Shown: positions 1 through 64,000 of the stretch, in pieces
Layout: each line of letters begins with the position of its first letter
How positions within the stretch are numbered: the first letter of the stretch is position 1
Origin: Mitsuaria sp. PDC51
Lineage (GTDB): Bacteria > Pseudomonadota > Gammaproteobacteria > Burkholderiales > Burkholderiaceae_C
NCBI RefSeq assembly: GCF_900113225.1
Contig: NZ_FOZE01000001.1
Span: 1,984,001-2,048,000, forward strand
Direction: 5' to 3'
DNA length: 64,000 bases
Program-made: the position numbers and the translations under genes
The notes under the pieces: model-generated
Databases searched by the model: none
What the model was told of the DNA's origin: nothing
What the model saw: only the letters and a program-made list of their open reading frames with translations

Positions 1-246
1 GTCCCCCGGCGGGATGTCCTGGAGCCGCTGGATCTGCACGGCCTGCTGCGGGCCGAGCAGGCGCTGCTGCAGCCACAGCGCGCCCAGTTCGGTGCTGCCG
101 ACCCAGACCGCGACCAGCCCGGCCGCGAAGAGCGCGCCCGACAACCACCGCCGGCGATGCCGCAGCCACCAGGCGAGCAGCAGCAGCGGAAAGGCGCCGG
201 TGGGTGGCAGGAGGAAGGCAGCGACCGCGTGTATCAGGTCGTTCAT
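1..246 (-). CDS. YdcF-like (DUF218/ElyC family) membrane protein, N-terminal part
   Basis: Only the first 82 codons are inside the window; the gene runs off the left edge. The visible part starts MNDLIHAVAAFLLPPTGAF and has two hydrophobic segments (about residues 4-25 and 34-55) separated by a basic HRRR loop, then a short periplasmic start. The PPTG-x-hydrophobic start followed by two membrane helices is typical of YdcF/ElyC DUF218 proteins, which carry a periplasmic domain linked to envelope polysaccharide precursor use. That domain is not visible, so the family call is inference. A -10-like TATGCT lies upstream on this strand near 293-288. It is transcribed divergently from the DUF748 gene. 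Confidence 0.55.
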   Translation of the reverse strand, partial: MNDLIHAVAAFLLPPTGAFPLLLLAWWLRHRRRWLSGALFAAGLVAVWVGSTELGALWLQQRLLGPQQAVQIQRLQDIPPGD

Positions 247-334
247 CGGGAGCCGGGGATGGGTGTCAGGTGTTGAGGCCCGCCAGCATAATCAGCTTCC
301 TTGACGATTCGACCGGTCCCGGCCGGCTGCGCCC

Positions 335-3300
335 GTGTTCTTCTCCGCTCTTCCCGTCTGGCCCCGGCGCGTCCTGCGCGCGCTCGTGGGCCTGGTGCTG
401 TTCCTCGTGGCCCTGCTGCTGGTCGCGTGGATGGCATTGCCGATGTGGATCGAGCGGGCGGGCGTGCGGATCGCGACGGAGCAACTCGGCCGGACGGTGA
501 CGCTCGGCCGCGCCAGCTTCACGCCGTGGCGGCTGGCGCTGACGCTGGAGGACCTGAAGATCGCCGGCCCCGCGGCGCAGGCGCCGCCGCTGCTGGAGGT
601 GCGTCGTGTCCGGGCGGCCCTGTCGCCACGCTCGCTCTGGCACCTGGCGCCGGTGCTGTCCTCGCTGACGGTGGAGGCGCCGCGCGGGCGCGTCGCGCTG
701 CTGCCGGACGGCAAGACCGATCTGGACGACATCCTCGCCCGGCTGGCCGGGACGCCGAAGACGCCGCCGTCGCCGGACGACGGCCCGGCCGAGGCGGCGC
801 TCTACAACATCGAACTGACCGACGGCGAATTCCGCCTGGACGACCGGACCGCCGGCATGGTCCATGAGCTCAAGGCGCTGCACCTGGGCATCCCTTTCCT
901 GTCGACGCTCGACGCGGATGTCGAGGTGCATGTGCAGCCGCGCCTGTCCGGGCAGTTGAATGGCGTGGGATTCCAGAGCGAAGGCCAGGCGCAGCCGTTC
1001 GCGGACACCCGCAGCGCGAGCATGACCGTCAAGCTCGACGCGCTGGACCTGTCGGCCTATCGCGCCTACTGGCCCAAGTCGCTGCCGATGCGCCTGGCGC
1101 AGGGCCGGCTCGACACGCAACTGACGCTCGACTTCAAGCAGCCGCCCGGGCAGGCGCCCGAGGTCAAGATCAGCGGCCGCACCGCGCTGCGCGACCTGTC
1201 GCTGCAGCGTGGCGCCGGCGACGGCGTCTGGGCGGACTGGCTGCGCTGGCAGGCGCTGACCGTCGACCTGGCCGACGTCCAGCCGCTGAAGCGGCAGGTG
1301 ATGCTGGGCGCGGTCACCTTGAAGCAGCCCGAGCTGTTGATGGGGCGCGACGCGCAAGGCCGGCTGTGGCTGCCGGACATGCCGGCGGCGCCCGCGCCGA
1401 AGCCGGTAGCGAGCGCAACCGCCGCCTCGGCGGCCGGTGCCTCGAGAACCGCCGCGGCGCCGTGGCGCGTCGGCGTCCAGCGCCTGGCGCTGGAAGGCGG
1501 CCGTGTCGGCTGGACCGATGAGACGCTGCGTCCGGCCGCCCGCTGGCGGGTGGACGCCCTGAGCGTGACCGGCAGCGGGCTGAACTGGCCGCTGGCGGCG
1601 AAGGCGGCGCCGGTCGAGATCACCGCCACCCTGGGCGCCGACGGCGCGGCGTCGCCCGCGACGGTCTCCGGCAAGGGCCAGGTCGGCGCGGCCGGCATCG
1701 CGCTGGACTGGGCCGTGAAGGACCTGGCGCTGGACGGGCTCGCGCCTTACCTGAAGGCGGCGACGCCGCTGGCCGTGCGCGGCCGATTCGCGACGCAGGG
1801 CACCGTGCGCGCCGGTCCCGGCGGCGAGGACGTCAAGCTGTCGCTGAAGGGGCTCAGCCTGGACGGCGTGGAGATCGCCGATGGCAAACAGCCGGTGCTG
1901 GCGCTCAAGCAACTGAGCCTGGACCAGGCGGAACTGGCCCTGGACAGCCGCCGGCTCAGCGCCGGCAAGCTCGCGCTGGTGGCGCCGCAGGCGCATCTGG
2001 GGCGCGACAAGGCGGGTCGATGGAGTTGGGAGGCCTGGACGGCCGCGTCGGCGCCGTCCCAGGGCGCGGGTGCCGCGACGGCCTCGCGCCAGCGCGCGCC
2101 AGAAACGCGGGGCGATCGCCTGACGCTGGATGCGCCCGAACACCGTGAGGTCGCGGCCGCACCGGTCCCCGCGCCGTGGACGGCGCAGGTCGCCGAGGTC
2201 ACCGTCGAGGGCGGCAGCGCGACGCTGCTGGACCTGGCCACGCATGTGCTCGACGACGAGCCGGCCCGGCCGATCGGCCTGCAGGAACTGGCGCTGAAGC
2301 TTTCCGGCCTCGAGTGGGACGGGCGGCAGTTGCGCAAGCCGATGCCGGTCCAGTTGAGCGCCACCCTGCGCCGGCCCGACGCCACGCGGCGCAACCAGCG
2401 CGAGGTCCCGAAGTTCCGCTGGGACGGCCAACTGGCGCTGGCGCCGCTGAAGCTGTCCGGCAAAGTCAGCGCCGAGCACCTGCCGCTGCACTGGGCCGAT
2501 CCCTACCTCGATCCGTCGATCGGCATCCACCTGCAGCGGGCCGAGGGCTCGATGCGCGGCAGCTTCGAGCTGGCCGAGACGCCCAAGGGGCCGTCGGTCG
2601 CGGCTGGCGGCGACCTGCTGATCGCCGATCTGCGCCTGCGCCAGGCCCGTCTGCAGGACGGCCGGCGGCGCTCGGCCGAGGAACTGCTGAGCTGGCAGGG
2701 GCTGAAGCTGGGTGGTTTGAGCCTGGCGCTCGCGGCGGGCGGCACGCCGGACCTGAAGATCCAGCAGGCGGTGCTCGACGAGTTCTACGCCCGGCTGATC
2801 GTCAACGAGCAAGGGCGCCTCAACCTGCGCGACCTGAACCAGACCGAGCAGGGGCAGGCGGTGGCCGCCGTGGCCGGCACGGCGGCGGCCTCGGCCCCGG
2901 TGGCGGCGACGGTGGCGCAGGCCACCTCGGCGCCCGCGCCGGCCACCGGTGCCGCGGCCGCCTCGTCCGCCGCCGGGCAGCCGCCGCTGCGGCTCAGCAT
3001 CGCCGAGACCCGGCTCAACGGCGGCAAGGTCGATTTCAACGACCGGTTCATCAAGCCCAACTACAGCGCCAACCTGAGCGAACTGACCGGCACGCTGGGC
3101 GCGTTCTCGGCGGGCTCGCAGGAGATGGCGCCGCTGCAGCTCAAGGGCAAGGTCGAGGGCACCGGGCTGCTGGACATCAGCGGCCGCCTGAACCCGAGCG
3201 GGGCGCCGCTCGCGCTGGACATCACCGCCAGCGCCACCGACATCGAGCTCGCGCCGCTGTCGCCCTATGCCGGCAAGTACGCCGGTTATGCGATCGAGCG

Positions 3301-4240
3301 CGGCAAGCTCTCGACGCGCGTGCATTACGAGATCGAGCCGGGCGGCCGGCTGCAGGCCGACAACAAGATCGTGCTCAACCAGCTGACCTTCGGCGACCGC
3401 ATCGACAGCCCGACCGCGACCAAGCTGCCGGTCAAGCTGGCGGTGGCGCTGCTCAAGGACCGGGACGGCGTGATCGACGTCAACCTGCCGGTCAGCGGCT
3501 CGCTCAACGATCCGGAGTTCAGCGTCGGCGGGCTGGTCGTCAAGCTCATCGTCAACCTGCTGACCAAGGCGCTGATGTCGCCGTTCTCGCTGCTGTCCGG
3601 CGGCGGCGGGGCGGAGATGAGCCAGCTCGAATTCCAGCCCGGCACGGCCGCGCTGCAGCCGGACGCGGCGAGGAAGCTCGAGCCGCTGACCCGGGTGCTG
3701 GCGGACCGCCCGGCGCTGCAGCTGAGCATCACCGGCTGGGTGGATCCGGCCGGCGAGCGCCGCGCGGCCCAGGCGGCGCGGCTCGAGGACGCGCTGCTCG
3801 CGGAACGGCGTCGCGAACTGCGGCGGGCGGCGGTGACACAGGCAGCGGGGCAGGCGGTGGGGCCGGCGACGGCGGCCTCCGCCGCGACCGACGCGCCGGT
3901 GACGCTGGACGAAACCCAGCGCGCGCGCCTGCTCAAGGTCGTCTACGACAACGCCAAGCTGCCCAACAAGCCGCGCAACTTCGTCGGCCTGACCAAGGAC
4001 ATCCCGGCCGAGCAGATGCGCGAGCTGCTGATGGACAGCTACACCGTCACCGACGAGCAGCTGCGGGAGCTGGCGCTGCAGCGCGCGGTCGCGGTGCGGG
4101 ATGCGCTGATCGAGCGCGGCGTGCCGAACGCGCGCATGTTCCTGGCCTCGCCGAAGCTGCACGCGAAGGACGACGAGCGCGGCGCCGACAAGGACAAGCC
4201 CTGGCAGCCGCGCGTGGATCTGGCGCTCAGCGCACAGTGA
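335..4240 (+). CDS. DUF748 domain AsmA-like envelope protein
   Basis: A 1301-residue protein with one N-terminal membrane anchor (about residues 10-35, LVGLVLFLVALLLVAW), followed by a very long beta-rich periplasmic region. Family features are the early RTVTLGRASFTPWRLALTLEDL block and the C-terminal DUF748 block around residues 1000-1100 (NKIVLNQLTFGDR, LPVKLAVALLKDRDGVIDVNLPVSGSLNDPEFSVGG). After it comes an OmpA-like stretch (LEFQPGTAALQPDAARKLEPL, ITGWVD) that may touch peptidoglycan. AsmA-like/DUF748 proteins are thought to bridge the periplasm and help lipid or outer-membrane homeostasis; the exact role here is unknown. The start is GTG at 335. It is monocistronic or read into msrA after a 104-base gap. 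Confidence 0.85.
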   Translation: MFFSALPVWPRRVLRALVGLVLFLVALLLVAWMALPMWIERAGVRIATEQLGRTVTLGRASFTPWRLALTLEDLKIAGPAAQAPPLLEVRRVRAALSPRSLWHLAPVLSSLTVEAPRGRVALLPDGKTDLDDILARLAGTPKTPPSPDDGPAEAALYNIELTDGEFRLDDRTAGMVHELKALHLGIPFLSTLDADVEVHVQPRLSGQLNGVGFQSEGQAQPFADTRSASMTVKLDALDLSAYRAYWPKSLPMRLAQGRLDTQLTLDFKQPPGQAPEVKISGRTALRDLSLQRGAGDGVWADWLRWQALTVDLADVQPLKRQVMLGAVTLKQPELLMGRDAQGRLWLPDMPAAPAPKPVASATAASAAGASRTAAAPWRVGVQRLALEGGRVGWTDETLRPAARWRVDALSVTGSGLNWPLAAKAAPVEITATLGADGAASPATVSGKGQVGAAGIALDWAVKDLALDGLAPYLKAATPLAVRGRFATQGTVRAGPGGEDVKLSLKGLSLDGVEIADGKQPVLALKQLSLDQAELALDSRRLSAGKLALVAPQAHLGRDKAGRWSWEAWTAASAPSQGAGAATASRQRAPETRGDRLTLDAPEHREVAAAPVPAPWTAQVAEVTVEGGSATLLDLATHVLDDEPARPIGLQELALKLSGLEWDGRQLRKPMPVQLSATLRRPDATRRNQREVPKFRWDGQLALAPLKLSGKVSAEHLPLHWADPYLDPSIGIHLQRAEGSMRGSFELAETPKGPSVAAGGDLLIADLRLRQARLQDGRRRSAEELLSWQGLKLGGLSLALAAGGTPDLKIQQAVLDEFYARLIVNEQGRLNLRDLNQTEQGQAVAAVAGTAAASAPVAATVAQATSAPAPATGAAAASSAAGQPPLRLSIAETRLNGGKVDFNDRFIKPNYSANLSELTGTLGAFSAGSQEMAPLQLKGKVEGTGLLDISGRLNPSGAPLALDITASATDIELAPLSPYAGKYAGYAIERGKLSTRVHYEIEPGGRLQADNKIVLNQLTFGDRIDSPTATKLPVKLAVALLKDRDGVIDVNLPVSGSLNDPEFSVGGLVVKLIVNLLTKALMSPFSLLSGGGGAEMSQLEFQPGTAALQPDAARKLEPLTRVLADRPALQLSITGWVDPAGERRAAQAARLEDALLAERRRELRRAAVTQAAGQAVGPATAASAATDAPVTLDETQRARLLKVVYDNAKLPNKPRNFVGLTKDIPAEQMRELLMDSYTVTDEQLRELALQRAVAVRDALIERGVPNARMFLASPKLHAKDDERGADKDKPWQPRVDLALSAQ

Positions 4241-4309
4241 GCGGGCGTCGCTCGCCTATGCTGGCGGGCTTGATTTCCGGGGCGCGCGCCCGATCTGAAT
4301 CCGCCTGTC

Positions 4310-4326
4310 GCGGGAAGACTTCCCGC
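4310..4326. repeat. Short perfect inverted repeat before msrA
   Basis: Arms GCGGGAAG and CTTCCCGC with a single central base, just upstream of the msrA ribosome binding site (GAGGA near 4334). It could fold in the leader RNA or act as an operator. There is no U-tract, so it is not a convincing terminator. Confidence 0.4.
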
Positions 4327-4344
4327 CAGCCTTGAGGACCTGCC

Positions 4345-4920
4345 ATGACGACCACTCCGAATCCCGTTTCCCTGCCGGCCGGCGAGGACCTGATCACCCT
4401 CGGAGGCGGCTGCTTCTGGTGTACCGAGGCGGTGTTCCTGCGCGTCAAGGGCGTGCTGGGCGTCGAGTCGGGCTACACCAACGGCCAGGTCGCGCAGCCC
4501 AACTATGAGCAGGTCTGCTCCGGCAACACCGGTCATGCCGAGGTGGTGCGGGTGCGTTTCGACACCCGCGTCGTCAGCCTCGAGGATCTGCTGCAGGTGT
4601 TCTTCACCATCCACGATCCGACGACGTTGAACCGCCAGGGCGCGGACGTCGGCACGCAGTACCGCTCCGGCATCTACTACACGCGGCCCGAGCAGCTGGG
4701 CGTGATCCGGCAGGTGCTGGACGAGGCGCAGCGCGCCCATGGCGGCAAGGTCGTCACCGAGGTCCAGCCCGAGCAGAACTATTGGCCCGCCGAGGCCTAT
4801 CACCAGGACTACTTCGCCAATCACCCGGAGCAGGGCTACTGCGCGTTCGTCGTCGCGCCCAAGGTCGACAAGTTCGCGAAGAAGTTCAAGGAACTGCTGA
4901 AGGACGAGGCGGCCGGCTGA
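4345..4920 (+). CDS. msrA: Peptide-methionine (S)-S-oxide reductase MsrA
   Basis: Reduces the S-epimer of methionine sulfoxide in proteins, using thioredoxin as reductant. The 191-residue protein carries the MsrA active site GGCFWCTEAVF with catalytic Cys23, the GYTNGQV and GHAEVVRVRFD blocks, and FFTIHDPTTLNRQGADVGTQYRS, all hallmarks of the family. A Cys near residue 167 (YCAFVVAPKVDKF) is a likely resolving residue. GAGGA precedes the ATG. Its stop overlaps the start of the next gene (TGATG), so it is translationally coupled to the ABC ATPase. This coupling of a repair enzyme to a transporter is unusual and may mean oxidative stress and metal supply are controlled together. Confidence 0.95.
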   Translation: MTTTPNPVSLPAGEDLITLGGGCFWCTEAVFLRVKGVLGVESGYTNGQVAQPNYEQVCSGNTGHAEVVRVRFDTRVVSLEDLLQVFFTIHDPTTLNRQGADVGTQYRSGIYYTRPEQLGVIRQVLDEAQRAHGGKVVTEVQPEQNYWPAEAYHQDYFANHPEQGYCAFVVAPKVDKFAKKFKELLKDEAAG

Positions 4921-5638
4921 TGGCGTCGACGGACGCCGCCGCGCTGATCGCGAGCCACGGGCTGCGCTTCCGCTACGGGGCGTCCGCCGCGGCCGACCTG
5001 CACTTTCCCGACTTCGAGTTGCCGCGCGGCGGTCATCTGCTGCTGCGCGGCGCGTCGGGCAGCGGCAAGAGCACGCTGCTCGCCTTGATGGCCGGACTGC
5101 TGACCCCGACGGCGGGACGCCTGGCGATGGACGGGGCGGAGGTCGGCGCGCTCGCGCCGGCCGCGCGGGACGCCTGGCGCGGCGCCCATCTGGGCTTCAT
5201 GCCGCAGCGTCTGCACCTGAGCGCCTCGCTGAGCGTGCGCGACAACCTCGCGCTGCCTTACGTCGCCGCCGGGCTCAAGCCCGACGACGCCCGGATCACG
5301 GCGCTGCTGGCCGAGCTGGGCATCGCGCCACTGCTGGACCGACGTCCGCATGCGCTCAGCCAGGGCCAGGCGCAGCGCGTGGCATTGGCGCGAGCGTTGC
5401 TGCGGGCGCCGCGTTTCGTGCTCGCCGACGAGCCCACCGCCAACCTCGACGACGAGGCCTGTGACGCCACGCTGGCGCTGCTGCGTCGCGTGGCGACGGA
5501 ACACGGCGCCAGCCTGGTGATCGCCTCGCATGACGCCCGCATCGAGGCCGTCTGGAGCGAGTGGCCGGCGCTGCAACGGTTGAGGCTCACGCGCATGGGC
5601 AGCGCGGCGATGCCGCTGCCGACGTCGTGCGCCACCCC

Positions 5639-5642
<4 letters not shown>
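4920..5642 (+). CDS. ABC transporter ATP-binding protein (MacB/LolD type)
   Basis: A 240-residue ATPase. Walker A is GASGSGKST (residues 44-52), the Q-loop follows FMPQ, the signature is LSQGQAQRVALARAL, Walker B is FVLADEPTAN, and the H-loop is in IASHDARIE. The start is the ATG overlapping the msrA stop. It forms an operon with the FtsX-type permease that follows with another 4-base ATGA overlap. ATPase plus MacB/FtsX permease pairs extract lipoproteins, export peptides or assist metal uptake. The neighbouring DUF3299 and ZnuD-like genes favour a metal-related role, as in the Vibrio cholerae zinc-regulated zrg locus (from memory); this is inference. Confidence 0.88.
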
Positions 5643-7006
<1,364 letters not shown>

Positions 7007-7179
7007 GCGGCGGACCGCAAGCGGCGGGCAGTGGGGCGAGCGCTGCGCCCCCACGCGACGGGCTCGGCGCAACGCGTCGCGAATCGGCGAGGCGAGTTGA
7101 GGGGGCCAGGCGAGGCGAGGCACAATGTCGCGTTTCACGCGGCGCCGACGCCGCGTTCACGCCGACGCCCCGACGCCCG

Positions 7180-7746
7180 ATGTCCTCACGAACCGTCATC
7201 GCCATCGCCATGCCGCGCCTTCCTGGAAGCGCGCTCGCCTGCGTGGCGATCGGCATGGCGGCGGCCACCTTCGTCGCCGCCGACCCGGTCCGGGCCCAGG
7301 CGTCCTCGCCGGGCACCGCGATCCCGATGGGCTCGGGCCCCGGCTACCACGATCCCCGCGGCCCCTTCAAGCCGCTGCAGGAGGTCGAGGGCGTCGTCAG
7401 CTGGAAGCTGCTGTCCTCGGTCACGGTCAAGGCCGACAAGAGCAAGGTCATCCCGACCTTTCCCTCCGGCGTGCTCGCGCTGGACAAGCGCACCGTGAAG
7501 ATCCAGGGTTTCATGATGCCGCTCGAGCCGGGCGACAAGCAGAGCCACTTCCTGCTGTCGTCGGTGCCGACGAGCTGCTCCTTCTGCGTGCCCGCCGGCC
7601 CTGAAGGTCTGGTGGAAGTGCGCAGCAAGACGCCGGTGCGCTACACGCTGGAGGTCGTGACCGTCGAAGGCCAGATGGCGGTCCTCAACGACGACCCCTA
7701 CGGCATGTTCTACCGCGTCACGCAGGCCGTGCCCGCGGCGCGCTGA
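7180..7746 (+). CDS. DUF3299 family secreted protein
   Basis: About 188 residues from the ATG at 7180; an alternative ATG at 7210 gives a tidier signal peptide (MPRLPGSALACVAIGM..., cleavage after VRAQA). The mature part contains LDKRTVKIQGFMMPLEPGDKQSHFLLSSVPTSCSFC, the DUF3299 core with paired Cys residues that could hold metal or form a disulfide. DUF3299 proteins often sit beside zinc-related ABC systems and TonB receptors. Here the gene lies 173 bases after the permease and 26 bases before the next small gene. Periplasmic location is predicted from the signal peptide; the biochemical function is unknown. Confidence 0.8.
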   Translation: MSSRTVIAIAMPRLPGSALACVAIGMAAATFVAADPVRAQASSPGTAIPMGSGPGYHDPRGPFKPLQEVEGVVSWKLLSSVTVKADKSKVIPTFPSGVLALDKRTVKIQGFMMPLEPGDKQSHFLLSSVPTSCSFCVPAGPEGLVEVRSKTPVRYTLEVVTVEGQMAVLNDDPYGMFYRVTQAVPAAR

Positions 7747-7772
7747 ACGCGCCCACGACCGACCCCACGCTC

Positions 7773-8150
7773 ATGCATCGCCCGACCGCGACCCTCCGGA
7801 CCCGCCAGCAGCGCTGGTGGATCTGGCTGTGCGTGGCGGCGGTGCTCGGCTTCCAGGCGCTCGGCCTGGTGCACCGCAGCCTGCACGGGTCGGCCGGCCA
7901 TCCCTCGCGCATCGCCATCGCGATCGCGCAGGCGGCGGGCGAGGACACGCCCGCGCCCAGCTTCGGCCATGCGGCCGGCACGCCGGACTGCCAGTTGCTC
8001 GACCAGCTCAGCCATGCGCTGGGGCCGGTCGCCCAGGCCTTCGCCTGGACCGCGCCGTCGCCGGACCTCCCGGTCGACGTGGACGCGCCGCACGACGCGG
8101 CGCTGGCCCAGCTGTGGCGCAAGGGCGCGCGCGGTCCGCCGCGCGCCTGA
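7773..8150 (+). CDS. Small membrane-anchored protein of the metal-uptake cluster
   Basis: A 125-residue protein with one membrane helix or uncleaved signal (about residues 14-34, WWIWLCVAAVLGFQALGLVHR). The outer part contains scattered His residues (HRSLHG, FGHAAG, PHDAA), the segment DCQLLDQLSHAL, and a C-terminal ARGPPRA tail. Similar small proteins with a CRLxDxL segment and an RGPP tail occur next to TonB-dependent receptors in Burkholderiales, but I know no proven function. It lies between the DUF3299 gene and the ZnuD-like receptor, so a role in metal handling is inferred from context only. Confidence 0.65.
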   Translation: MHRPTATLRTRQQRWWIWLCVAAVLGFQALGLVHRSLHGSAGHPSRIAIAIAQAAGEDTPAPSFGHAAGTPDCQLLDQLSHALGPVAQAFAWTAPSPDLPVDVDAPHDAALAQLWRKGARGPPRA

Positions 8151-8404
8151 CACCTCCGTCGATATTTCCCGCGTCCTTTCAGCGTCGCTTCGGCGTCGTT
8201 CCTCGACGTTCTTTGCGCCGTTTGCACCGTGCTCGTGCCGTGCTCGCGCCGTTCCGCGCTGCGCGCCACGCCCCTCGACGGGGCCGTGCGCCGCACGGCG
8301 GCGCGCCCGGCACGCGCCTCGGCGCTGGCGTTCGCGCCCGCGGGATCCACATCAGCATCTGATCGCGCCGCGGTGCTCGACCGCCGGCGCTCGAGAGTGT
8401 CCTC

Positions 8405-10522
8405 ATGGCCAACAAGCCCCGTTTCCCGTTCCTCCTGTCTCCCATTTCCCTGGCGCTCGCGCTGGGCGCCGGCACCGCCTGGGCCCAGCGGGCCCCCGTC
8501 GTGTCGACCGCCGATGCCGCTGCTCCCACAGGTGAGGCCGCCAATGCCGACACCGCCGCGGGCGGCGCGGCCCGCGCGCACAAGCACAAGCTCGACGTCG
8601 TCGTCGTGACCGGCAACCCGCTGAGCCAGCGCGAGCTCGCCGCGCCGGTGCAGGCGCTGAGCGGCGACGCGCTGACCCTCAAGCGTGGCGCGAGCCTGGG
8701 CGAAACGCTGGACGGCCTGGCCGGCGTGGGCTCGACCTACTTCGGTCCCAACAGCAACCGCCCGACGATGCGGGGCCTGGACGGTGACCGCGTCCGCATG
8801 CTGAGCAACTCCGGCGCCTCGGTCGACGCCTCCAGCCTGAGCTTCGACCATGCGCTGCCGGTCGATCCACTGGTGCTGACGCGGGTCGAGGTGCTGCGGG
8901 GCGCGGCGGCGCTGCAGTACGGCGGCAACGCGATCGGCGGCGTCGTCAACGCGATCGACAACCGCATCCCGCGCCTGGCCCAGCCGGGCCTGAACGGCGT
9001 GGCCGAGCTGCGCCTGGGCGGCGCGTCCGATGAGCGCGGCGGGGCGGTGGTGCTCGACGGCGGCAGCAACGCGTTCGCCTGGCACGTCGATGCCGCCGAC
9101 CGTCGCGCCGACGACCAGCGCGTGCCGCGCTTCACCAGCGAAGACGGCAGCAGCACGCGGGTGCGCAACTCCGACGCCCACGGCCGCAGCGGCGCGGTGG
9201 GCGGCTCGCTGCTGTTCTCGCAGGGCTATGCCGGCGTGTCGGTGGAGGACTACCACAACGAATACGGCGTGACCGTCGAGCCCGACGTGCGCATCCAGAT
9301 GCAGCGCCAGCGCCTGGCCACCGCCGGCGAGTGGCGCGATCCGCTCCCGGGCCTGGCTCGCGTGACCTGGCAGTTCGCGAGCAGCCGCTACAAGCATCAG
9401 GAAGTGGAGGGCAGTGGCGAGATCGGCACCGTCTTCGAATCCGACGGCAAGGACGGCCGCGTCGAGGCCACGCATGCGGCCTTCCAGGGCGGCTGGGGCT
9501 CGGTGCAGGGCGTGCTGGGCTGGCAGTGGGACCAGAGCGACTTCTCCGCGCTCGGCGAGGAGGCGCTGGTGCCCGGCACCAAGACGCGGAGCAACGCGCT
9601 GTTCCTGATCGAGCAGTTCAAGTCCGGCCCGTGGAGCCTGCAGGCGGGCGCGCGCGCCGAGCGCGTCAGCGTGGCTTCGACCGGCGGTGACGAGGAGCGC
9701 TTCGGCGATCCCGTGACGCGCCGCTTCAGCCCGAAGAGCCTGTCGCTGAGCGGCGCCTATGAGCTGGGGCAGGGCTTCAGCCTGTCGAGCAACCTGAGCA
9801 GCAGCCAGCGCGCGCCGACCTTCTATGAGCTCTTCGCCAACGGCGTGCACGTGGCCTCGGGCGCGTTCGAGGTCGGCGACGTCAACCTCGGGCTGGAGCG
9901 CGCGAAGGCGGTCGACCTGGGCCTGCACTGGAAGCAGGGCGAGGCCAAATGGAGCCTGCAGGTCTACCAGACGCGTTTCTCGAACTACATCGCGCTGGAC
10001 GCGAGCGGCCGCAGCGTCGAGCTGGTCGGCGAGGACGGCGGCACCGAGACCGTGCCCGAATACCTGTACCGCGGCGTGCGGGCGCGGATGCATGGCATCG
10101 AGCTCGAAGGTCGTCAGCCGCTGCCGGCGGTGGCCGGCTGGAGCCTGATGCTGGGCACGACGCTGGACCTGGTGCGCGGCACCAACCGCGATACCGGCGA
10201 GCCGCTGCCGCGCCTGGCACCGGTGCGCGCCAGCCTGTCGATCCAGGCTGAGCGCGGCCCGTGGCTGATCCAAGCCGAGCTGCGCGGCGCCAGGCGCCAG
10301 GACCGCGTGCCGGCGCTGGACACGCCGACGGCCGGTTACGGGATCCTGAGGTTGAACATCGCGCGCCACTTCGACATCGGCAACCTGGACGCGATGTGGT
10401 ACCTGAAGCTGGACAACCTGGCCAACAAGCTGGCCTACAACGCAGGCAGCGTGCAGACCATCCGCGAGCTGACGCCGCTGCCGGGGCGCAGCGTGTTCGC
10501 GGGGTTGCAGGTCAAGTTCTGA
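8405..10522 (+). CDS. ZnuD-like TonB-dependent outer-membrane receptor
   Basis: A 705-residue receptor. A signal peptide (LLSPISLALALGAGTAWA) is followed by a TonB-box-like LDVVVVTGNP, then a plug domain with RGLDGDRVRMLSNSGASVDAS, SFDHALPVDPLVLTRVEVLRG and GGNAIGGVVNAIDNRIP, and a 22-strand barrel ending in KF. The plug motifs resemble ZnuD of Neisseria and related zinc receptors more than siderophore receptors. It would bind a metal or metal complex at the surface and move it inward with TonB-ExbBD energy. The 254-base upstream gap is GC-rich, and I see no clear Zur operator in it. Zinc as substrate is inference from motif likeness and the cluster. Confidence 0.85.
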   Translation: MANKPRFPFLLSPISLALALGAGTAWAQRAPVVSTADAAAPTGEAANADTAAGGAARAHKHKLDVVVVTGNPLSQRELAAPVQALSGDALTLKRGASLGETLDGLAGVGSTYFGPNSNRPTMRGLDGDRVRMLSNSGASVDASSLSFDHALPVDPLVLTRVEVLRGAAALQYGGNAIGGVVNAIDNRIPRLAQPGLNGVAELRLGGASDERGGAVVLDGGSNAFAWHVDAADRRADDQRVPRFTSEDGSSTRVRNSDAHGRSGAVGGSLLFSQGYAGVSVEDYHNEYGVTVEPDVRIQMQRQRLATAGEWRDPLPGLARVTWQFASSRYKHQEVEGSGEIGTVFESDGKDGRVEATHAAFQGGWGSVQGVLGWQWDQSDFSALGEEALVPGTKTRSNALFLIEQFKSGPWSLQAGARAERVSVASTGGDEERFGDPVTRRFSPKSLSLSGAYELGQGFSLSSNLSSSQRAPTFYELFANGVHVASGAFEVGDVNLGLERAKAVDLGLHWKQGEAKWSLQVYQTRFSNYIALDASGRSVELVGEDGGTETVPEYLYRGVRARMHGIELEGRQPLPAVAGWSLMLGTTLDLVRGTNRDTGEPLPRLAPVRASLSIQAERGPWLIQAELRGARRQDRVPALDTPTAGYGILRLNIARHFDIGNLDAMWYLKLDNLANKLAYNAGSVQTIRELTPLPGRSVFAGLQVKF

Positions 10523-10532
10523 CGCGGGCGCC

Positions 10533-10722
10533 GGCCCTCACCCCCATCCTCTCCCGCAAGCGGGAGAGGGAGCTTCACCGGCGCGCTTCGCACTTCCTCC
10601 CGCTTGCGGAAAAGGGTGCCATCTGCGCGCCCCGCACTCCCTCCCGCTTGTGGGAAAGGGGCGGCCATCGTTGCGCTTCGCACTCCCTCTCCCGCTTGCG
10701 GGAGAGGGCAGGGGTGAGGGCC
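10533..10722. repeat. 190-bp palindromic intergenic repeat (REP/MITE-like)
   Basis: The ends are inverted copies (GGCCCTCACCCC at the left, GGGGTGAGGGCC at the right). Inside are four hairpins built on CTCTCCCGCAAGCGGGAGAG and near variants spaced about 45-60 bases apart. Such CTCCCGC-n-GCGGGAG repeats are common between genes in proteobacteria. It lies between the convergent TonB-receptor and pdxH genes and may act as a bidirectional transcription stop. No coding capacity is supported. Confidence 0.85.
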
Positions 10723-10743
10723 AGCGGCCGTGGAAGTAGAAGA

Positions 10744-11379
10744 TCAGGGCGCCAGTCGCTCCCGGACCCAGATGCCGTCCTCGAGCCGATACACGAGCCG
10801 GTCATGCAACCGCGACTTGCGCCCCTGCCAGAACTCCCAGCGCTCGGGCACCAGCCGGTACCCGCCCCAGTGCGGCGGTCGCGCCGGATTCAACCCATGC
10901 TGGGCCGCAGCCTTCGCCGCGTTGGCGACCAGCACCGCGCGCGACGAGATCACCTGGCTCTGCGGCGACGCCCAGGCGCCCAGCCGCGAGTCCAGCGGCC
11001 GCGACGCGAAGTAGGCATCCGACTGCGCGGCCTCGACCTTCTCGACCCGCCCTTCGATGCGCACCACCCGTTCCATCTCGACCCAATGGAACTGCAGCGC
11101 CGCGAACGGATGCGCCGCCAGCTCGCGACCCTTGCGGCTGTCGTAGTTGGTGTACCAGACCAGCCCGCGCTCCTCGATGTCCTTGATGAGCACGATGCGG
11201 GTGGACGGCCGGCCGTCCGGGCCCACCGTGGCCAGGGTCATCGCATTGGGTTCGGGGATGCCGGCGTCCAGCGCCTGCTGGAGCCATTCGCGGAACTGGC
11301 GCAGCGGTTCGGGCGAGGCCAGCTGCTCGTCGAGCTCGTCACGCTCGTAGCTCTTTCGAAGGTCGGAGAGTTTGTCCAT
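10744..11379 (-). CDS. pdxH: Pyridoxamine 5'-phosphate oxidase
   Basis: FMN enzyme that oxidises pyridoxine/pyridoxamine 5'-phosphate to pyridoxal 5'-phosphate. It is 211 residues, the normal family length. The [18 protein letters not shown] start matches family N-termini, so the ATG at 11379 is chosen although its AAAGG lies unusually close. Conserved blocks are [24 protein letters not shown] (FMN binding), [37 protein letters not shown], and the C-terminal [17 protein letters not shown]. It is cytosolic and monocistronic, convergent with the TonB-receptor gene across the palindromic repeat. Confidence 0.95.
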
Positions 11380-11532
11380 CCTTTGGAGTATCGGGCGAAT
11401 CCTTAAGTAAAGCTCCCACTCGTGAAACTCCGGGTGCGAGCCCCATCTTCCGGCAGGCATGCTTCCCGGCATGGAGCCGTGCCAGAGAGCGGCGGCCGGG
11501 GGGACTCGGGACCAAACCAGAAGGAAGTTTGC

Positions 11533-12180
11533 ATGAATCAGCGACGACCCGCCGTCGTCGTGCTCGCGGCAGGGCGCGGCCAGCGCTTTCGCGGCGAGGG
11601 CCACAAGCTGGAACAGGTCTTGAACGGGGACACCGTGCTGGCGCTGACGCTGCGCCAGACGATGGCTTCCGGCCTGCCGATGCTCGTGGTGACCTCGACC
11701 GCGTTGGCGCCTCTGGTCCGACGCCATGTGGCCTCGCGCGACATGCTGGTGCTGCCCGACCAGGACCGCCTGGGACGTCCGGCGCCGCTGGGCATGGGCC
11801 ATTCGATCGCGGCGGGTGTCGCCGCGACCGGGGACGCGCCGGGGTGGCTGATCCTGCCGGCCGACATGCCGATGGTGCGACCCGGCACCCTGGCCGCGGT
11901 GGCCGATGCGATCGAGCGCGATCCGATCGCCTACGCCCAGCACCGCGGGCGCCGGGGGCATCCGGTGGGCTTCAACGCCGAACTCTTCTCCGAACTCACC
12001 AGCCTGCAGGGCGATGAGGGCGCGCGCCGCCTGCTGGCGCGTTATCCGGCGCAGGCCGTGGACGTCGACGATCCGGGCGTGCTGATCGACGTCGATACCG
12101 TCGAGGACCTGCAGCGGCTCAAGGTGGATCCGTCGATGCCGCGCCCGAGCGACCTGGGCATGCGCAGCTTCGGCGGCTGA
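11533..12180 (+). CDS. MobA-like nucleotidyltransferase (NTP_transf_3)
   Basis: A 215-residue cytosolic protein with the nucleotide-binding start [19 protein letters not shown], an LPADMPMV block that would bind metal, and [13 protein letters not shown], as in MobA/MocA enzymes that attach CMP or GMP to molybdopterin. The ATG is preceded by AAGGAAG at 11521. Related proteins in aerobic CO/xanthine dehydrogenase clusters mature molybdenum hydroxylases, but no such genes are visible here. Which nucleotide or cofactor it uses cannot be told from sequence. It is a single gene, divergent from pdxH. Confidence 0.8.
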
Positions 12181-12260
12181 AACGGGCCAAGGCCGGCTCC
12201 GGCTGAGACCTGCCGGCTCGCGATGTCGAGCCGCGGCTCAAGCCGACGCGGCCGGTCGCT

Positions 12261-12884
12261 TCACAACCCGTGCGCGCGAGCCAGCGCCAGCTGGCGCTCC
12301 AGCGCGCGGTCGTGGATGCCGTGCTCCCGCAGGCAGGTCACGGCGCGCGTCAGGTAATCCAAGGTCGTGCCATAGCGCCCGCGCGCGTGGCGCAGGATGT
12401 GCAGCAATCGGTCGTCGGCGAGGTCACCCACCCAGCCCGGACTGCGCCGCGACAGCGTGAAGGCCAGCGCCTTGCGCGTGCCCAGGCCATCGGCGCACTG
12501 GCAGTCCAGCCACCGCGGCACGTAGGTGCCGACCACCATCTCCCGCAGCCACAGACGATGCAGCGTGGCCTCGCTGTCCTGCGGCGCCACGCGGTAAAGC
12601 AAACCCCGGCAACTGCCGCCCGACAGCAAGGTCATCACCAGCCCTGGTTGCTCCGCGCTGCCCCGGTTCACCAGCGAACGCAGGCGCAGCGCGCGGTGAT
12701 AACCCTGGACCTTCGCCACCAGCGTCTGCGCAGGCTCGAAACCGGGGTTCCACATCAACGAGCCATAGGCGAACATCATCAGGCCGTGCTCGCGGTCCCA
12801 TTGACGCTCCGCCACTTGCAGCAGCGCTTGACTGTGGGCAGGAAGGTCTTCGAGCCGGGCTTCGGCCAAAGGGTCGTGAATCAT
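12261..12884 (-). CDS. ChaC-like gamma-glutamylcyclotransferase
   Basis: A 207-residue protein with FAYGSLMWNPGFEP, the glycine-rich substrate pocket of the ChaC/GGCT fold, then RSLVNRGSAEQPGLVMTL and LWLREMVVGTYVPRW, where the Glu of REM is the expected catalytic acid. ChaC enzymes cleave glutathione to 5-oxoproline and Cys-Gly in the cytosol. A -10-like TATGGC on this strand ends only about a dozen bases before the ATG, suggesting a very short leader. It is divergent from edd across a 351-base gap. Confidence 0.85.
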   Translation of the reverse strand: MIHDPLAEARLEDLPAHSQALLQVAERQWDREHGLMMFAYGSLMWNPGFEPAQTLVAKVQGYHRALRLRSLVNRGSAEQPGLVMTLLSGGSCRGLLYRVAPQDSEATLHRLWLREMVVGTYVPRWLDCQCADGLGTRKALAFTLSRRSPGWVGDLADDRLLHILRHARGRYGTTLDYLTRAVTCLREHGIHDRALERQLALARAHGL

Positions 12885-12941
12885 GGGGGAATGCTGCCAT
12901 AGGGGGGGCACTCCCACTGCCACTGGCGGTGCGTTGGCCGC

Positions 12942-12986
12942 GAGGGCATGGGGCCTTGGCGGCCAGCGCCAAAACCCCATGCCCTC
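12942..12986. repeat. Two-tier perfect hairpin
   Basis: The outer stem GAGGGCATGGGG pairs with CCCCATGCCCTC (12 bp). The inner stem TTGGCG pairs with CGCCAA (6 bp) across a 5-base loop. It has no U-tract on either side. It lies about 60 bases upstream of chaC on one strand and 250 upstream of edd on the other. Confidence 0.7.
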
Positions 12987-13042
12987 CCGTCCCGGCAGCA
13001 GGGCTGACTGCAACGAAGCGGTGGCAGGGCGTAGAACGGAGG

Positions 13043-13067
13043 CGGAGAGCGGAGAGCGGAGAGCGGA
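13043..13067 (+). repeat. 7-bp tandem repeat (CGGAGAG) x3.6
   Basis: Three perfect CGGAGAG units plus CGGA in the noncoding region upstream of edd. It is a simple slippage-type repeat with no evident function. Confidence 0.75.
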
Positions 13068-13185
13068 AGGTGTCGTGCGGCGGGCGCGCTTCGGGAACGT
13101 GGACTGCCGCGCAGTGGGTGAGCGTTTTCGTAACTCTCTTGTACCTGGGAAAGCGCTTGCGGAGGGCCGTGGGACCCCGTCGGCG

Positions 13186-13200
13186 TGTAATATGGTTACC
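13186..13200. promoter_or_regulatory. HexR-like operator upstream of edd
   Basis: TGTAA-TATGG-TTACC lies 36-50 bases before the edd ATG. The proteobacterial HexR site is TGTAA-N5-TTACA, so 9 of 10 arm bases match. HexR (RpiR family) represses Entner-Doudoroff genes until KDPG accumulates. No hexR gene is in the window. TAATAT inside it could serve as a -10 element. Confidence 0.5.
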
Positions 13201-13235
13201 AATCTAACCCTGGCCGAGTTACATCGGCAGTCGGC

Positions 13236-15056
13236 ATGAACAAGACGCTTCTGGACGTCACCGCGCGCATCAAGGCGCGCAGCGCCGCTTCGCGCGAGCG
13301 CTATCTGGACCTGATCGAGCGCATGGCGGGCCGCCAGCGCGGCGTGCAGCGCCTCGGTTGCGCGAACGTCGCCCATGCGGTGGCCGCGATGCCGGCCAAC
13401 GACAAGCTGCGCATCGTCGCCGAGAAGGCGCCGCATCTGGGCATCGTCACGGCCTACAACGACATGCTGTCGGCCCATCAGCCCTATGAGAACTACCCCG
13501 CGATCATCCGCGACGAGGTGCATCGTCAGGGCGCCACGGCGCAGGTCGCGGGCGGCGTGCCGGCGATGTGCGACGGCGTCACGCAGGGCACGCCGGGCAT
13601 GGAGCTCAGCCTGTTCTCGCGGGACACGATCGCGATGGGCACGGCGGTGGCGCTGTCCCACGATGTCTTCGATGCCGCGCTGCTGCTGGGCATCTGTGAC
13701 AAGATCGTGCCCGGCCTGCTGATCGGCGCGCTGCACTTCGGCCATCTGCCCTGCGTGTTCGTGCCGGCCGGGCCGATGAGTTCGGGGCTGTCCAACAACG
13801 ACAAGGCCAAGGTGCGCGAGCTCTACGCGCAGGGCAAGGTCGGCCGCGACGAGCTGCTGCAGGCCGAGTCCCAGGCCTATCACGGCGCCGGCACCTGCAC
13901 GTTCTACGGCACGGCCAACAGCAACCAGATGCTGCTCGAGGCGATGGGCCTGCATGTGCCGGGCGCGGCGTTCGTGCATCCGCATGACGGGCTGCGCGAG
14001 GCGCTGACCCGCGAGGCCGTGCGCCAGGCGTTGAAGATCATTCCGCAGCGCGACTACACGCCGATCGGCCGCATGGTGGACGAGCGCAGCATCGTCAACG
14101 CGATGGCGGCGCTGCTGGCGACGGGCGGCTCGACCAACCACCTGATCCACTGGATCGCGGTGGCACGCTCGGCGGGCATCCTGATCGACTGGAGCGATTT
14201 CTCCGAGTTGTCGTCGGTCGTGCCGCTGCTGGCGCGGGTGTATCCGAACGGCAGCGCCGACGTGAACCAGTTCCAGGCCGCGGGCGGCCCCGGCTTCGTG
14301 ATCAAGGAACTGATCGGCGCCGGGCTGATGCACGGGGACGTGCTGACCTCGGTCGCGGGGCAGGATCTGAATGCCTTCGCGCGGCTGCCGCGCCGCGCCG
14401 AGGATGGGTCGGTGAGCTGGAGCGACCTGCCGGCCCGGAGCGGCGACGAGGCGGTCGTGCGCACCGCCGCCGCGCCGTTCTCGCCGACCGGCGGGCTGAA
14501 GCTGCTGGCGGGCAACCTGGGGCGCGCGGTGATCAAGGTGTCGGCGGTGCCCGAGGATCGGCACACGGTGGAGGCGCCGGCGCGCATCTTCGACAGCCAG
14601 GAGGCGATGCAGGCCGCGTTCAAGGCCGGCGAACTGGAGCGCGACGTCGTGGTCGTCGTGCGCTTCCAGGGACCGCAGGCCAACGGCATGCCGGAGCTGC
14701 ACAAGCTGACGCCGCCGCTGGCGGTGCTGCAGGGCAAGGGCTTCAAGGTGGCGCTGGTGACCGACGGGCGCATGAGCGGCGCGTCGGGCAAGGTGCCGGC
14801 GGCGATCCACGTGAGCCCGGAGGCGCTCTCGGGCGGACCGCTGGCCAAGCTGCGCGACGGCGACCTGGTGCGGGTGTGCGCCAACAGCGGCGAGCTGACG
14901 GCGCTGGTGCCGGCGGCGGAGTGGGACCGGCGTGAGCTGGCGCAGATCACCGCGGACGCGGTGATGGACAACGGCGCCGGACTGGGCCGCGAGCTGTTCG
15001 CCGGCATGCGGCGCAATGTGACGTCGGCGGAGGAGGGCGCGGTCACCTGGCTGTGA
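13236..15056 (+). CDS. edd: 6-phosphogluconate dehydratase
   Basis: First committed enzyme of the Entner-Doudoroff pathway, converting 6-phosphogluconate to KDPG in the cytosol. It is 606 residues, the usual Edd length. IlvD/Edd family Cys ligands for the [4Fe-4S] cluster lie in [17 protein letters not shown] and [14 protein letters not shown]. Other marks are [57 protein letters not shown] and the C-terminal GAGLGRELF. The length and these blocks favour Edd over dihydroxyacid dehydratase. eda follows 53 bases later in the same direction. A HexR-like site suggests sugar-acid-responsive control. Confidence 0.96.
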
Positions 15057-15109
15057 GGCTGGAGGATCGACGCGTCGGCGGATTCGGATTCGATTACGAG
15101 GAGAACCCC

Positions 15110-15742
15110 ATGAGTTCCATCAAGGACACCCTGAGCCTGGCCGAACACGGTCCGGTGATTCCGGTCATCGTCATCGACCGCGTCGAGGACGCGGTGCCGC
15201 TGGCGCGCGCGCTGGTCGCCGGCGGCGTGAAGGTGCTGGAGGTGACGCTGCGCACGCCGGTGGCGCTGGAGGCGATCGCCGCGATCGCGCGCGAGGTGCC
15301 GGAGGCGCTGGTCGGCGCGGGCACGCTGCGGACCTCGGCCGACGCGGTCGCGGCCAAGCAGGCCGGTGCCTGCTTCGCGGTCAGCCCCGGCTTCACGCAG
15401 GACGTGGCGAGCGCCTGCGAGGCGCATTTCTTGCCCTTGCTGCCGGGCGTGTCGACGGCCAGCGAGGTGATGATGGCCAGCGACGCCGGCTACAAGTTCC
15501 TGAAGCTGTTCCCTGCGACCGCGGTGGGCGGCGTCGGCCTGCTGAAGGCGCTGGCCGGCCCGTTCCCCGACGTGGCGTTCTGCCCCACCGGCGGCATCAC
15601 GGTGCAGACCGCGCCCGATTTCCTGGCGCTGCCGAACGTCAAGGTCTGCGGTGGGTCGTGGCTCACCCCGGCCGACGCGGTGAAGGCGGGCGACTGGGCC
15701 CGCATCACCCAACTGGCCAAGGAAGCGAGCGCGCTGCGCTGA
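15110..15742 (+). CDS. eda: KDPG aldolase (2-keto-3-deoxy-6-phosphogluconate aldolase)
   Basis: Splits KDPG to pyruvate and glyceraldehyde 3-phosphate, completing the Entner-Doudoroff pathway begun by the upstream edd product. It is 210 residues with EVTLRTPVALEAI (catalytic Glu), VGAGTLRTSADA, FAVSPGF, and the Schiff-base Lys in YKFLKLFPA, then FCPTGGIT for phosphate binding. The ATG at 15110 is preceded by GAGGAGA, which decides this start over upstream in-frame codons. It is co-transcribed with edd. Confidence 0.96.
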   Translation: MSSIKDTLSLAEHGPVIPVIVIDRVEDAVPLARALVAGGVKVLEVTLRTPVALEAIAAIAREVPEALVGAGTLRTSADAVAAKQAGACFAVSPGFTQDVASACEAHFLPLLPGVSTASEVMMASDAGYKFLKLFPATAVGGVGLLKALAGPFPDVAFCPTGGITVQTAPDFLALPNVKVCGGSWLTPADAVKAGDWARITQLAKEASALR

Positions 15743-15756
15743 CCCCTCGCCGCTCA

Positions 15757-15818
15757 CCCGCCCCATGGGGGCGGGCCGGGGTGGGGTAACTGCTGCCCCG
15801 CCCGCTCGGAGGGCGGGG
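15757..15818. terminator. Paired GC hairpins between convergent genes
   Basis: Two perfect 8-bp stems, CCCGCCCC/GGGGCGGG (15757-15775) and CCCCGCCC/GGGCGGGG (15796-15818), lie between the ends of eda and the thioesterase gene. They lack clear U-tracts, so Rho-independent action is only plausible. Confidence 0.4.
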
Positions 15819-15878
15819 ATGGGGTGGGAGCGAAACGATGAAAAGGGCTTCCAGAGCCGTGGCCGCCGGTTGCCTGGT

Positions 15879-16433
15879 TCACCGCTTCACAGGATCGAAG
15901 ATCAAGCAAGTCGTGCTCCCATGCGCATACAGCTTGCCGTCATGGCCGATCAGGTCCGCCTCCGCCGTCGCCATCTGGCGGCCGACATGCCGCACGCGGC
16001 CGATGGCGCGCACGACCGGCACGCGCTCGTTGAGCGCCCGCACCAGGTTGATCTTGAGCTCCAGCGTCGTATAGCCGCGGCCGGGATCCAGCGTCGTGTG
16101 CACCGCGCAGCCCAGCGCCGAATCCAGCAGCGTCGCATACCAGCCGCCGTGCACCGTGCCCATCGGGTTGTAGTGCCGGAACTTGGGCGATCCCTGGAAG
16201 ATCACCTCGCCCTTGGTCACGCGCAGCAGCGTGAAATCGAGGGTCTGCGCGATCGGCGGCGGCGGCAGCTTGCCGTCGAGCATCGCCTGCATCTGCTGCA
16301 GGCCGTTCAGGCCGGCGATCTCCGCCATCGTGGCCACGCCATGCTCGGGCCGCAGCATTGCGCGGACCGCTTTTTCTTCGTCCAGCCACTGGGCCAGCGC
16401 TTCGTCGTGCGAGGGGGTCAAAGCTGCGCTCAT
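15879..16433 (-). CDS. PaaI-type hotdog-fold thioesterase
   Basis: A 184-residue protein with the hotdog active-site block NPMGTVHGGWYATLLDSALGCAV (conserved HGG with nearby Asp) and TTLELKINLVRAL, GRVRHVGRQMATAEADL, as in PaaI/YigI-like acyl-CoA thioesterases. It would hydrolyse aromatic or medium-chain acyl-CoA in the cytosol; the substrate is not predictable. The ATG at 16433 has AGGAA upstream. It is divergent from a MarR regulator, and the shared promoter carries two operator-like palindromes, so it is probably that regulator's target. Confidence 0.85.
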   Translation of the reverse strand: MSAALTPSHDEALAQWLDEEKAVRAMLRPEHGVATMAEIAGLNGLQQMQAMLDGKLPPPPIAQTLDFTLLRVTKGEVIFQGSPKFRHYNPMGTVHGGWYATLLDSALGCAVHTTLDPGRGYTTLELKINLVRALNERVPVVRAIGRVRHVGRQMATAEADLIGHDGKLYAHGSTTCLIFDPVKR

Positions 16434-16472
16434 CGTGCATTCCTGTCGGGTGAATGAAGACCATCCGGAAAC

Positions 16473-16513
16473 TTGTGGCTGCAATGGTTGCAGCTACAAT
16501 CTTTCGCTGTCAA
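16473..16513. promoter_or_regulatory. Divergent promoter with two tandem MarR-type operators
   Basis: TTGTGGCTGCAA (16473-16484) and TTGCAGCTACAA (16488-16499) share the imperfect palindrome TTGyrGCTrCAA and are 15 bases apart centre to centre. They coincide with a rightward sigma-70 promoter (TTGTGG, 16-base spacer, TACAAT at 16495-16500), and the right one lies just inside a perfect leftward -35 (TTGACA, complement of 16508-16513). A MarR dimer bound here could block both divergent genes. Confidence 0.6.
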
Positions 16514-16554
16514 GCATCCCTGCGACAGCCGCAGGCTTCCACGTGAGGGGACCC

Positions 16555-17073
16555 ATGAACGCGTCCGTCACCGCCACGAAGACGTCCGCCACGGCGAGCA
16601 CCGCCCAGGCGGAGCCCATCTCGCCCAAGGGCTGTACCAATTTCAAGCTTCGCCAGGTGACGCGGCTGGTCTCCAACCACTGCGAGGCCCATTTTGCCGA
16701 GACCGGCCTGAAGACCACGCAGTACGCGCTGCTGTCGCACATCGTGGTGCTCGGTCCGATCCAGCCGAGCGAACTCGCGCGCCGCATGGACCTGGATCTG
16801 TCGACGCTGTCGCGCAACATCCAGCCCCTGCTCGCGATGGGACTGGTGGAGACCCTGCCCGGGCCCGACGCGCGCAGCCGCCAACTGCAGGCGACCGAAG
16901 AGGGCCACGCGCGTCGCAAGCAGATGAAGGCGACCTGGAAGCGCGCGCAGCTCTCGCTCAACGAGCGCCTGGGCGACGAGCGCGTGCAGCGCCTGCATGC
17001 GCTGCTCGACGAATGCGCGGCGCTGATGCGCGGCGAAGTCGATCCGGACGAGCTCGATGGCGACTCGCCATGA
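16555..17073 (+). CDS. MarR family transcriptional regulator
   Basis: A 172-residue winged-helix regulator: TNFKLRQVTRLVSNHCEAHF start, TQYALLSHIVVLGPIQPSELARRMDLDLSTLSRNIQPLLAMGLVE (helix-turn-helix) and the DARSRQLQATEEG wing. GAGGGG precedes the ATG at 16555. Cys residues (GCTNFK, NHCEAH, DECAAL) might sense oxidants, but this is not testable from sequence. It is divergent from a PaaI-type thioesterase over two operator-like palindromes overlapping its own promoter, implying autorepression and control of the thioesterase. The ligand may be an aromatic or acyl compound. Confidence 0.88.
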   Translation: MNASVTATKTSATASTAQAEPISPKGCTNFKLRQVTRLVSNHCEAHFAETGLKTTQYALLSHIVVLGPIQPSELARRMDLDLSTLSRNIQPLLAMGLVETLPGPDARSRQLQATEEGHARRKQMKATWKRAQLSLNERLGDERVQRLHALLDECAALMRGEVDPDELDGDSP

Positions 17074-17148
17074 GCGCCTGAACGCTCCGAGCGCTCCAAA
17101 CCCGAGCAACGCCCAGAGCGCCCCGAGCGCCCTGAACGTTCACGCGGC

Positions 17149-18585
17149 TCAACGTCCCATCTGGAACAGGTCGAGCGCCGCAGCCACCTCGCCGGCCTGG
17201 CCGCGCAGCCGATCCGAGGACCGCGCCAGGTCCTCGACCATCGCCACGTTCTGCTGCGTGATCTGCTCAAGTTGACGCACGGCGTCGGTCACCTGCGAGA
17301 TGTCGTCGAGCTGCGCCTGCGCGCTGCGCTCGATGTCCTCGATGACGCCGCCGAAGCGCTCCACCGCCGAGAGCGTGTCCGCCATGCTGCGGCGCGCCTC
17401 GCCGGTCTGGCGCGTGCCCGCCTCGACCTTCTCGCCGGAGGCGGCGATCAGCTGCTTGATCTCTCGCGCCGCCACCGTGCTGCGCTGCGCCAGCGCGCGC
17501 ACCTCCGACGCCACCACCGCGAAGCCCTTGCCATGCTCGCCGGCCCGCGCGGCCTCGACCGCCGCGTTCAACGCCAGGATGTTGGTCTGGAAGGCGATGC
17601 CCTCGATCAACTGCGTGATCTCGCCGATGCGGGCCGAGGCCTCGGCGATCGCGGTCATCGTGTCGTTGACCGAGCGCACGTTGCCGTCGCTGCGCCGCGC
17701 CGCCTGGCCGAGCTCCGCGGCGACCTCGCGCGCCCGGTGGGCCGCGTCGCGGTTGCCGCGCACCTCGTCGGTGATCTGGCGCATGCTCGCGGCGGTCTGC
17801 TCCAGGCTGGACGCCTGGGCTTCGGTGCGCCGGGCGAGGTCATGGTTGCCTTGCGCGATCGCGTCCGACACCGCCCGCATCTGGCCGAGTTCATGCTGCG
17901 TGTCCGACACCAGCGCGCGCAGGTTCACCCGCAGTTGCGTCAGCGCGCGATCCAGCGGTCCCGGCGGCGCGGCCGCCTCGGTGACATGAGGACGAGGCGC
18001 GCCCAGGTCGCCGGCCGCGAGGCGCTCCGCCACCCGCAGGCTTGCGCGCAGGGCGGCGCGTCTCTGGCCCACGCGCAGCGCCGAGACGACCCCGACCGCG
18101 AGCCGCCGCCAGAGCGGCGCGCGAAGACGGCCGTGATGCAGCGCGAGTTCGCTCCGACCTGGCCGACCCGGCCGGCCTTCGGCGTTCATCCGCGCATACA
18201 GCGTCTCGGCCGCGCGCACCTGTTCGCGCGTGGGCTGGCTGCGCACCGACAGGTAGCCCGCCGGCTGGCCGTCGCGCAGCAGCGGCGTCACGTTGGCCAT
18301 CACCCAGTAATGGTCGCCATCCTTGCGGCGGTTCTTCACCAGGCCCGACCAGGGTCGTCCGGCTTGCACCGTCGCCCAGAGGTCGCGGAAGGCCTCGGCC
18401 GGCATGTCGGGATGGCGGATCAGGTTGTGCGGCCGGCCGATCAGCTCCTCGCGGCTGAAGCCGCTGACCGCGACGAAAACGTCGTTGCAGTGCAGGATCC
18501 GGCCCTTCAGGTCGGTGGTGGACACCAGCGCGCGGCCTTCGGGGAACGGGAATTCCCGTTGCGTGACCGGCAGATTCGTTCTCAT
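17149..18585 (-). CDS. PAS-domain methyl-accepting chemotaxis protein (Aer-like)
   Basis: A 478-residue receptor. The N-terminal PAS domain (about residues 5-120; LVSTTDLKGRILHCNDVFVAVSGF, SREELIGRPHNLIRHPDMP) is of the Aer type that holds FAD or heme for redox/oxygen sensing. The signalling domain (about 240-478) carries the conserved hairpin AFQTNILALNAAVEAARAGE and GKGFAVVASEVRALAQRS. The middle part (about 150-200, APLWRRLAVGVVSALRV) is only weakly hydrophobic, so I see no clear membrane helix pair. The receptor may be cytoplasmic, unlike typical Aer. The ATG at 18585 is chosen because it starts the PAS-preceding MRTNLPVT segment. Two FNR-like boxes lie upstream. Confidence 0.88.
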   Translation of the reverse strand: MRTNLPVTQREFPFPEGRALVSTTDLKGRILHCNDVFVAVSGFSREELIGRPHNLIRHPDMPAEAFRDLWATVQAGRPWSGLVKNRRKDGDHYWVMANVTPLLRDGQPAGYLSVRSQPTREQVRAAETLYARMNAEGRPGRPGRSELALHHGRLRAPLWRRLAVGVVSALRVGQRRAALRASLRVAERLAAGDLGAPRPHVTEAAAPPGPLDRALTQLRVNLRALVSDTQHELGQMRAVSDAIAQGNHDLARRTEAQASSLEQTAASMRQITDEVRGNRDAAHRAREVAAELGQAARRSDGNVRSVNDTMTAIAEASARIGEITQLIEGIAFQTNILALNAAVEAARAGEHGKGFAVVASEVRALAQRSTVAAREIKQLIAASGEKVEAGTRQTGEARRSMADTLSAVERFGGVIEDIERSAQAQLDDISQVTDAVRQLEQITQQNVAMVEDLARSSDRLRGQAGEVAAALDLFQMGR

Positions 18586-18610
18586 CGATGCGTTCCCTGT
18601 ACGGTAAGTC

Positions 18611-18671
18611 TTGACTTGGATCAAGACACAGCATCGATGAGGTGGTCAGGGCGTCACTTGAGCAAGATCAA
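18611..18671 (-). promoter_or_regulatory. Two FNR/ANR-like boxes upstream of the chemoreceptor
   Basis: On the receptor's strand, TTGAT-CTTG-CTCAA (18671-18658) and TTGAT-CCAA-GTCAA (18624-18611) each match TTGAT-N4-ATCAA at 9 of 10 positions. If the distal box is centred at -41.5, transcription would start near 18623, 38 bases before the ATG, with the second box over the start site. An FNR-type regulator lies at the right edge of the window. Confidence 0.5.
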
Positions 18672-18734
18672 GCCATTGCGGGTTGACCCGGGAGAGGGTT
18701 GGCGCGCCGTGAAGGAGTGCCGGCGCGCCGGCCG

Positions 18735-19499
18735 TCAGTCCAGCGTGACGATCACCGGTGCGTGATCGCTGGGCTTGGGCAGCTTGCGCATCTGACGGTC
18801 GATCGTGCAGGCGGTGACGCGGGGCTTGAGCGCCTCGCTGACGAGGATGTGGTCGATGCGCAGGCCCTTGTTCTTCTGGAAGCCGAGCATGCGGTAGTCC
18901 CACCAGCTGTAGCTCTTGGGCGGCTGCTCGAACAGCCGGTAGGCGTCGGTGAGGCCCAGATCGAGCAAGGCCTGGAAGTGCGCGCGCTCCTGCGGCGAGG
19001 TGTGCGTCTGGCCGACGAAGGCGGCGGGGTCGTAGCAGTCGCGGTCCTCGGGGGCGATGTTGAAGTCGCCCATCAGCACGAGTTGCTTGTGCTGCTGGAG
19101 TTCACTGGCGAGCCAGGCGCGCAGGCCGTCCAGCCAGGCCATCTTGTAGACGAACTTGTCGCTGTCCAGCGCCTGCCCGTTGGGGAAGTAGGCGCCGATC
19201 ACGCGCACGTCGCCGACGGTGCCGGCGATCAGCCGCGCCTGTTCGTCGGCATAGCCGGTGATGTTCTTGACGACGTCCCGGGCGGGCTCGCGGGACAGCA
19301 GCGCCACGCCGTTGTAGGTCTTCTGCCCGAACCACTGGACCTGGTAGCCGGCCTCGCCGATCTCCAGGGTCGGGAACTTGTCGTCGGTGAGCTTGGTCTC
19401 CTGCAGCACGAGCGCATCGACCGGATTGGCGGCCAGCCAGTCGAGCAGCTGCGGCAGGCGCACGGCCAGGGAGTTGACGTTCCAGGTGGCGAATTTCAT
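18735..19499 (-). CDS. xthA: Exodeoxyribonuclease III
   Basis: A 254-residue AP endonuclease/3'-exonuclease for base-excision repair. Motifs in order: MKFATWNVNSLAVRLPQL (Asn), LVLQETKLTDDKFP (metal Glu), GVALLSR, GDFNIAPEDRDCYDP, YSWWDYR, LRIDHILVS and the terminal SDHAPVIVTLD with catalytic Asp-His. The ATG at 19499 matches the family start. A TACGAT -10-like element lies upstream near 19534. It follows the DUF2878/fasciclin/photolyase genes on the same strand, adding a DNA-repair enzyme to that stress-related stretch, but it may have its own promoter. Confidence 0.95.
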   Translation of the reverse strand: MKFATWNVNSLAVRLPQLLDWLAANPVDALVLQETKLTDDKFPTLEIGEAGYQVQWFGQKTYNGVALLSREPARDVVKNITGYADEQARLIAGTVGDVRVIGAYFPNGQALDSDKFVYKMAWLDGLRAWLASELQQHKQLVLMGDFNIAPEDRDCYDPAAFVGQTHTSPQERAHFQALLDLGLTDAYRLFEQPPKSYSWWDYRMLGFQKNKGLRIDHILVSEALKPRVTACTIDRQMRKLPKPSDHAPVIVTLD

Positions 19500-19592
19500 G
19501 GTGCTCGTAGGTGATGAGGCAGGCAACGCCGCATCGTACCCAGTCCTTCGGCGCCGACGCGCCATCGCCCTGCAGACGCCAACTGGAGAGGC

Positions 19593-20129
19593 TCAGGTGG
19601 GCCCGGTGGGTGCCGGCGGGTGCCGCCTGCCCAGGCGCCGGGCCGATTCGATCAACGCCGGGGTCATGACCGCCCAACCCGCGCCCAGCACGGCCAGTGC
19701 GACCGCCGGGTCAGGAAAGCTGCCGGCACCCAGGCGCACGGCGGCCAGGTAGGACAGCGGTCCCCCGATGGCGCCGAGCACCGCCGCCAGCAGCGGCCGC
19801 CCGTGCAGCCACGCGAGCGGCCCCCGGAGCAAGGTCGCGAACAGCGCCCAGAGCGCCAGGATCCAGATCGGCGCCAACTGGGGCAGCGGGCCGGGCGATG
19901 CGTACTGCACCCAGCCTTGCCGGACCATCGCGCTGTCCCACGCGAGGCCGATCAGCATGGCCAGCACCGTCAGCGCCAGATCCGCGGCGCGGGCGGGACT
20001 CACGGCCAGGTGCAGCAGCACGACCGCGGCCACCGCCATCAGGCCCGCCGCGACCTGACCATGCGCCGCGCCGAGCACGCACGCGAACCAGGCGGCCTGG
20101 AACAGGCAGAACTGGACGAGGCCGATCAT
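19593..20129 (-). CDS. DUF2878 multi-pass membrane protein
   Basis: A 178-residue inner-membrane protein with about five or six helices (MIGLVQFCLFQAAWFACVLG, GLMAVAAVVLLHLAV, LALTVLAMLIGLAWD, APIWILALWALFATLLR, LLAAVLGAIGGPLSYLAA, AVALAVLGAGWAVMTP). The GLAWDSAMVRQGWVQY block is typical of DUF2878. GAGGAGG five bases before the ATG at 20129 fixes the start. DUF2878 genes tend to lie with photolyase/cryptochrome and ChrR-RpoE genes in other proteobacteria. Here it is 74 bases downstream of a fasciclin lipoprotein gene. Biochemical function is unknown. Confidence 0.8.
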   Translation of the reverse strand: MIGLVQFCLFQAAWFACVLGAAHGQVAAGLMAVAAVVLLHLAVSPARAADLALTVLAMLIGLAWDSAMVRQGWVQYASPGPLPQLAPIWILALWALFATLLRGPLAWLHGRPLLAAVLGAIGGPLSYLAAVRLGAGSFPDPAVALAVLGAGWAVMTPALIESARRLGRRHPPAPTGPT

Positions 20130-20203
20130 CAGCCGCCTCCTCGATGCACTGCCTGCCTGCATGGCGGCGCCCCTTCCATCGCGGCGCGCCGCGCGCTGCC
20201 GCA

Positions 20204-21160
20204 TCACAGCGGGTTGGGGATCAGCACCTTGTCGACGACGTGAATCACGCCGTTGCTGGCCCGCACGTCGACCGCGACGATCCTGGCCGGCGTCGCGCTG
20301 GAGTCGGTGATGGTGGGCGGCGTGCCGGCGTTGATCACGAGGGACTGGCCCAGCACCGTGGTGACCGGCGTGCCGAAGGGAATGTTGGCCGACAGCACCT
20401 CGCTGCCCAGCACGTGATAGGTCAGCACGTTGGTGAGCTGCTGCGTGCTCAGTCCGTTCACCGTCGAGGCGATGGCCGCGAAGGCGTCATGGGTCGGCGC
20501 GAAGACGGTGAAGGGGCCGGCGCCGCTGAGCGTCCCCTGCAGGTTCGCCTTGACCACCGCGGCGACGAGCGTGTCGAAGGTCGGGTTCACCTGCGCCATC
20601 TGGACGATGTTCAGCAGCCCCGGAGGCACGAGCACCTTGTCGACCGCATGGATGACGCCGTTGCTGGCCATCACGTCGGCAGTCGTCACACGGGCGGTGG
20701 TGAGGGCCGCATCCTGGATGGTGACGCCGCCGGTGAAGCTCAGGCTGAGCGTCGTGGCGTTGCCGTTGAACTTGTACAGCGTCGCCTGCGTGGCGCCGCC
20801 CGCGGCCAGGTCGGCGGCGGCCTTGCGCGTGCCCAGCACGTGGTACTGGAGGATGCCGGCCAGCGTCGATGCGGGCAGGGCCGTGACCATCGCATCGGCA
20901 CTGGCGAAACCCAGCTGCGTCGCCAGTGTCGTGAACGCCTCGTTGGTCGGCGCGAAGACCGTCAGGGACACCGAACCGTCCGCGAGCGTCGACGCCAGCC
21001 CCGCTTTCGTGGCGGCCGCTGTGAGCGCGGTGAAGCCGCCGTTCTGGGCGGCCTGGGCGAGGGTCGGCATCGGCGCGGGATCGTCGTCGTCGCCGCCGCA
21101 GGCGGTGAGCATCGTCGACACCGTCGCGGCCGCGAGCAGCCATTTGAAGAGACGCAGCAT
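20204..21160 (-). CDS. Lipoprotein with two fasciclin (FAS1) domains
   Basis: A 318-residue protein. The signal ends in the lipobox LTAC, followed by GGDDDD. Two FAS1 repeats follow (about residues 32-170 and 175-318), each with the VFAPTNEAF/VFAPTHDAF and YHVLG motifs and ending ASNGVIHAVDKVLVP / ASNGVIHVVDKVLIP. FAS1 proteins mediate adhesion or envelope protection, and in some bacteria are induced by singlet oxygen through ECF sigma factors. An RpoE/ChrR-type promoter (TGATCC-N18-TAAGA) lies 75-103 bases upstream, supporting such control here. Confidence 0.9.
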   Translation of the reverse strand: MLRLFKWLLAAATVSTMLTACGGDDDDPAPMPTLAQAAQNGGFTALTAAATKAGLASTLADGSVSLTVFAPTNEAFTTLATQLGFASADAMVTALPASTLAGILQYHVLGTRKAAADLAAGGATQATLYKFNGNATTLSLSFTGGVTIQDAALTTARVTTADVMASNGVIHAVDKVLVPPGLLNIVQMAQVNPTFDTLVAAVVKANLQGTLSGAGPFTVFAPTHDAFAAIASTVNGLSTQQLTNVLTYHVLGSEVLSANIPFGTPVTTVLGQSLVINAGTPPTITDSSATPARIVAVDVRASNGVIHVVDKVLIPNPL

Positions 21161-21234
21161 GATGGTTCTCCTGGGTTCACGTTATGGCGGTTGTGGCGGC
21201 CCGGACCGGCACGACCGGCCCGGGAGCGCGACGG

Positions 21235-21263
21235 TCTTACGTCGCCCGCGGCGCGGCGGATCA
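21235..21263 (-). promoter_or_regulatory. ECF (RpoE/ChrR-type) promoter for the fasciclin gene
   Basis: On the minus strand TGATCC (-35) is separated by exactly 18 bases from TAAGA (-10), matching the Rhodobacter sphaeroides sigma-E singlet-oxygen promoter pattern as I recall it. The predicted start lies about 65-70 bases before the fasciclin ATG. Confidence 0.6.
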
Positions 21264-21346
21264 TCTGGAAGGGAAATCGTTACGCTGGGTGCGGCGCCCC
21301 ACATTGCCGATGGACAGGGCGATCCGGGCCGATCCGGTGCGATGGC

Positions 21347-22897
21347 TCAGCGGGCGAAGCGCTCGCGCAGCGCCTGCGCCTGGGTTTGGATCGCACGCGT
21401 CTCCTGCGCCGACAGCCGATCGAGGTGGTGGACCTGCGCGCCCAGTCGGGGATGACGCGCGAAGCGCGTGCGGTGGCGCAGCAGGAAATCCCAATACAGC
21501 GTCGTGTACGGACAGGCTTGGGGACCGAGCTTGACGCCGGGCTGGTAGGGGCAACGGGCGCAATGCTGGCCGCCGCTCATGCGCTCGATGTAGGCGCCGC
21601 TGGCGACATAAGGCTTGCTTGTCATCCGGCCACCATCGGCGAACTGGCTCATGCCCAGCGTGTTGGGCAGCTCGACCCATTCGACCGCATCGACGTAGAC
21701 CGCCAGATACCACTCGTGGACCTGCGCGGGCCGCACGCCCAGCAGCAGAGAGAACAGCCCGGTGACCATGAGCCGCTGGATGTGATGGGCATAACCCAGG
21801 CGCAGCGTCTGCCGCAGCGCGTCCGCCAGGCAGGCCAGTTCCGTCTCGCCGCTCCAGTAGAAGGCGGGCAGCGGCTGGTCCGCCGCCAGGGCATTGGCCG
21901 TGGCGAGCGCCGGCATGTGGGTCCAATAGATGCCCCGCACGTACTCGCGCCATCCGAGCACCTGACGGATGAAGCCCTCGACGCTGGCCAGCGGCGCGGC
22001 GCCCGCGCGCCATGCCTGCTCGGCGCGAGCCACCACCTCCCGCGGGCTGATCAACTTCAGGTTCATCGCTGCGGCCAGCTGCGCGTGCCAGAGCCACGGC
22101 TCGCCCGGCCACATCGCGTCCTGCCAGAGGCCGAACTCGGGCAGCCGCTCCGCGATGAAGCGCTCCAGGGCGTGCAGGGCCTGCTCCCGGGTCACCGGCC
22201 AATCGAAGTCCCGCAGCGACCCCGGATGCTCGGGAAAGGCCTGCTCGACGAGTGCGAGCACCTCGCGGGTGATGTCGTCGGGAGGCACGCGAGCGCGATC
22301 GGGCACGAAAGCCGGCCCGCCCGGCGGGAAGGGGCGCTGGTTCTCCGCGTCGAAGTTCCAGCGGTCGCCGACAGGCTCGTCGCCGTTCATCAGCACGCCG
22401 TGATGGCGGCGCATGTGCCGGTAGAACACCTCCATGCGCAAGGTCCGGCGTCCCTGGGAGAAGGCGGCGAACTCCCGCACGGTGCAGAAGAAATGCCGGT
22501 CGTCGCGCAGTTCGATCGCATGCCCGGCGGCCGCCGCAGCATCGCGCAGCGCCTTGAGCACGCGCCAGTCGCCGGGCGCCGTCAGGACCACGCGTCGCGG
22601 CTGCCAGCGCGCCAGCGCGCGCCCGAGTTCACCGGCGAGGCTGCCGGTGTTGCCTGCGTCGTCGAGTCGCACGTAATCCACCGGTCGGCCCAGCCCATGC
22701 AACGCCCGGGCATGGTGCCGCATCGCGGAGAGGAAGAGGGCGATGCGGATCCGGCTCGACCAGACATGCTGGGATTCCTCGCGCACCTCCGCCATCCAGA
22801 CGAGATCGCATTCGGGATCGAAGTCGTCGAAGGCGGAGCTGTGCAGGTCCAACTGGTCTCCCAGCACGATGACCAGCGAGCGCACGGCGCCCTTCAT
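21347..22897 (-). CDS. Cryptochrome/photolyase-related FeS protein (FeS-BCP, PhrB type)
   Basis: A 516-residue flavoprotein. The N-terminal alpha/beta domain begins LVIVLGDQLDLHSSAF and the C-terminal FAD domain holds EGFIRQVLGWREYVRGIYW, RLMVTGLFSLLLGV and NTLGMSQFADGG. Four Cys suited to a [4Fe-4S] cluster are seen: one in TELACLAD and three in QHCARCPYQPGVKLGPQACPY. These are marks of prokaryotic (6-4) photolyases and cryptochromes of the PhrB class. It would repair UV lesions or act in light signalling. A second ECF-like promoter and a strong hairpin lie in its leader. It heads the fasciclin-DUF2878 stretch. Confidence 0.92.
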   Translation of the reverse strand: MKGAVRSLVIVLGDQLDLHSSAFDDFDPECDLVWMAEVREESQHVWSSRIRIALFLSAMRHHARALHGLGRPVDYVRLDDAGNTGSLAGELGRALARWQPRRVVLTAPGDWRVLKALRDAAAAAGHAIELRDDRHFFCTVREFAAFSQGRRTLRMEVFYRHMRRHHGVLMNGDEPVGDRWNFDAENQRPFPPGGPAFVPDRARVPPDDITREVLALVEQAFPEHPGSLRDFDWPVTREQALHALERFIAERLPEFGLWQDAMWPGEPWLWHAQLAAAMNLKLISPREVVARAEQAWRAGAAPLASVEGFIRQVLGWREYVRGIYWTHMPALATANALAADQPLPAFYWSGETELACLADALRQTLRLGYAHHIQRLMVTGLFSLLLGVRPAQVHEWYLAVYVDAVEWVELPNTLGMSQFADGGRMTSKPYVASGAYIERMSGGQHCARCPYQPGVKLGPQACPYTTLYWDFLLRHRTRFARHPRLGAQVHHLDRLSAQETRAIQTQAQALRERFAR

Positions 22898-22932
22898 GGC
22901 GATGACGGCTTGGCAGGCATGGCGGCGGCGCG

Positions 22933-22962
22933 GTGTCCGGGCGCCTTCAGGCGCCCGGACAC
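22933..22962. repeat. Strong leader hairpin before the photolyase gene
   Basis: GTGTCCGGGCGCC pairs perfectly with GGCGCCCGGACAC across a 4-base loop. It lies between the proposed promoter (22992-23020) and the start codon at 22897, so it would form in the 5' leader of the mRNA. No U-tract follows it. Confidence 0.7.
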
Positions 22963-22991
22963 GGGAAGCGTCCCTTCGTTGTTCCGCGTCG

Positions 22992-23020
22992 ATATACGGC
23001 GATCGCGACGCCTTGGATCA
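22992..23020 (-). promoter_or_regulatory. Possible ECF promoter for the photolyase gene
   Basis: On the minus strand TGATCC is followed after 18 bases by TATAT. The -35 and the spacing equal those before the fasciclin gene, but the -10 fits TAAGA poorly, so this is weaker. Confidence 0.35.
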
Positions 23021-23037
23021 ACGCGGCGAGCGGCCGT

Positions 23038-24789
23038 CTACCGCAGGCGCTCCATCACGCTGCGCTGATCCGGCCATTCCTGGTGCGAGGCGGCGCGGTG
23101 GTTCTCCACCTCGGTGAAGGTCTTGCGCCGCTGTTCGTCGGTCTTGCGCATCGCGCGCGCGATCGAGTCGCGCGTCGTGTCGATCAGCGTGGTGACGGTA
23201 TTGCTGTCCTCGACGGTGGTGGCGTCGTAGTTGCCGCCGGCGCGGTCCAGCGTGTAGGTGCGCGACTTCTGGAAGCTGGCGCTCAGCGTCTCGGTCTGCG
23301 TCTGCGTGATCGAGCGGCCGCCGGTCGCCGCGTTGGGCCGCTCGCCGGTTGTCTGGCCGATCCGGTACTCGGCATGGCCGGCCTCCTGGACGCTGCCGAT
23401 GCGGCTGGTCCGCTGCGAATCGGCGCTGAAGCTGGCCTGGAAGTCCGCCAGGCCGCTCTGCAGCGATTGCGTCTGCGTGCGCAACCCGTCGCTCATCGGT
23501 GCCATCGCGCTGGGGTCGAGGGCGTCCACGGCGCCGCCCTTCGCGGCGGTCGTGGCCTTGGCGGCAGTGCCGGCGCCGCTTGAACTCCCGGTATTCGCCG
23601 CGTGGCGGACCGCCAGCAGCGAGGCCGCATCCTGCGGACGCCCACGCCCTTCGCCGGCATCGGAACGCCGGGTGTCATCGACGCGTCGCGTCTCGTCTGG
23701 ATCCGCGGGCGGAGCCTGCAGCTGCCGGAAGGCGTCCTTGAAGGACTTCGTCATCGCCGCGTCCGCGTGGCTGCGTTCGGCCGCGGCATCGACCTGCTGG
23801 AGCAACTGGTCGATGGCCGACCAGCGCCTGCCGCTCGCCGGCGCGCCGGTGGTCGCGCGGGACGTGGCGGCGGCGTCCACCTCGAGCGCCATCTCGCCGC
23901 TGGTGGAGCGCAGCGACAGCGACTTCTTCTCGGCGCCCAGTTGCAGCGAGAACGAACGCAACTGGCCGGGCCGGTCGGCCGAGGCGTCGGGATGGTCGAT
24001 GCGCAGGTCCAGGCCGGTCAGCACGCCGTCGGCGTCGAAGCCCGTCAGGCCGGACAGGTCCAGCGTCGGCACGCCGTCGCCCAGGCCCTCCAGGGCACGG
24101 TCCAGGCCGTCGGACAGCCGGGCGAGCGCGTCGCGCTCGGCGCCGCTCAGCGGCCCGGAGCTCGAAACCTCGACCTGCAGGCCGCGCGTGCCGCCCGATT
24201 CGCCACTGTTCACGCCGATCTTGAGCTCGACGGTTTGTCCGGAACGGGTCTGCACCTTCAGGCTCACCGTCGTGGCGTTGGTCGCGACGCCGGACAGCGC
24301 CTGCTGCTGCAAAGCGGCGGCCGCGGCGGCGGGGTCGGCGCTTCCGGCGCCCTCCGCGTCTGGGGTGCTCGCGGCCGGATCGGTCGCGCCGGCGTCCGGG
24401 AGCGCCGGCACGACGTCCGCCAGCGTCTGGCGGTAGCGCTCGCCGGTGTCGGCCAACTGCTTGAGCAGCGCGCCGCCGAGTCCGCGCCAGCGGTCGGACA
24501 GCGTGTGGGCTTCCTTGCCGCTGTTGCGCGACATCAGCTCGCTCAGGCCGTCGTCACCGGCCTTGGCCCAGACGCGCCGCGGTCCGGCGCCGGGCGCCGA
24601 GGGCCGCGCATACACGGCGGCGTCGGTGGTCGCGGCGTCCAGCGTCACGCGCGTGCCCGCGGTTGAAGCCGCCGGGGAGGCCGCGTCGGCGGCGCGCGAG
24701 GACACGCCCGCGGGGCGGAACGAGGCGGCCGCGCGGCGGGCGGCCAGCCGGTCCAGCAGGCCGGGGCCCGCCGAGGCGATGAAGTTCAT
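23038..24789 (-). CDS. Ala-rich protein of unknown function under a sigma-28 promoter
   Basis: A 583-residue protein that I do not recognise. There is no clear signal peptide or membrane helix; it starts MNFIASAGPGLLDRLAARR. The N-terminal half is Ala/Ser/Thr-rich and disordered-looking. A folded central part (about 165-315) contains VSLKVQTRSGQTVELKIGVNSG, GLQVEVSSSGPLSGAERDALARL and FSLQLGAEKKSLSLRSTSGEM. The C-terminal part is helical and polar (SQRTSRIGSVQEAGHAEYRI, TRDSIARAMRKTDEQRRKTF). GGGAGG precedes the ATG. A near-perfect FliA promoter upstream suggests expression with late flagellar or chemotaxis genes, so a motility role is inferred. No flagellar gene is adjacent. Confidence 0.8.
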   Translation of the reverse strand: MNFIASAGPGLLDRLAARRAAASFRPAGVSSRAADAASPAASTAGTRVTLDAATTDAAVYARPSAPGAGPRRVWAKAGDDGLSELMSRNSGKEAHTLSDRWRGLGGALLKQLADTGERYRQTLADVVPALPDAGATDPAASTPDAEGAGSADPAAAAAALQQQALSGVATNATTVSLKVQTRSGQTVELKIGVNSGESGGTRGLQVEVSSSGPLSGAERDALARLSDGLDRALEGLGDGVPTLDLSGLTGFDADGVLTGLDLRIDHPDASADRPGQLRSFSLQLGAEKKSLSLRSTSGEMALEVDAAATSRATTGAPASGRRWSAIDQLLQQVDAAAERSHADAAMTKSFKDAFRQLQAPPADPDETRRVDDTRRSDAGEGRGRPQDAASLLAVRHAANTGSSSGAGTAAKATTAAKGGAVDALDPSAMAPMSDGLRTQTQSLQSGLADFQASFSADSQRTSRIGSVQEAGHAEYRIGQTTGERPNAATGGRSITQTQTETLSASFQKSRTYTLDRAGGNYDATTVEDSNTVTTLIDTTRDSIARAMRKTDEQRRKTFTEVENHRAASHQEWPDQRSVMERLR

Positions 24790-24851
24790 GCGAAGCGCCT
24801 CCCTGGCGGCGGTGTCCCGTCGCTCTGGTGGCGGCGACGGTGATCCCTTCG

Positions 24852-24878
24852 CTATCGGCCGCCCGCGGCAGAACTTGA
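24852..24878 (-). promoter_or_regulatory. Sigma-28 (FliA) promoter
   Basis: On the minus strand TCAAGTTC, 11 bases, GCCGATAG. The FliA consensus is TAAAGTTT-N11-GCCGATAA. Only three positions differ, and the spacing is exact. Transcription would begin near 24845, about 56 bases before the ATG at 24789. Confidence 0.7.
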
Positions 24879-24916
24879 GGGGCCGGGCGGCGCGTCGTCG
24901 TGCCGGGCCGCGGCGC

Positions 24917-25495
24917 TCAGACGTGCAGCCAGGCCGCGATGCCCAGGCCGATGCCGATCGCGCCGGCGCCCAGCGTCGCGTATTCCATCCAGCGCCGCTT
25001 GGTCAGCAGCGCGATCGCGGCCAGCGCGATGCCCACCTGCAGCGCGGTCGTCGCCTGCGCCCAGCGGTGATGGAGGTGCAGCTGATCGTCGCTGCGGCGG
25101 TCCCATTCGGTGGACTCGGCCTCGAGCTTCTCGGCCTGCGCCTTGATCTCGTTCTTCTCGGTCTCGTAGCGGGCGATCTTCTCGCGGTACTTGGCCTTCT
25201 GCTCGTCGCTGGCGGTCAGGTCCAGCGCGAACTCGGCCAGGTTCTGCTTGCTGCTCTTGGCCTGGAAGTAGTTCCAGCGGTTGGCGGCCTCGGTCTTGGT
25301 GATTGCGGCGTTGTTCTTGAAGAGCCCCGCGTTGGCCTGCGTGGCGCCGCCCATGTAGGAGAAGAAGGCGCCCAGCGTCGCCAGCACCGCGGTGATCACG
25401 GCCAGCTGGCCGGCCAGGCCCTTGGGTTCATGGTGCGCGGCGTGTTCGAGCTCGTGGTCGTGCGGGCCGTGGACGTGGAAGTGATTGCCGGACAT
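24917..25495 (-). CDS. DUF4337 membrane protein
   Basis: A 192-residue protein with a His-rich N-terminus (GNHFHVHGPHDHELEHAAHHE), one membrane helix (about 28-50, GLAGQLAVITAVLATLGAFFSYMGG), a charged helical region of coiled-coil type (KAKYREKIARYETEKNEIKAQAEKLEAES), and two C-terminal helices (TALQVGIALAAIALL, YATLGAGAIGIGLGIAAWL). This is the DUF4337 layout; function is unknown. The ATG at 25495 follows no strong Shine-Dalgarno. The next gene upstream on this strand is folA, 98 bases away. Confidence 0.8.
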   Translation of the reverse strand: MSGNHFHVHGPHDHELEHAAHHEPKGLAGQLAVITAVLATLGAFFSYMGGATQANAGLFKNNAAITKTEAANRWNYFQAKSSKQNLAEFALDLTASDEQKAKYREKIARYETEKNEIKAQAEKLEAESTEWDRRSDDQLHLHHRWAQATTALQVGIALAAIALLTKRRWMEYATLGAGAIGIGLGIAAWLHV

Positions 25496-25593
25496 GGGAG
25501 TGGGAGAACGTGGAGTCGGAAGACGGAAAGGAGGCGTGAAGGTTGCCGGGCCGCGGTCGCGACCGGCCCGAGGTCGCGGGCCGGGACGCTCGC

Positions 25594-26100
25594 TCAGCGG
25601 CGGCGCTCGTAGCGGACGAAGTCGTAGTCCCAGCCGTGGCTGCGGTCGGCAGGGCTGTAGTGGCGCTCGCGCGAGACCGGCGCGAAGACCTGCGGGTCGA
25701 CGGCGGGGAAGAAGGCGTCGGCGTCGAAGCGGGCGTCGATCTCGGTCAGTTCCAGCGCATCGGCGCGCGGCAGGCTGAGCGCATAGACCTGCGCGCCGCC
25801 CATGACGAAGACGGCCTCGTCGGCACCGCAGGCATCGAGCGCCGCGTCCAGCGTGGCGAAGACCTCGGCGCCGTCGAGCCGTAGTCCTGGCTGGTGCGAC
25901 AGCACCAGGTTGCGCCGCTGCACCAGCGGGCGGAACCTGGCGGGGATGGAGTCCCAGGTCTTGCGGCCCATGATCACCGTGTGGCCCAGCGTCAGCGCCT
26001 TGAAGCGCGCCATGTCCTCGGGCAGGCGGACCAGCAGGCCGTTGTCGCGGCCGATGCCGCGCGCGCGATCGAGCGCGGCGATGAGGGTGAGATGGGGCAT
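25594..26100 (-). CDS. folA: Dihydrofolate reductase
   Basis: A 168-residue NADPH enzyme making tetrahydrofolate in the cytosol, the partner of ThyA (encoded at 33002-33829). Motifs: LTLIAALDRARGIGRDNGLLVRLPEDMARFKALTLGHTVIMGRKTWDSIP (substrate and NADPH sites with the acidic residue in LPEDM) and AVFVMGGAQVYAL. The ATG at 26100 matches the family N-terminus (MPHLTLIAALD). In many Burkholderiales folA lies directly beside thyA; here they are 7 kb apart. Confidence 0.95.
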   Translation of the reverse strand: MPHLTLIAALDRARGIGRDNGLLVRLPEDMARFKALTLGHTVIMGRKTWDSIPARFRPLVQRRNLVLSHQPGLRLDGAEVFATLDAALDACGADEAVFVMGGAQVYALSLPRADALELTEIDARFDADAFFPAVDPQVFAPVSRERHYSPADRSHGWDYDFVRYERRR

Positions 26101-26295
26101 GGGGAACGGCGGCGAAGCAGGGCGGAAACGTCGGGGAGGCGGCCCGCGTCGCGAAGGCGAGGCGGGCCGGGATCGCGAGTTTACGGGCGGCGAGGTGCCT
26201 TGCGCGCAGAGCTCGGCTCCGCCTGTCACCACTTGTCGCCGACCGTCGCACGTCGCCCGTCGCCGCCCGGACGTTCAGCGCTCAGCGCTCGACGT

Positions 26296-27762
26296 TCAGC
26301 GCAGCCGGCGGAAGGCGGCGCGCAGTTCCCGGGCGAAGAGCTCGGGCTGCTCCCACGCCGCGAAGTGGCCGCCCTTGTCCACTTCGTTGAAGTAGGCCAG
26401 CGACGGATAGGCACGCTCGGTCCACGAGCGCGGCGCGCGGTAGATCTCGCCCGGGAAGACGGTGACGGCGACCGGGATCGTGATCTCGGTGGTGCGCTGG
26501 TGGGCGGCGCTGAAATTGTTGTTGTTGTTCTCCCAGTAGAAGCGCGAGGCCGAGGCGCCGGTGTTGGTCAGCCAGTAGAGGCTGACGTCGTCCAGGATCT
26601 CGTCCTTGGTCAGGACGCGCTCGGGCTCGCCGCCGCTGTCGGTCCACTCGACGATCTTCTCGACCATGAAGCCGGCCAGCGCCGCCGGCGAGTCGCACAG
26701 CGCATAACCGATGGTCTGCGGCCGGGTGACCATCAGCGCGCCGTAGGCGGCGTTGCGGCCGAAGAAGCGGCTCAGCGTCAGGTAGGCGGTGCGCTCTGCG
26801 TCGGAGAGCCCCGGCGGCGGTGGATCGCCGGCGTTGATGGGCTTGACCAGCTCGGGCGGCACCGTGGGCGGCATGTTGACGTGGATGCCGAGCAGGCCGT
26901 CGAGCTTGAGCCGCGCCATCGCATCGGAGATCACCGAGCCGTGGTCGCCGCCCTGCGAGACGTAGCGGCTGTAGCCCAGGCGCTTCATCAGCACGTTCCA
27001 GGCGCGGCCGACGCGCTCCGGACCCCAGCCCAGTTCGCGCGGCTTGCCGGAAAAGCCGTAGCCGGGGATGGACGGGATGACCAGGTGGAAGGCGTCCTCG
27101 GCGCGGCCGCCGTGCGCGGTCGGGTCGGTCAGCGGGCCGATGGTCTTGAGCATCTCCAGGATGGAGCCTGGCCAGCCATGGGTGATGACCAGCGGCAGCG
27201 CGTTGGCGTGCCTGGAGCGGATGTGGAGGAAATGGATGTCCAGGCCGTCGATCTGCGTGATGAACTGGGGCAGGGCATTGAGGCGGCGCTCCACCTGGCG
27301 CCAGTCGTAGCTGCGGCTCCAGTAGTCGCACAGCGCGCGCAGCCGCGCGAGCTGGATGCCCTGCGAGCCATCGGGCACCAGCTCCGGGTCGGGCCAGCGG
27401 GTGTCGGCGATGCGGCGGCGCAGGTCCGCCAGCGCGGCATCGGGGATGTCGATGCGGAAGCGCCGGACGGAGAAATCGCCGATCGGGACGGCGGTGGTGA
27501 GGGCGGTGGTGTCGCCGCCGGAGAAGGTGACGGCGCCGGTCGGGGCGGCACCGGCGGCGCGCGCGGCACCGGCCGCGGACAGCAGACCCAGGCCGGTCGC
27601 GCCGGCGGCAGCGGACGTGGCGAGGAAGCGCCGCCGGCCCGCCGCGTCGCGGGCGGCGGTCGCGGACGCGTCCGGCGTCGGGGTCGACTGGGTCGACGCG
27701 CCCGGCAGGGCCGGGGTGGAGGCCGCGTCGGTGACGGCGGGAGGAAGGGATTTCTTGAACAT
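26296..27762 (-). CDS. Tat-exported epoxide hydrolase (EHN family)
   Basis: A 488-residue protein. The N-terminus carries a twin-arginine signal (RRRFLATSAAAGATGLGLL...ARA, about residues 41-70), so it should be exported folded. The EHN domain follows (DIPDAALADLRRRIADTRWPDPEL), then an alpha/beta-hydrolase: HGWPGSILEML (oxyanion), nucleophile Asp in GGDHGSVI and the His in DKGGHFAAWEQPELFARELRAAF. It opens epoxides to diols; the substrate is unknown. GGAG precedes the ATG at 27762. The 231-base divergent gap to ppk2 contains a long inverted repeat that may be an operator. Confidence 0.88.
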   Translation of the reverse strand: MFKKSLPPAVTDAASTPALPGASTQSTPTPDASATAARDAAGRRRFLATSAAAGATGLGLLSAAGAARAAGAAPTGAVTFSGGDTTALTTAVPIGDFSVRRFRIDIPDAALADLRRRIADTRWPDPELVPDGSQGIQLARLRALCDYWSRSYDWRQVERRLNALPQFITQIDGLDIHFLHIRSRHANALPLVITHGWPGSILEMLKTIGPLTDPTAHGGRAEDAFHLVIPSIPGYGFSGKPRELGWGPERVGRAWNVLMKRLGYSRYVSQGGDHGSVISDAMARLKLDGLLGIHVNMPPTVPPELVKPINAGDPPPPGLSDAERTAYLTLSRFFGRNAAYGALMVTRPQTIGYALCDSPAALAGFMVEKIVEWTDSGGEPERVLTKDEILDDVSLYWLTNTGASASRFYWENNNNNFSAAHQRTTEITIPVAVTVFPGEIYRAPRSWTERAYPSLAYFNEVDKGGHFAAWEQPELFARELRAAFRRLR

Positions 27763-27840
27763 CAGGTCTCCGCATGAGGCTGTGAATGCGGAGGCGATCA
27801 CATCAAACGCTGCGGCGCGCGCCCATCCGACCCTCGTCTG

Positions 27841-27866
27841 CAAGACCTGTACGAAGGTAGGTCTTG
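27841..27866. promoter_or_regulatory. Operator-like inverted repeat between epoxide hydrolase and ppk2
   Basis: CAAGACCT and AGGTCTTG, perfect 8-base arms 10 bases apart. A second nested pair ACCT/AGGT inside shares the first arm. It is 79 bases before the hydrolase start and 128 before ppk2. The form suits a TetR- or MerR-family regulator; none is encoded next to it. Confidence 0.5.
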
Positions 27867-27993
27867 CGGCTTCGCGGCATGGGGCCGGTGGGGGCGGTGA
27901 AGGCGGTGAAGGCGGGCGCGCTCCGGTCCGTCACGAAGCCGTCACCCGCGCCGCGAATGATGGCCGGTCCCCAGCTCCGCCCCTTGCCGCACC

Positions 27994-28917
27994 ATGAGCC
28001 CAGCCTCCGATCACGACGCGCTTGTCGAGCGCATCCGCCGCGACCTGCAGGACGGCTACGACGAGGAACTGGAACTCGAGATCGAGGACCGCCACGTGGA
28101 CGAGGCGCTGCGCGCGCTCGACGAGGGCGACGGCGACAGCGCGCACGGCGAGCGCATCGCCTACTTCCGGCAGCTGTTCCGGCTGCAGCGCGAGCTGGTG
28201 AAGCTGCAGGACTGGGTGCAGCACACCCGCCAGAAGGTGGTGATCCTTTTCGAAGGCCGCGACGCGGCGGGCAAGGGCGGCGCGATCAAGCGCATCACCC
28301 AGCGGCTGAATCCGCGCGTGTGCCGCGTCGTCGCGCTGCCGGCGCCCAATGACCGCGAGCGCACGCAGTGGTATTTCCAGCGCTACGTGCCGCACCTGCC
28401 GGCGGCGGGGGAGATCGTGCTGTTCGACCGCAGCTGGTACAACCGCGCCGGCGTGGAGCGGGTGATGGGCTTCTGCTCCGAGGCCGACGTCGAGGAGTTC
28501 TTCCGCTCGGTGCCCGAGTTCGAGCGCATGCTGGTGCGCTCCGGCATCACGCTGATCAAGTACTGGTTCTCCATCAGCGACGAGGAGCAGCACCTGCGCT
28601 TCCTGGGCCGCATCCACGATCCGCTCAAGCAGTGGAAGCTCTCGCCGATGGACCTGGAGTCGCGCCGGCGCTGGGAGGACTACACCCGTGCCAAGGAGGT
28701 GATGCTGGAACGCACCCACATCGCCGAGGCGCCCTGGTGGGTGGTGGCCGCGGACGACAAGAAGCGTGCGCGGCTCAACTGCATCCAGCATCTGCTGGAC
28801 CACTTCCCGTACCACGAGGTGGAGCGCGCCGAGGTCCGCCTGCCCGAGCGCGAACGGCATGACGACTACGCGCGCCAGCCGGTGCCGCCGCAGATGTTCG
28901 TGCCCGAGCGCTATTGA
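27994..28917 (+). CDS. ppk2: Polyphosphate kinase 2
   Basis: A 307-residue cytosolic kinase moving phosphate between polyphosphate and nucleotides. Motifs: VVILFEGRDAAGKGGAIKRITQRLNPR (Walker A), the lid region GRIHDPLKQWKLSPMDLESRRRWEDYTRAKEVML, and LFDRSWYNRAGVERVMGFC (Walker B). A single PPK2 domain suggests class I or III. It usually favours ADP/GDP phosphorylation, but class cannot be settled by eye. Its last 7 bases overlap the end of the convergent racemase gene. Confidence 0.94.
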   Translation: MSPASDHDALVERIRRDLQDGYDEELELEIEDRHVDEALRALDEGDGDSAHGERIAYFRQLFRLQRELVKLQDWVQHTRQKVVILFEGRDAAGKGGAIKRITQRLNPRVCRVVALPAPNDRERTQWYFQRYVPHLPAAGEIVLFDRSWYNRAGVERVMGFCSEADVEEFFRSVPEFERMLVRSGITLIKYWFSISDEEQHLRFLGRIHDPLKQWKLSPMDLESRRRWEDYTRAKEVMLERTHIAEAPWWVVAADDKKRARLNCIQHLLDHFPYHEVERAEVRLPERERHDDYARQPVPPQMFVPERY

Positions 28918-29633
28918 GCGACGGCCCGCCGCAAGGCGGCGCGCGCCAGCAGGCGCGTCGAATCGAGCGTGGGCAGCGACGCGTTGGCGTCGTCGATGAT
29001 CAGCGGGATTTCGGTGCAGCCCAGCACGACGGCGTCGCAGCCGCGCTCGCGCAGCGCATCGATCGCGCGCTGGAAGCGCTCGACGGTGCCCGGCTGCACG
29101 CGGCCCGGGACGAGCTCGTCCATGATTCGCGCGCCGAGTTCGTCGCGCCACGCGTCGCTGGGCCGGACCGCCTCGATGCCGGCGGCGGCCAGCGCTTCGG
29201 GATAGACCTCGCTGCGCACCAGCCACTGCGTGCCCAGCACGCCGACACGGCGGAAACCACGCTGGCACGCCTCGTCCGCGACGACGCGCGCGATGTGCAG
29301 CCAGGGCAGCGGCGAGCGCGGCTCGACCAGGTCGTAGGCCTGGTGGATGGTGTTGTCCGGACAGATGAGCAGCTGCGCGCCGGCGGCCTGCAGACGATGC
29401 GCGGAGTCGAGCATCAGCGCCGCGACCGCCTCGCGGTCACCGCGATCCAGCGCCTCGACATAGCGGTGCAGCGAGGGCGTGTGCAGGCTGAGCTCGGGAT
29501 GCGCGTGCGGCCCGAGCAGCCCCGCGCCTTCGGCGCAGATCGTGCGGTAACAGAGGGCGGCGCCTTCGGCGGAACAGCCGACGATGCCGACGTGCAGCGG
29601 GTCCGCGGCGGGCAATGGGGCGGAAGCGGTCAT
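28911..29633 (-). CDS. Aspartate/glutamate racemase family protein
   Basis: A 240-residue protein with VGIVGCSAEGAALCYRTI at the start, ICPDNTIHQAYD for the first half site and VVLGCTEIPLII for the second. Classical members have Cys in both (xCNT and GCTE). Here the first Cys is Asp (PDNT), while the second Cys remains. Many relatives with this change exist, so it may be an amino-acid racemase of altered specificity or an isomerase/decarboxylase-like enzyme. It overlaps the tail of ppk2 by 7 bases (convergent). A TTAGCAT -10-like stretch lies just before the ATG at 29633. Confidence 0.8.
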   Translation of the reverse strand: MTASAPLPAADPLHVGIVGCSAEGAALCYRTICAEGAGLLGPHAHPELSLHTPSLHRYVEALDRGDREAVAALMLDSAHRLQAAGAQLLICPDNTIHQAYDLVEPRSPLPWLHIARVVADEACQRGFRRVGVLGTQWLVRSEVYPEALAAAGIEAVRPSDAWRDELGARIMDELVPGRVQPGTVERFQRAIDALRERGCDAVVLGCTEIPLIIDDANASLPTLDSTRLLARAALRRAVAQ

Positions 29634-29729
29634 GCGCGGATGCTAACGGGCGGCCTGCTCGCGCAGGGCGCTGACTGCGGCGCTAGTCCCGCTCCGCGCG
29701 CTTGACTCAGCACCGATCTCGCCCCGCCT

Positions 29730-30323
29730 TCAGCTCAGGCGTTGGTTCGAGCGGTTCTCGTCGACCAGGCGGCGATAGACGCGGAAGTGCGCCGCCGACG
29801 CGCGTGGCTCGCCGAGCCGCTCGCACAGCGCGCCGAGGCGGTAATGCGATTCGGCCAGCGCCGGGTTGAGGTCCAGGGCCTGCTCGAACGAGGCGATCGC
29901 TTGCGGCAGGCGACCCGCGCTCTCGAGCACGCACCCGGCGAAGTGGTACAGCGCGGCGATGTCGCCACACCAGCCGACCGCCTGGTCGATGAGCTCGAGC
30001 GCCTCGTCATGGCGGCCCTGGCGGCTCAGCAGCGTGGTCAGCCGGGCGAAGGACTCGACGTGGCAGGGATCCTGCGCGATGGCCTGGCGGCAGGCCGATT
30101 CGAGGGTGGCTTCGTCGGTGTTGTCGGTCAGCACGGCCAGCTCGGCGATCGCGTCCAAGGCCGCGTCGCTGAGGCGCCGCGCGGAGCATTGCCGCTCGAC
30201 CTCGTCGGCGCGAGGCGCGGCTTGAGACGCCGGGGTGGCGCGATCAAGCGAGGGGTCGAGCGGGCGCTCGAAGGGGCGGCTGAGCAGACGGTCGGCGGCG
30301 GTGATCGGCGGGTTGGTGGTCAT
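29730..30323 (-). CDS. Tetratricopeptide-repeat protein
   Basis: A 197-residue soluble protein with an unstructured N-terminus (to about residue 45) and about three or four TPR units (LSDAALDAIAELAVL, CRQAIAQDPCHVESFARLTTLLSRQGRHDEALELI, ALYHFAGCVLESAGRLPQAIASFEQALDLNPALAESHYRLGALCERLG). TPRs mediate protein contacts; partners are unknown. It lies 110 bases downstream of an orphan histidine kinase on the same strand. It has an upstream GTCCTACA box shared with two other genes in the window, which suggests its own promoter. Confidence 0.85.
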   Translation of the reverse strand: MTTNPPITAADRLLSRPFERPLDPSLDRATPASQAAPRADEVERQCSARRLSDAALDAIAELAVLTDNTDEATLESACRQAIAQDPCHVESFARLTTLLSRQGRHDEALELIDQAVGWCGDIAALYHFAGCVLESAGRLPQAIASFEQALDLNPALAESHYRLGALCERLGEPRASAAHFRVYRRLVDENRSNQRLS

Positions 30324-30399
30324 GGCATCCCTCTGAAACGTTGCCGTGAACGGTACCCAGGCTTCGCACGCGTCTCTGCCGGAGAGGAGTGCGCGCGCG

Positions 30400-30407
30400 T
30401 GTAGGAC
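30400..30407 (-). promoter_or_regulatory. GTCCTACA box upstream of the TPR gene
   Basis: On the gene's strand GTCCTACA, 77 bases before the ATG. The same octamer in the same orientation occurs 97 and 112 bases before two other genes (45944 and 46243). Confidence 0.4.
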
Positions 30408-30433
30408 AAGCGGAAGTTCCGAGGGCGCCGGGA

Positions 30434-31849
30434 TCAGCGCGGTCCGCGCTCTTCCCGGGGCATTGGCAGCGCGACCCGCACCAGGAGCCCGCCGCCCGGC
30501 GCGTCGTGCAGCGCGATGCGCCCGCCCAGGCCCTCCACCACCGCGCGGGCGATCGACAGTCCCAGGCCGCTGCCGGGCTCGCGCTGCGCGGGGTCCCGGA
30601 AGAAGCGGTCGAACACCCGCATGCGCAACGCGGCCGGGATGCCCGGACCCTCGTCGGCGACGGTGACGAGCGCCTCGCCGGCCGCCTGCCGGAGCGCGAC
30701 GCGCACCGTACCGCCCGCCGGTCCGTACTTGACGGCGTTCTCGACCAGGTTGTCGACCAGCGACTCCAGCGCGCCGCGCTGGCCCTCGACGCACAGGTCG
30801 GGCGCCGCGGCCAGCTCCAGCTCGACCGAGCGCGCCGACGCCAGCGGCGACAGGGCCGCCAGCCGGTCCTGCAGCAGGCGGTCGAGGCGGATGCGCTCGC
30901 GCCGCTCCGCGCCGGGCGCCTCGCTGCGCATCAACCGGAGCAACTGGTTGACCATGCGCGACGCGCGATGGCCGCTGCTCAGCACGCCGGCCATGAGCTG
31001 GCGCTCCCGCTCGTCGCGCGCGTCGGCTCGCAGCGCCTCGACGTTGACCAGCATCGCCGCCAGGGGCGTGCGCAGCTCGTGCGCCGCGTCGGCCACGAAG
31101 ACGCGCTCGCGCTCGCTGCTGTCGGACACGCGTCGCATCCAGCCGTTGATCGCCTCCACCATCACCGCCAGTTCGCGATGGCCCTCGCGATAGGCGAGCG
31201 GGGTCAGGTCCTGCGGGCCGCGCCTGGCCATCTCGCGCGCCACCGCGCTCCAGGGACGCATCGCCAGGCGGATCGACAGCCAGGCCGGCACCACGAGGAT
31301 GGGCAGGCTGATCAGCAAGGGCAGCAGGTAGAAGCCCTTGGAGTAGATCGTGATGAAGACGTTCCACCCCTGGTTGCGCGCGAACATGGTCGTGCGCGTC
31401 CCCGAGGGCGCCTGCATGGTCTTGGCGACGTAGGCGACGTCGCCCAGGCGCAGCGGGAACTGGCGGTCCAGCGGCCCTTCGGGGACGAAGTCGGGCGCCT
31501 TCGGACTGCGGTACACGATGCGCCCGTGCTGCTGGACGACGAAGCCCGGCAGCGGGTCGTTGATCGCGTCGTAGTCCTCGACGATCGCCTCGTGGGCGCG
31601 GTCGAGCACGCGCTGGCGGCGGTCGGGGTCGTCGGCCAGCTCGTCGGCGATCGCATTGATGGTCTCGTAGAGCTTGCGGGTGTCGAGCAGCGGCCGGGCG
31701 CCCTGGCTCAGCAGGTAGCCCGCGCCCGCCGACCACAGCAGCGTCAGCAGCAGCATCTGCGCGATCAGCAGCCGCCGCACCAGGCTGGGTTGGGTGAGGG
31801 CGCGCGTGAAGTCGCGCACGCGTGAGGCCCCGATGAGCTGCATCTTCAT
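30434..31849 (-). CDS. Sensor histidine kinase (orphan)
   Basis: A 471-residue inner-membrane kinase. Helix one (about 25-50, LLIAQMLLLTLLWSAGAGYLL), a periplasmic sensor (about 50-175) and helix two (YLLPLLISLPILVVPAWLSI) are followed by a HAMP-like linker, the H-box VADAAHELRTPLAAML, N-box NLVENAVKYGP, and G-boxes DEGPGIP and GSGLGLSIARAVV. ATGs at 31858 and 31843 are also possible starts. No response regulator adjoins it: upstream is a divergent MipA/OmpV porin and downstream a TPR protein. Its partner must lie elsewhere. Confidence 0.9.
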   Translation of the reverse strand: MKMQLIGASRVRDFTRALTQPSLVRRLLIAQMLLLTLLWSAGAGYLLSQGARPLLDTRKLYETINAIADELADDPDRRQRVLDRAHEAIVEDYDAINDPLPGFVVQQHGRIVYRSPKAPDFVPEGPLDRQFPLRLGDVAYVAKTMQAPSGTRTTMFARNQGWNVFITIYSKGFYLLPLLISLPILVVPAWLSIRLAMRPWSAVAREMARRGPQDLTPLAYREGHRELAVMVEAINGWMRRVSDSSERERVFVADAAHELRTPLAAMLVNVEALRADARDERERQLMAGVLSSGHRASRMVNQLLRLMRSEAPGAERRERIRLDRLLQDRLAALSPLASARSVELELAAAPDLCVEGQRGALESLVDNLVENAVKYGPAGGTVRVALRQAAGEALVTVADEGPGIPAALRMRVFDRFFRDPAQREPGSGLGLSIARAVVEGLGGRIALHDAPGGGLLVRVALPMPREERGPR

Positions 31850-32014
31850 GCCGGCCATTGGACCAGCCCCGCGGCCCGGCACGCGCCGCGCCGCGCGGCG
31901 CTTCATGCTTTCTTCATGCGTGGAAAAGGTCGGCTTCATGGACCGCTTTGACACTGCCGACGCGTTCCAGGCCCCGTCTGGCGCTCCAGTGCTCGGGCGG
32001 CGGTGTTCTTTCCC

Positions 32015-32854
32015 ATGATCGACATGACCACATCCATGAAGTGTTTCCCCCTCACCCCCATCACCACCGCCCTCCTGCTGCTGCCGCTGTGCGCCGCGGC
32101 CCAGGCGCAGACCGGACCCGCATCGGCGTCCGCATCCGCGCCGACGTCCACCATCGTCGTCCAGGGTGGCGTGGCCGTCGCCACGCGCTATGCCGGTTCG
32201 GACGAGCACCTCGTCGCGCCGCTGCTGGGGGTGGAGTACGCGCATGCCAGCGGCTTCTTCCTGAGCACGCAGCGTGGCCTGGGCTACGCGGGATCGACCG
32301 GCGGCCTGAGCTACAGCGCGGCGCTGGGCTACCGCGGCAAGCGCGAAGAGAAGGAGACGAAGGGACTGGGCGGCAACAGCGGCAGCAAGTACCTGCGCGG
32401 CATGGGCGAGGTGAAGGGCAGCGCCACGGCGCACCTGACGCTGGGCTATGCGGTGACTGACTGGCTCGAACTGCAGATCGCCACCGAGCAGCCGATCACG
32501 ACGCGGACCAACGGCGCGCTCTACAGCCTCGGCGCGGCGGCCACGGTGCTGTCGGGCGGCAGGAACACGGTGGTGCTGTCGGTGTCGGCCAACGCGGCGG
32601 ACAAGAAGTACATGCAGACCTATCACGGCGTGACCGCCGCGCAGTCGGCGCGCTCGGGTTATGCGGTGTTCACGCCCAAGGCCGGCGCCCACATGGCCGA
32701 AGGCGGCGTGAGCTGGCAGCACAAGCTCTCATCGGACTGGAGCATCACCGGCATGGTCGGCGCGCAGCGCCTCCTCGGCGACGCGCGCAAGAGCCCGCTC
32801 ACGCGCCGCGCGACCTCGCCGGTGGGGGCGGTGTATGTGAGCTACTCGTATTGA
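32015..32854 (+). CDS. MipA/OmpV family outer-membrane protein
   Basis: About 279 residues, with a signal peptide ending CAAAQAQ and a beta-barrel of MipA/OmpV type: VVQGGVAVATRYAGSDEHLVAPLLGVEYAHASGFFLSTQRGLGY, GMGEVKGSATAHLTLGYAVTDWLEL, SVSANAADKKYMQTYHGVT and a C-terminal VYVSYSY ending in aromatic Tyr. The start could equally be ATG 32024 or 32036. These proteins are porin-like or scaffold murein enzymes. It is divergent from a histidine kinase that may control it. Confidence 0.85.
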   Translation: MIDMTTSMKCFPLTPITTALLLLPLCAAAQAQTGPASASASAPTSTIVVQGGVAVATRYAGSDEHLVAPLLGVEYAHASGFFLSTQRGLGYAGSTGGLSYSAALGYRGKREEKETKGLGGNSGSKYLRGMGEVKGSATAHLTLGYAVTDWLELQIATEQPITTRTNGALYSLGAAATVLSGGRNTVVLSVSANAADKKYMQTYHGVTAAQSARSGYAVFTPKAGAHMAEGGVSWQHKLSSDWSITGMVGAQRLLGDARKSPLTRRATSPVGAVYVSYSY

Positions 32855-32863
32855 TGAGCAATG

Positions 32864-32920
32864 GCCCGGCGATCGCCGGGCGCCCGCTTGCCATGCGAAT
32901 CGGTTGTCGATCCGCATGGC
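32864..32920. repeat. 18-bp perfect palindrome and following stem-loop
   Basis: GCCCGGCGATCGCCGGGC (32864-32881), then GCCATGCG/CGCATGGC arms (32890-32920), just after the MipA stop. They could serve as a terminator between the convergent MipA and thyA genes, but no U-tract is seen. Confidence 0.5.
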
Positions 32921-33001
32921 GCCCATTCCCCACGCCTTGAGTTCGCGCTTGATCGCGAGTTCGCCGGCCGCATGAGGTCGACCGGGAGCGCGTCCTGGGT
33001 G

Positions 33002-33829
33002 TCACACCGCCACCGGCGCCTTGATCGCCGCGTGGTGCTGGTAGTCGCGCAGCTCGAAGTCGTCGAACTCGTAATTGAAGATCGAGGCCGGCTGGCGCTT
33101 GATGTGCATCGTCGGGTAGGGGAAGGGCGCGCGCTCCAGCTGCGTCCGCACCTGCTCGAAGTGATTCGCGTAGATGTGGCAGTCGCCGCCGGTCCAGATG
33201 AAATCGCCCAGGCCCAGCCCGCATTGCTGCGCCAGCATCTGCGTCAGCAGCGCGTAGCTGGCGATGTTGAAGGGCACCCCCAGGAAGATGTCGGCGCTGC
33301 GCTGGTACAGCTGGCAGGACAGCCTGCCGTCGGCCACGTAGAACTGGAAGAAGGCGTGGCACGGCATCAGCGCCATCTGGTCCAGCTCCGCCACGTTCCA
33401 GGCCGAGACGATGATCCGGCGCGAATCCGGGTTGGTCTTGAGCTGCTTCACCACCTCGGCGATCTGGTCCACATGGCCGCCGCCCGCCTTGGGCCAACTG
33501 CGCCACTGCACGCCGTAGACCGGCCCGAGGTCCCCGTCCTCGCGCGCCCACTCGTCCCAGATCGTGCAGCCGCGCTCCTGCAGCCACTTGACGTTGGAGT
33601 CGCCGCGCAGGAACCACAGCAGCTCCAGGATGATCGACTTCAGGTGCACCTTCTTCGTCGTCACGAGCGGGAACCCCTCGTTCAGGTCGAAGCGCATCTG
33701 ATGCCCGAAGACGCTGCGCGTGCCCGTGCCCGTGCGGTCGCCCTTGGCGACGCCGTGCTCGTACACGTGGCGCATGAAGTCTTCGTACTGGCTGCGCACC
33801 GGGCGTGCGGCGGTGGTGTCTGCGGTCAT
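33002..33829 (-). CDS. thyA: Thymidylate synthase
   Basis: A 275-residue enzyme methylating dUMP to dTMP with methylene-tetrahydrofolate. Motifs: [19 protein letters not shown] (folate/phosphate), [25 protein letters not shown], catalytic Cys in [33 protein letters not shown] and [14 protein letters not shown]. The ATG at 33829 gives a short N-terminal extension ([18 protein letters not shown]). folA is about 7 kb to the left. Cytosolic. Confidence 0.97.
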
Positions 33830-33869
33830 GGGGCGCGATTCTAGAGAAGCCGGGGAGCCCCGCCGGGCG

Positions 33870-35735
33870 TCAGGCATTGAACTGCAGCGCCGCCAGGCGC
33901 GCATACAGCCCGCCGCGTGCCACCAGCTCGGCATGCGTGCCTTGCTCGGCGATGCGGCCGTGGTCCATCACCACGATGCGGTCGGCGCGCTGCACCGTCG
34001 CCAGCCGGTGCGCGATCACCAGCGTCGTGCGGTCGCGCATCGCCTCGTCCAGCGCCTGCTGGACCAGTCGCTCGCTTTCGGCGTCCAGCGCGCTGGTGGC
34101 TTCGTCGAGCAGCAGCAGCGGCGCGTCCTGCAGCATCGCCCGCGCGATCGCGATGCGCTGGCGCTGGCCGCCGGACAGGCGCACGCCGCGCTCGCCGAGG
34201 AAGCTGTCGTAGCCCTGGGGCAACTGGCGGATGAACTCGTCGGCATGCGCGGCCCGCGCCGCGGCGATGACCGCCTCGCGGCTCGCGTCCGGACGGCCAT
34301 AGCGGATGTTGTCCAGCGCGCTGGCCGAGAAGATCACGCTCTGCTGCGGGACCAGCGCCATGCGCGAGCGCAAGTCCGCCAGCCGCAGCCGGTCCACCGG
34401 CACGCCGTCCAGCAGCAAAGCCCCCGACTGGACGTCGAAGAAGCGCTGCAGCAGCTGCAGCACGGTGCTCTTGCCGGCACCGCTGGGGCCGACCAGCGCG
34501 ACGGTCTCGCCGGGTTCGATGCGCAGGCTGAAGTCGTCCAGCGCGGCGCGGTCCGGCCGCGACGGGTAGTGGAAACGCACCTGCTCGAAGGCGACGCGCG
34601 CCGGGCCGGTCGACGCGGGCAGCGCCACCGGCGCGGCCGGATCCGCCACCGGCGACTGCGCGGCGAGCAGCTCCATCAGCCGCTCCGTCGCGCCCGCGGC
34701 GCGCAGCAGGTCGCCCCAGACCTCGGCCAGCACCGCCACCGACGACACCAGCAGGATCACGTAGACCACCGTCTGCCCGAGGTGCCCCGCGCTGATCCGG
34801 CCGGCCATCACCGCCTGCGTGCCCTGGTACAGGCCCCACAGCAGCGCGCCGAAGGTGGCGGTGATGATGAAGGCGACCAGGAAGGAGCGCACCCGGGTGC
34901 GCTTGCGGGCGGTGTCGAAGGCGGCCTCGCTGGCGGCATCGAACCGGGCGGCCTCCCGCGCCTCCTGCGCATGCGACTGCACGACGGTGACCGCGTTGAG
35001 CATCTCCGCCGCGATCGCGCTGGTGTCGGCGACGCGGTCCTGGCTCGCCCGCGACAGGCGGCGCACGCGTCGCCCGAAGAACATCGCCGGGGCCACCACC
35101 AGCACCAGGATGCCCAGCACCTGCGTCATCACCCACGGGTTGCTGGCGATCAGCAGCGCCACCGCGCCCACGCCCATGATCAGGTTGCGCAGCCCCATCG
35201 ACAGGCTGGAGCCGACGATGCTCTGGATCACCGTGGTGTCGGTGGTGATGCGGCTGATGACCTCGCCGGTCTGGGTGGTCTCGAAGAATTCGGGGCTCTG
35301 CCGCAGCACATGGCTGTAGACGGCGGTGCGCAGGTCCGCGCTGACGCGTTCGCCCAGCCAGCTCACCGCATAGAAGCGCAGCGCCGAGAACACGCCCAGC
35401 GCCGCGCCGGTGGCGAACAGCCAGAGGAAGTGTTCCCGCAGCGCCATCAGCCGCTTGCCCGGGTCGGCGGCGACCAGGCCCTGGTCGATCAGCTGGCGCA
35501 GCGCGATCGGGAAGACCAGCGTCGCCGCCGCCGCCATCACCAGGAAGACGATCGCCGCGGCGATCCGCCCCCGATACGGCCGCAGGAAGGGCCACAGCGC
35601 CGGCGCCATCGCCCGCAAGGGGGGCGGGTTGCGCACGGCGTTTGCCTGAGCCTCAGCCGAAGGGCCGGTGCCGGGGGGCGAAGCCGGGGTGGTCGAGGCG
35701 CCCGGGCGCGTCGAGGAGGGAGACATGGCGGACAT
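33870..35735 (-). CDS. ABC exporter, fused membrane-ATPase half-transporter (MsbA/LmrA type)
   Basis: A 621-residue half-transporter. Six helices span about residues 45-340 ([40 protein letters not shown], etc.), with [22 protein letters not shown] in the coupling region. The ATPase domain has [44 protein letters not shown] and [16 protein letters not shown]. It dimerises to export lipids, drugs or peptides; substrate is not predictable. The start may be 35735 or 35726. It is divergent from a MarR regulator and an efflux operon, with operator-like palindromes between, so it may belong to the same regulon. Confidence 0.9.
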
Positions 35736-35800
35736 CGGATCAGTTTAGGGGGCCGGTGTGGCGGAAAAGTCCCCACCCGCAGAAAGCCCATCCCAGGCAG

Positions 35801-35831
35801 TGATTGGCAAGGCAATCATTGCCTAAGCAAT
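35801..35831. promoter_or_regulatory. Operator-like palindromes between ABC exporter and MarR/efflux operon
   Basis: TGATTG-N6-CAATCA (35801-35818) is followed at once by ATTGC-CTAA-GCAAT (35818-35831), in an AT-rich island within GC-rich DNA. The MarR gene begins at 35893 and the ABC exporter at 35735, so one regulator could control both directions. Confidence 0.55.
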
Positions 35832-35892
35832 AATTGTCATCAAGTCTTTCCGCAGCCTGCCTCCCGGAAAGCCGAAGTCAGAAAGCCCAGCC

Positions 35893-36414
35893 ATGAGCCC
35901 CAACTTGCCGCCTCCCGCCGATTTCTACAGCGCCGACAGCTTCACCTCCGAGCCCAGCCTGGGCTGGCTGCTGCGCCAGATCAAGCAGTCGATGGTGCTG
36001 CAGGCCGACAAGATGCTGGGCCAGCACGACCTGACCCACGCCCAGTGGGCGCCGATGCTGCGCCTGCGCTTCAACGGCCCGATGTCCAGCGCGGCGCTCG
36101 CGCGTGAACTGGCGATGGACGGCGGCGCGATGACCCGCCTGCTGGACCGGCTCGAGGCGAAGAACCTGGTGCGCCGCGAGCGCTCGGTCGAGGACCGGCG
36201 CGTGGTGATGGTGTCGCTGACCGAGGTCGGCGTGAGCGCGATGGCGGCCGCGCCGGGCGTGCTGTCCAAGGTGTTCAACGATCACCTGGCCGGCTTCACC
36301 GACCACGAGTTCCGCACGCTGATCGGCCTGCTGCAGCGCGTCGTCGCCAACGGCCATGCGATCCGCGACGCGGGCCTGAGCTCCGAGACCTCGATCCTGG
36401 ACAAGGACGATTGA
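35893..36414 (+). CDS. MarR family transcriptional regulator of the efflux operon
   Basis: A 173-residue winged-helix protein: LGWLLRQIKQSMVLQADKML, THAQWAPMLRLRFNGPMSSAALARELAMDGGAMTRLLDRLEAKNLVRRERSVEDRRVVMVSLTEVG. This is the EmrR/MprA-like form: DNA-binding helix followed by the DRR wing. It opens the operon MarR-OMF-HlyD-MFS and probably represses it until a drug or phenolic ligand binds; two palindromes lie upstream. Gap to the next gene is 73 bases. Confidence 0.9.
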   Translation: MSPNLPPPADFYSADSFTSEPSLGWLLRQIKQSMVLQADKMLGQHDLTHAQWAPMLRLRFNGPMSSAALARELAMDGGAMTRLLDRLEAKNLVRRERSVEDRRVVMVSLTEVGVSAMAAAPGVLSKVFNDHLAGFTDHEFRTLIGLLQRVVANGHAIRDAGLSSETSILDKDD

Positions 36415-36487
36415 CCCGCACCTGTCGATGACGATCTCCCGCTGCTCTCTCCCCCTTCACAAGAACAACAGTCCCGAGGAACCCCCG

Positions 36488-37957
36488 ATGACCTCCCGAT
36501 CCCTTCATCGCACGACGCTGGCGCTGGCCATGGGCGCGGCGCTGCTGATGGTGCTCGCCGCCTGCGCGCCCATCCCCAAGCTGGCCGAGCCGGGCCGGCC
36601 GATCGACGGCGACGAGGCCGTCGCGCGCCTGGGCCTCGAGGCCGGCCCGGCCGAGGCGCTCGACGCGCAATGGTGGAAGGCCTTCCGCGATCCGCAGCTG
36701 GACGCGCTGGTCGACCAGGCGATCGCGAACTCGCCGACGCTGGCGCTGGCACGGGCCCGCATCGCCCGCGCCGCGGCGCTGACCGAGAACGCCGAGGCGG
36801 CCCGGCGGCCGGCGGCGGAACTCGAGGCCGACGCGACGCGCCAGCGCTTCAGCGAGCACGGCATCTACCCGCCGCCGCTGGCGGGCAGCGTGCAGACGCT
36901 GGCCAACATCCAGGCCGGCCTGAGCTACGAATTCGACTTCTTCGGCAAGCACGATGCCGCGCTGCAGGCGGCGCTGGGCCAGCAGCGCGCCGCCGAGGCC
37001 GACGCGGCCGCCGCGCGGCTGAGCGTGTCCAACGCCGTCGCCAAGGCCTACGTCGCGCTGGCCCGCAGCCAGGCGCAAGGCCGCCTGCTGGAGCAGCAGA
37101 AGGCCTTGCGCGACCAGAGCCTGGACCTGGTGCGCCAGCGCAGCGCCGCCGGGCTGGACAACGGCCAGGACCTGCGCGTGGCCGAAGCGCCGCTGCCCGA
37201 CATCCAGCGCCAGCAGGTCGTGCTGCGCGAGCAGCAGGCGCTGTTGCGTCACCAGATCGCCGCGTTGACGGGGCAGGGGCCGACGGCCACCGCGTCGCTG
37301 GATGCGGCGCTGCCGGGCGCGCTCGACTGGCGCCAGGCGCCGCATCTGGATCTGCTGGGCCGCCGCCCGGACCTGGCCGCCGCGCGCGCCCGGGTCGAGG
37401 CCACCGCCCAGGACATCCGCGTCGCACGCGCGCAGTTCTATCCGAGCGTCAGCCTCACGGCCTTCGTCGGCCTGAACTCGATCGGGCTGGACGATCTCTT
37501 CAAGAGCGGCAGCCGCCAGTACGGCGCCGGCCCGGCGCTGCACCTGCCGCTGTTCGACAGCGGCCGGCTGCGCGCCAACCTGCGCGGCAGCGCTGCCGAG
37601 CAGGACGCCGCCATCGCCAGCTACAACGCCGCCGTGCTGGACGCGGTGCGCGACGCCAGCGACCAGGTCACGACGCTGGATTCCCTGCGCCTGCAGGGCG
37701 CGCAGCAGGACGCGCTGGTGGCCAACGCCGACAGCCAGGCCGCGCTGGCCGAGCAACGCCATCGCGCCGGCCTGACCGGTCGCCTGGCGCTGCTGACCGC
37801 GCAGCAGAACCAGCTGCTGCAGCAGCGCGGCCGCATCGACCTGCAGGCGCTGACCGTCGACGCGCAGATCAACCTGATGCGCGCGCTGGGCGGCGGTTAC
37901 AGCGAACCCCGCCGCGCCGAGGCGCCCGCGCCGACCGCGCCGGCCGGGCGCGGCTGA
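36488..37957 (+). CDS. Outer-membrane efflux lipoprotein (NodT/OprM family)
   Basis: A 489-residue lipoprotein with signal MVLAACAPIP (lipobox LAAC) and the two OEP repeats of long helices: AQWWKAFRDPQLDALVDQAIANSPTLALARARI, FDFFGKHDAALQAAL, LLGRRPDLAAARARVEATAQDIRVARAQFYPSVSLTAFVGL and LHLPLFDSGRLRANL. These are NodT signatures. It forms the trimeric exit duct for the EmrAB-like pump encoded next. The ATG at 36488 starts the signal peptide. Confidence 0.92.
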   Translation: MTSRSLHRTTLALAMGAALLMVLAACAPIPKLAEPGRPIDGDEAVARLGLEAGPAEALDAQWWKAFRDPQLDALVDQAIANSPTLALARARIARAAALTENAEAARRPAAELEADATRQRFSEHGIYPPPLAGSVQTLANIQAGLSYEFDFFGKHDAALQAALGQQRAAEADAAAARLSVSNAVAKAYVALARSQAQGRLLEQQKALRDQSLDLVRQRSAAGLDNGQDLRVAEAPLPDIQRQQVVLREQQALLRHQIAALTGQGPTATASLDAALPGALDWRQAPHLDLLGRRPDLAAARARVEATAQDIRVARAQFYPSVSLTAFVGLNSIGLDDLFKSGSRQYGAGPALHLPLFDSGRLRANLRGSAAEQDAAIASYNAAVLDAVRDASDQVTTLDSLRLQGAQQDALVANADSQAALAEQRHRAGLTGRLALLTAQQNQLLQQRGRIDLQALTVDAQINLMRALGGGYSEPRRAEAPAPTAPAGRG

Positions 37958-38083
37958 CGCCCGTCCCGCCAGGACGCTTCCGCAGGCAGCAACCGAACCC
38001 GCATCCGGACGCCGGCAGCCCGTGCCGCCAGCCTTCCTCCGACTTCCGCGCCCTTCGCGCAACGACATTCCGCAGAGCACACC

Positions 38084-39349
38084 ATGAGCGCAACGCCCCC
38101 GAACAACACGCAAGCTCCCGCCAAGAACGGCGCCCGCAAGAAGGGCCTGACCGTCATCGCCGCCGCCGTCATCGTCGCCGGCCTGGTCTATGGCGGTTAT
38201 GAATGGATCGTCGGCCGCCGCTACGAGACGACCGACAACGCCTACGTGCAGGCCAACGTCGTGCAGATCACGCCGCTGGTGGGCGGCACCGTCCGCGCCG
38301 TCTATGCCGACGACACCGACTTCGTGAAGGCCGGCCAGAAGCTGGTCAGCCTGGACCCGGTCGATGCGCGTGTCGCGCTGGAGCAGGCGCAGGCGCAGCT
38401 GGCCCAGACGGTCCGCGAGGTCCGCACCCTGTATGCCAACAACAGCGGCCTGGAAGCGCAGGTCAAGGTGCGCGAGGCCGACCTCAAGCGCGTCGCCTCC
38501 GACATGGAGCGCCTGCAGGCCGACGTCGCTCGCCGCCAGCCGCTGATCGCCACCGGCGCGGTCGGCAAGGAAGAGCTGGAGCATGCCCAGTCGCAGCTGA
38601 CCGCCGCCCGCGCGCAGGCCGCGGCCGCGCAATCGGCGTTGCAGGCCGCGAAGGACCAGCTGGCTTCCAACCAGGTGCTGACCGACGGGGTCAAGGTCGA
38701 GGACCATCCCAACGTGCTGCGCGCCGCCGCCCGCCTGCGCGAGAGCTACCTGGCGCTGCAGCGCGCCGAGCTGATCGCGCCGGTGGACGGCTGGGTCGCG
38801 CGCCGCTCGGTGCAGCTGGGCCAGCGCGTGGCCGCCGGCGCGCCGCTGATGGCGGTGGTCGGCCTGCAGCAGGTCTGGGTCGACGCCAACTTCAAGGAAA
38901 GCCAGCTGGCCAAGCTGCGCATCGGCCAGAAGGCGACGCTGGAGGCGGACGTCTACGGCAAGAAGACCGAGTACCACGGCACGGTCCAGGGCCTGGGCGC
39001 CGGCACGGGCGCGGCCTTCGCGCTGCTGCCGGCGCAGAACGCCACCGGCAACTGGATCAAGGTGGTGCAGCGCGTGCCGGTGCGCATCGCGCTGGATCCG
39101 AAGGAAGTGCAGGAGCACCCGCTGCGCGTGGGCCTGTCGATGGACGTGCAGGTCGACGTCCGTGAGCAGGGCGGCCAGATGCTGGCCGCCGCGACCGGCG
39201 CCAGCGCGCCGCGGCTGCAGACGACGATCTTCGATGCGCAGGAGAAGGCCGCCGACGAGCAGGTGAACCGCATCATCGCGGCCAACCTCGGCAAGGCGGC
39301 TGCCGCCAGGACCTCGACCTCGGCCTCGACCACCACGCGCGTGCAATGA
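38084..39349 (+). CDS. emrA: HlyD/EmrA-type membrane fusion protein
   Basis: A 421-residue adaptor: one N-terminal helix (about 21-41, LTVIAAAVIVAGLVYGGYEW), RYETTDNAYVQANVVQITPLVGGTVRAVYADDTDFVKAGQKL (biotinyl-lipoyl fold), a long coiled-coil (about 90-205) and the beta-barrel with LIAPVDGWVARRSVQLGQRV, WVDANFKESQLAKLRIGQ. The pattern is EmrA. It links the inner-membrane MFS pump to the NodT protein. The stop overlaps the next start by 4 bases (ATGA). The 126-base gap before it shows nothing notable. Confidence 0.92.
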   Translation: MSATPPNNTQAPAKNGARKKGLTVIAAAVIVAGLVYGGYEWIVGRRYETTDNAYVQANVVQITPLVGGTVRAVYADDTDFVKAGQKLVSLDPVDARVALEQAQAQLAQTVREVRTLYANNSGLEAQVKVREADLKRVASDMERLQADVARRQPLIATGAVGKEELEHAQSQLTAARAQAAAAQSALQAAKDQLASNQVLTDGVKVEDHPNVLRAAARLRESYLALQRAELIAPVDGWVARRSVQLGQRVAAGAPLMAVVGLQQVWVDANFKESQLAKLRIGQKATLEADVYGKKTEYHGTVQGLGAGTGAAFALLPAQNATGNWIKVVQRVPVRIALDPKEVQEHPLRVGLSMDVQVDVREQGGQMLAAATGASAPRLQTTIFDAQEKAADEQVNRIIAANLGKAAAARTSTSASTTTRVQ

Positions 39350-40950
39350 GCAATTCCACTTCCATGGATGCGGCACCGGCGCCCGTGCCGTCCGCCGCAC
39401 CGGTCGCGCCGGCCGCGCCGCCGCCGCTGACCGGCACGGCCCTGGTGCTGGGCACGATCTCGCTGTCGCTGGCGACCTTCATGAATGTGCTGGACTCGTC
39501 CATCGCGAACGTGTCGCTGCCGGCCATCGCGGGCGATCTGGGCGTGAGCCCGGTGCAGGGCACCTGGGTGATCACGAGCTTCGGCGTGGCCAACGCGATC
39601 TCGGTGCCGCTGACCGGCTGGCTGACCCAGCGCTTCGGCGCGGTGCGGCTGTTCACGATGAGCGTGCTGCTGTTCGTGCTGGCGTCCTGGCTGTGCGGCT
39701 TCGCCCATTCGCTGGAGATGCTGGTGGCGGCGCGGGTGTTTCAGGGGCTGGTGGCCGGGCCGATGATCCCGCTGTCGCAGACGCTGCTGCTGGCGAGTTA
39801 CCCCAAGCACAAGGCGGGCACGGCGCTGGCGCTGTGGGGGATGACGACGCTGGTGGCGCCGGTGGTGGGGCCGCTGCTGGGCGGCTGGATCACCGACAAC
39901 GTCACCTGGCCGTGGATCTTCTACATCAACGTCCCGGTCGGCCTGTTCGCGGCCGGCCTGACCTGGAGCATCTACCGGACCCGCGAGACGCCGGTGAAGA
40001 AGCTGCCGATCGACACCATCGGGCTGGCCCTGCTGGTGCTGTGGGTCGGCTCGCTGCAGGTGATGCTCGACAAGGGCAAGGAGCTCGACTGGTTCGCGTC
40101 GAACCAGATCGTCGCGTTGGCCGTGATCGCGGTCGTGGGCCTGGCGGTGTTCATCGTCTGGGAGCTGACCGACGACCATCCGGTGGTGGACCTGCGGCTC
40201 TTCGCGCGGCGCAACTTCCTGTTCGGCGCCTCGGTGCTGTCGATCGCCTACGGCCTGTTCTTCGGCAACGTCGTGCTGCTGCCGCTGTGGCTGCAGCAGC
40301 ACATGGGCTACACCGCCACGGCCGCGGGCTTCGCGCTGGCGCCGGTGGGCGTGCTGGCGATCCTGCTGTCGCCGGTGGTGGGGCGCAAGGTGTCGACGTG
40401 GGACCCGCGCGCGATGGCGAGCTTCGCGTTCGTCGTGTTCGCGATCGTGCTGTTCATGCGCTCCAAGTTCACGACCGACACCGACCTGGCCGCCATCATG
40501 GTGCCCACCATCCTGCAAGGCGGGGCGCTGGCCTTCTTCTTCATCCCGCTGACGACGCTGACGCTGTCAGGTATCACGCCGGAGCGGATCGCCGCGGCGG
40601 CGGGCCTGTCCAACTTCGTCCGGATCACGGCGGGGGCGATGGGGACGTCGATCTCCACGACCCTGTGGGAGAACCGCGCGACGCTGCACCACCATCACCT
40701 GGCGGAGCGCCTGGCGCTGGGCGACGTGCCGGAGACCCAGGCGATCGAGACCTTGCAGCGCCAGGGCTTCAGCCATGACCAGGCGCTGGCCTACCTGAAC
40801 CGGCTGGTCGACCAGCAGGCCTTCACCCGGGCGGCGGACGACATCTTCCTGGCCTCGGCGATCCTGTTCCTGGTGCTGATCGCCTTCGTCTGGCTGACCA
40901 AGCGCCCGCCGAAGATGGGCGCGCCGGTGGACGCGGGCGGGGCGCACTGA
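39346..40950 (+). CDS. emrB: MFS drug/proton antiporter, DHA2 (EmrB) family
   Basis: A 534-residue inner-membrane transporter with 14 predicted helices. Signatures: LATFMNVLDSSIANVSLPAIAGDLGVSPVQGTWVITSFGVANAI (helix 1 and the DHA2 start), LTQRFGAVRLFTMSVLLFVLASWLCGFA, RVFQGLVAGPMIPLSQTLLL (motif C region) and the EmrB-like NYVDPVSLWL-equivalent cytosolic end. It exports hydrophobic compounds using protons, together with the adjacent EmrA-like and NodT-like proteins as a tripartite pump. Substrate unknown. It is the last gene of the operon. Confidence 0.92.
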   Translation: MSNSTSMDAAPAPVPSAAPVAPAAPPPLTGTALVLGTISLSLATFMNVLDSSIANVSLPAIAGDLGVSPVQGTWVITSFGVANAISVPLTGWLTQRFGAVRLFTMSVLLFVLASWLCGFAHSLEMLVAARVFQGLVAGPMIPLSQTLLLASYPKHKAGTALALWGMTTLVAPVVGPLLGGWITDNVTWPWIFYINVPVGLFAAGLTWSIYRTRETPVKKLPIDTIGLALLVLWVGSLQVMLDKGKELDWFASNQIVALAVIAVVGLAVFIVWELTDDHPVVDLRLFARRNFLFGASVLSIAYGLFFGNVVLLPLWLQQHMGYTATAAGFALAPVGVLAILLSPVVGRKVSTWDPRAMASFAFVVFAIVLFMRSKFTTDTDLAAIMVPTILQGGALAFFFIPLTTLTLSGITPERIAAAAGLSNFVRITAGAMGTSISTTLWENRATLHHHHLAERLALGDVPETQAIETLQRQGFSHDQALAYLNRLVDQQAFTRAADDIFLASAILFLVLIAFVWLTKRPPKMGAPVDAGGAH

Positions 40951-40992
40951 GCGCCAGCGGCCTCACGCCCACCAGCGAACTTCAGTGGCGGT

Positions 40993-41406
40993 TCACGCCT
41001 TCGACGACGCCAGGTCCAGGCAGTAGGCGATGAGCTCGTCGAGCTCGCTGGACTTGTCGAAGACCCGGTCGGCGCCGAGCTGCTCGCAGCGCTGGCGCAT
41101 GTCGACGGTGGCGTAGTTGGTCAGCACGATCAGCTTGGCCTCGGGCTGCAGCAGCCGGGCCTTGGGCAGCAGCGACATGCCCGAGCCCCGCTTGAGGAAC
41201 AGGTCGATGATCAGCAGGTCGCAGGGGACCGCCTCGTCATGCAGCCAGCGCAGCGCGGCGGCCTCGTCCTCGGCCTGGCCGACGACGGCCAGGTCCAGCA
41301 TCTCCTGCAGCGTCGCCACGAGGTTCTCGCGGATGAGCGGGCTGTCCTCGACCAGGAAACAGTTCAGCGTGCCGGGCGTCGGATCGATGACGGGAACGGT
41401 GGACAT
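40993..41406 (-). CDS. Single-domain response regulator (CheY-like)
   Basis: A 137-residue receiver domain only: CFLVEDSPLIRENLVATLQ (acidic pocket), phospho-acceptor Asp in CDLLIIDLFLKRGSGMSLL, VLTNYAT (Thr/Asn switch) and RVFDKSSE (Lys). No output domain, so it would act by protein contact or in a phosphorelay. The ATG at 41406 has a GATAAT -10-like element at 41437-41432 on this strand. It sits between the efflux operon end and the AsmA gene, and no kinase is adjacent. Confidence 0.85.
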   Translation of the reverse strand: MSTVPVIDPTPGTLNCFLVEDSPLIRENLVATLQEMLDLAVVGQAEDEAAALRWLHDEAVPCDLLIIDLFLKRGSGMSLLPKARLLQPEAKLIVLTNYATVDMRQRCEQLGADRVFDKSSELDELIAYCLDLASSKA

Positions 41407-41435
41407 GGGCGTGGGCAGATGGGAGGCGCCCATTA

Positions 41436-43724
41436 TCACGATCCCGGCCTCCGCTTCGACACGGGCGCCAGCCGGGCGTTGCATTCGGACAGCGCGCGCA
41501 GGCTTTCATCGTCCGGGTCCTCGCCCAGGTCGATCAGCGGCACGATCGCCGCCAGCGGCGCCACGGCCACGCCCAGCACCGCCGCCGGCACGAGCTTGCG
41601 CAGCAGCGGGGCCTTCTGAAGGCTGAGCCGCGGATCGCCCAATGTCCCCTGGATGTTCAAGGGCGTGCGCAGCGTCAGCGGGCTCTTGTCCTTGGGATCG
41701 ACCTTGGCGACCAGGTTCAGCCGCTCGGTGGCCAGCGACATGTCGCCGTCGACCAGCACCACCGAATCCTTGGTGTCCACGACCATCGGCCGCGGCGTCA
41801 CCATGCCGTCCTTGACCCGCAGATCGGCGACGCCGCAGTTCACCTGCAGGGCGTCGTCACCGCGCACCAGCAGGCCCAGGCCCTGCGCGATGTCGATACC
41901 GGCAGCCTCGACGATCAAGTGCGACACCGTGCCATCGGTCCAGTACAGCACCATGCGGCCGTCGGCGCTGGCCAGCAGCTCCGCCGTCGAGCGCCCGACG
42001 CCATCCAGCGCGATGCGTCCGCCCATCACGCCGGTCACCCAGCGCTGTCCGTTCTTGCGCTCCAGGTTCAGCCACTGCTCCAGATGCACGCCGCTGACAC
42101 GCAACCGCGCCTGCCACCGGGCCTTGGGCTCGCGGCCGTCCAGGCGCATCAGGCCGGCGACCTGGCCGCGCGCCACGCGGGCGTCGATGTCGCGCAGCTC
42201 CAGCACGCCGTCCTTCAGCACGATGCGGGCGTTCAGCGGCTCGGCCGCCTGCAGCAGGGCCGAGCCGGACTCGAAGCGCGCGAGCTTCACGTTCACGTTG
42301 GCGTTCATCGCGCGCAGCGAGGGCAGGTCGAACTGCTTGTCCGGCAGCACGCGCGACGCGGCCCTTTTCGCCCGCGGGGCGCCCGGCTCGGCCGGCACGC
42401 CGACGGCCGGGCCCAGGTCGGCCAGCCAGAGCTCGCGGCCGCGCAGCTCGCCGGTCAGCGTCGGCACGGCGTTCTCGGGCTTGTCGTACTGGAATTCACC
42501 GCTGAGCTGGCTCTTGCCGATCGTGGCCTGCCGCACTGCGGTGGTCCAGCGCGTGCCCTCGCGGGTAAGCCGCCCGCGCATCGAGAAGGCCGGCGTGGTC
42601 GGCAGCGTGACGCCCAGCGGCTCGCCGACCGCGGCCAGCGACGGGCCGCTGAGGGTGTAGTCGCCCGCCAGCCCCTGGCTGACGAGCAGGTCGCGCACCT
42701 CGCCGTCGAAACTCAGCCGCGCCTGCCCGATGTTGCCGCGCAGCGTGACCGGCACGGCCGGCGCGTTCGGGTCGGAGGAGAGCCAGGGCAGCGCCGAGCC
42801 GGTCTGCAGGGAGGCCTTGATCGGCAGGTCGCGGAAGTGGCCCTCGGCATGGGCCGTCACCCCATAGCGGCCGCCTTCGCCGGGGCCCGGCTCGCCAGCG
42901 GGCGCGGACGCTCCCTTGGGCTTGCCCGCGACGCGCTCGCCGAAGTCGACCGCCAGGCGCGTGCCCGACGCCGCGGCGCTGGCCGCGCGGGCGGCCACGC
43001 CGGGCGGCGAGTCCGGCGACGCGCGTCGGGCGGTCGCGCCCGAGGCCCCGGCGCCTGCGGCGCTGGCGGCCTGCTCCGCCGTCGTCCAGGTCTCGCGCAG
43101 CGCGAAGCGTGCGAGCAGCGAGAGCCGCTGGATCTTGTCGTCCACCAGCGCCGTGCCCTGGCGGACCTCCAGCAGGTCGAAGTGGATGCCGTCGACGCGG
43201 GGGCGTTTTCGCACCTGGGTGTCGCTCGGCGGTTGATCGCCGAACTGCCAGCTGGCGCGACCTTCGACATCGCGTTCCAGCCGCAGCGCCAGCTCGCCGG
43301 CCCGCAGCGCCTTCACGCGCAAGGCCTGGCCCTCATGGCGCAGGGCGAGCAGGTCGCTGTAGCGCAGCGTGAGGGCGGCATCCTGCGCCTGCAGCGTGGG
43401 GCCGCCCAGCGTGCTCCAGCTCGGACCGGCGACGGTGACGCTGTGCGCCCGCAGCCGCAGGTGCCCGATCAGCCGCAGTTGCCAGTCCTGGCCCTCGACG
43501 CCGTCGAAGCGCACCTGACGGTCCAGCTTCTGGCTCAGCCATTGCTCCGCCGGACGGCGCAGGAAGGGCCAGCCCAGCCATTCGCAGACGCCGATGGCCA
43601 CCAGCAGCATCGCCAGCAGCGTGAGCAGGCCCATCGCCCACCCGTGCCGGTGCCGATGTCGTCGAGGGGCCGGTCCCGGCGGCATGCCGCCCGGTTCGCC
43701 CGCGGGCGCGTCCTTCACCACCAT
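41436..43724 (-). CDS. AsmA family protein
   Basis: A 762-residue protein with a single N-terminal membrane helix (about 30-50, GLLTLLAMLLVAIGVCEW), then a very long periplasmic beta-groove region. The AsmA C-terminal domain is seen in VLELRDIDARVARGQVAGLMRLDG, GGRIALDGVGRSTAELLASADGRMVLYWTDG and LRTPLNIQGTLGDPRLSLQK. Proteins of this class are proposed to carry phospholipid towards the outer membrane. It overlaps by 10 bases the end of the upstream phospholipase-D-like cardiolipin synthase gene on the same strand, so phospholipid synthesis and transfer are linked in one operon. Confidence 0.88.
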   Translation of the reverse strand: MVVKDAPAGEPGGMPPGPAPRRHRHRHGWAMGLLTLLAMLLVAIGVCEWLGWPFLRRPAEQWLSQKLDRQVRFDGVEGQDWQLRLIGHLRLRAHSVTVAGPSWSTLGGPTLQAQDAALTLRYSDLLALRHEGQALRVKALRAGELALRLERDVEGRASWQFGDQPPSDTQVRKRPRVDGIHFDLLEVRQGTALVDDKIQRLSLLARFALRETWTTAEQAASAAGAGASGATARRASPDSPPGVAARAASAAASGTRLAVDFGERVAGKPKGASAPAGEPGPGEGGRYGVTAHAEGHFRDLPIKASLQTGSALPWLSSDPNAPAVPVTLRGNIGQARLSFDGEVRDLLVSQGLAGDYTLSGPSLAAVGEPLGVTLPTTPAFSMRGRLTREGTRWTTAVRQATIGKSQLSGEFQYDKPENAVPTLTGELRGRELWLADLGPAVGVPAEPGAPRAKRAASRVLPDKQFDLPSLRAMNANVNVKLARFESGSALLQAAEPLNARIVLKDGVLELRDIDARVARGQVAGLMRLDGREPKARWQARLRVSGVHLEQWLNLERKNGQRWVTGVMGGRIALDGVGRSTAELLASADGRMVLYWTDGTVSHLIVEAAGIDIAQGLGLLVRGDDALQVNCGVADLRVKDGMVTPRPMVVDTKDSVVLVDGDMSLATERLNLVAKVDPKDKSPLTLRTPLNIQGTLGDPRLSLQKAPLLRKLVPAAVLGVAVAPLAAIVPLIDLGEDPDDESLRALSECNARLAPVSKRRPGS

Positions 43725-45190
43725 TGTTCAAACATCCTCGAGAAGAATTCCTTGCCGCGCTGCCAGACGCCGCGGTCCTGCCAGCGTCGCAGGTCGATGG
43801 CCTGCGATGCGGCGCGGTCGCGCTCGAACATGCGGGTCATCGCGTCGCCGAAGTCCTCGCCCAGCACGACGGCGTTGACCTCGTTGTTGTAGACGAAGCT
43901 GCGCCAGTCCATGTTGCTGGAGCCGACGGTGGAGACGACGCCGTCGATCACCGCGGTCTTGGCGTGCAGCACCGCCTCCTGCAATTCATGGATGCGGACG
44001 CCGGACTTCAGCAGCCGCTCGTAATGGCTGCGGCCGGCGTGCATGACCGGCGAGAAGTCGCTGCGCGAGGGCAGGATCAGCTGCACGTCGACGCCGCGGT
44101 CGGCGGCCTGGCACAGCGCGTCGACCATGTCCTGGCCAGGCGCGAAGTAGGCCATCGTCAGGTACACGCTGCGCTGCGCCGCGCGGATGCTGCCCAGCAG
44201 CAGCGTGTAGATGCGGTTCTCGGTGTCCTGCGGCGTCGACGGGATCACTCGCATCAACTGGCGGCCGGGCGGCGGACCGGCCGGCGGCTCGATCGCGGTG
44301 ACCGTGCCCTGGCATTGCTGCTGCGCCCAGACCTCGCGGAACATCGTGTGCAGCGCCCGCGTCGCCGGGCCGCGCACCTGGATCATGGTGTCGCGCCAGC
44401 CGTTGTCGCCGGCCTTGCCCTCCTTGCCGGCCTCGCCGTCGGCGCCGCTGGCAGCCGCCGCCGGCCGGGGCGGCGGCGACGAGCCCCGGCTGCCAAAGCC
44501 GCCCGAGCCGGAGGAGTAGACCGCGCTGATGTTGATGCCGCCGGTGAAGCCGGTCTCGCCGTCGACGACCAGGATCTTGCGGTGATCGCGGTGGGTGATC
44601 TTGTGATACCGCGCGCGCTTGAGCGGGTTGACCGGATTGAAGGCGCAGACGGCGATGCCGCCCTGGCGCATGCGGTCGAAGTAGGCGTCCTGCGTGCCCA
44701 TCGAGCCGATGGCGTCGTACATCAGCGCGACCTCGACGCCCTGCGCCCGGCGCTGCAGCAGCAGGTCGGCCAGGCGCTGCGAGACGTCGGCGTCCTCGAT
44801 GATGTAGCTCTCCAGCACGATCTGCCGGCGCGCCTGGCCGATGGCCGCGAACATCGCGGCGAAGGTGGCCGGCCCGTCGACCAGCAGCGACGCTTCGTTG
44901 CCCGCGTAGAGGTCGACATCGCCGAACGAGGACATGGCGGCGATCTGCCGCTTGAGCAGCTCGGCCTTGCCCTGGGCGGCGGCCGCGCGCAGCGCCTGCT
45001 CGCGGCTGGCCTGGTTCATCGGACCGCGCGGCCCGACGACGTCCACCTGCGCGGCGACCCGCGTCAGCGCGGGCGCCGACGCCGGCGGTTCGGGGACGCG
45101 GCCGTTGACCGGCGGACGCGGCGTGCTGCAGGCGACGAGGCCGAAGCTCGCGCCGAGCACCAGCAGCAGGGCCGCGACGCGCCGGCGCAT
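43715..45190 (-). CDS. Phospholipase-D-family cardiolipin synthase, lipoprotein-like
   Basis: A 491-residue protein with two HKD motifs: HRDHRKILVVDGETGFTGG and HAKTAVIDGVVSTVGSSNMD, typical of cardiolipin synthases such as ClsB/ClsC. The N-terminus has a signal with lipobox LVAC-ST instead of membrane helices. A proline/glycine-rich insert (about 235-260) separates the halves. It likely joins phosphatidyl groups to make cardiolipin, or hydrolyses phospholipids. It overlaps the AsmA gene, and begins 3 bases after the ferritin-like gene ends, so all three probably form one operon. Confidence 0.88.
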   Translation of the reverse strand: MRRRVAALLLVLGASFGLVACSTPRPPVNGRVPEPPASAPALTRVAAQVDVVGPRGPMNQASREQALRAAAAQGKAELLKRQIAAMSSFGDVDLYAGNEASLLVDGPATFAAMFAAIGQARRQIVLESYIIEDADVSQRLADLLLQRRAQGVEVALMYDAIGSMGTQDAYFDRMRQGGIAVCAFNPVNPLKRARYHKITHRDHRKILVVDGETGFTGGINISAVYSSGSGGFGSRGSSPPPRPAAAASGADGEAGKEGKAGDNGWRDTMIQVRGPATRALHTMFREVWAQQQCQGTVTAIEPPAGPPPGRQLMRVIPSTPQDTENRIYTLLLGSIRAAQRSVYLTMAYFAPGQDMVDALCQAADRGVDVQLILPSRSDFSPVMHAGRSHYERLLKSGVRIHELQEAVLHAKTAVIDGVVSTVGSSNMDWRSFVYNNEVNAVVLGEDFGDAMTRMFERDRAASQAIDLRRWQDRGVWQRGKEFFSRMFEQWW

Positions 45191-45193
45191 CGC

Positions 45194-45730
45194 TCAATCC
45201 CTCAGCAGGTCGGCCAGGTCGTCGGCGTGCTCTTCCTCCTCGGCGAGCACTTCCTCGAGGATGCGGCGCGTCGTCGGGTCCTTGTCGCCGATCAGCTGGA
45301 TCATCTGCCGATAGGCCTCGACGGCGATGCGCTCGGCCACCAGGTTGGAACGCAGCATGGCCTTGAGGTCCTTGCTCTCGTCGTACTCGGCGTGGCTGCG
45401 GCTCGTCAGCGAGTCCGGCTTGAAGTCGGGATCGCCGCCCAGCTGCACGATGCGCTCGGCGAGGCGGTCGGCATGCACGGCTTCCTGGGTGGCGTGCTCG
45501 AGGAACTCCTCGGCGATGCGGGGCGAGTTCAGGCCGTGCGCGGTGAAGTAGTGGCGCTTGTAGCGCAGCACGCAGACCAGCTCGGTGGCCAACGCGTCGT
45601 TGAGCAGGCGGATCACGTCGTCGCGCCACGGGCCGTAGCTGGGCGTGACCGGGCCTTCGTCCAGGTGCTGGCGAGCGCGTTGCAAGGCCTGCTCGTCCAG
45701 CTGCAGGTGCTTGTGTTCAGGGGCGTTCAT
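45194..45730 (-). CDS. Ferritin-like di-iron protein (bacterioferritin family)
   Basis: A 178-residue four-helix bundle. Iron-ligand residues are seen in LLNDALATELVCVLRYKRHYF, HATQEAVHADRLAERIVQLGGDPDF (ExxH), NLVAERIAVEAYRQMIQLIG and EEVLAEEEEHADDLADLL (EExxH). This is the bacterioferritin/ferritin-like pattern, probably a soluble stress or iron-handling protein. It precedes the cardiolipin synthase gene by 3 bases and follows DUF1328 by 37. It belongs to a stress-type operon with an oriented GTCCTACA box upstream. Confidence 0.88.
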   Translation of the reverse strand: MNAPEHKHLQLDEQALQRARQHLDEGPVTPSYGPWRDDVIRLLNDALATELVCVLRYKRHYFTAHGLNSPRIAEEFLEHATQEAVHADRLAERIVQLGGDPDFKPDSLTSRSHAEYDESKDLKAMLRSNLVAERIAVEAYRQMIQLIGDKDPTTRRILEEVLAEEEEHADDLADLLRD

Positions 45731-45767
45731 GGGCGGGCTCCTCTGGATGCGGAAAACGGGGGGAGGG

Positions 45768-45944
45768 TCACTTTCGCAGCGCGTTCACGCCGGTGATGCC
45801 GAGCACCAGCAGCACCAGGAAGATGACCAGGAAGATCCCGAACAGGATCTTGGCGATGCCGGCGGCGCCGGCGGCGATGCCGGTGAAGCCGAGCACGCCC
45901 GCCACCAGCGAGATCACGGCGAAGATCAAGGCCCACTTCAACAT
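45768..45944 (-). CDS. DUF1328 small membrane protein (YtjA family)
   Basis: A 58-residue protein almost wholly of two hydrophobic helices: [52 protein letters not shown]. This matches the DUF1328/YtjA family, which is linked to general stress in other bacteria. AAAGGA precedes the ATG at 45944. It is the first gene of the DUF1328-ferritin-Cls-AsmA series, and has a GTCCTACA box 97 bases upstream. Confidence 0.9.
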
Positions 45945-46040
45945 GACGAATCCTTTCAGGTGAACGGCCGCGGCGCGGCGCTTGCAGGGCATGTTGGCGC
46001 CCCGCGGCGCGAGCGGGGATCAGCAGGGTCCACGTCCGGA

Positions 46041-46131
46041 TGTAGGACATCACGCCGCCGCGCGCGCCCGGCAGGGACCACCTCGAAGGTGCCCGGCGGC
46101 GCCAGCGCGGCGCTGCCGGACTCGTCCTACA
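46041..46131. promoter_or_regulatory. Inverted pair of GTCCTACA boxes between divergent stress genes
   Basis: TGTAGGAC (46041-46048) reads as GTCCTACA towards DUF1328. GTCCTACA (46124-46131) reads towards the gene at 46243. Both point in the direction of transcription, 97 and 112 bases from the start codons. The same box occurs before the TPR gene (30400-30407). Confidence 0.45.
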
Positions 46132-46242
46132 CACGGCACCGGCGCGGTACGACAGACGCGACCCGCGCATCGGCCTAGCCTTGCTTCATCCTCCCTTCCC
46201 GACGTCCGACTCCGTGGCGCCCCGCGCCGGAAAGGATCCAAG

Positions 46243-46767
46243 ATGATCAAGCTCAACAAGTCCCTCTCGTCGCCGTCCACCGCCGCGCTGGTGACCGCCG
46301 GCGCCGTGCTGTCGGCCGTGATGATGGTGGCCGCGCCGGCCTTCGCCGCCGGCAGCACCTCCAAGTCGGAGATCCAGCGCACCTATGAGAAGGAGCGCGC
46401 GGACTGCCTGGCCGGCAAGACCGGCCAGAGCCAGGCGACCTGTCTCAAGGAGGCCGGCGCCGCCCGTCAGGAGGCGATGCGCGGCAACCTGCGCACCGCC
46501 AGCACGCAGGAGCTGGCCAACAACGCGATGCTGCGCTGCCAGCGCGTCGCCGAGGCCGACCGCGAGGACTGCCGGATGATGGTCATGGGCCAGGGCACCC
46601 GCGACGGCAGCGTGCAGAGCGGCGGCATCCTGACGCGCATCGAACGCCTGGTGCAGGAGAACCCGACCGCCGCCGGTGCGCCGTCGGCGCCGCCCAGCGC
46701 GCCGATGCGTCCGGGTCCCGACGTGCCGCCGCCGCGCCAGCCTAAGGCCAGCGCGCCGGCGCGCTGA
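46243..46767 (+). CDS. Secreted Cys-containing protein of unknown function
   Basis: A 174-residue exported protein. The signal peptide ends near VAAPAFAA. The mature part is helical with regularly spaced Cys (ERADCLAGKT, QATCLKEAG, LRCQRVAEADREDC) and a proline-rich tail (PPSAPMRPGPDVPPPRQP). Families of this type, with SxATCLKEAGAA, recur in Burkholderiales but I know no function. AAAGGA lies 8 bases before the ATG. The next gene follows after 22 bases. Confidence 0.8.
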   Translation: MIKLNKSLSSPSTAALVTAGAVLSAVMMVAAPAFAAGSTSKSEIQRTYEKERADCLAGKTGQSQATCLKEAGAARQEAMRGNLRTASTQELANNAMLRCQRVAEADREDCRMMVMGQGTRDGSVQSGGILTRIERLVQENPTAAGAPSAPPSAPMRPGPDVPPPRQPKASAPAR

Positions 46768-46789
46768 TCGATCGCCGAGGAGCGACACC

Positions 46790-46993
46790 ATGCTGATGAA
46801 ACGACTCGTCCCCCTGGCCCTGTCCAGCCTGGCCGGCTACGCGCTGTGGCAATGGCAGGCGCGGCGCACCGAGCAGCGCCTGAAGACCTCGCACGGGAAA
46901 CCCGAGGAAATGACCACCTGGGAGGGCGAGGGCGGCGCATTGCATCGCACCGGCCCGCACATGGGGCCCGAGCCCACCAAGCCGGCGCACTGA
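46790..46993 (+). CDS. Small single-helix membrane protein
   Basis: A 67-residue protein with one N-terminal hydrophobic segment (LVPLALSSLAGYALWQW) and a charged, Gly/Pro/His-rich tail. GAGGAG precedes the ATG at 46790. A strong Rho-independent terminator follows 59 bases after the stop. It is probably co-transcribed with the gene at 46243. I do not recognise the family. Confidence 0.65.
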   Translation: MLMKRLVPLALSSLAGYALWQWQARRTEQRLKTSHGKPEEMTTWEGEGGALHRTGPHMGPEPTKPAH

Positions 46994-47051
46994 CGCGACC
47001 CGCGTCGCTCGCACCGGGCCGCGGAGCATTCCAACGGGCCCGATGCGAAAA

Positions 47052-47093
47052 GGCCTGCCACCCCTGTGCCGGGGTGGCAGGCCATTCTTCGTT
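47052..47093 (+). terminator. Rho-independent terminator
   Basis: A perfect 13-bp stem GGCCTGCCACCCC/GGGGTGGCAGGCC with a 6-base loop is followed by ATTCTTCGTT. It ends the 46243-46993 transcription unit. Confidence 0.8.
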
Positions 47094-47166
47094 GCCGTGT
47101 CGTGGGCGGCGCCGCCGGGGCGCCGTCATGAGGGCCCCGCAATGAGGACCCCGTCATGAGGACCGT

Positions 47167-47202
47167 CGGCAGCGCGCCCGGTGGACACCGGGCGCGCTGC
47201 CG
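47167..47202 (-). terminator. Terminator-like hairpin after the OmpA lipoprotein gene
   Basis: A perfect 15-bp stem, CGGCAGCGCGCCCGG with its complement, across a 6-base loop, just beyond the minus-strand stop at 47204. The stem is stable but the U-tract is absent. Near it lie short direct repeats of ATGAGGnCCCC (47128-47165). Confidence 0.55.
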
Positions 47203-47203
47203 T

Positions 47204-47869
47204 TCAGCCGCCGGAGCCTTGTTGCGGCTCGCGCAGGAAGATCTCGACGCGGCGGTTCTTCGCGCGGTTCTCGGCGGTGTCGTTCGACACCATCGGCTCA
47301 CGCGAGCCCCGGCCGGCGACCTCGATCCGGTCGGCCCGCACGCCGCGGTCGGCCAGGTAGCCGCGCACACTCTCGGCCCGGCGCAGCGACAGCGGATCGT
47401 TGATGGCGTCGCTGCCGGTGTTGTCGGTGTGGCCGACGACGCGCACCACCGTCGGCGACGGGTTGCTGTTGAGCCCATTGGCGAAGGCGTCCAGCACCGG
47501 GCGCAGGCGCGGCTCGAGCGTCGCGCTGTTGGTCGCGAACGAGATGTCGCTCGGGACGTCGAGCTTGAGCTGGTTGTCGGCGGTCCGGGTCACCTCGACG
47601 CCGGTGCCTTGCGTGGCCTGCTCCATCGCGCGACGCTTGTCCTCCATGTGGCGCGACCAGACGTTGCCGGCCACCGCGCCCACGGCGCCACCGATCAGCG
47701 CGCCGGTGCCGGCCTTGCCGCCGGTGGCCGAGCTGATCACCGCGCCGGTGACCGCGCCGATCGCGGCGCCGCCGGCGGTGCCGCGCTGGCGTTCATCCAT
47801 GTTGGCGCAGCCTGCCAGGACGGCTGCCGCGAGGGCGGCCACGGCCAGACGAGGGTGTCGCATCTGCAT
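47204..47869 (-). CDS. OmpA-family lipoprotein with glycine-zipper region
   Basis: A 221-residue lipoprotein: signal with lipobox LAGC-ANMD, a glycine-zipper segment (GTAGGAAIGAVTGAVISSATGGKAGTGALIGGAVGAVAG, about 32-70), then an OmpA C-terminal peptidoglycan-binding domain (about 105-215) with FATNSATLEPRLRPVLDAFA, VVGHTDNTGSD, LSLRRAESVRGYLADRGV and GRGSREPMVSNDTAENRAKNRRVEI. The layout resembles YiaD/Pcp-like envelope lipoproteins. GGAGA precedes the ATG at 47869. It would tether the outer membrane to peptidoglycan. Confidence 0.92.
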   Translation of the reverse strand: MQMRHPRLAVAALAAAVLAGCANMDERQRGTAGGAAIGAVTGAVISSATGGKAGTGALIGGAVGAVAGNVWSRHMEDKRRAMEQATQGTGVEVTRTADNQLKLDVPSDISFATNSATLEPRLRPVLDAFANGLNSNPSPTVVRVVGHTDNTGSDAINDPLSLRRAESVRGYLADRGVRADRIEVAGRGSREPMVSNDTAENRAKNRRVEIFLREPQQGSGG

Positions 47870-48192
47870 GTCGTTTCTCCTTGTGATCCGGATAAGAAAA
47901 CCCAACGGCCGCGGAGCCGGTCCCACCGATCCGCGCGGATGTCGCCCGCGCGGCGGTGGTCCGTCCGTGGCCGGCGGATGAGTTGCGCGCGCGCCGCGCC
48001 GGAGTTCCAGCGCACGCGCGGCCGACGGTGATCGCCAGGGGCAAGCGCGGCGCCCGCGCGATGCCTTGATCCCAGTCAGCGCAACCCACCTATAACTGCT
48101 AGTCGGTGGTCAGGGATGACAGGTGTTTGCTATTTGGTGTCGAGTGGGCGATTCCTAGCATGAAGCCTTGTTCTTCCACTCCGCGGAAAGTC
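47870..48192. other. Gene-free divergent region ompA-like / EAL-HDOD
   Basis: A 323-base region between divergent genes with no coding support. The right part is unusually AT-rich for this window. It carries a likely promoter for the EAL-HDOD gene and a weak FNR half-site at 48066-48079. The left half contains only GC-rich sequence in which I see nothing definite. Confidence 0.6.
48066..48096 (+). promoter_or_regulatory. Sigma-70-like promoter for the EAL-HDOD gene
   Basis: TTGATC (48066-48071), 19-base spacer, TATAAC (48091-48096); the spacer is slightly long. Predicted start near 48103, about 90 bases before the chosen ATG (48193). Confidence 0.4.
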
Positions 48193-49395
48193 ATGTCCCG
48201 CCCCTCCGATACCGGCCGCATCCCCGTCAGCGATGCGTCATCGACTTCGCCGCCCGTCCCGTCGCGCGAACGCTCCAACTCCCCCGCACCCCACCTTCCT
48301 CACGTCCCCCACGTTCGTTACGCCAGCCAGCCGATCATCGATCGCACGGGCCGCGTCGTCGCGACCGAATTGCTGTTCCGCTGGAACGGCGATGACGGCC
48401 CGGTCGGCCCGGAACTCGGTGCCCACGCGACCGCCGCCGTGTTGTCCAACGCATTGATCGATGGCGCGCTCCTGACCAGCGCGACCGCCGCGGAGCATCC
48501 GCTGGGGGACCTGCTGGTCAACATGGACGGTCGCACGCTGATGGGTCCGATCGCCGAGGCGATGACACCCGACGTCGGCGTCATCGAGCTGCTGGAGACG
48601 GTCGAGGTGGACACAGCCCTGATGCGGCGCATCGAGGACCTTCATGGCCGGGGCTACCGCTTCGCGCTGGACGACATCGTCAGCCTGGACGATCCCCGGT
48701 GGGCGCTGGCCCCCTGGGCCCAGTTCGCCAAGATCGACATGCTGGGCCTCGCGCCGCTGGCGCTGCGCGCCCTGATCCGCCATGCCCATCAGCTTGGCCT
48801 GGCCGTCATCGCGGAGAAGGTCGACAACGATGAAGCCCACCAGCGCGCGCTGCGTGCCGGTGCCGACTTCTTCCAGGGTTATGGCATCGCGCGCCCCGCG
48901 ACGGTCGCCGTGCCGGCATTGCCGGAGACCGATGCCCGCGTGGTCGCCCAGCTTCTGCAACTGGCCGCCTCGGGCGCCTGCGCCGCGACGCTGGCCATGG
49001 TCGCGGGCCTGCATCCCTCGCTGGTCGCGCGGCTGCTGCGCGTGCAGGAGATCCATGCCGCGCAGAGCGTGGCCACCTCCGAGTCGCTGGCGGAACTGCT
49101 GGCCTCGCTGCCTCGCCCCGTCCTGGTCGCGTGGTTGTCGGTGTTCGGCCTTGCCGCCATCCACGGCCGGGAGCATCAGCTCAGCGCCCTCCTGCGCGAG
49201 GAGCTTGCGCAAGGCCAGCGACGCCTGAAGGAGCAGGGGCGGGTGAGATCGCCGACCGACGCCGACCGGGCCTCGTTCTACATGTGCCGGCAGCTGCTGC
49301 GCATGCGCCTGCGGCAAGGTGGGCGCAACGGAGCGTCGGCCGCAGCGAAGCCGGTCATGCGGCGCGCCGGCCCGCTGGAGACGCCTCGCCTGTGA
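48193..49395 (+). CDS. EAL-HDOD regulatory protein (YuxH-like)
   Basis: About 400 residues; ATG 48160 is an equally possible start. The EAL-like part (about 35-240) has RYASQPIIDRTGRVVATELLFRW, where EAL is replaced by ELL, then LVNMDGRTLMGP, IELLETVEVD, GYRFALDDIVSLDDPRW, AKIDM and VIAEKVDNDEAHQRALRAGADFFQGYGIARP. Several catalytic acids of active c-di-GMP phosphodiesterases are changed, so it may only bind c-di-GMP or proteins. The C-terminal HDOD domain (about 245-370) has LLQLAASGACAATLAMVAGLHPSLVARLLRV. It lies next to a type I secretion/two-component locus, hinting at surface-attachment control. Confidence 0.85.
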   Translation: MSRPSDTGRIPVSDASSTSPPVPSRERSNSPAPHLPHVPHVRYASQPIIDRTGRVVATELLFRWNGDDGPVGPELGAHATAAVLSNALIDGALLTSATAAEHPLGDLLVNMDGRTLMGPIAEAMTPDVGVIELLETVEVDTALMRRIEDLHGRGYRFALDDIVSLDDPRWALAPWAQFAKIDMLGLAPLALRALIRHAHQLGLAVIAEKVDNDEAHQRALRAGADFFQGYGIARPATVAVPALPETDARVVAQLLQLAASGACAATLAMVAGLHPSLVARLLRVQEIHAAQSVATSESLAELLASLPRPVLVAWLSVFGLAAIHGREHQLSALLREELAQGQRRLKEQGRVRSPTDADRASFYMCRQLLRMRLRQGGRNGASAAAKPVMRRAGPLETPRL

Positions 49396-49455
49396 GCGCC
49401 GCGGCCGTCGATGCGGCCTTGCGCCGCATTCGACACCGCATTCCGACACCGCATG

Positions 49456-49481
49456 AAAAAGCCGCCCTCGGGCGGCTTTTT
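49456..49481. terminator. Bidirectional Rho-independent terminator
   Basis: AAAAAGCCGCC-CTCG-GGCGGCTTTTT: perfect stem with a tetraloop and U-tracts on both strands. It lies between the convergent EAL-HDOD and LuxR-regulator genes. Confidence 0.92.
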
Positions 49482-49512
49482 CGCGGGAGTGCGGCGACCG
49501 GCCGCAGCCGCC

Positions 49513-50178
49513 TCAGTCGTCGATCAGGCCATGCATGCGGGCGACGCTCGTCGCCATGGCGCGGGAGTTCACATTCAGCTTGCGATAGATCGAGCGCAGA
49601 TGCTGGTTCACCGTGAAGCGCGAGATCGACAGGCGGTTGCCGATGTCCACGATGGGCAGGCCTTCGATCAGCAGGTTCAGCACGCTCCATTCGCGTTGGC
49701 CCAGGCCCAGCTCCTTGAGCTTCTGGACGCGGTCGACCTTGGGCTTCACGCCGGTCTCCAGGCTTTCCAGCTTGTCCAGCACCAGGCGCGACACCGCCGG
49801 GCTCAGCGGCGCGTGGCCGTTGTGGGTGGCGATGATCTTGTCGATCAGACTGGGCTGGATCTCTTCCTTGAGCAGGTAGCCGGAAGCCCCCGAGCGCAGG
49901 CTGCGCATCACGTGCTTGGCGTCGCCGAAGGTGCTGATCACGAGGCTGCGCGCGTCGGGGCACTTCTCGGCGATCAGCTTGATCAGGTCGATGCCGTCCA
50001 CGTCGGGCAGGCCCAGGTCGACCAGGTAGATGTCGGCGCGGTTGGCCAGGATCGCGGAGACCGATTCGCCGCGGTTGCGGCCGATGCCCACGATCTGGCA
50101 GGCGCTGCTGGCGGACACGACGTCGATCAGGCGTTGGAGAACCGTCGCGTCGTCTTCGATGATGGTGACAGTGATCAT
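49513..50178 (-). CDS. LuxR/NarL-family response regulator of the secretion locus
   Basis: A 221-residue regulator. The receiver domain (about 1-120) has IIEDDATVLQRL, acceptor Asp in IYLVDLGLPDVDGIDL, VISTFG and YLLKEE. The DNA-binding domain (about 155-215) has LGLGQREWSVLNLLIEGLPIVDIGNRLSISRFTVNQHLRSIYRKLNVNSRAMA. It is the last gene of the tolC-ABC-HlyD-RR operon (54 bases after HlyD). The likely partner kinase is the HisKA_3 protein at 55847-57916. Confidence 0.92.
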   Translation of the reverse strand: MITVTIIEDDATVLQRLIDVVSASSACQIVGIGRNRGESVSAILANRADIYLVDLGLPDVDGIDLIKLIAEKCPDARSLVISTFGDAKHVMRSLRSGASGYLLKEEIQPSLIDKIIATHNGHAPLSPAVSRLVLDKLESLETGVKPKVDRVQKLKELGLGQREWSVLNLLIEGLPIVDIGNRLSISRFTVNQHLRSIYRKLNVNSRAMATSVARMHGLIDD

Positions 50179-50232
50179 GTGTGAATCCCCTGATGGTTCG
50201 GATTGTTGTGGAATCGAGGAGTGGGTCGGGCC

Positions 50233-51387
50233 TCAGCGCTCGCCGAGGGACTCCGACATCGTCTTCTTGACGGGCTTGAGCAGGTAGTCCAGCACCGTAT
50301 GGCGGCCGGTGATGACCTCCACGGTGGCCGTCATGCCGGGTTGCATCACGACGCGCTCGGCCTTCGCGCCCTTGAAGCGCTTGCCGCTGACGCGGATGTG
50401 GGTCCGGTAATACGGCTGCTCGCCTTGCGGCGTGCGCTCCGTCAGCGCGTCGGGGCTGACGTAGGTCACGACGCCGTCGAGGGCGCCGTAGATGCTGTAG
50501 TCGAAGGCGTCGAGCTTGATCGTCGCCGGCATGCCGGGACGGACGAAGCCGATGTCGGCCGCGCGCAGCCGGGCTTCGATGATCAGGTCGTCGCCGGTGG
50601 GCAGCAGCTGCATGATTTCGTCGCCGGAGCGCAGCACCGCACCCACCGTGGTCAGCGTGATCAGGTTGACGACGCCGTCCACCGGGGCGCGCAGCGCCGT
50701 GTGCTCGAGGTTGCCGCGGCGATCGTTCAGCATCTGCTGCACGCTGGCGAGCTCCTCCTCGGTCTTGGCCAGTTCGGCCTGCGCGTCCTGCAGGAAGCGG
50801 TTGCGGCGGGTGGTGACCTGGCCGGCCGCCTCGTTCGCGGCGCGCTGCAGGCGCAGGAACTCGGCGGCGCTGATGTCGCCGGCCTTGAACAGCGGCTCGT
50901 TCAGCCCGACTTCCCGCCGGGCAAGGTCGGCGGACTTGGACAGCACCGCCAGCTCTTCCTGGAGCGCGGTCTGGCGGCGTTCATACAAGCGGCGCTGCAG
51001 GTCGTTGAAGGCCCCGGCGCCGGCGGGGCGGTAGGGCGTGCCGAGCGTCTCGGCGCGCAGTCGCGCCAGCGAGGCCTGCAAGGCCGCGGCCTTCTCGCTC
51101 GAATCCGCCAACGCGGCGCTGGCCTTGGTGTTGTCCAGCTGGACCAGCAGGTCGCCCTTGCGCACGGCCTCTCCCTCATGCACGAACAGACGTTCCACCA
51201 CGCCTCCGTCGGGCGCCTGGATGACTTGTGTGCGGGAGGATGCCATGACCTTGCCGCCGGCGCGAGTCACCTGTTCGATCTCGGCCTGGGAGGCCCACCA
51301 CAGGCCGGCTCCGAGGGCCGCCACGGTGGCGATGACGGTCCAGCGGACCCGGGTCTGGCCGTCGTGCGGCGCATTTGCGTGTTTCAT
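50233..51387 (-). CDS. Type I secretion membrane fusion protein (HlyD/LapC type)
   Basis: A 384-residue adaptor: N-terminal helix (about 15-33, VIATVAALGAGLWWAS), TRAGGKVMASSRTQVIQAPDGGVVERLFVHEGEAVRKGDLLVQLDNTKA (lipoyl fold start), a long coiled coil (about 75-210), then LRAPVDGVVNLITLTTVGAVLRSGDEIMQLLPTGDDLIIEARL and the C-terminal MQPGMTATVEVITGRHTVLDYLLKPV of HlyD secretion proteins. It joins the ABC protein (21 bases upstream) to the TolC-like channel. Confidence 0.93.
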   Translation of the reverse strand: MKHANAPHDGQTRVRWTVIATVAALGAGLWWASQAEIEQVTRAGGKVMASSRTQVIQAPDGGVVERLFVHEGEAVRKGDLLVQLDNTKASAALADSSEKAAALQASLARLRAETLGTPYRPAGAGAFNDLQRRLYERRQTALQEELAVLSKSADLARREVGLNEPLFKAGDISAAEFLRLQRAANEAAGQVTTRRNRFLQDAQAELAKTEEELASVQQMLNDRRGNLEHTALRAPVDGVVNLITLTTVGAVLRSGDEIMQLLPTGDDLIIEARLRAADIGFVRPGMPATIKLDAFDYSIYGALDGVVTYVSPDALTERTPQGEQPYYRTHIRVSGKRFKGAKAERVVMQPGMTATVEVITGRHTVLDYLLKPVKKTMSESLGER

Positions 51388-51408
51388 GAGGATCTCCGGA
51401 AGACGGGG

Positions 51409-53601
51409 TCATGGCGCCGTCGCGACGGCGCGGATGGCGGGCGGGGCGGGCGCGGCGGGCGCGGCGGCCGTTGGGGAGGTGGCCGTTACGGTGACGCGGC
51501 CCTGCAAGCGGGCGATGACTTCGTCCCGCGGCCCGTCCATCGCCACGCCTTGCGGCGTCAGCACGATCACGCGATCGACCAGCGCCAGCATCGAGAGGCG
51601 GTGCGTCACCAGCAGCAGGGTCGCCTCGGGTTTGAGGAGCTGCTTCATCAGACGGACCGTCGACTGTTCCAGCGCGTCGTCCATCCCGGAGGTCGGCTCG
51701 TCGAGCAACCACACGGGACGGTCGGCCAGGACCAGCCGGGTCAGCGCGACCAGTTGGCGCTGGCCGCCGGACAGACCGCGACCGCCCTCGGACAGCTTCC
51801 GGTCCAGGCCCAGCGGGTGCTGCGTCACCATGGGCCAGAGGCCGGTCTTGCGGCAGGCCGCCATCAGCAGGTTGTCGCTGACGTTGGGCAGCCCGAACAG
51901 CAGGTTCTCGCGCAGCGTGCCGGCGAACAACCAGGCGTGCTGCGGCCCGTAGGCCAGATGCGACGCGCGCCAGCCGGCGTGGATCTGCTGCTGGTCCACG
52001 CCGTCCAGATAGACCGTGCCGCGCGTCGGCTTGGACAGGCCGCAGGCCAGCGACAACAGCGTCGTCTTGCCGGCGCCGACGGTGCCCAGGATCGCGACCT
52101 TGTCGCCCGGCCGGACGTGCAGGTGACCGATGCGCAGCGGGTCCTTCTGGCCGGGGTAGGCGAACTCGACGTCGTCGAATCGCAGCTCGCCGCGGAGGGT
52201 CTCGGGAACGATGGGGCGCTCGATGGCCTCGTTGTCGACCTGCAGCTTGAAGATGGCGTCGAGCGCCTTCATCGAAGCCCGCGCGCTGCCCAGTTGCACC
52301 AGCAGCGGCGGGATGGAGGCCAGCGGCGACAGCACGCGGCCCGAGAGGATCGAGCAGGCGACGATCGCGCCCTGCGTCAGGTGTCCCTCGATCGCGAGGA
52401 CCGCGCCGACGCAGATCAGCGAGACGTAGCTCGCCTGCTGCAGGGCCGCGGCGATGTAGGAGGTGGTGTCGCTTTCATGCTTGAGGGCCAGGCTCTGCGT
52501 GGCATTCACTTCGCACAGGCCGGCCCAGCGCGCCTCGAAGCGCCAGGCGGCGCCCAGGCCCTTGATGGACTCCGTGCCTTCGATGGTTTCCACCAGCAGG
52601 CCGGTCTTGGCGTTCGCGCCGGACTGGTTGCTGGCGGTCAGGCGGACGATGCGCCGGGCGCGCAGCAGGCCGGTCAGCACGGTGACGCCGAACAGCACCA
52701 GCGCCGGCAGCGCCATCCAGAAGCCGCCGATCGCCGCGATCACCAGGGCGAAGATCAGGGCCATCGGCATGTCGAAGAGCAGGAACAGCGTGCTGGTCGA
52801 CAGGATCCCGCGGATCGACTCGAAGCTCTGGACCTGCGACGCGAGCGTGCCGACCGAGCCCGGGCGCTGATCCAGGCGCACCGCGTTCAGGCGGGCCATC
52901 AGCGCCTTGGAGATGCCGACGTCCAGGCGCTTGAGTCGCGGCTCCAGCAGCGAGGCCCGGGCCAGCTTCAGCAGGAACTCGATCAGCACGGCCAGGCCGA
53001 CGCCGGCGGTCAGCACCCACAGGGTCTGGACGCCCTGGTTCGGAATGACCCGGTCGTAGACCTGCATGGAGAAGAAGGAGATCGCGATGCCGATCGTGGC
53101 CAGCACCAGGGAGAGTCCGGCGGCCTCCATGAAGATCGGCCATTGCCCGCGGACCTGCGAGAGCATCATGCGGCGCGCGCTGGTGACGCTCGACGGCGCA
53201 CGGTCCGCGTCGGCGATGGCGTGGAGGCAGGGAATGTCGTTGAGGACGAGCTCGCGATGGGCGCCATCGGCGCCGGCGCAGGCCCACAGGCCGTGCGCGG
53301 TGCGGGCGGTCACCACCTGCCAGCCGTGTTCGGTGTGATGGCACAACAGGGGCAACGCGGCGCGTTGGGGCTCGGGCAGGACGACGAATCGGGTCTGCTC
53401 GTCCACGCGCCCGGCAAGTTCGCGCGCCGCGTCCAGGCCGTCCCCCGCGAGCGCCGACGACGCGGCGTGCTGGCGGATGCGTTCGATCGGAACGGGCCGG
53501 CCCGTGATGCGCATCCATTGGGTGAGGACGGCGGCAAGCGCGTCGGAGGCGGGCGGCGGCGCGGTCGTCGAATCGGACGACGAGGAGAGGAGGGCGGTCA
53601 T
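51409..53601 (-). CDS. Type I secretion ABC transporter (LapB type)
   Basis: A 730-residue exporter: a degenerate C39-like peptidase domain (about 20-140) lacking the catalytic Cys, six membrane helices (about 160-440), then an ATPase with GTVGAGKTTLLSLACGL, YGPQHAWLFAGTLRENLLFG, GGRGLSGGQRQLVALTRLVLADRP and WLLDEPTSGMDD. Inactive C39-like domains are characteristic of RTX/LapB-like transporters, where they hold the unfolded substrate. A repeat-rich adhesin or RTX protein is expected as cargo, but none is encoded in this window. Gap to the TolC gene is 49 bases. Confidence 0.93.
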   Translation of the reverse strand: MTALLSSSSDSTTAPPPASDALAAVLTQWMRITGRPVPIERIRQHAASSALAGDGLDAARELAGRVDEQTRFVVLPEPQRAALPLLCHHTEHGWQVVTARTAHGLWACAGADGAHRELVLNDIPCLHAIADADRAPSSVTSARRMMLSQVRGQWPIFMEAAGLSLVLATIGIAISFFSMQVYDRVIPNQGVQTLWVLTAGVGLAVLIEFLLKLARASLLEPRLKRLDVGISKALMARLNAVRLDQRPGSVGTLASQVQSFESIRGILSTSTLFLLFDMPMALIFALVIAAIGGFWMALPALVLFGVTVLTGLLRARRIVRLTASNQSGANAKTGLLVETIEGTESIKGLGAAWRFEARWAGLCEVNATQSLALKHESDTTSYIAAALQQASYVSLICVGAVLAIEGHLTQGAIVACSILSGRVLSPLASIPPLLVQLGSARASMKALDAIFKLQVDNEAIERPIVPETLRGELRFDDVEFAYPGQKDPLRIGHLHVRPGDKVAILGTVGAGKTTLLSLACGLSKPTRGTVYLDGVDQQQIHAGWRASHLAYGPQHAWLFAGTLRENLLFGLPNVSDNLLMAACRKTGLWPMVTQHPLGLDRKLSEGGRGLSGGQRQLVALTRLVLADRPVWLLDEPTSGMDDALEQSTVRLMKQLLKPEATLLLVTHRLSMLALVDRVIVLTPQGVAMDGPRDEVIARLQGRVTVTATSPTAAAPAAPAPPAIRAVATAP

Positions 53602-53650
53602 GGCGGATCCTGAAATGGGGGCGACGAGGGAGGAAGCAGGCTGCGGGCGG

Positions 53651-55009
53651 TCAGTCGCCAGCGGCGGCGTCGCCCAGCAGCAGGCCCAGGCGGTAACGGC
53701 CGGCGCGTTCGTCGATCGCGGCGTCGCGCTGGGTCTGGCGGGTGGCGTGGGCTTCGCGGACCATGTTCAGCAGGTCCAGCCAGGCGCGTTTGCCGGCGTC
53801 GAATTGCCGGCGGTAGGACGCCAGCACCTCTTCGCCTGTGGCGGCGGTGAGCTCGGCGTTGCGCAACGACGCGCCGGCGGCGGCGAAGCGCGTGTATTCC
53901 AGCTGGTAGTTGCCCAGGAGATCCTGTTCGGTCGCGTCGACCGCGGCCTCCGCGGCGGCGATGCGGGCCCGCGCGGCGTTGACGCCGGCGAGTCCCGACA
54001 GCCCGCCCTGCAGGCCGGCCTGGAACACCAGGCCGACGCGCTGGTCCCGGTAGGCGCCGCTCTGGTGCTCCAGGCGCAGGCTGATGGTGGGCAGCAGCGC
54101 CGCCTTGGCCTTGGCCAGTTCGTCGCGCGCCAGGTCGACGTTGGCGCGAGCCAGCGCGATCTCGGGCGAGAGCTGGATGTGGTCCAGCACCTGGTGCAGC
54201 TCGGGCGGGGCGGGCTGGGCGCCATCGAGCGCCGCGCCCAGCGACGGCTCCACCGGGCGGCGCGCCAGGCGGGCGAGGCGGTCGCGCTGCAGGCCTTCCT
54301 CGAGCCGCGCCTGGGCCAGTTCGGCCTGGACGGCGCTCTCCCGGGAAGCCGCGAGCGCTGCATCGGCCTTTGTCGCGACGCCGGCTTGGTGGCGGCGCCG
54401 GATCATGTCCAGGAGTTGGCGGTGACTGTCCTGGAGCGTCTCGAGCGCCTGGACGCGTCCGCGCGCCTTTGCCCAGTCCGCCCAGGTCTGGACGATCCGG
54501 AGCTTGAGCTGCAGCTGCGCCGCGAGCAATTCCTGCTGGCTGCCGCGCAGGGCGGTCCGGGCGGCGCTGAGGTTGGCGGTCAGCAGGCCGCCGCTGAACA
54601 GCGGCTGCTGCACGCGCACCACGTTCACATAGCGATGGGTGCCGCCCGCGAGTTCCCGGCTGATGCTGGGCGACGGGCCGAACTGCCATTTCGCGGCGGT
54701 GATGCCGTCCTCGGCCGCGGTGATCGACGCCCGCGCGCGCTCGATCGAAGGATCTTCGGCCAGGGCGGTCAGCAGGAAGTCGTCCATCGCGGCGCCCCAG
54801 TGGGACGCGGGAGGCGTTACGGCAGGCTGGCTGGGGGCCGAGGCAACCGAGGCCGCGGCTTCAGGCGCGGGGATCGCCGCGGAGGCGTCGTCGGCGATGG
54901 CCGGGACGGCGGTGGCGGAGAGAGTCGCGGCGATCGCGATATATCGCCAGGTTTTCGAACCGGGAATATGGATCCAGGTCGTCGCTGGGCAGGGGTTTTG
55001 AGTCAGCAC
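53651..55009 (-). CDS. TolC-family outer-membrane channel of type I secretion
   Basis: A 452-residue channel starting at GTG 55009 with GGAG 7 bases upstream. The signal ends near AVPAIADD. OEP repeats: LLTALAEDPSIERARASITAAEDGITAAKWQFGPSPSISREL, QPLFSGGLLTANLSAARTALRGSQQELLAAQLQLKLRIVQTWADW and LEHQSGAYRDQRVGLVFQAGLQGGLSGLAGVNAARARIAAAEAAV, which are TolC/LapE-like. It heads the operon TolC-ABC-HlyD-LuxR. Its upstream region has a long inverted repeat (55083-55146) that may bind a regulator. Confidence 0.92.
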   Translation of the reverse strand: MLTQNPCPATTWIHIPGSKTWRYIAIAATLSATAVPAIADDASAAIPAPEAAASVASAPSQPAVTPPASHWGAAMDDFLLTALAEDPSIERARASITAAEDGITAAKWQFGPSPSISRELAGGTHRYVNVVRVQQPLFSGGLLTANLSAARTALRGSQQELLAAQLQLKLRIVQTWADWAKARGRVQALETLQDSHRQLLDMIRRRHQAGVATKADAALAASRESAVQAELAQARLEEGLQRDRLARLARRPVEPSLGAALDGAQPAPPELHQVLDHIQLSPEIALARANVDLARDELAKAKAALLPTISLRLEHQSGAYRDQRVGLVFQAGLQGGLSGLAGVNAARARIAAAEAAVDATEQDLLGNYQLEYTRFAAAGASLRNAELTAATGEEVLASYRRQFDAGKRAWLDLLNMVREAHATRQTQRDAAIDERAGRYRLGLLLGDAAAGD

Positions 55010-55082
55010 CGGAAACTCCGTGGAGTGGTTTTGCTTCGGTGCTCAGTTTCCTTTCTCGTCTCGCCGGCCAACAATAGCATTC

Positions 55083-55146
55083 ATTTGCTAGCCTTTTGTC
55101 ACTCTTTGATCTGCTGCCCCTGGATGCCGAATTGCGACTAGCAAAT
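55083..55146. promoter_or_regulatory. Spaced 9-bp inverted repeat upstream of tolC
   Basis: ATTTGCTAG (55083-55091) and CTAGCAAAT (55138-55146), perfect complements 46 bases apart, in an AT-rich island upstream of the secretion operon and of the divergent copper-protein gene. Two half-sites for the locus LuxR-type regulator are possible. Confidence 0.45.
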
Positions 55147-55228
55147 TTGAGTAGTGCTGGCCAGCCGAGGCCGGCGGGGAATGTCGGTTGCCAACATCCC
55201 GTCTTCACCCCTTCCCCGAGGAGTCGTC

Positions 55229-55588
55229 ATGACTAACCCTTCTGAAGACCTGGAGCCCTGCATGCGGGCCTGCGCCGAGGCGCTGCTCGCGACCCGGCAA
55301 TGCGCGAACGCCTGTATCCGTTCCGGCGACCGCACCCTGGAAGCCTGCGCCCTGCTGAACCTGGATTGCGCCGCCCTCTGCGAGGCCACCCTGGGCGCGC
55401 TCTCCCGGGAGTCCGAGCATCACGGTGACTTCTGCGCGTTGTGCGCCCACCTGTGCCGAGCGTGCGCCGAGGAGTGCGAGCGGCATTCCCATGCCCATTG
55501 CAAGCGTTGCGCGCAAGCCTGCCGCGCCTGCGCCGAGGCCTGCGACGTGCATGCGGGCGAGCGGCATCGGCTGCAGCCGGGCCATTGA
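55229..55588 (+). CDS. Csp-like four-helix copper-storage protein (DUF326)
   Basis: A 119-residue protein with 17 Cys in CxxxC-type helical spacing: EPCMRACAEALLATRQCANAC, CALLNLDCAALCEA, DFCALCAHLCRACAEEC and HCKRCAQACRACAEACDVHAG. This is the DUF326/Csp pattern, a four-helix bundle lined with Cu(I)-binding Cys. No signal peptide, so cytosolic Csp3-like. CGAGGAG precedes the ATG at 55229. It is divergent from the secretion operon; a shared function is not evident. Confidence 0.9.
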   Translation: MTNPSEDLEPCMRACAEALLATRQCANACIRSGDRTLEACALLNLDCAALCEATLGALSRESEHHGDFCALCAHLCRACAEECERHSHAHCKRCAQACRACAEACDVHAGERHRLQPGH

Positions 55589-55846
55589 GCGGCGCAGCCC
55601 GCGTTCGGTACTTGCCTGGCGCGACGCCGATATTCACCTTTCCGATGGTGAATTCCTCGCTTGGCTAGCGTTTATATCGCCGTGATCGAGTTTCCAGCGG
55701 GATATTCCGTGGAGGCGAGTGTTCGTGGATTTGGATCAACTGGAGATATTCGCGTCAAGGGCTATGACTCCGGTTTGCCGTCGAATATTCACTTTGATTT
55801 GACGTTTCGCAAAAGCGAAGCAGCCACGGCCGCCCGGCTGCGCTCG
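55589..55846. other. AT-richer convergent intergenic region with repeated GATATTC
   Basis: A 258-base region between converging genes. It has GATATTC at 55629, 55701 and 55745, GAATATTC at 55783, and a hairpin ATTCACC/GGTGAAT (55632-55653). A reading frame from TTG 55661 exists but is not convincing. I see no terminator with a U-tract. Confidence 0.5.
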
Positions 55847-57916
55847 TCAGCGAGGAGCGACCACCTCGTGGCGCGGTGCCGCGACGGCCGCCACCAGCGG
55901 CAAGGTCAGGGTCGAACGCGCCCCGTCCGGGCCGCGCTCGAAGCGGTACTCGCCGCCCATGCGGCGCGCCCGCTCGCGCATGTTGATGAGCCCCTGCCCG
56001 GTGGAGGTGCCGAACGCCGGCCGCACCGCGGGTGCGGGGCCGGCGGCGGATTGGCCGTCGTCCTCGACCACCACGACGAGGACGTCGCCGTCCAGCCGCA
56101 GCGAGAGGTTCAGGCGCGAGGCGCGGGCGTATTTCAGCGTGTTGGCCACGCTCTCCTCGACGATCCGCATCACCTCCTTGGACAGCCCGCCGAGCAGCAC
56201 GCATTCGCGGTCGTTCTCGATGTCGTAGCTGACCTGGAAATCGGGCGCGCTCAGCAGCGCGTCCAGATCCACGCCGTAGTCGAACAGGATGTCCTGGATC
56301 GGCCGGTGCTCGGTGGTGTCGGTCTCGCTGATGACCTCGCGCACGCCCTGCAGCACGTCCAGCAGGCCGCGCTCGACCTGATCGCGGTCGAGGCGGCCAT
56401 CCCGGACGCTGAAGATCGTCCGCACCAGCTTCGACCCGATGCCGTCATGCAGCTCGCTGTAGATCCGCTCGCGTTCCTCCTGCGCCGCCTCGCCGCGCTC
56501 GAGGTCGCGCTGCCGGGCGTGGCTGACGGCCAGTTCCATCTCGCGCCGGCGCAGCGCTTCGGCCAGGATGCGGTTGGCCTCGCGCACATGCTCGACGCTG
56601 ACGCGGAACTTCGCCAGATGCACCCGGGCCATCACGATCAGCAGCGGCGGCAGGGCGAGGTGGGTCAGGTAGATCGGCGCGGTGAGCAGGCGCATGAGCG
56701 TCCCGTCGTCCTCGCGGGGTGCGCGCCGCACCAGCTGCATCAGCACGTTGTAGTCGTGCAGGATGAGCGCGCCGGCCGCCAGCACCACGACCAGCAGCAG
56801 CACCGCGTCGCTGCTGCGGGTGCGCCACGCGTGACGCGCCAGCCGCAGGATCGCCCAGGCCTGGAAGGGCACCAGCACCCAGATCCAGAACATGTCCAGG
56901 TCCCACTCGACCACCTGTCCCAGGAAGGGCCAGACCGTCGCCGCGCCGGCCGAGATGGCCACGAGCGTCGTCAGCGCGCGGCGGCTCAGCGGCTGGTCGA
57001 TGTAGCGCAGGATGAACTGGATCAGCAGCACGTTGAGCGCGCCCGCGCACAGGTAGAAGGCCCAGAGCCAGGCGGGGCGCCACCCGGCCGGCATGTAGAT
57101 CCACAGCGACAGCGTGTAGACGGCCGCCCAGATCAGCGACGCCGCGCCCAGCAGCCCGAAGGCGGGATCGCTGCGATTCGCCAGCCACACGCCCACCATG
57201 AACAGGCCGGCCAGCAGGCAGAAGCCCCGCGACGCGTTCGCCAGCGTGCGGCACAGGAAATGGATCGACTCGGCGACGTAGGCGGCGTGATCCGCCGGAC
57301 CGATCAGCACGGGCGCGATCGTGAAGTAGGGCTCCCAGCTGTTCACTTCGAGGGTGATCCGGTTGGGGCCGTCCCGGCGCAGCAGCTTGCGCGGCAGTTC
57401 CAACACCAGCGGGCGGAACCACATGAAGCGGGCCCGCGCGCTGGATTGCGCCAGTCCGTTGATCCAGACGCCGTTGAGGTAGATGTCCGCGCCGTTGATC
57501 GCCTGCGACAGCACCAGGCTCTTGGCGGGCGGACGGTGCGCCGTGGCCGCGTCGCCGTCGCGCGCGGGGTCGAAACCGTCCTCCGGGCCGATGAACGGGT
57601 CGAGGTCGATCTCGAAGACGGCGCGGTGCAAGGACTGGTCGCCGTCGGTGCGGATGAACGCGGGCAACGCGAGCCGCTCCCGGGCCTCGACGAGCCGGCC
57701 GCCGGGGCCGCGGCCGTCCGGGTCGCCGGGCGCGACCTCGCGGAGTTCGAAGCGGCTGACCGCGGGCACCGCGGCCAGCAAGCCGCCGGGCAGGCTGGCC
57801 GCCCAGCCGGCGAACAGCACGATCAGCAGGAGGACCGCGCACGCGGCGCCGAGGCCGACCCATCGCGCGAGCCGGTCGTCCAGGGCTGGCGGCCCCGGCA
57901 GCGTGTCGGGCGTCAA
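55847..57916 (-). CDS. 7TM-DISM sensor histidine kinase (NarL-partner type)
   Basis: A 689-residue kinase. An N-terminal helix (about 20-42) and a periplasmic 7TMR-DISM domain (about 45-215; INGADIYLNGVWING, WFRPLVLELPRKLL) are followed by seven helices (about 225-425). The HisKA_3 dimerisation domain has RERIYSELHDGIGSKLVRTIFSVRDG, the phospho-His in ELHDG, and the ATPase part VESVANTLKYARASRLNLSL, VVVEDDGQ, GQGLINMRERARRMGG. This kinase type pairs with LuxR-type regulators, so the regulator at 49513-50178 is the natural partner. Confidence 0.9.
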   Translation of the reverse strand: MTPDTLPGPPALDDRLARWVGLGAACAVLLLIVLFAGWAASLPGGLLAAVPAVSRFELREVAPGDPDGRGPGGRLVEARERLALPAFIRTDGDQSLHRAVFEIDLDPFIGPEDGFDPARDGDAATAHRPPAKSLVLSQAINGADIYLNGVWINGLAQSSARARFMWFRPLVLELPRKLLRRDGPNRITLEVNSWEPYFTIAPVLIGPADHAAYVAESIHFLCRTLANASRGFCLLAGLFMVGVWLANRSDPAFGLLGAASLIWAAVYTLSLWIYMPAGWRPAWLWAFYLCAGALNVLLIQFILRYIDQPLSRRALTTLVAISAGAATVWPFLGQVVEWDLDMFWIWVLVPFQAWAILRLARHAWRTRSSDAVLLLVVVLAAGALILHDYNVLMQLVRRAPREDDGTLMRLLTAPIYLTHLALPPLLIVMARVHLAKFRVSVEHVREANRILAEALRRREMELAVSHARQRDLERGEAAQEERERIYSELHDGIGSKLVRTIFSVRDGRLDRDQVERGLLDVLQGVREVISETDTTEHRPIQDILFDYGVDLDALLSAPDFQVSYDIENDRECVLLGGLSKEVMRIVEESVANTLKYARASRLNLSLRLDGDVLVVVVEDDGQSAAGPAPAVRPAFGTSTGQGLINMRERARRMGGEYRFERGPDGARSTLTLPLVAAVAAPRHEVVAPR

Positions 57917-57917
57917 G

Positions 57918-58148
57918 TCAGTGGAGCGCCAGGTTCAGCTGGTCGACCACCGGCGCCCAGTCGGCGTCCTCCAGCAGCATGTCGCGCAGCGCCTTGGCCT
58001 GGGCCGGCGTCCAGAACGGCGCGTCCTGGACTTTCACGTCACCGGGCAGCGGGCGGTGGCGGGTGATGAAGGCGCGGATGTCGGATTCGGCGGCGGGCAG
58101 TCCCAGTTGCTCGAACAGCGCCGAGAACGGGTGGACGACAGGCTCCAT
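57918..58148 (-). CDS. DUF2789 small protein
   Basis: A 76-residue soluble protein, MEPVVHPFSALFEQLGLP...ADWAPVVDQLNLALH, matching the DUF2789 family, with two or three helices. Its stop lies 1 base before the start of the 7TM-DISM kinase gene, so the two are in one operon. Function unknown. A G-rich leader precedes its ATG. Confidence 0.85.
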   Translation of the reverse strand: MEPVVHPFSALFEQLGLPAAESDIRAFITRHRPLPGDVKVQDAPFWTPAQAKALRDMLLEDADWAPVVDQLNLALH

Positions 58149-58296
58149 GGGGACACTCCTTGCGCGGTTGCGGGTCGCACATACTCATCAAGGCTAACAT
58201 CACCAGCCTAACTCACAAGAGCCAGCTACCTGGCCGCCACACCTCGGGTCGGAGGACATCCGCGGCGCGAGCGCCCCCGGATGGAATGAGAGAGCA

Positions 58297-58950
58297 GTGA
58301 TCACCACCCATTTCCACATCTGCGCGTTCTTTGACAGCCGCGAGGAGGCCGGCCAGGTGCTGGCGCCGTTCTACCGCGAGGCGCAGGCGCGCAACGAGTG
58401 CAATCTGCACCTGGTCGAACCCGACGGGCTGGACGAGCATCGCGAGCGGCTGGCCGCCGCCGGCATCGACGTGCCGGGCTGCGAGCATCGCGGGCAACTG
58501 GTCCTGCGCCCATGGCCGGACGAGGCGGGCGCCTTCGACGTCGAAGGCCTGCTCGAGGCGATGGACCGCGCCACGGCGGAGCGCGGCGCGGCGTCCGGCG
58601 CCTTCGACGGGCTGCGGGTCATGGCGCAGATGGGCTGGGCGGTCCGCCCCGGCATCGACCGGCTGGACCTGCTGGAATACGAGGCGCGGCTCAATCGCGT
58701 GCTGGACACGAACCAGCAGCTGGCGATCTGCGTCTACGACCTCGCGCCGCTGGACGGGGCCACCATGATGGACCTGCTGCGGACGCATCCGCTCACGATG
58801 ATTGGCGGCGTGCTGCGCGAGAATCCCTTTTTCACGCCGCCGGCCGAGATGCTGCGCGAGCTGTTCGCGCGTCGCGCCACCGGCCGGCGCCGCGGACGGT
58901 CGGCACCGGCGGCGCTTCCAGTGCCGGCACCAGACCGGCGTGCCGAATGA
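58297..58950 (+). CDS. MEDS-domain sensory protein
   Basis: A 217-residue protein starting at GTG 58297 (GAGAG upstream). MEDS (methanogen/methylotroph DcmR sensory) features: THFHICAFFDSREEAGQVLAPFYREA, LHLVEPDGL, HRERLAAAGID, and a later DRLDLLEYEARLNRVL and CVYDLAPLDGATMMDLLRTHPLTMIGG. A basic tail (RRATGRRRGRS) ends it. The stop overlaps the start of the hybrid kinase (ATGA), so it probably works as its sensory partner. The ligand is unknown. Confidence 0.85.
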   Translation: MITTHFHICAFFDSREEAGQVLAPFYREAQARNECNLHLVEPDGLDEHRERLAAAGIDVPGCEHRGQLVLRPWPDEAGAFDVEGLLEAMDRATAERGAASGAFDGLRVMAQMGWAVRPGIDRLDLLEYEARLNRVLDTNQQLAICVYDLAPLDGATMMDLLRTHPLTMIGGVLRENPFFTPPAEMLRELFARRATGRRRGRSAPAALPVPAPDRRAE

Positions 58951-60551
58951 CGACGATGTCCCGAGAAAGAGAACCGTCCGCCGCCGACCGGGCGCTGCGC
59001 GACCTGATGGGTTTGCTGGCGCTGCCCGCGCTGTGGGTGGGCCGTGATGCCGCCACCGTGCTGCAGCTGACGACCGAGGCGGTCAACCGCATCGTCGGCA
59101 CCGCGGTCTGCCTGGTGCACGCGCCGCTGGTGCCCGACGCCGCGCCGACGACGCTGCTGCAGCTCGGCGGGGTGCGTGTCGCGCACGATGCCTGGACCGA
59201 CTTCATCACCGCCTGCCGGCAGATGCCCGACGCCGCCGACGCCGCCACCGCGCTCGAATCGCCGCTGGGCACCCTGCGCGTCGTGCGGCTCTACCTCGGG
59301 CCGGCGGGCCGGGCGGGCAGTCTGTGGTTCGGCTCGTCGCGACCGGACTTCCCCTCCGCCCACCAGAGCGCCTTCATGCGCGCGGCGGCGACGCTGGCCT
59401 CCACCGGCCTGCATGCCGCCCGGCTGGATCACGAACGCGAGCGCGCCGCCAGCGCCAAGGACGAGTTCCTGGCGATGCTCGGTCACGAACTGCGCAATCC
59501 GCTGGCGCCGATCTCCACGGCGCTGCACCTGATCCGGCTGCAGACGGGCCAGCTCTCGCGCGAGCACGAGATCATCGAGCGCCAGGTCGGCCATCTGTCC
59601 AAGCTGGTGGACGACCTGCTCGACATCACCCGCATCACGCGCGGCAAGATCGAGCTGTCGCGCGAGCCGGTGGACGTGCCCTTCCTGCTCAGCGACGCGA
59701 TCGAGGGCGTCAGCCCGCTGCTCGAGGAACGCAACCACCAGTTGCGGGTCGCCTGCGAGGTCGGACCGGAGCTGCGCCTGGTCGGTGATCGCGCGCGGCT
59801 GCGGCAGGTGGTGGTCAACCTGCTCAGCAACGCCGCCAAGTACACGCCGACGAACGGCGAGATCCGCGTCGCCGCGCGGGCCGAGGGGCAGGCGCTGGTG
59901 ATCGAGGTGCAGGACAACGGCGCCGGCATCGACGCCGAGATGCTGCCGCGCGTGTTCGAACTGTTCGAGCAGGGCTCGACGACGCTGGACCGCTCCAAGG
60001 GCGGGCTCGGCATCGGGCTGGCGATCGTGAAGCAACTCGTCGAGATGCATCACGGCCAGGTGGCGGTGCACAGCGAGGGACCGGGGCAGGGCGCGACCTT
60101 CCGGGTCACGCTCCCGGCCGAGATCCATGCGGTGCCGCCCGAACCCGGCCCCGCGGCCGAGGCGCTGGACACGCTGCCGCCGGTGCAGGGGCGGGTGCTG
60201 GTCGTCGACGACAACCGCGACGCCGCCGAGACGCTGGGGCTGGCGCTGCGTTACGCCGGCTACGACGTGGTCACCACCACGCTGCCGCAGGAGGCGCTGG
60301 ACCGGCTGCGCGGCTCGCGCTTCGATGCGGCGGTGCTCGACATCGGCATGCCGGTCATCGACGGCTACCAGCTCGCGATGCTGATCCACGACGAGCTTGG
60401 CGCGGGCGCGCCGCGGCTGATCGCGCTGACCGGGTACGGCCAGGCGTCCGACCGTGACAAGGCCCTGAGCAGCGGCTTCGACGAGCACATGGTCAAGCCG
60501 ATCGACCTGGACCGGCTGACGCGCACGCTCGAGCGCCTGATCCGCGCCTGA
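58947..60551 (+). CDS. Hybrid sensor kinase: GAF-like, HisKA, HATPase, receiver
   Basis: A 534-residue cytosolic kinase. An N-terminal GAF-like domain (about 20-165) leads into HisKA with FLAMLGHELRNPLAPISTAL, HATPase with NLLSNAAKYTP, QDNGAGID and GLGIGLAIVKQLVEMH, and a C-terminal receiver (about 415-530) with LVVDDNRDAAETLG, AAVLDIGMPVIDGY, ALTGYGQ and VKPIDLDRL. It starts within the MEDS gene's stop, so they are coupled. The end carries three tandem 11-bp repeats that include the stop codon. Confidence 0.9.
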   Translation: MTTMSREREPSAADRALRDLMGLLALPALWVGRDAATVLQLTTEAVNRIVGTAVCLVHAPLVPDAAPTTLLQLGGVRVAHDAWTDFITACRQMPDAADAATALESPLGTLRVVRLYLGPAGRAGSLWFGSSRPDFPSAHQSAFMRAAATLASTGLHAARLDHERERAASAKDEFLAMLGHELRNPLAPISTALHLIRLQTGQLSREHEIIERQVGHLSKLVDDLLDITRITRGKIELSREPVDVPFLLSDAIEGVSPLLEERNHQLRVACEVGPELRLVGDRARLRQVVVNLLSNAAKYTPTNGEIRVAARAEGQALVIEVQDNGAGIDAEMLPRVFELFEQGSTTLDRSKGGLGIGLAIVKQLVEMHHGQVAVHSEGPGQGATFRVTLPAEIHAVPPEPGPAAEALDTLPPVQGRVLVVDDNRDAAETLGLALRYAGYDVVTTTLPQEALDRLRGSRFDAAVLDIGMPVIDGYQLAMLIHDELGAGAPRLIALTGYGQASDRDKALSSGFDEHMVKPIDLDRLTRTLERLIRA

Positions 60552-60570
60552 TCCGCGCCTGATCCGCGCC
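60538..60570 (+). repeat. Three 11-bp tandem repeats at the kinase stop codon
   Basis: Three perfect TGATCCGCGCC units. The second unit supplies the stop TGA. As 11 is not a multiple of three, a change in copy number would alter where the reading frame ends. Confidence 0.85.
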
Positions 60571-60659
60571 GACGCGCGTTCAGGCGTGTGTCGACGCGCA
60601 TGTCGGGGCGTGCCCGGGCGGCGCGCTCGGACAGGCGGCCCGCGGGCGGGACGCCCTCC

Positions 60660-60665
60660 TAGAAT
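60660..60665 (+). promoter_or_regulatory. -10 element giving a near-leaderless mRNA
   Basis: TAGAAT ends 9 bases before the ATG of the OmpR-type regulator, so transcription would begin within about 2-5 bases of the start codon. No Shine-Dalgarno is visible. I see no good -35. Confidence 0.4.
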
Positions 60666-60674
60666 GCCAGCCCA

Positions 60675-61559
60675 ATGAGCACGCCCGGAACCTCCCCGTC
60701 CTCCTCGCCGAGCGCCCCCGCGCCGGCGCCCGCGCACGTGGCGATCCTCGACGACGAGGTGGACATCACCCAGCTGCTGGCCGGTTACCTCGCCACCCAC
60801 GGTTTCCGCACGACGCAGCTGCACACCGGGCGCGCGCTGATGGCGCTGATGGCCGACGACCCGCCCGACCTGGTGCTGCTCGACCTCGGCCTGCCGGGCG
60901 AGGATGGTTTCGTCATCGCGCGGCAGCTGCGGGAGCACTGGCGCTGCGGCCTGGTCATCGTGACCGGGCGCGGCGACGCGGTGGACAAGGTCGTCGGGCT
61001 GGAGGTCGGCGCCGACGATTACGTGACCAAGCCCTTCGACCTGCGCGAGCTGGTCGCGCGGGTGAAGGCCGTGCTGAGACGACTGGCGCCGGGCCCCGAT
61101 GCGGCCGCCGGTGCGGGGACGCCGGCGACATCGGGTGCCGCGTCGCAGGCCTCCGGCGCGCCAGGCGTGCCGGCCCCGGGAGGCGCGCGCTGGCCGGGCG
61201 GGGAGATCGTCCACGACCTGTCCGCCGGCCGGGAGCGCCTGCATTTCGAGGGCTGGACCGTCGACCTCGCGGCGCGTCTGGTCACCGGCCCCGACGGCGC
61301 CGAGGTGGCGCTGACCACCGGCGAATTCGACCTGCTGCACACCTTCCTGCTGCATCCGGGGCGGGTGCTGTCGCGCGACTTCCTGCTGGAGCAGACGCGC
61401 GGCCGGGAGTCCGGCCCCTTCGACCGCACCATCGACGTGCAGGTGGGGCGGCTGCGCCGCAAGCTCGGCGCCGAGTCGGGCGAAGGCCAGTGGATCAAGT
61501 CGGTGCGCGGCGCCGGTTATCTCTTCGCGCCGAGGGTGACCTCGACGCTCTCGGGCTGA
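60675..61559 (+). CDS. OmpR-family response regulator
   Basis: A 294-residue regulator. Receiver (about 21-135): VAILDDEVDITQLLAGYL, acceptor Asp in LVLLDLGLPGEDGF, VTGRGDAVDK and DDYVTKPFDLRELVARVKAVLRRL. An Ala/Gly/Pro linker (about 140-175) and a winged helix (about 190-290; VALTTGEFDLLHTFLLHPGRVLSRDFLLEQTRG, DRTIDVQVGRLRRKLG, IKSVRGAGYLF) follow. It sits between two hybrid kinases, either of which may be the donor. The next gene starts 1 base after its stop. Confidence 0.93.
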   Translation: MSTPGTSPSSSPSAPAPAPAHVAILDDEVDITQLLAGYLATHGFRTTQLHTGRALMALMADDPPDLVLLDLGLPGEDGFVIARQLREHWRCGLVIVTGRGDAVDKVVGLEVGADDYVTKPFDLRELVARVKAVLRRLAPGPDAAAGAGTPATSGAASQASGAPGVPAPGGARWPGGEIVHDLSAGRERLHFEGWTVDLAARLVTGPDGAEVALTTGEFDLLHTFLLHPGRVLSRDFLLEQTRGRESGPFDRTIDVQVGRLRRKLGAESGEGQWIKSVRGAGYLFAPRVTSTLSG

Positions 61560-61560
61560 G

Positions 61561-63672
61561 GTGGCGATGGCGACCTGGCCGACTGGCGTCGAGGAACACG
61601 CCGTCTTCCGCGCACTGTTCGCCGCGTCGCCGGACGGGCTGATGCTGGTCGACGGCAGCGGACGGATCTGCCTGGCCAATCCGACGGTGTCGCAATTGCT
61701 GGGCTACGCGAACGAGGAGCTCGTCGGCGCCCCGGTCGAGATGCTGGTGCCCGATGCCATCCGCCCGCGCCACGCGGCCTATCGCCAGGCCTACGGCAGC
61801 GCGCCCCGCGCGCGACCGATGGGCGGCACGGCGACCGAGCTGGTCGCGCGGCGGCGCGACGGCTCCGAGGTGATGGTGGAGATCGCGCTCAGCCCGCTGC
61901 AGCCGCTCGGACTGCCCTACACAATGGCATCGATCCGCAGCGTCGCCGAGTACCCGCGCGTGCGCCAGGCGCTGCAGCGGGCCCGCTACAGCGAGCATCT
62001 GGCCCAGCTCGGCCGCATCGCCGTCGACGCGCTGGATCCGCAGGAGGTGCTGCAGCAGGCGCCGGTGATCGCCGCCCAGGCGCTGGAGGTCGAGCTGGCG
62101 ATCGTGTTCCTGCTCGATCCCGGCCGCTCGACGCTGCGCGTGGCCGGCGGCGTCGGCCTGCTGGCCGAGGAGGGACTGGGCGCCGTGGTGCCGAACCGGC
62201 CCGACACGCCGCCCGGCTTCGTGCTGACCGAGGGGCGGCCGGTGATCGTCGAGGACTACGGGCGCGAGACGCGCTTCGCCGTGCCGGCCACCTATCGCCG
62301 CGAGGGCCTGGTGTCGGCGCTGTCGGTGCCGCTCTCGGACCGCGGCCGGCCGGTCGGCGCGCTGGCGGTGCGTTCGCGCCAGGCCAAGCGCTTCGGCGAC
62401 GCGGAGCTGCGTTTCCTCGAGTCCGTCGCCAACCTGCTGGGCACCTGCCTGCAGCGCGCGCAGACGGAGGAGGCGCTGCATCACTCGCAGCGGCTGGAGG
62501 CGGTCGGGCAACTGACCGGCGGCATCGCGCACGACTTCAACAACCTGCTGACCGTGATCCAGGGCAACCTGCAGGTGCTGGCCGACCTGCCGGCGGTGAC
62601 CGACGACGGCTTCGCGCCACAGCTGGTGGCGGCCGCGACGCGGGCGTCGCGACGCGGCGCGGAGCTGACCGGCAAGCTGCTGGCGTTCTCCCGCCGGCAG
62701 ATGCTGCAGCCGGCCAGCGTCGATGTCGCGGCGATGATGCGATCGCTGGCCGACATGCTGCGCCGCACGCTGGACCAGCGCATCCGCATCCGCATCGAGG
62801 TGGCGCCCGACTGCCCCGATGTCCAGGCCGACCCGGCGCAGCTGGAGTCGGCGCTGCTCAACATCGCGATCAACGCGCGCGATGCCATGCCCGAGGGCGG
62901 CGAGCTGGTCTTCGAGGCCGCGCCGCTGGGCGCCGTGCCGCCGGAGCTGCGGCGGGAGCTGGAGGAAGACGGGGCGCCGCCCGATCCGGACGGCCCGGCG
63001 CGCTACGTCCGCATCGCGGTGACCGACAACGGCGTCGGCATGCCGGAGGACGTCAAGGAGCGGGCCTTCGAGCCCTTCTTCACCACCAAGCAGGCCGGTC
63101 GCGGCACGGGACTCGGCCTGAGCACGGTCTACGGCTTCGCGCGGCAGTCCCGCGGGGCGCTCGCCATCGACAGCACGCCGGGCCGTGGCACGACGCTCAC
63201 GCTGATCCTCCCCCGACCGCCGGACGCGCCGGAGGGCGCGCTGGACGGCGATGCCGTCGTGGAGACGGTGCCGGCGGGCCTGCGGGTGCTGCTGGTGGAG
63301 GATGACGCGGAAGTGCGCGCGGTGGCGCGGCGCTTCCTGACCGACCTGCGGTGCCGGGTCGTGGCCTGCGCGAGCGGGGAGGAGGCCTTGCGGCACCTGC
63401 GCGAGGTCGCGGACCGCGTTGACGGGGGCGAGGGCGGCGAGCGGCCGCAGTTGCTGGTCAGCGACATCGCCCTGGGCGCCGGCATGCGGGGCACGGAGCT
63501 GGCGGGGGCCGTCCAGCAGGCCTGGCCCGACATCGCGGTGCTGCTGGTGTCCGGCTTCTCCGCCGAGTTGCTGGGGTCGGGCCCGGAGGCCGCCCTGGGC
63601 TGGGAGCTGCTGCCCAAGCCCTATGACCGCACCGCGCTGGCGCGGGCGATCGCGAAGGTGCTCAGCCGCTGA
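61561..63672 (+). CDS. Hybrid sensor kinase: PAS, GAF, HisKA, HATPase, receiver
   Basis: A 703-residue cytosolic kinase starting at GTG 61561. PAS (about 10-125; [30 protein letters not shown]), GAF (about 150-300), HisKA of HDFNN type ([21 protein letters not shown]), HATPase ([43 protein letters not shown]) and a receiver (about 575-700; [38 protein letters not shown]). It probably phosphorylates the OmpR-type regulator encoded 1 base upstream. Confidence 0.92.
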
Positions 63673-63696
63673 GCGGCGGCGTGTCCGCCGCCGCCG

Positions 63697-64000
63697 TCAC
63701 TGGACCGCGGCCGGGCCGGCGTCCGGCAGGCCCCCGATGACGAACTGCTCCAGCCGTTCCAGGTTGGGGATCGAGATCTGCCGGCGGCCGCGTTCGCCGA
63801 AGCGGATGAGGCCTTCGCGGCTGAGCCGGGACAGGCAGCGGCTGACGGTCTCCAGCGTCATGCCCAGGTAGTTGCCGAGGTCGGCGCGGGTCATGCGCAG
63901 CGTCAGCTCGTCGGCGCGCAGGCCGCGCTGGTGCATGCTGCGCGCCCAGGCGCAGAGGAATTCCGCTACCCGTGCCAGCGAGGCCAGCGTGCAGACCGAC
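63697..64000 (-). CDS. FNR-type Crp family regulator, C-terminal part
   Basis: Only the last 100 codons are inside the window; the gene continues beyond the right edge. Seen are the end of the dimerisation helix (VAEFLCAWARSMHQRG) and the DNA-binding helix-turn-helix LRMTRADLGNYLGMTLETVSRCLSRLSREGLI with the E-V-S-R recognition pattern of FNR/ANR, followed by RRQISIPNLERLEQFV. FNR reads TTGAT-N4-ATCAA, as found before the chemoreceptor gene. The [4Fe-4S] Cys cluster, which would confirm oxygen sensing, would lie outside the window. Confidence 0.85.
   Translation of the reverse strand, partial: SVCTLASLARVAEFLCAWARSMHQRGLRADELTLRMTRADLGNYLGMTLETVSRCLSRLSREGLIRFGERGRRQISIPNLERLEQFVIGGLPDAGPAAVQ

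Follow-up and report, generated by a model that had tools for sequence, protein, structure and literature searches.

The best-described relatives of the system considered here are pairs of an RpoE-type ECF sigma factor and the anti-sigma factor ChrR (ECF11). In R. sphaeroides, the holding and release of RpoE by ChrR have been published (PMC6852236), and the RpoE regulon table includes the fasciclin gene RSP_1409, phrA, cfaS and RSP_1090/1091 (PMC7074977). In R. capsulatus, cryB adjoins rpoE-chrR (PMC7074977). ChIP-seq of the P. syringae sigma factor PSPTO_1043 gave the consensus TGATCC-N16-CGTA for this RpoE/ChrR (ECF11-type) sigma factor, and singlet oxygen and tBOOH both elicit a response of the PSPTO_1043/1042 pair (PMC5507510). 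In the locus described here, judging from its sequence, a photolyase gene and a FAS1-DUF2878 unit very probably constitute two transcription units of such an ECF11 (RpoE-ChrR) regulon.

Genes and promoters in the window

The window is the whole stretch of DNA that was analyzed, 64,000 nucleotides long (G000:C6:1984001-2048000), from a genome (G000) of 5,852,107 bases in 6 contigs. Genes were called with a codon-usage caller trained on the window and not taken from annotation. The photolyase gene (21347-22897, minus strand) encodes an FeS-type enzyme of the DPRP family (Pfam PF04244, 244.5 bits) with CryB (3zxs) and PhrB (4dja) among its best solved relatives. The gene product has the DPRP domain and the four cysteines (aligned with chain 9hnk and read by eye) that mark the FeS-BCP/CryPro type; we take these cysteines to be the ligands of the FeS cluster. 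The gene for a two-domain FAS1 (fasciclin) lipoprotein (20204-21160, minus; two stretches matching PF02469; lipobox LTAC, read by eye) comes next, followed by the genes for a DUF2878 membrane protein (19593-20162, minus, with the start possibly at 20129; PF11086, 142.1 bits) and exonuclease III (18735-19499, minus; TIGR00633, above its cut-off). Upstream of the photolyase gene lies a gene for a 583-aa protein (23038-24789, minus) that had no Pfam or NCBIfam match and a homologue of which was seen next to the photolyase gene in G010 only.

The first-pass annotation had described TGATCC-N18-TAAGA before FAS1 and TGATCC-N18-TATAT before the photolyase gene, and both were found at those places on the minus strand (TGATCC at 21263-21258 with TAAGA at 21239-21235, and TGATCC at 23020-23015, respectively). 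Read as the published consensus, the two sites are TGATCC-N16-CGTA at 21238-21263, with a predicted start at 21228 and a leader of 68 nt for FAS1, and at 22995-23020, with a predicted start at 22985 and a leader of 88 nt for the photolyase gene, both on the minus strand. The shared -35 and equal N18 spacing were thus as described, but the photolyase -10, which had been called weaker, counts as intact because both sites fully match the published TGATCC-N16-CGTA. TGATCC-N17..19-TAAGA occurred once in the window and in none of 100 shuffles, and TGATC-N18..20-TAAG occurred at six sites in the genome, with FAS1 the only candidate among them. TAAGA was rejected as the required -10 since it misses the rpoE and photolyase promoters; CGTA is the better fit. 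Only one further site in the window came within one mismatch: TGATCC-N16-CCTA at 48067 (plus strand), whose predicted start is 91 nt upstream of a called gene (48193-49395).

Alignment of six FAS1 orthologues revealed a conserved block, GCACNNAGNGTAAC (21279-21292, minus), upstream of the FAS1 -35. The block was kept in all six orthologues, in one with a mismatch, and a reading of this stretch as plain spacer was rejected. A search of 16 genomes for the block gave six matches, five of them at the FAS1 place, against 22 for the reversed-pattern control, so it is the shared place of the block and not the number of its matches that is notable. A CRP-like reading of the block (TGTGN-N6-GCACM) was rejected as mere resemblance.

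The RpoE-ChrR pair and its motif in the genus

The genome contains a single ChrR match (C6:1864067-1864723, minus; TIGR02451, 178.1 bits vs. a cut-off of 124.5) and a sigma factor gene directly upstream of it (C6:1864847-1865530). The pair spans C6:1864067-1865530, with the rpoE start some 141 kb from the photolyase promoter; the ECF11 sigma factor/ChrR pair that the first-pass annotation had expected outside the window, as the head of a remote regulon, is therefore present in the same genome, and the proposal passed this check. The best of 15 solved matches to the sigma factor was R. sphaeroides RpoE (2q1z chain A, 155.7 bits; next, 84.5), and the best solved relative of ChrR was R. sphaeroides ChrR (2z2s, 135.1 bits). 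The sigma factor was 94% identical to that of R. chitinivorans, and the best-matching records came from Roseateles and close kin, which makes G000 a probable Roseateles. The ChrR homologue has a cupin-like domain (Cupin_7 match), scored 169.6 against the equivalog model NF051881, which is below the cut-off of 300, and kept all eight zinc ligands listed for ChrR (PMC6852236) in its alignment with the solved protein, read by eye. An RpoE-type sigma factor, an adjacent ChrR, an autoregulatory promoter and, as core targets, amine oxidase-type flavoprotein, DUF1365-like and cyclopropane-synthase genes were all found, in keeping with an ECF11 system.

The rpoE gene is preceded by TGATCC-N16-CGTATCAG, and TGATCC-N16-CGTA is common to the rpoE, FAS1 and photolyase promoters. 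In the 5.85 Mb of the genome, exact TGATCC-N16-CGTA has three matches, which are these three promoters. With N15 spacing, six matches were detected, all inside called genes, and with N17 none; the reversed-pattern control for the N15-N17 search gave one. When the first base was freed, 15 matches were detected vs. four for the reversed control, ten inside genes and five intergenic. The five intergenic matches all precede genes of a kind known from RpoE/ChrR regulons, with distances from predicted start to start codon of 0 nt (rpoE-chrR), 17 nt (amine oxidase-DUF1365-CMAS), 23 nt (CMAS-DUF1295-DUF6134-DUF2177), 68 nt (FAS1) and 88 nt (photolyase). The promoters of the Amino_oxidase-DUF1365-CMAS and CMAS-DUF1295-DUF6134-DUF2177 units each have one mismatch. 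The DUF1365 protein is presumably the counterpart of RSP_1090.

Among the 16 genomes of the genus, a sigma factor orthologue (at least 271 bits) and ChrR above its cut-off were detected in 14, and neither was detected in G014 or G015. TGATCC-N16-CGTA was present before the sigma factor gene in 14 of 14 rpoE orthologues and before FAS1 in six of six orthologues (81-100% identity). Alignment of the six FAS1 promoters showed that all ten motif columns but only two of 16 spacer columns were invariant. No site was found in the 420 nt before the match of weak FAS1 relatives (37-44% identity; L094, L095, L096, and L098; L097 was left out), a stretch that may fall short of the gene starts.

In a scan of about 1.5 kb upstream of each photolyase, seven of 11 photolyase units carried the motif. 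It directly preceded the photolyase gene in G000, G010, and G004 and preceded an upstream lipocalin gene in G012, G001, G003 and, with one mismatch, G008. The lipocalin of G012 was tested against Pfam, and those of G001, G003, and G008 share the stretch RYAGSWYE. The other four photolyases had no site with at most one mismatch in the scanned region. The FeS photolyases of the genus (L084-L087 and L207) fall into two clades: a fully supported branch separates the seven that have an RpoE-type site from the four that have none. Photolyases without a site occur in two genomes that have RpoE-ChrR (G009 and G006), and a MerR-type gene lies near the siteless photolyases of G014 (Pfam-tested) and G006 (by sequence only). 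The RpoE-ChrR pair and the conservation in the genus together support the original proposal that the FAS1 and photolyase promoters are of RpoE/ChrR type.

Accidental matches to the motif do exist. Genomes G014 and G015, which lack RpoE-ChrR, still had three and two matches, respectively, and both matches in G015 stand before unrelated called genes (28 and 7 nt). Eleven matches each were detected in G003 and G008, several before unrelated genes; G013, which has RpoE-ChrR, had a single match, before rpoE. Single matches therefore need conservation as backing. These accidental matches, and the ten relaxed matches inside genes of G000, are what favors the explanation that the two matches in the window arose by chance and that ordinary promoters serve genes that merely sit together. 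All three exact matches in the genome, however, precede rpoE, FAS1 or the photolyase gene, the FAS1 motif is kept in all six orthologues with two of 16 spacer columns invariant, and a search of 18400-23300 in the window revealed no sigma-70-like site. Chance is thus extremely improbable, and the initial view that two identical -35s with equal spacing exceed chance expectation was supported.

A second alternative, that a different ECF sigma factor with overlapping specificity does all or most of the reading of two genuine promoters, is also very unlikely. Six further, weaker sigma factor matches are present in G000, and G007 and G009 each have a further ECF sigma factor gene, with a product beginning MT[TP]PS (L175 and L181, respectively), that carries TGATCC-N16-CGTA and an ATG exactly at the predicted start. 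The only sigma factor gene of G000 preceded by the motif, however, is the one adjoining chrR, and the paralogues of the congeners (35-41% identity) have no counterpart above 31% in G000. Reading by the RpoE of the RpoE-ChrR pair remains the preferred explanation.

The motif was also observed 161-364 nt before a gene starting MDVISHFAARYER (L154 in G002, L168 in G003, and L196 in G008). We assume that this gene is PrkA-like, and it is a possible member of an extended regulon.

DUF2878 follows FAS1 in G010, G001, G003, and G008. In G004, the DUF2878 gene is about 8 kb away from FAS1 and is preceded by a TGATCC-N16-CGTA of its own, with a predicted start 149 nt before the called gene. DUF2878 very likely belongs to the RpoE-ChrR regulon and is probably co-transcribed with FAS1. 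The four consecutive same-strand genes of the window were confirmed as placed, but the inclusion of exonuclease III as a regulon partner is doubtful: it is adjacent in two of the six FAS1 loci of the genus (G000 and G010 only), so it is probably a chance neighbor and not a regulon member. A single co-regulated photo-oxidative repair block of all four genes would agree with their common strand, the 93-nt gap, the lack of a terminator-like site on the minus strand in 18400-23300 and the DNA-repair function of exonuclease III. Because genes other than exonuclease III follow DUF2878 in G001, G003, G008, and G012, and because its adjacency is so restricted, we consider the four-gene block unlikely.

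The start codon of rpoE

The rpoE ATG of G000 is located at the predicted +1 of its own promoter (C6:1865530-1865565; L007 about 2964-2999, minus), as placed by the same rule that was used for FAS1 and the photolyase gene; the predicted leaders of the latter two are 68 and 88 nt vs. 0 for rpoE. In 14 of 14 congeners, rpoE has an in-frame ATG 12-13 nt downstream of the C in CGTA. In a wider sample, 80 loci were kept of 103 relatives found, and 70 of these had ChrR downstream. Start codons were counted in the 45 of these that also had the motif (up to two mismatches, CGTA intact) within 450 nt; the ten loci lacking ChrR downstream and the 25 lacking the motif were left out. An ATG was present at offset 9-16 in 41 of the 45 motif-bearing rpoE-chrR loci and was in frame in all 41, although in one of them (L257) a stop occurs two codons after the ATG. 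Of 180 nearby upstream 8-nt windows, 27 contained an ATG. With a stricter rule (offset 11-14, in frame, no stop), the ATG was present in 36 of 45 loci, or in 17 of the 23 clusters formed at 70% identity. The position-locked start codon was seen in betaproteobacterial and alphaproteobacterial loci.

The coincidence of the ATG with the predicted transcription start in all 14 congeners and most sampled loci suggests a leaderless sigma factor mRNA. If so, translation of the sigma factor would start with no Shine-Dalgarno site, whereas the mRNAs of FAS1 and the photolyase have predicted leaders, and the rpoE feedback loop would be tied to conditions that favor leaderless translation. The mapped transcription start of S. 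oneidensis rpoE2 is at an A (PMC4336711). No paper on leaderless rpoE-chrR was found by title among the openly licensed PMC papers listed.

A leaderless rpoE was not accepted as settled because four observations argue against it. There was no third-position excess of change in rpoE codons 2-19 among the 14 congeners. Of 24 Burkholderiales sequences, 22 use TTG for the leucine of the LxIV stretch (rpoE codon 32; L32 of P0001), and among the 14 leucine columns that never vary in the genus alignment this one alone is TTG throughout. This near-constant use of TTG makes an internal start possible, and codon 32 is possibly a second start of rpoE. The solved R. sphaeroides RpoE chain aligns from its residue 10 with residue 49 here. 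In B. japonicum EcfF (ECF16), the mapped start overlaps the annotated ATG and the authors favored a later start codon (PMC3420878). The combined reading, that transcription from the ECF11 autoregulatory promoter yields an rpoE mRNA with no leader or nearly none and that the internal TTG of Burkholderiales may give a second, shorter sigma factor isoform, is tentative and stands at slightly less than an even chance.

The predicted regulon and known systems

In the proposed regulon, ChrR, a zinc anti-sigma factor, would keep RpoE inactive until RpoE is freed by an oxidative signal, which by analogy would be singlet oxygen or an organic hydroperoxide. Freed RpoE would read the TGATCC-N16-CGTA promoters of its own operon and of two adjacent fatty-acid-modification operons and, 141 kb away, would also transcribe the genes for the photolyase, with a presumed role in DNA repair, and for the FAS1 lipoprotein with DUF2878, with a presumed role in the envelope. 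What the DNA itself shows is a sigma/anti-sigma pair and promoters that are rare in the genome and conserved in the genus; from these we infer that RpoE binds the promoters. The FeS photolyase and the FAS1 lipoprotein are probable direct RpoE targets.

The inducing signal, taken here by analogy, may not be light-related. No match to a photosynthetic reaction-centre gene was found in G000. A reaction-centre match was detected in six of the 16 genomes, four of which have RpoE-ChrR, whereas RpoE-ChrR is present in ten of the ten genomes without such a match, and the idea that the regulon tracks phototrophy was therefore rejected. The RpoE-ChrR pair of S. maltophilia serves superoxide, not singlet-oxygen, tolerance (PMC11832516), and rpoE transcripts increased under carbon starvation in a transcriptome of R. 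depolymerans, where the role of rpoE was left open (PMC10037100).

The R. sphaeroides RpoE-ChrR system (ECF11) resembles the one described here in its RpoE and ChrR homologues, its fasciclin and photolyase targets, and its motif, TGATCC-N15-GCGTA before Pos19 (PMC5036791). It differs in that its photolyase target is phrA while the FeS-type cryB is listed in the RpoHII regulon (PMC7074977), whereas here the FeS type carries the motif, and in that no reaction-centre gene was found in G000. In the gammaproteobacterium S. oneidensis, the RpoE2-ChrR system has TGATCC/CGTA before rpoE2, the ybgA-phrB-cfa unit and a "photolyase-related protein" (SO_4169), but no fasciclin is among the regulon rows listed (PMC4336711). 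The P. syringae PSPTO_1043/1042 system has the same consensus and a phrB-containing core locus but other extended targets (katG and glyoxalase; PMC5507510). A fasciclin under RpoE-ChrR control in Azospirillum brasilense has been tied to flocculation (Dubey 2021, cited in PMC10949492). Because RpoE/ChrR control of fasciclin, photolyase and cyclopropane-synthase genes has been published for other organisms, the regulon is of a known kind; here it would be a compact, five-promoter RpoE-ChrR regulon in a betaproteobacterial genome without a detected reaction-centre gene. The regulon, the promoter and the kinds of targets are already known, and the arrangement of an FeS photolyase with FAS1-DUF2878 in this genus is a further instance of them.
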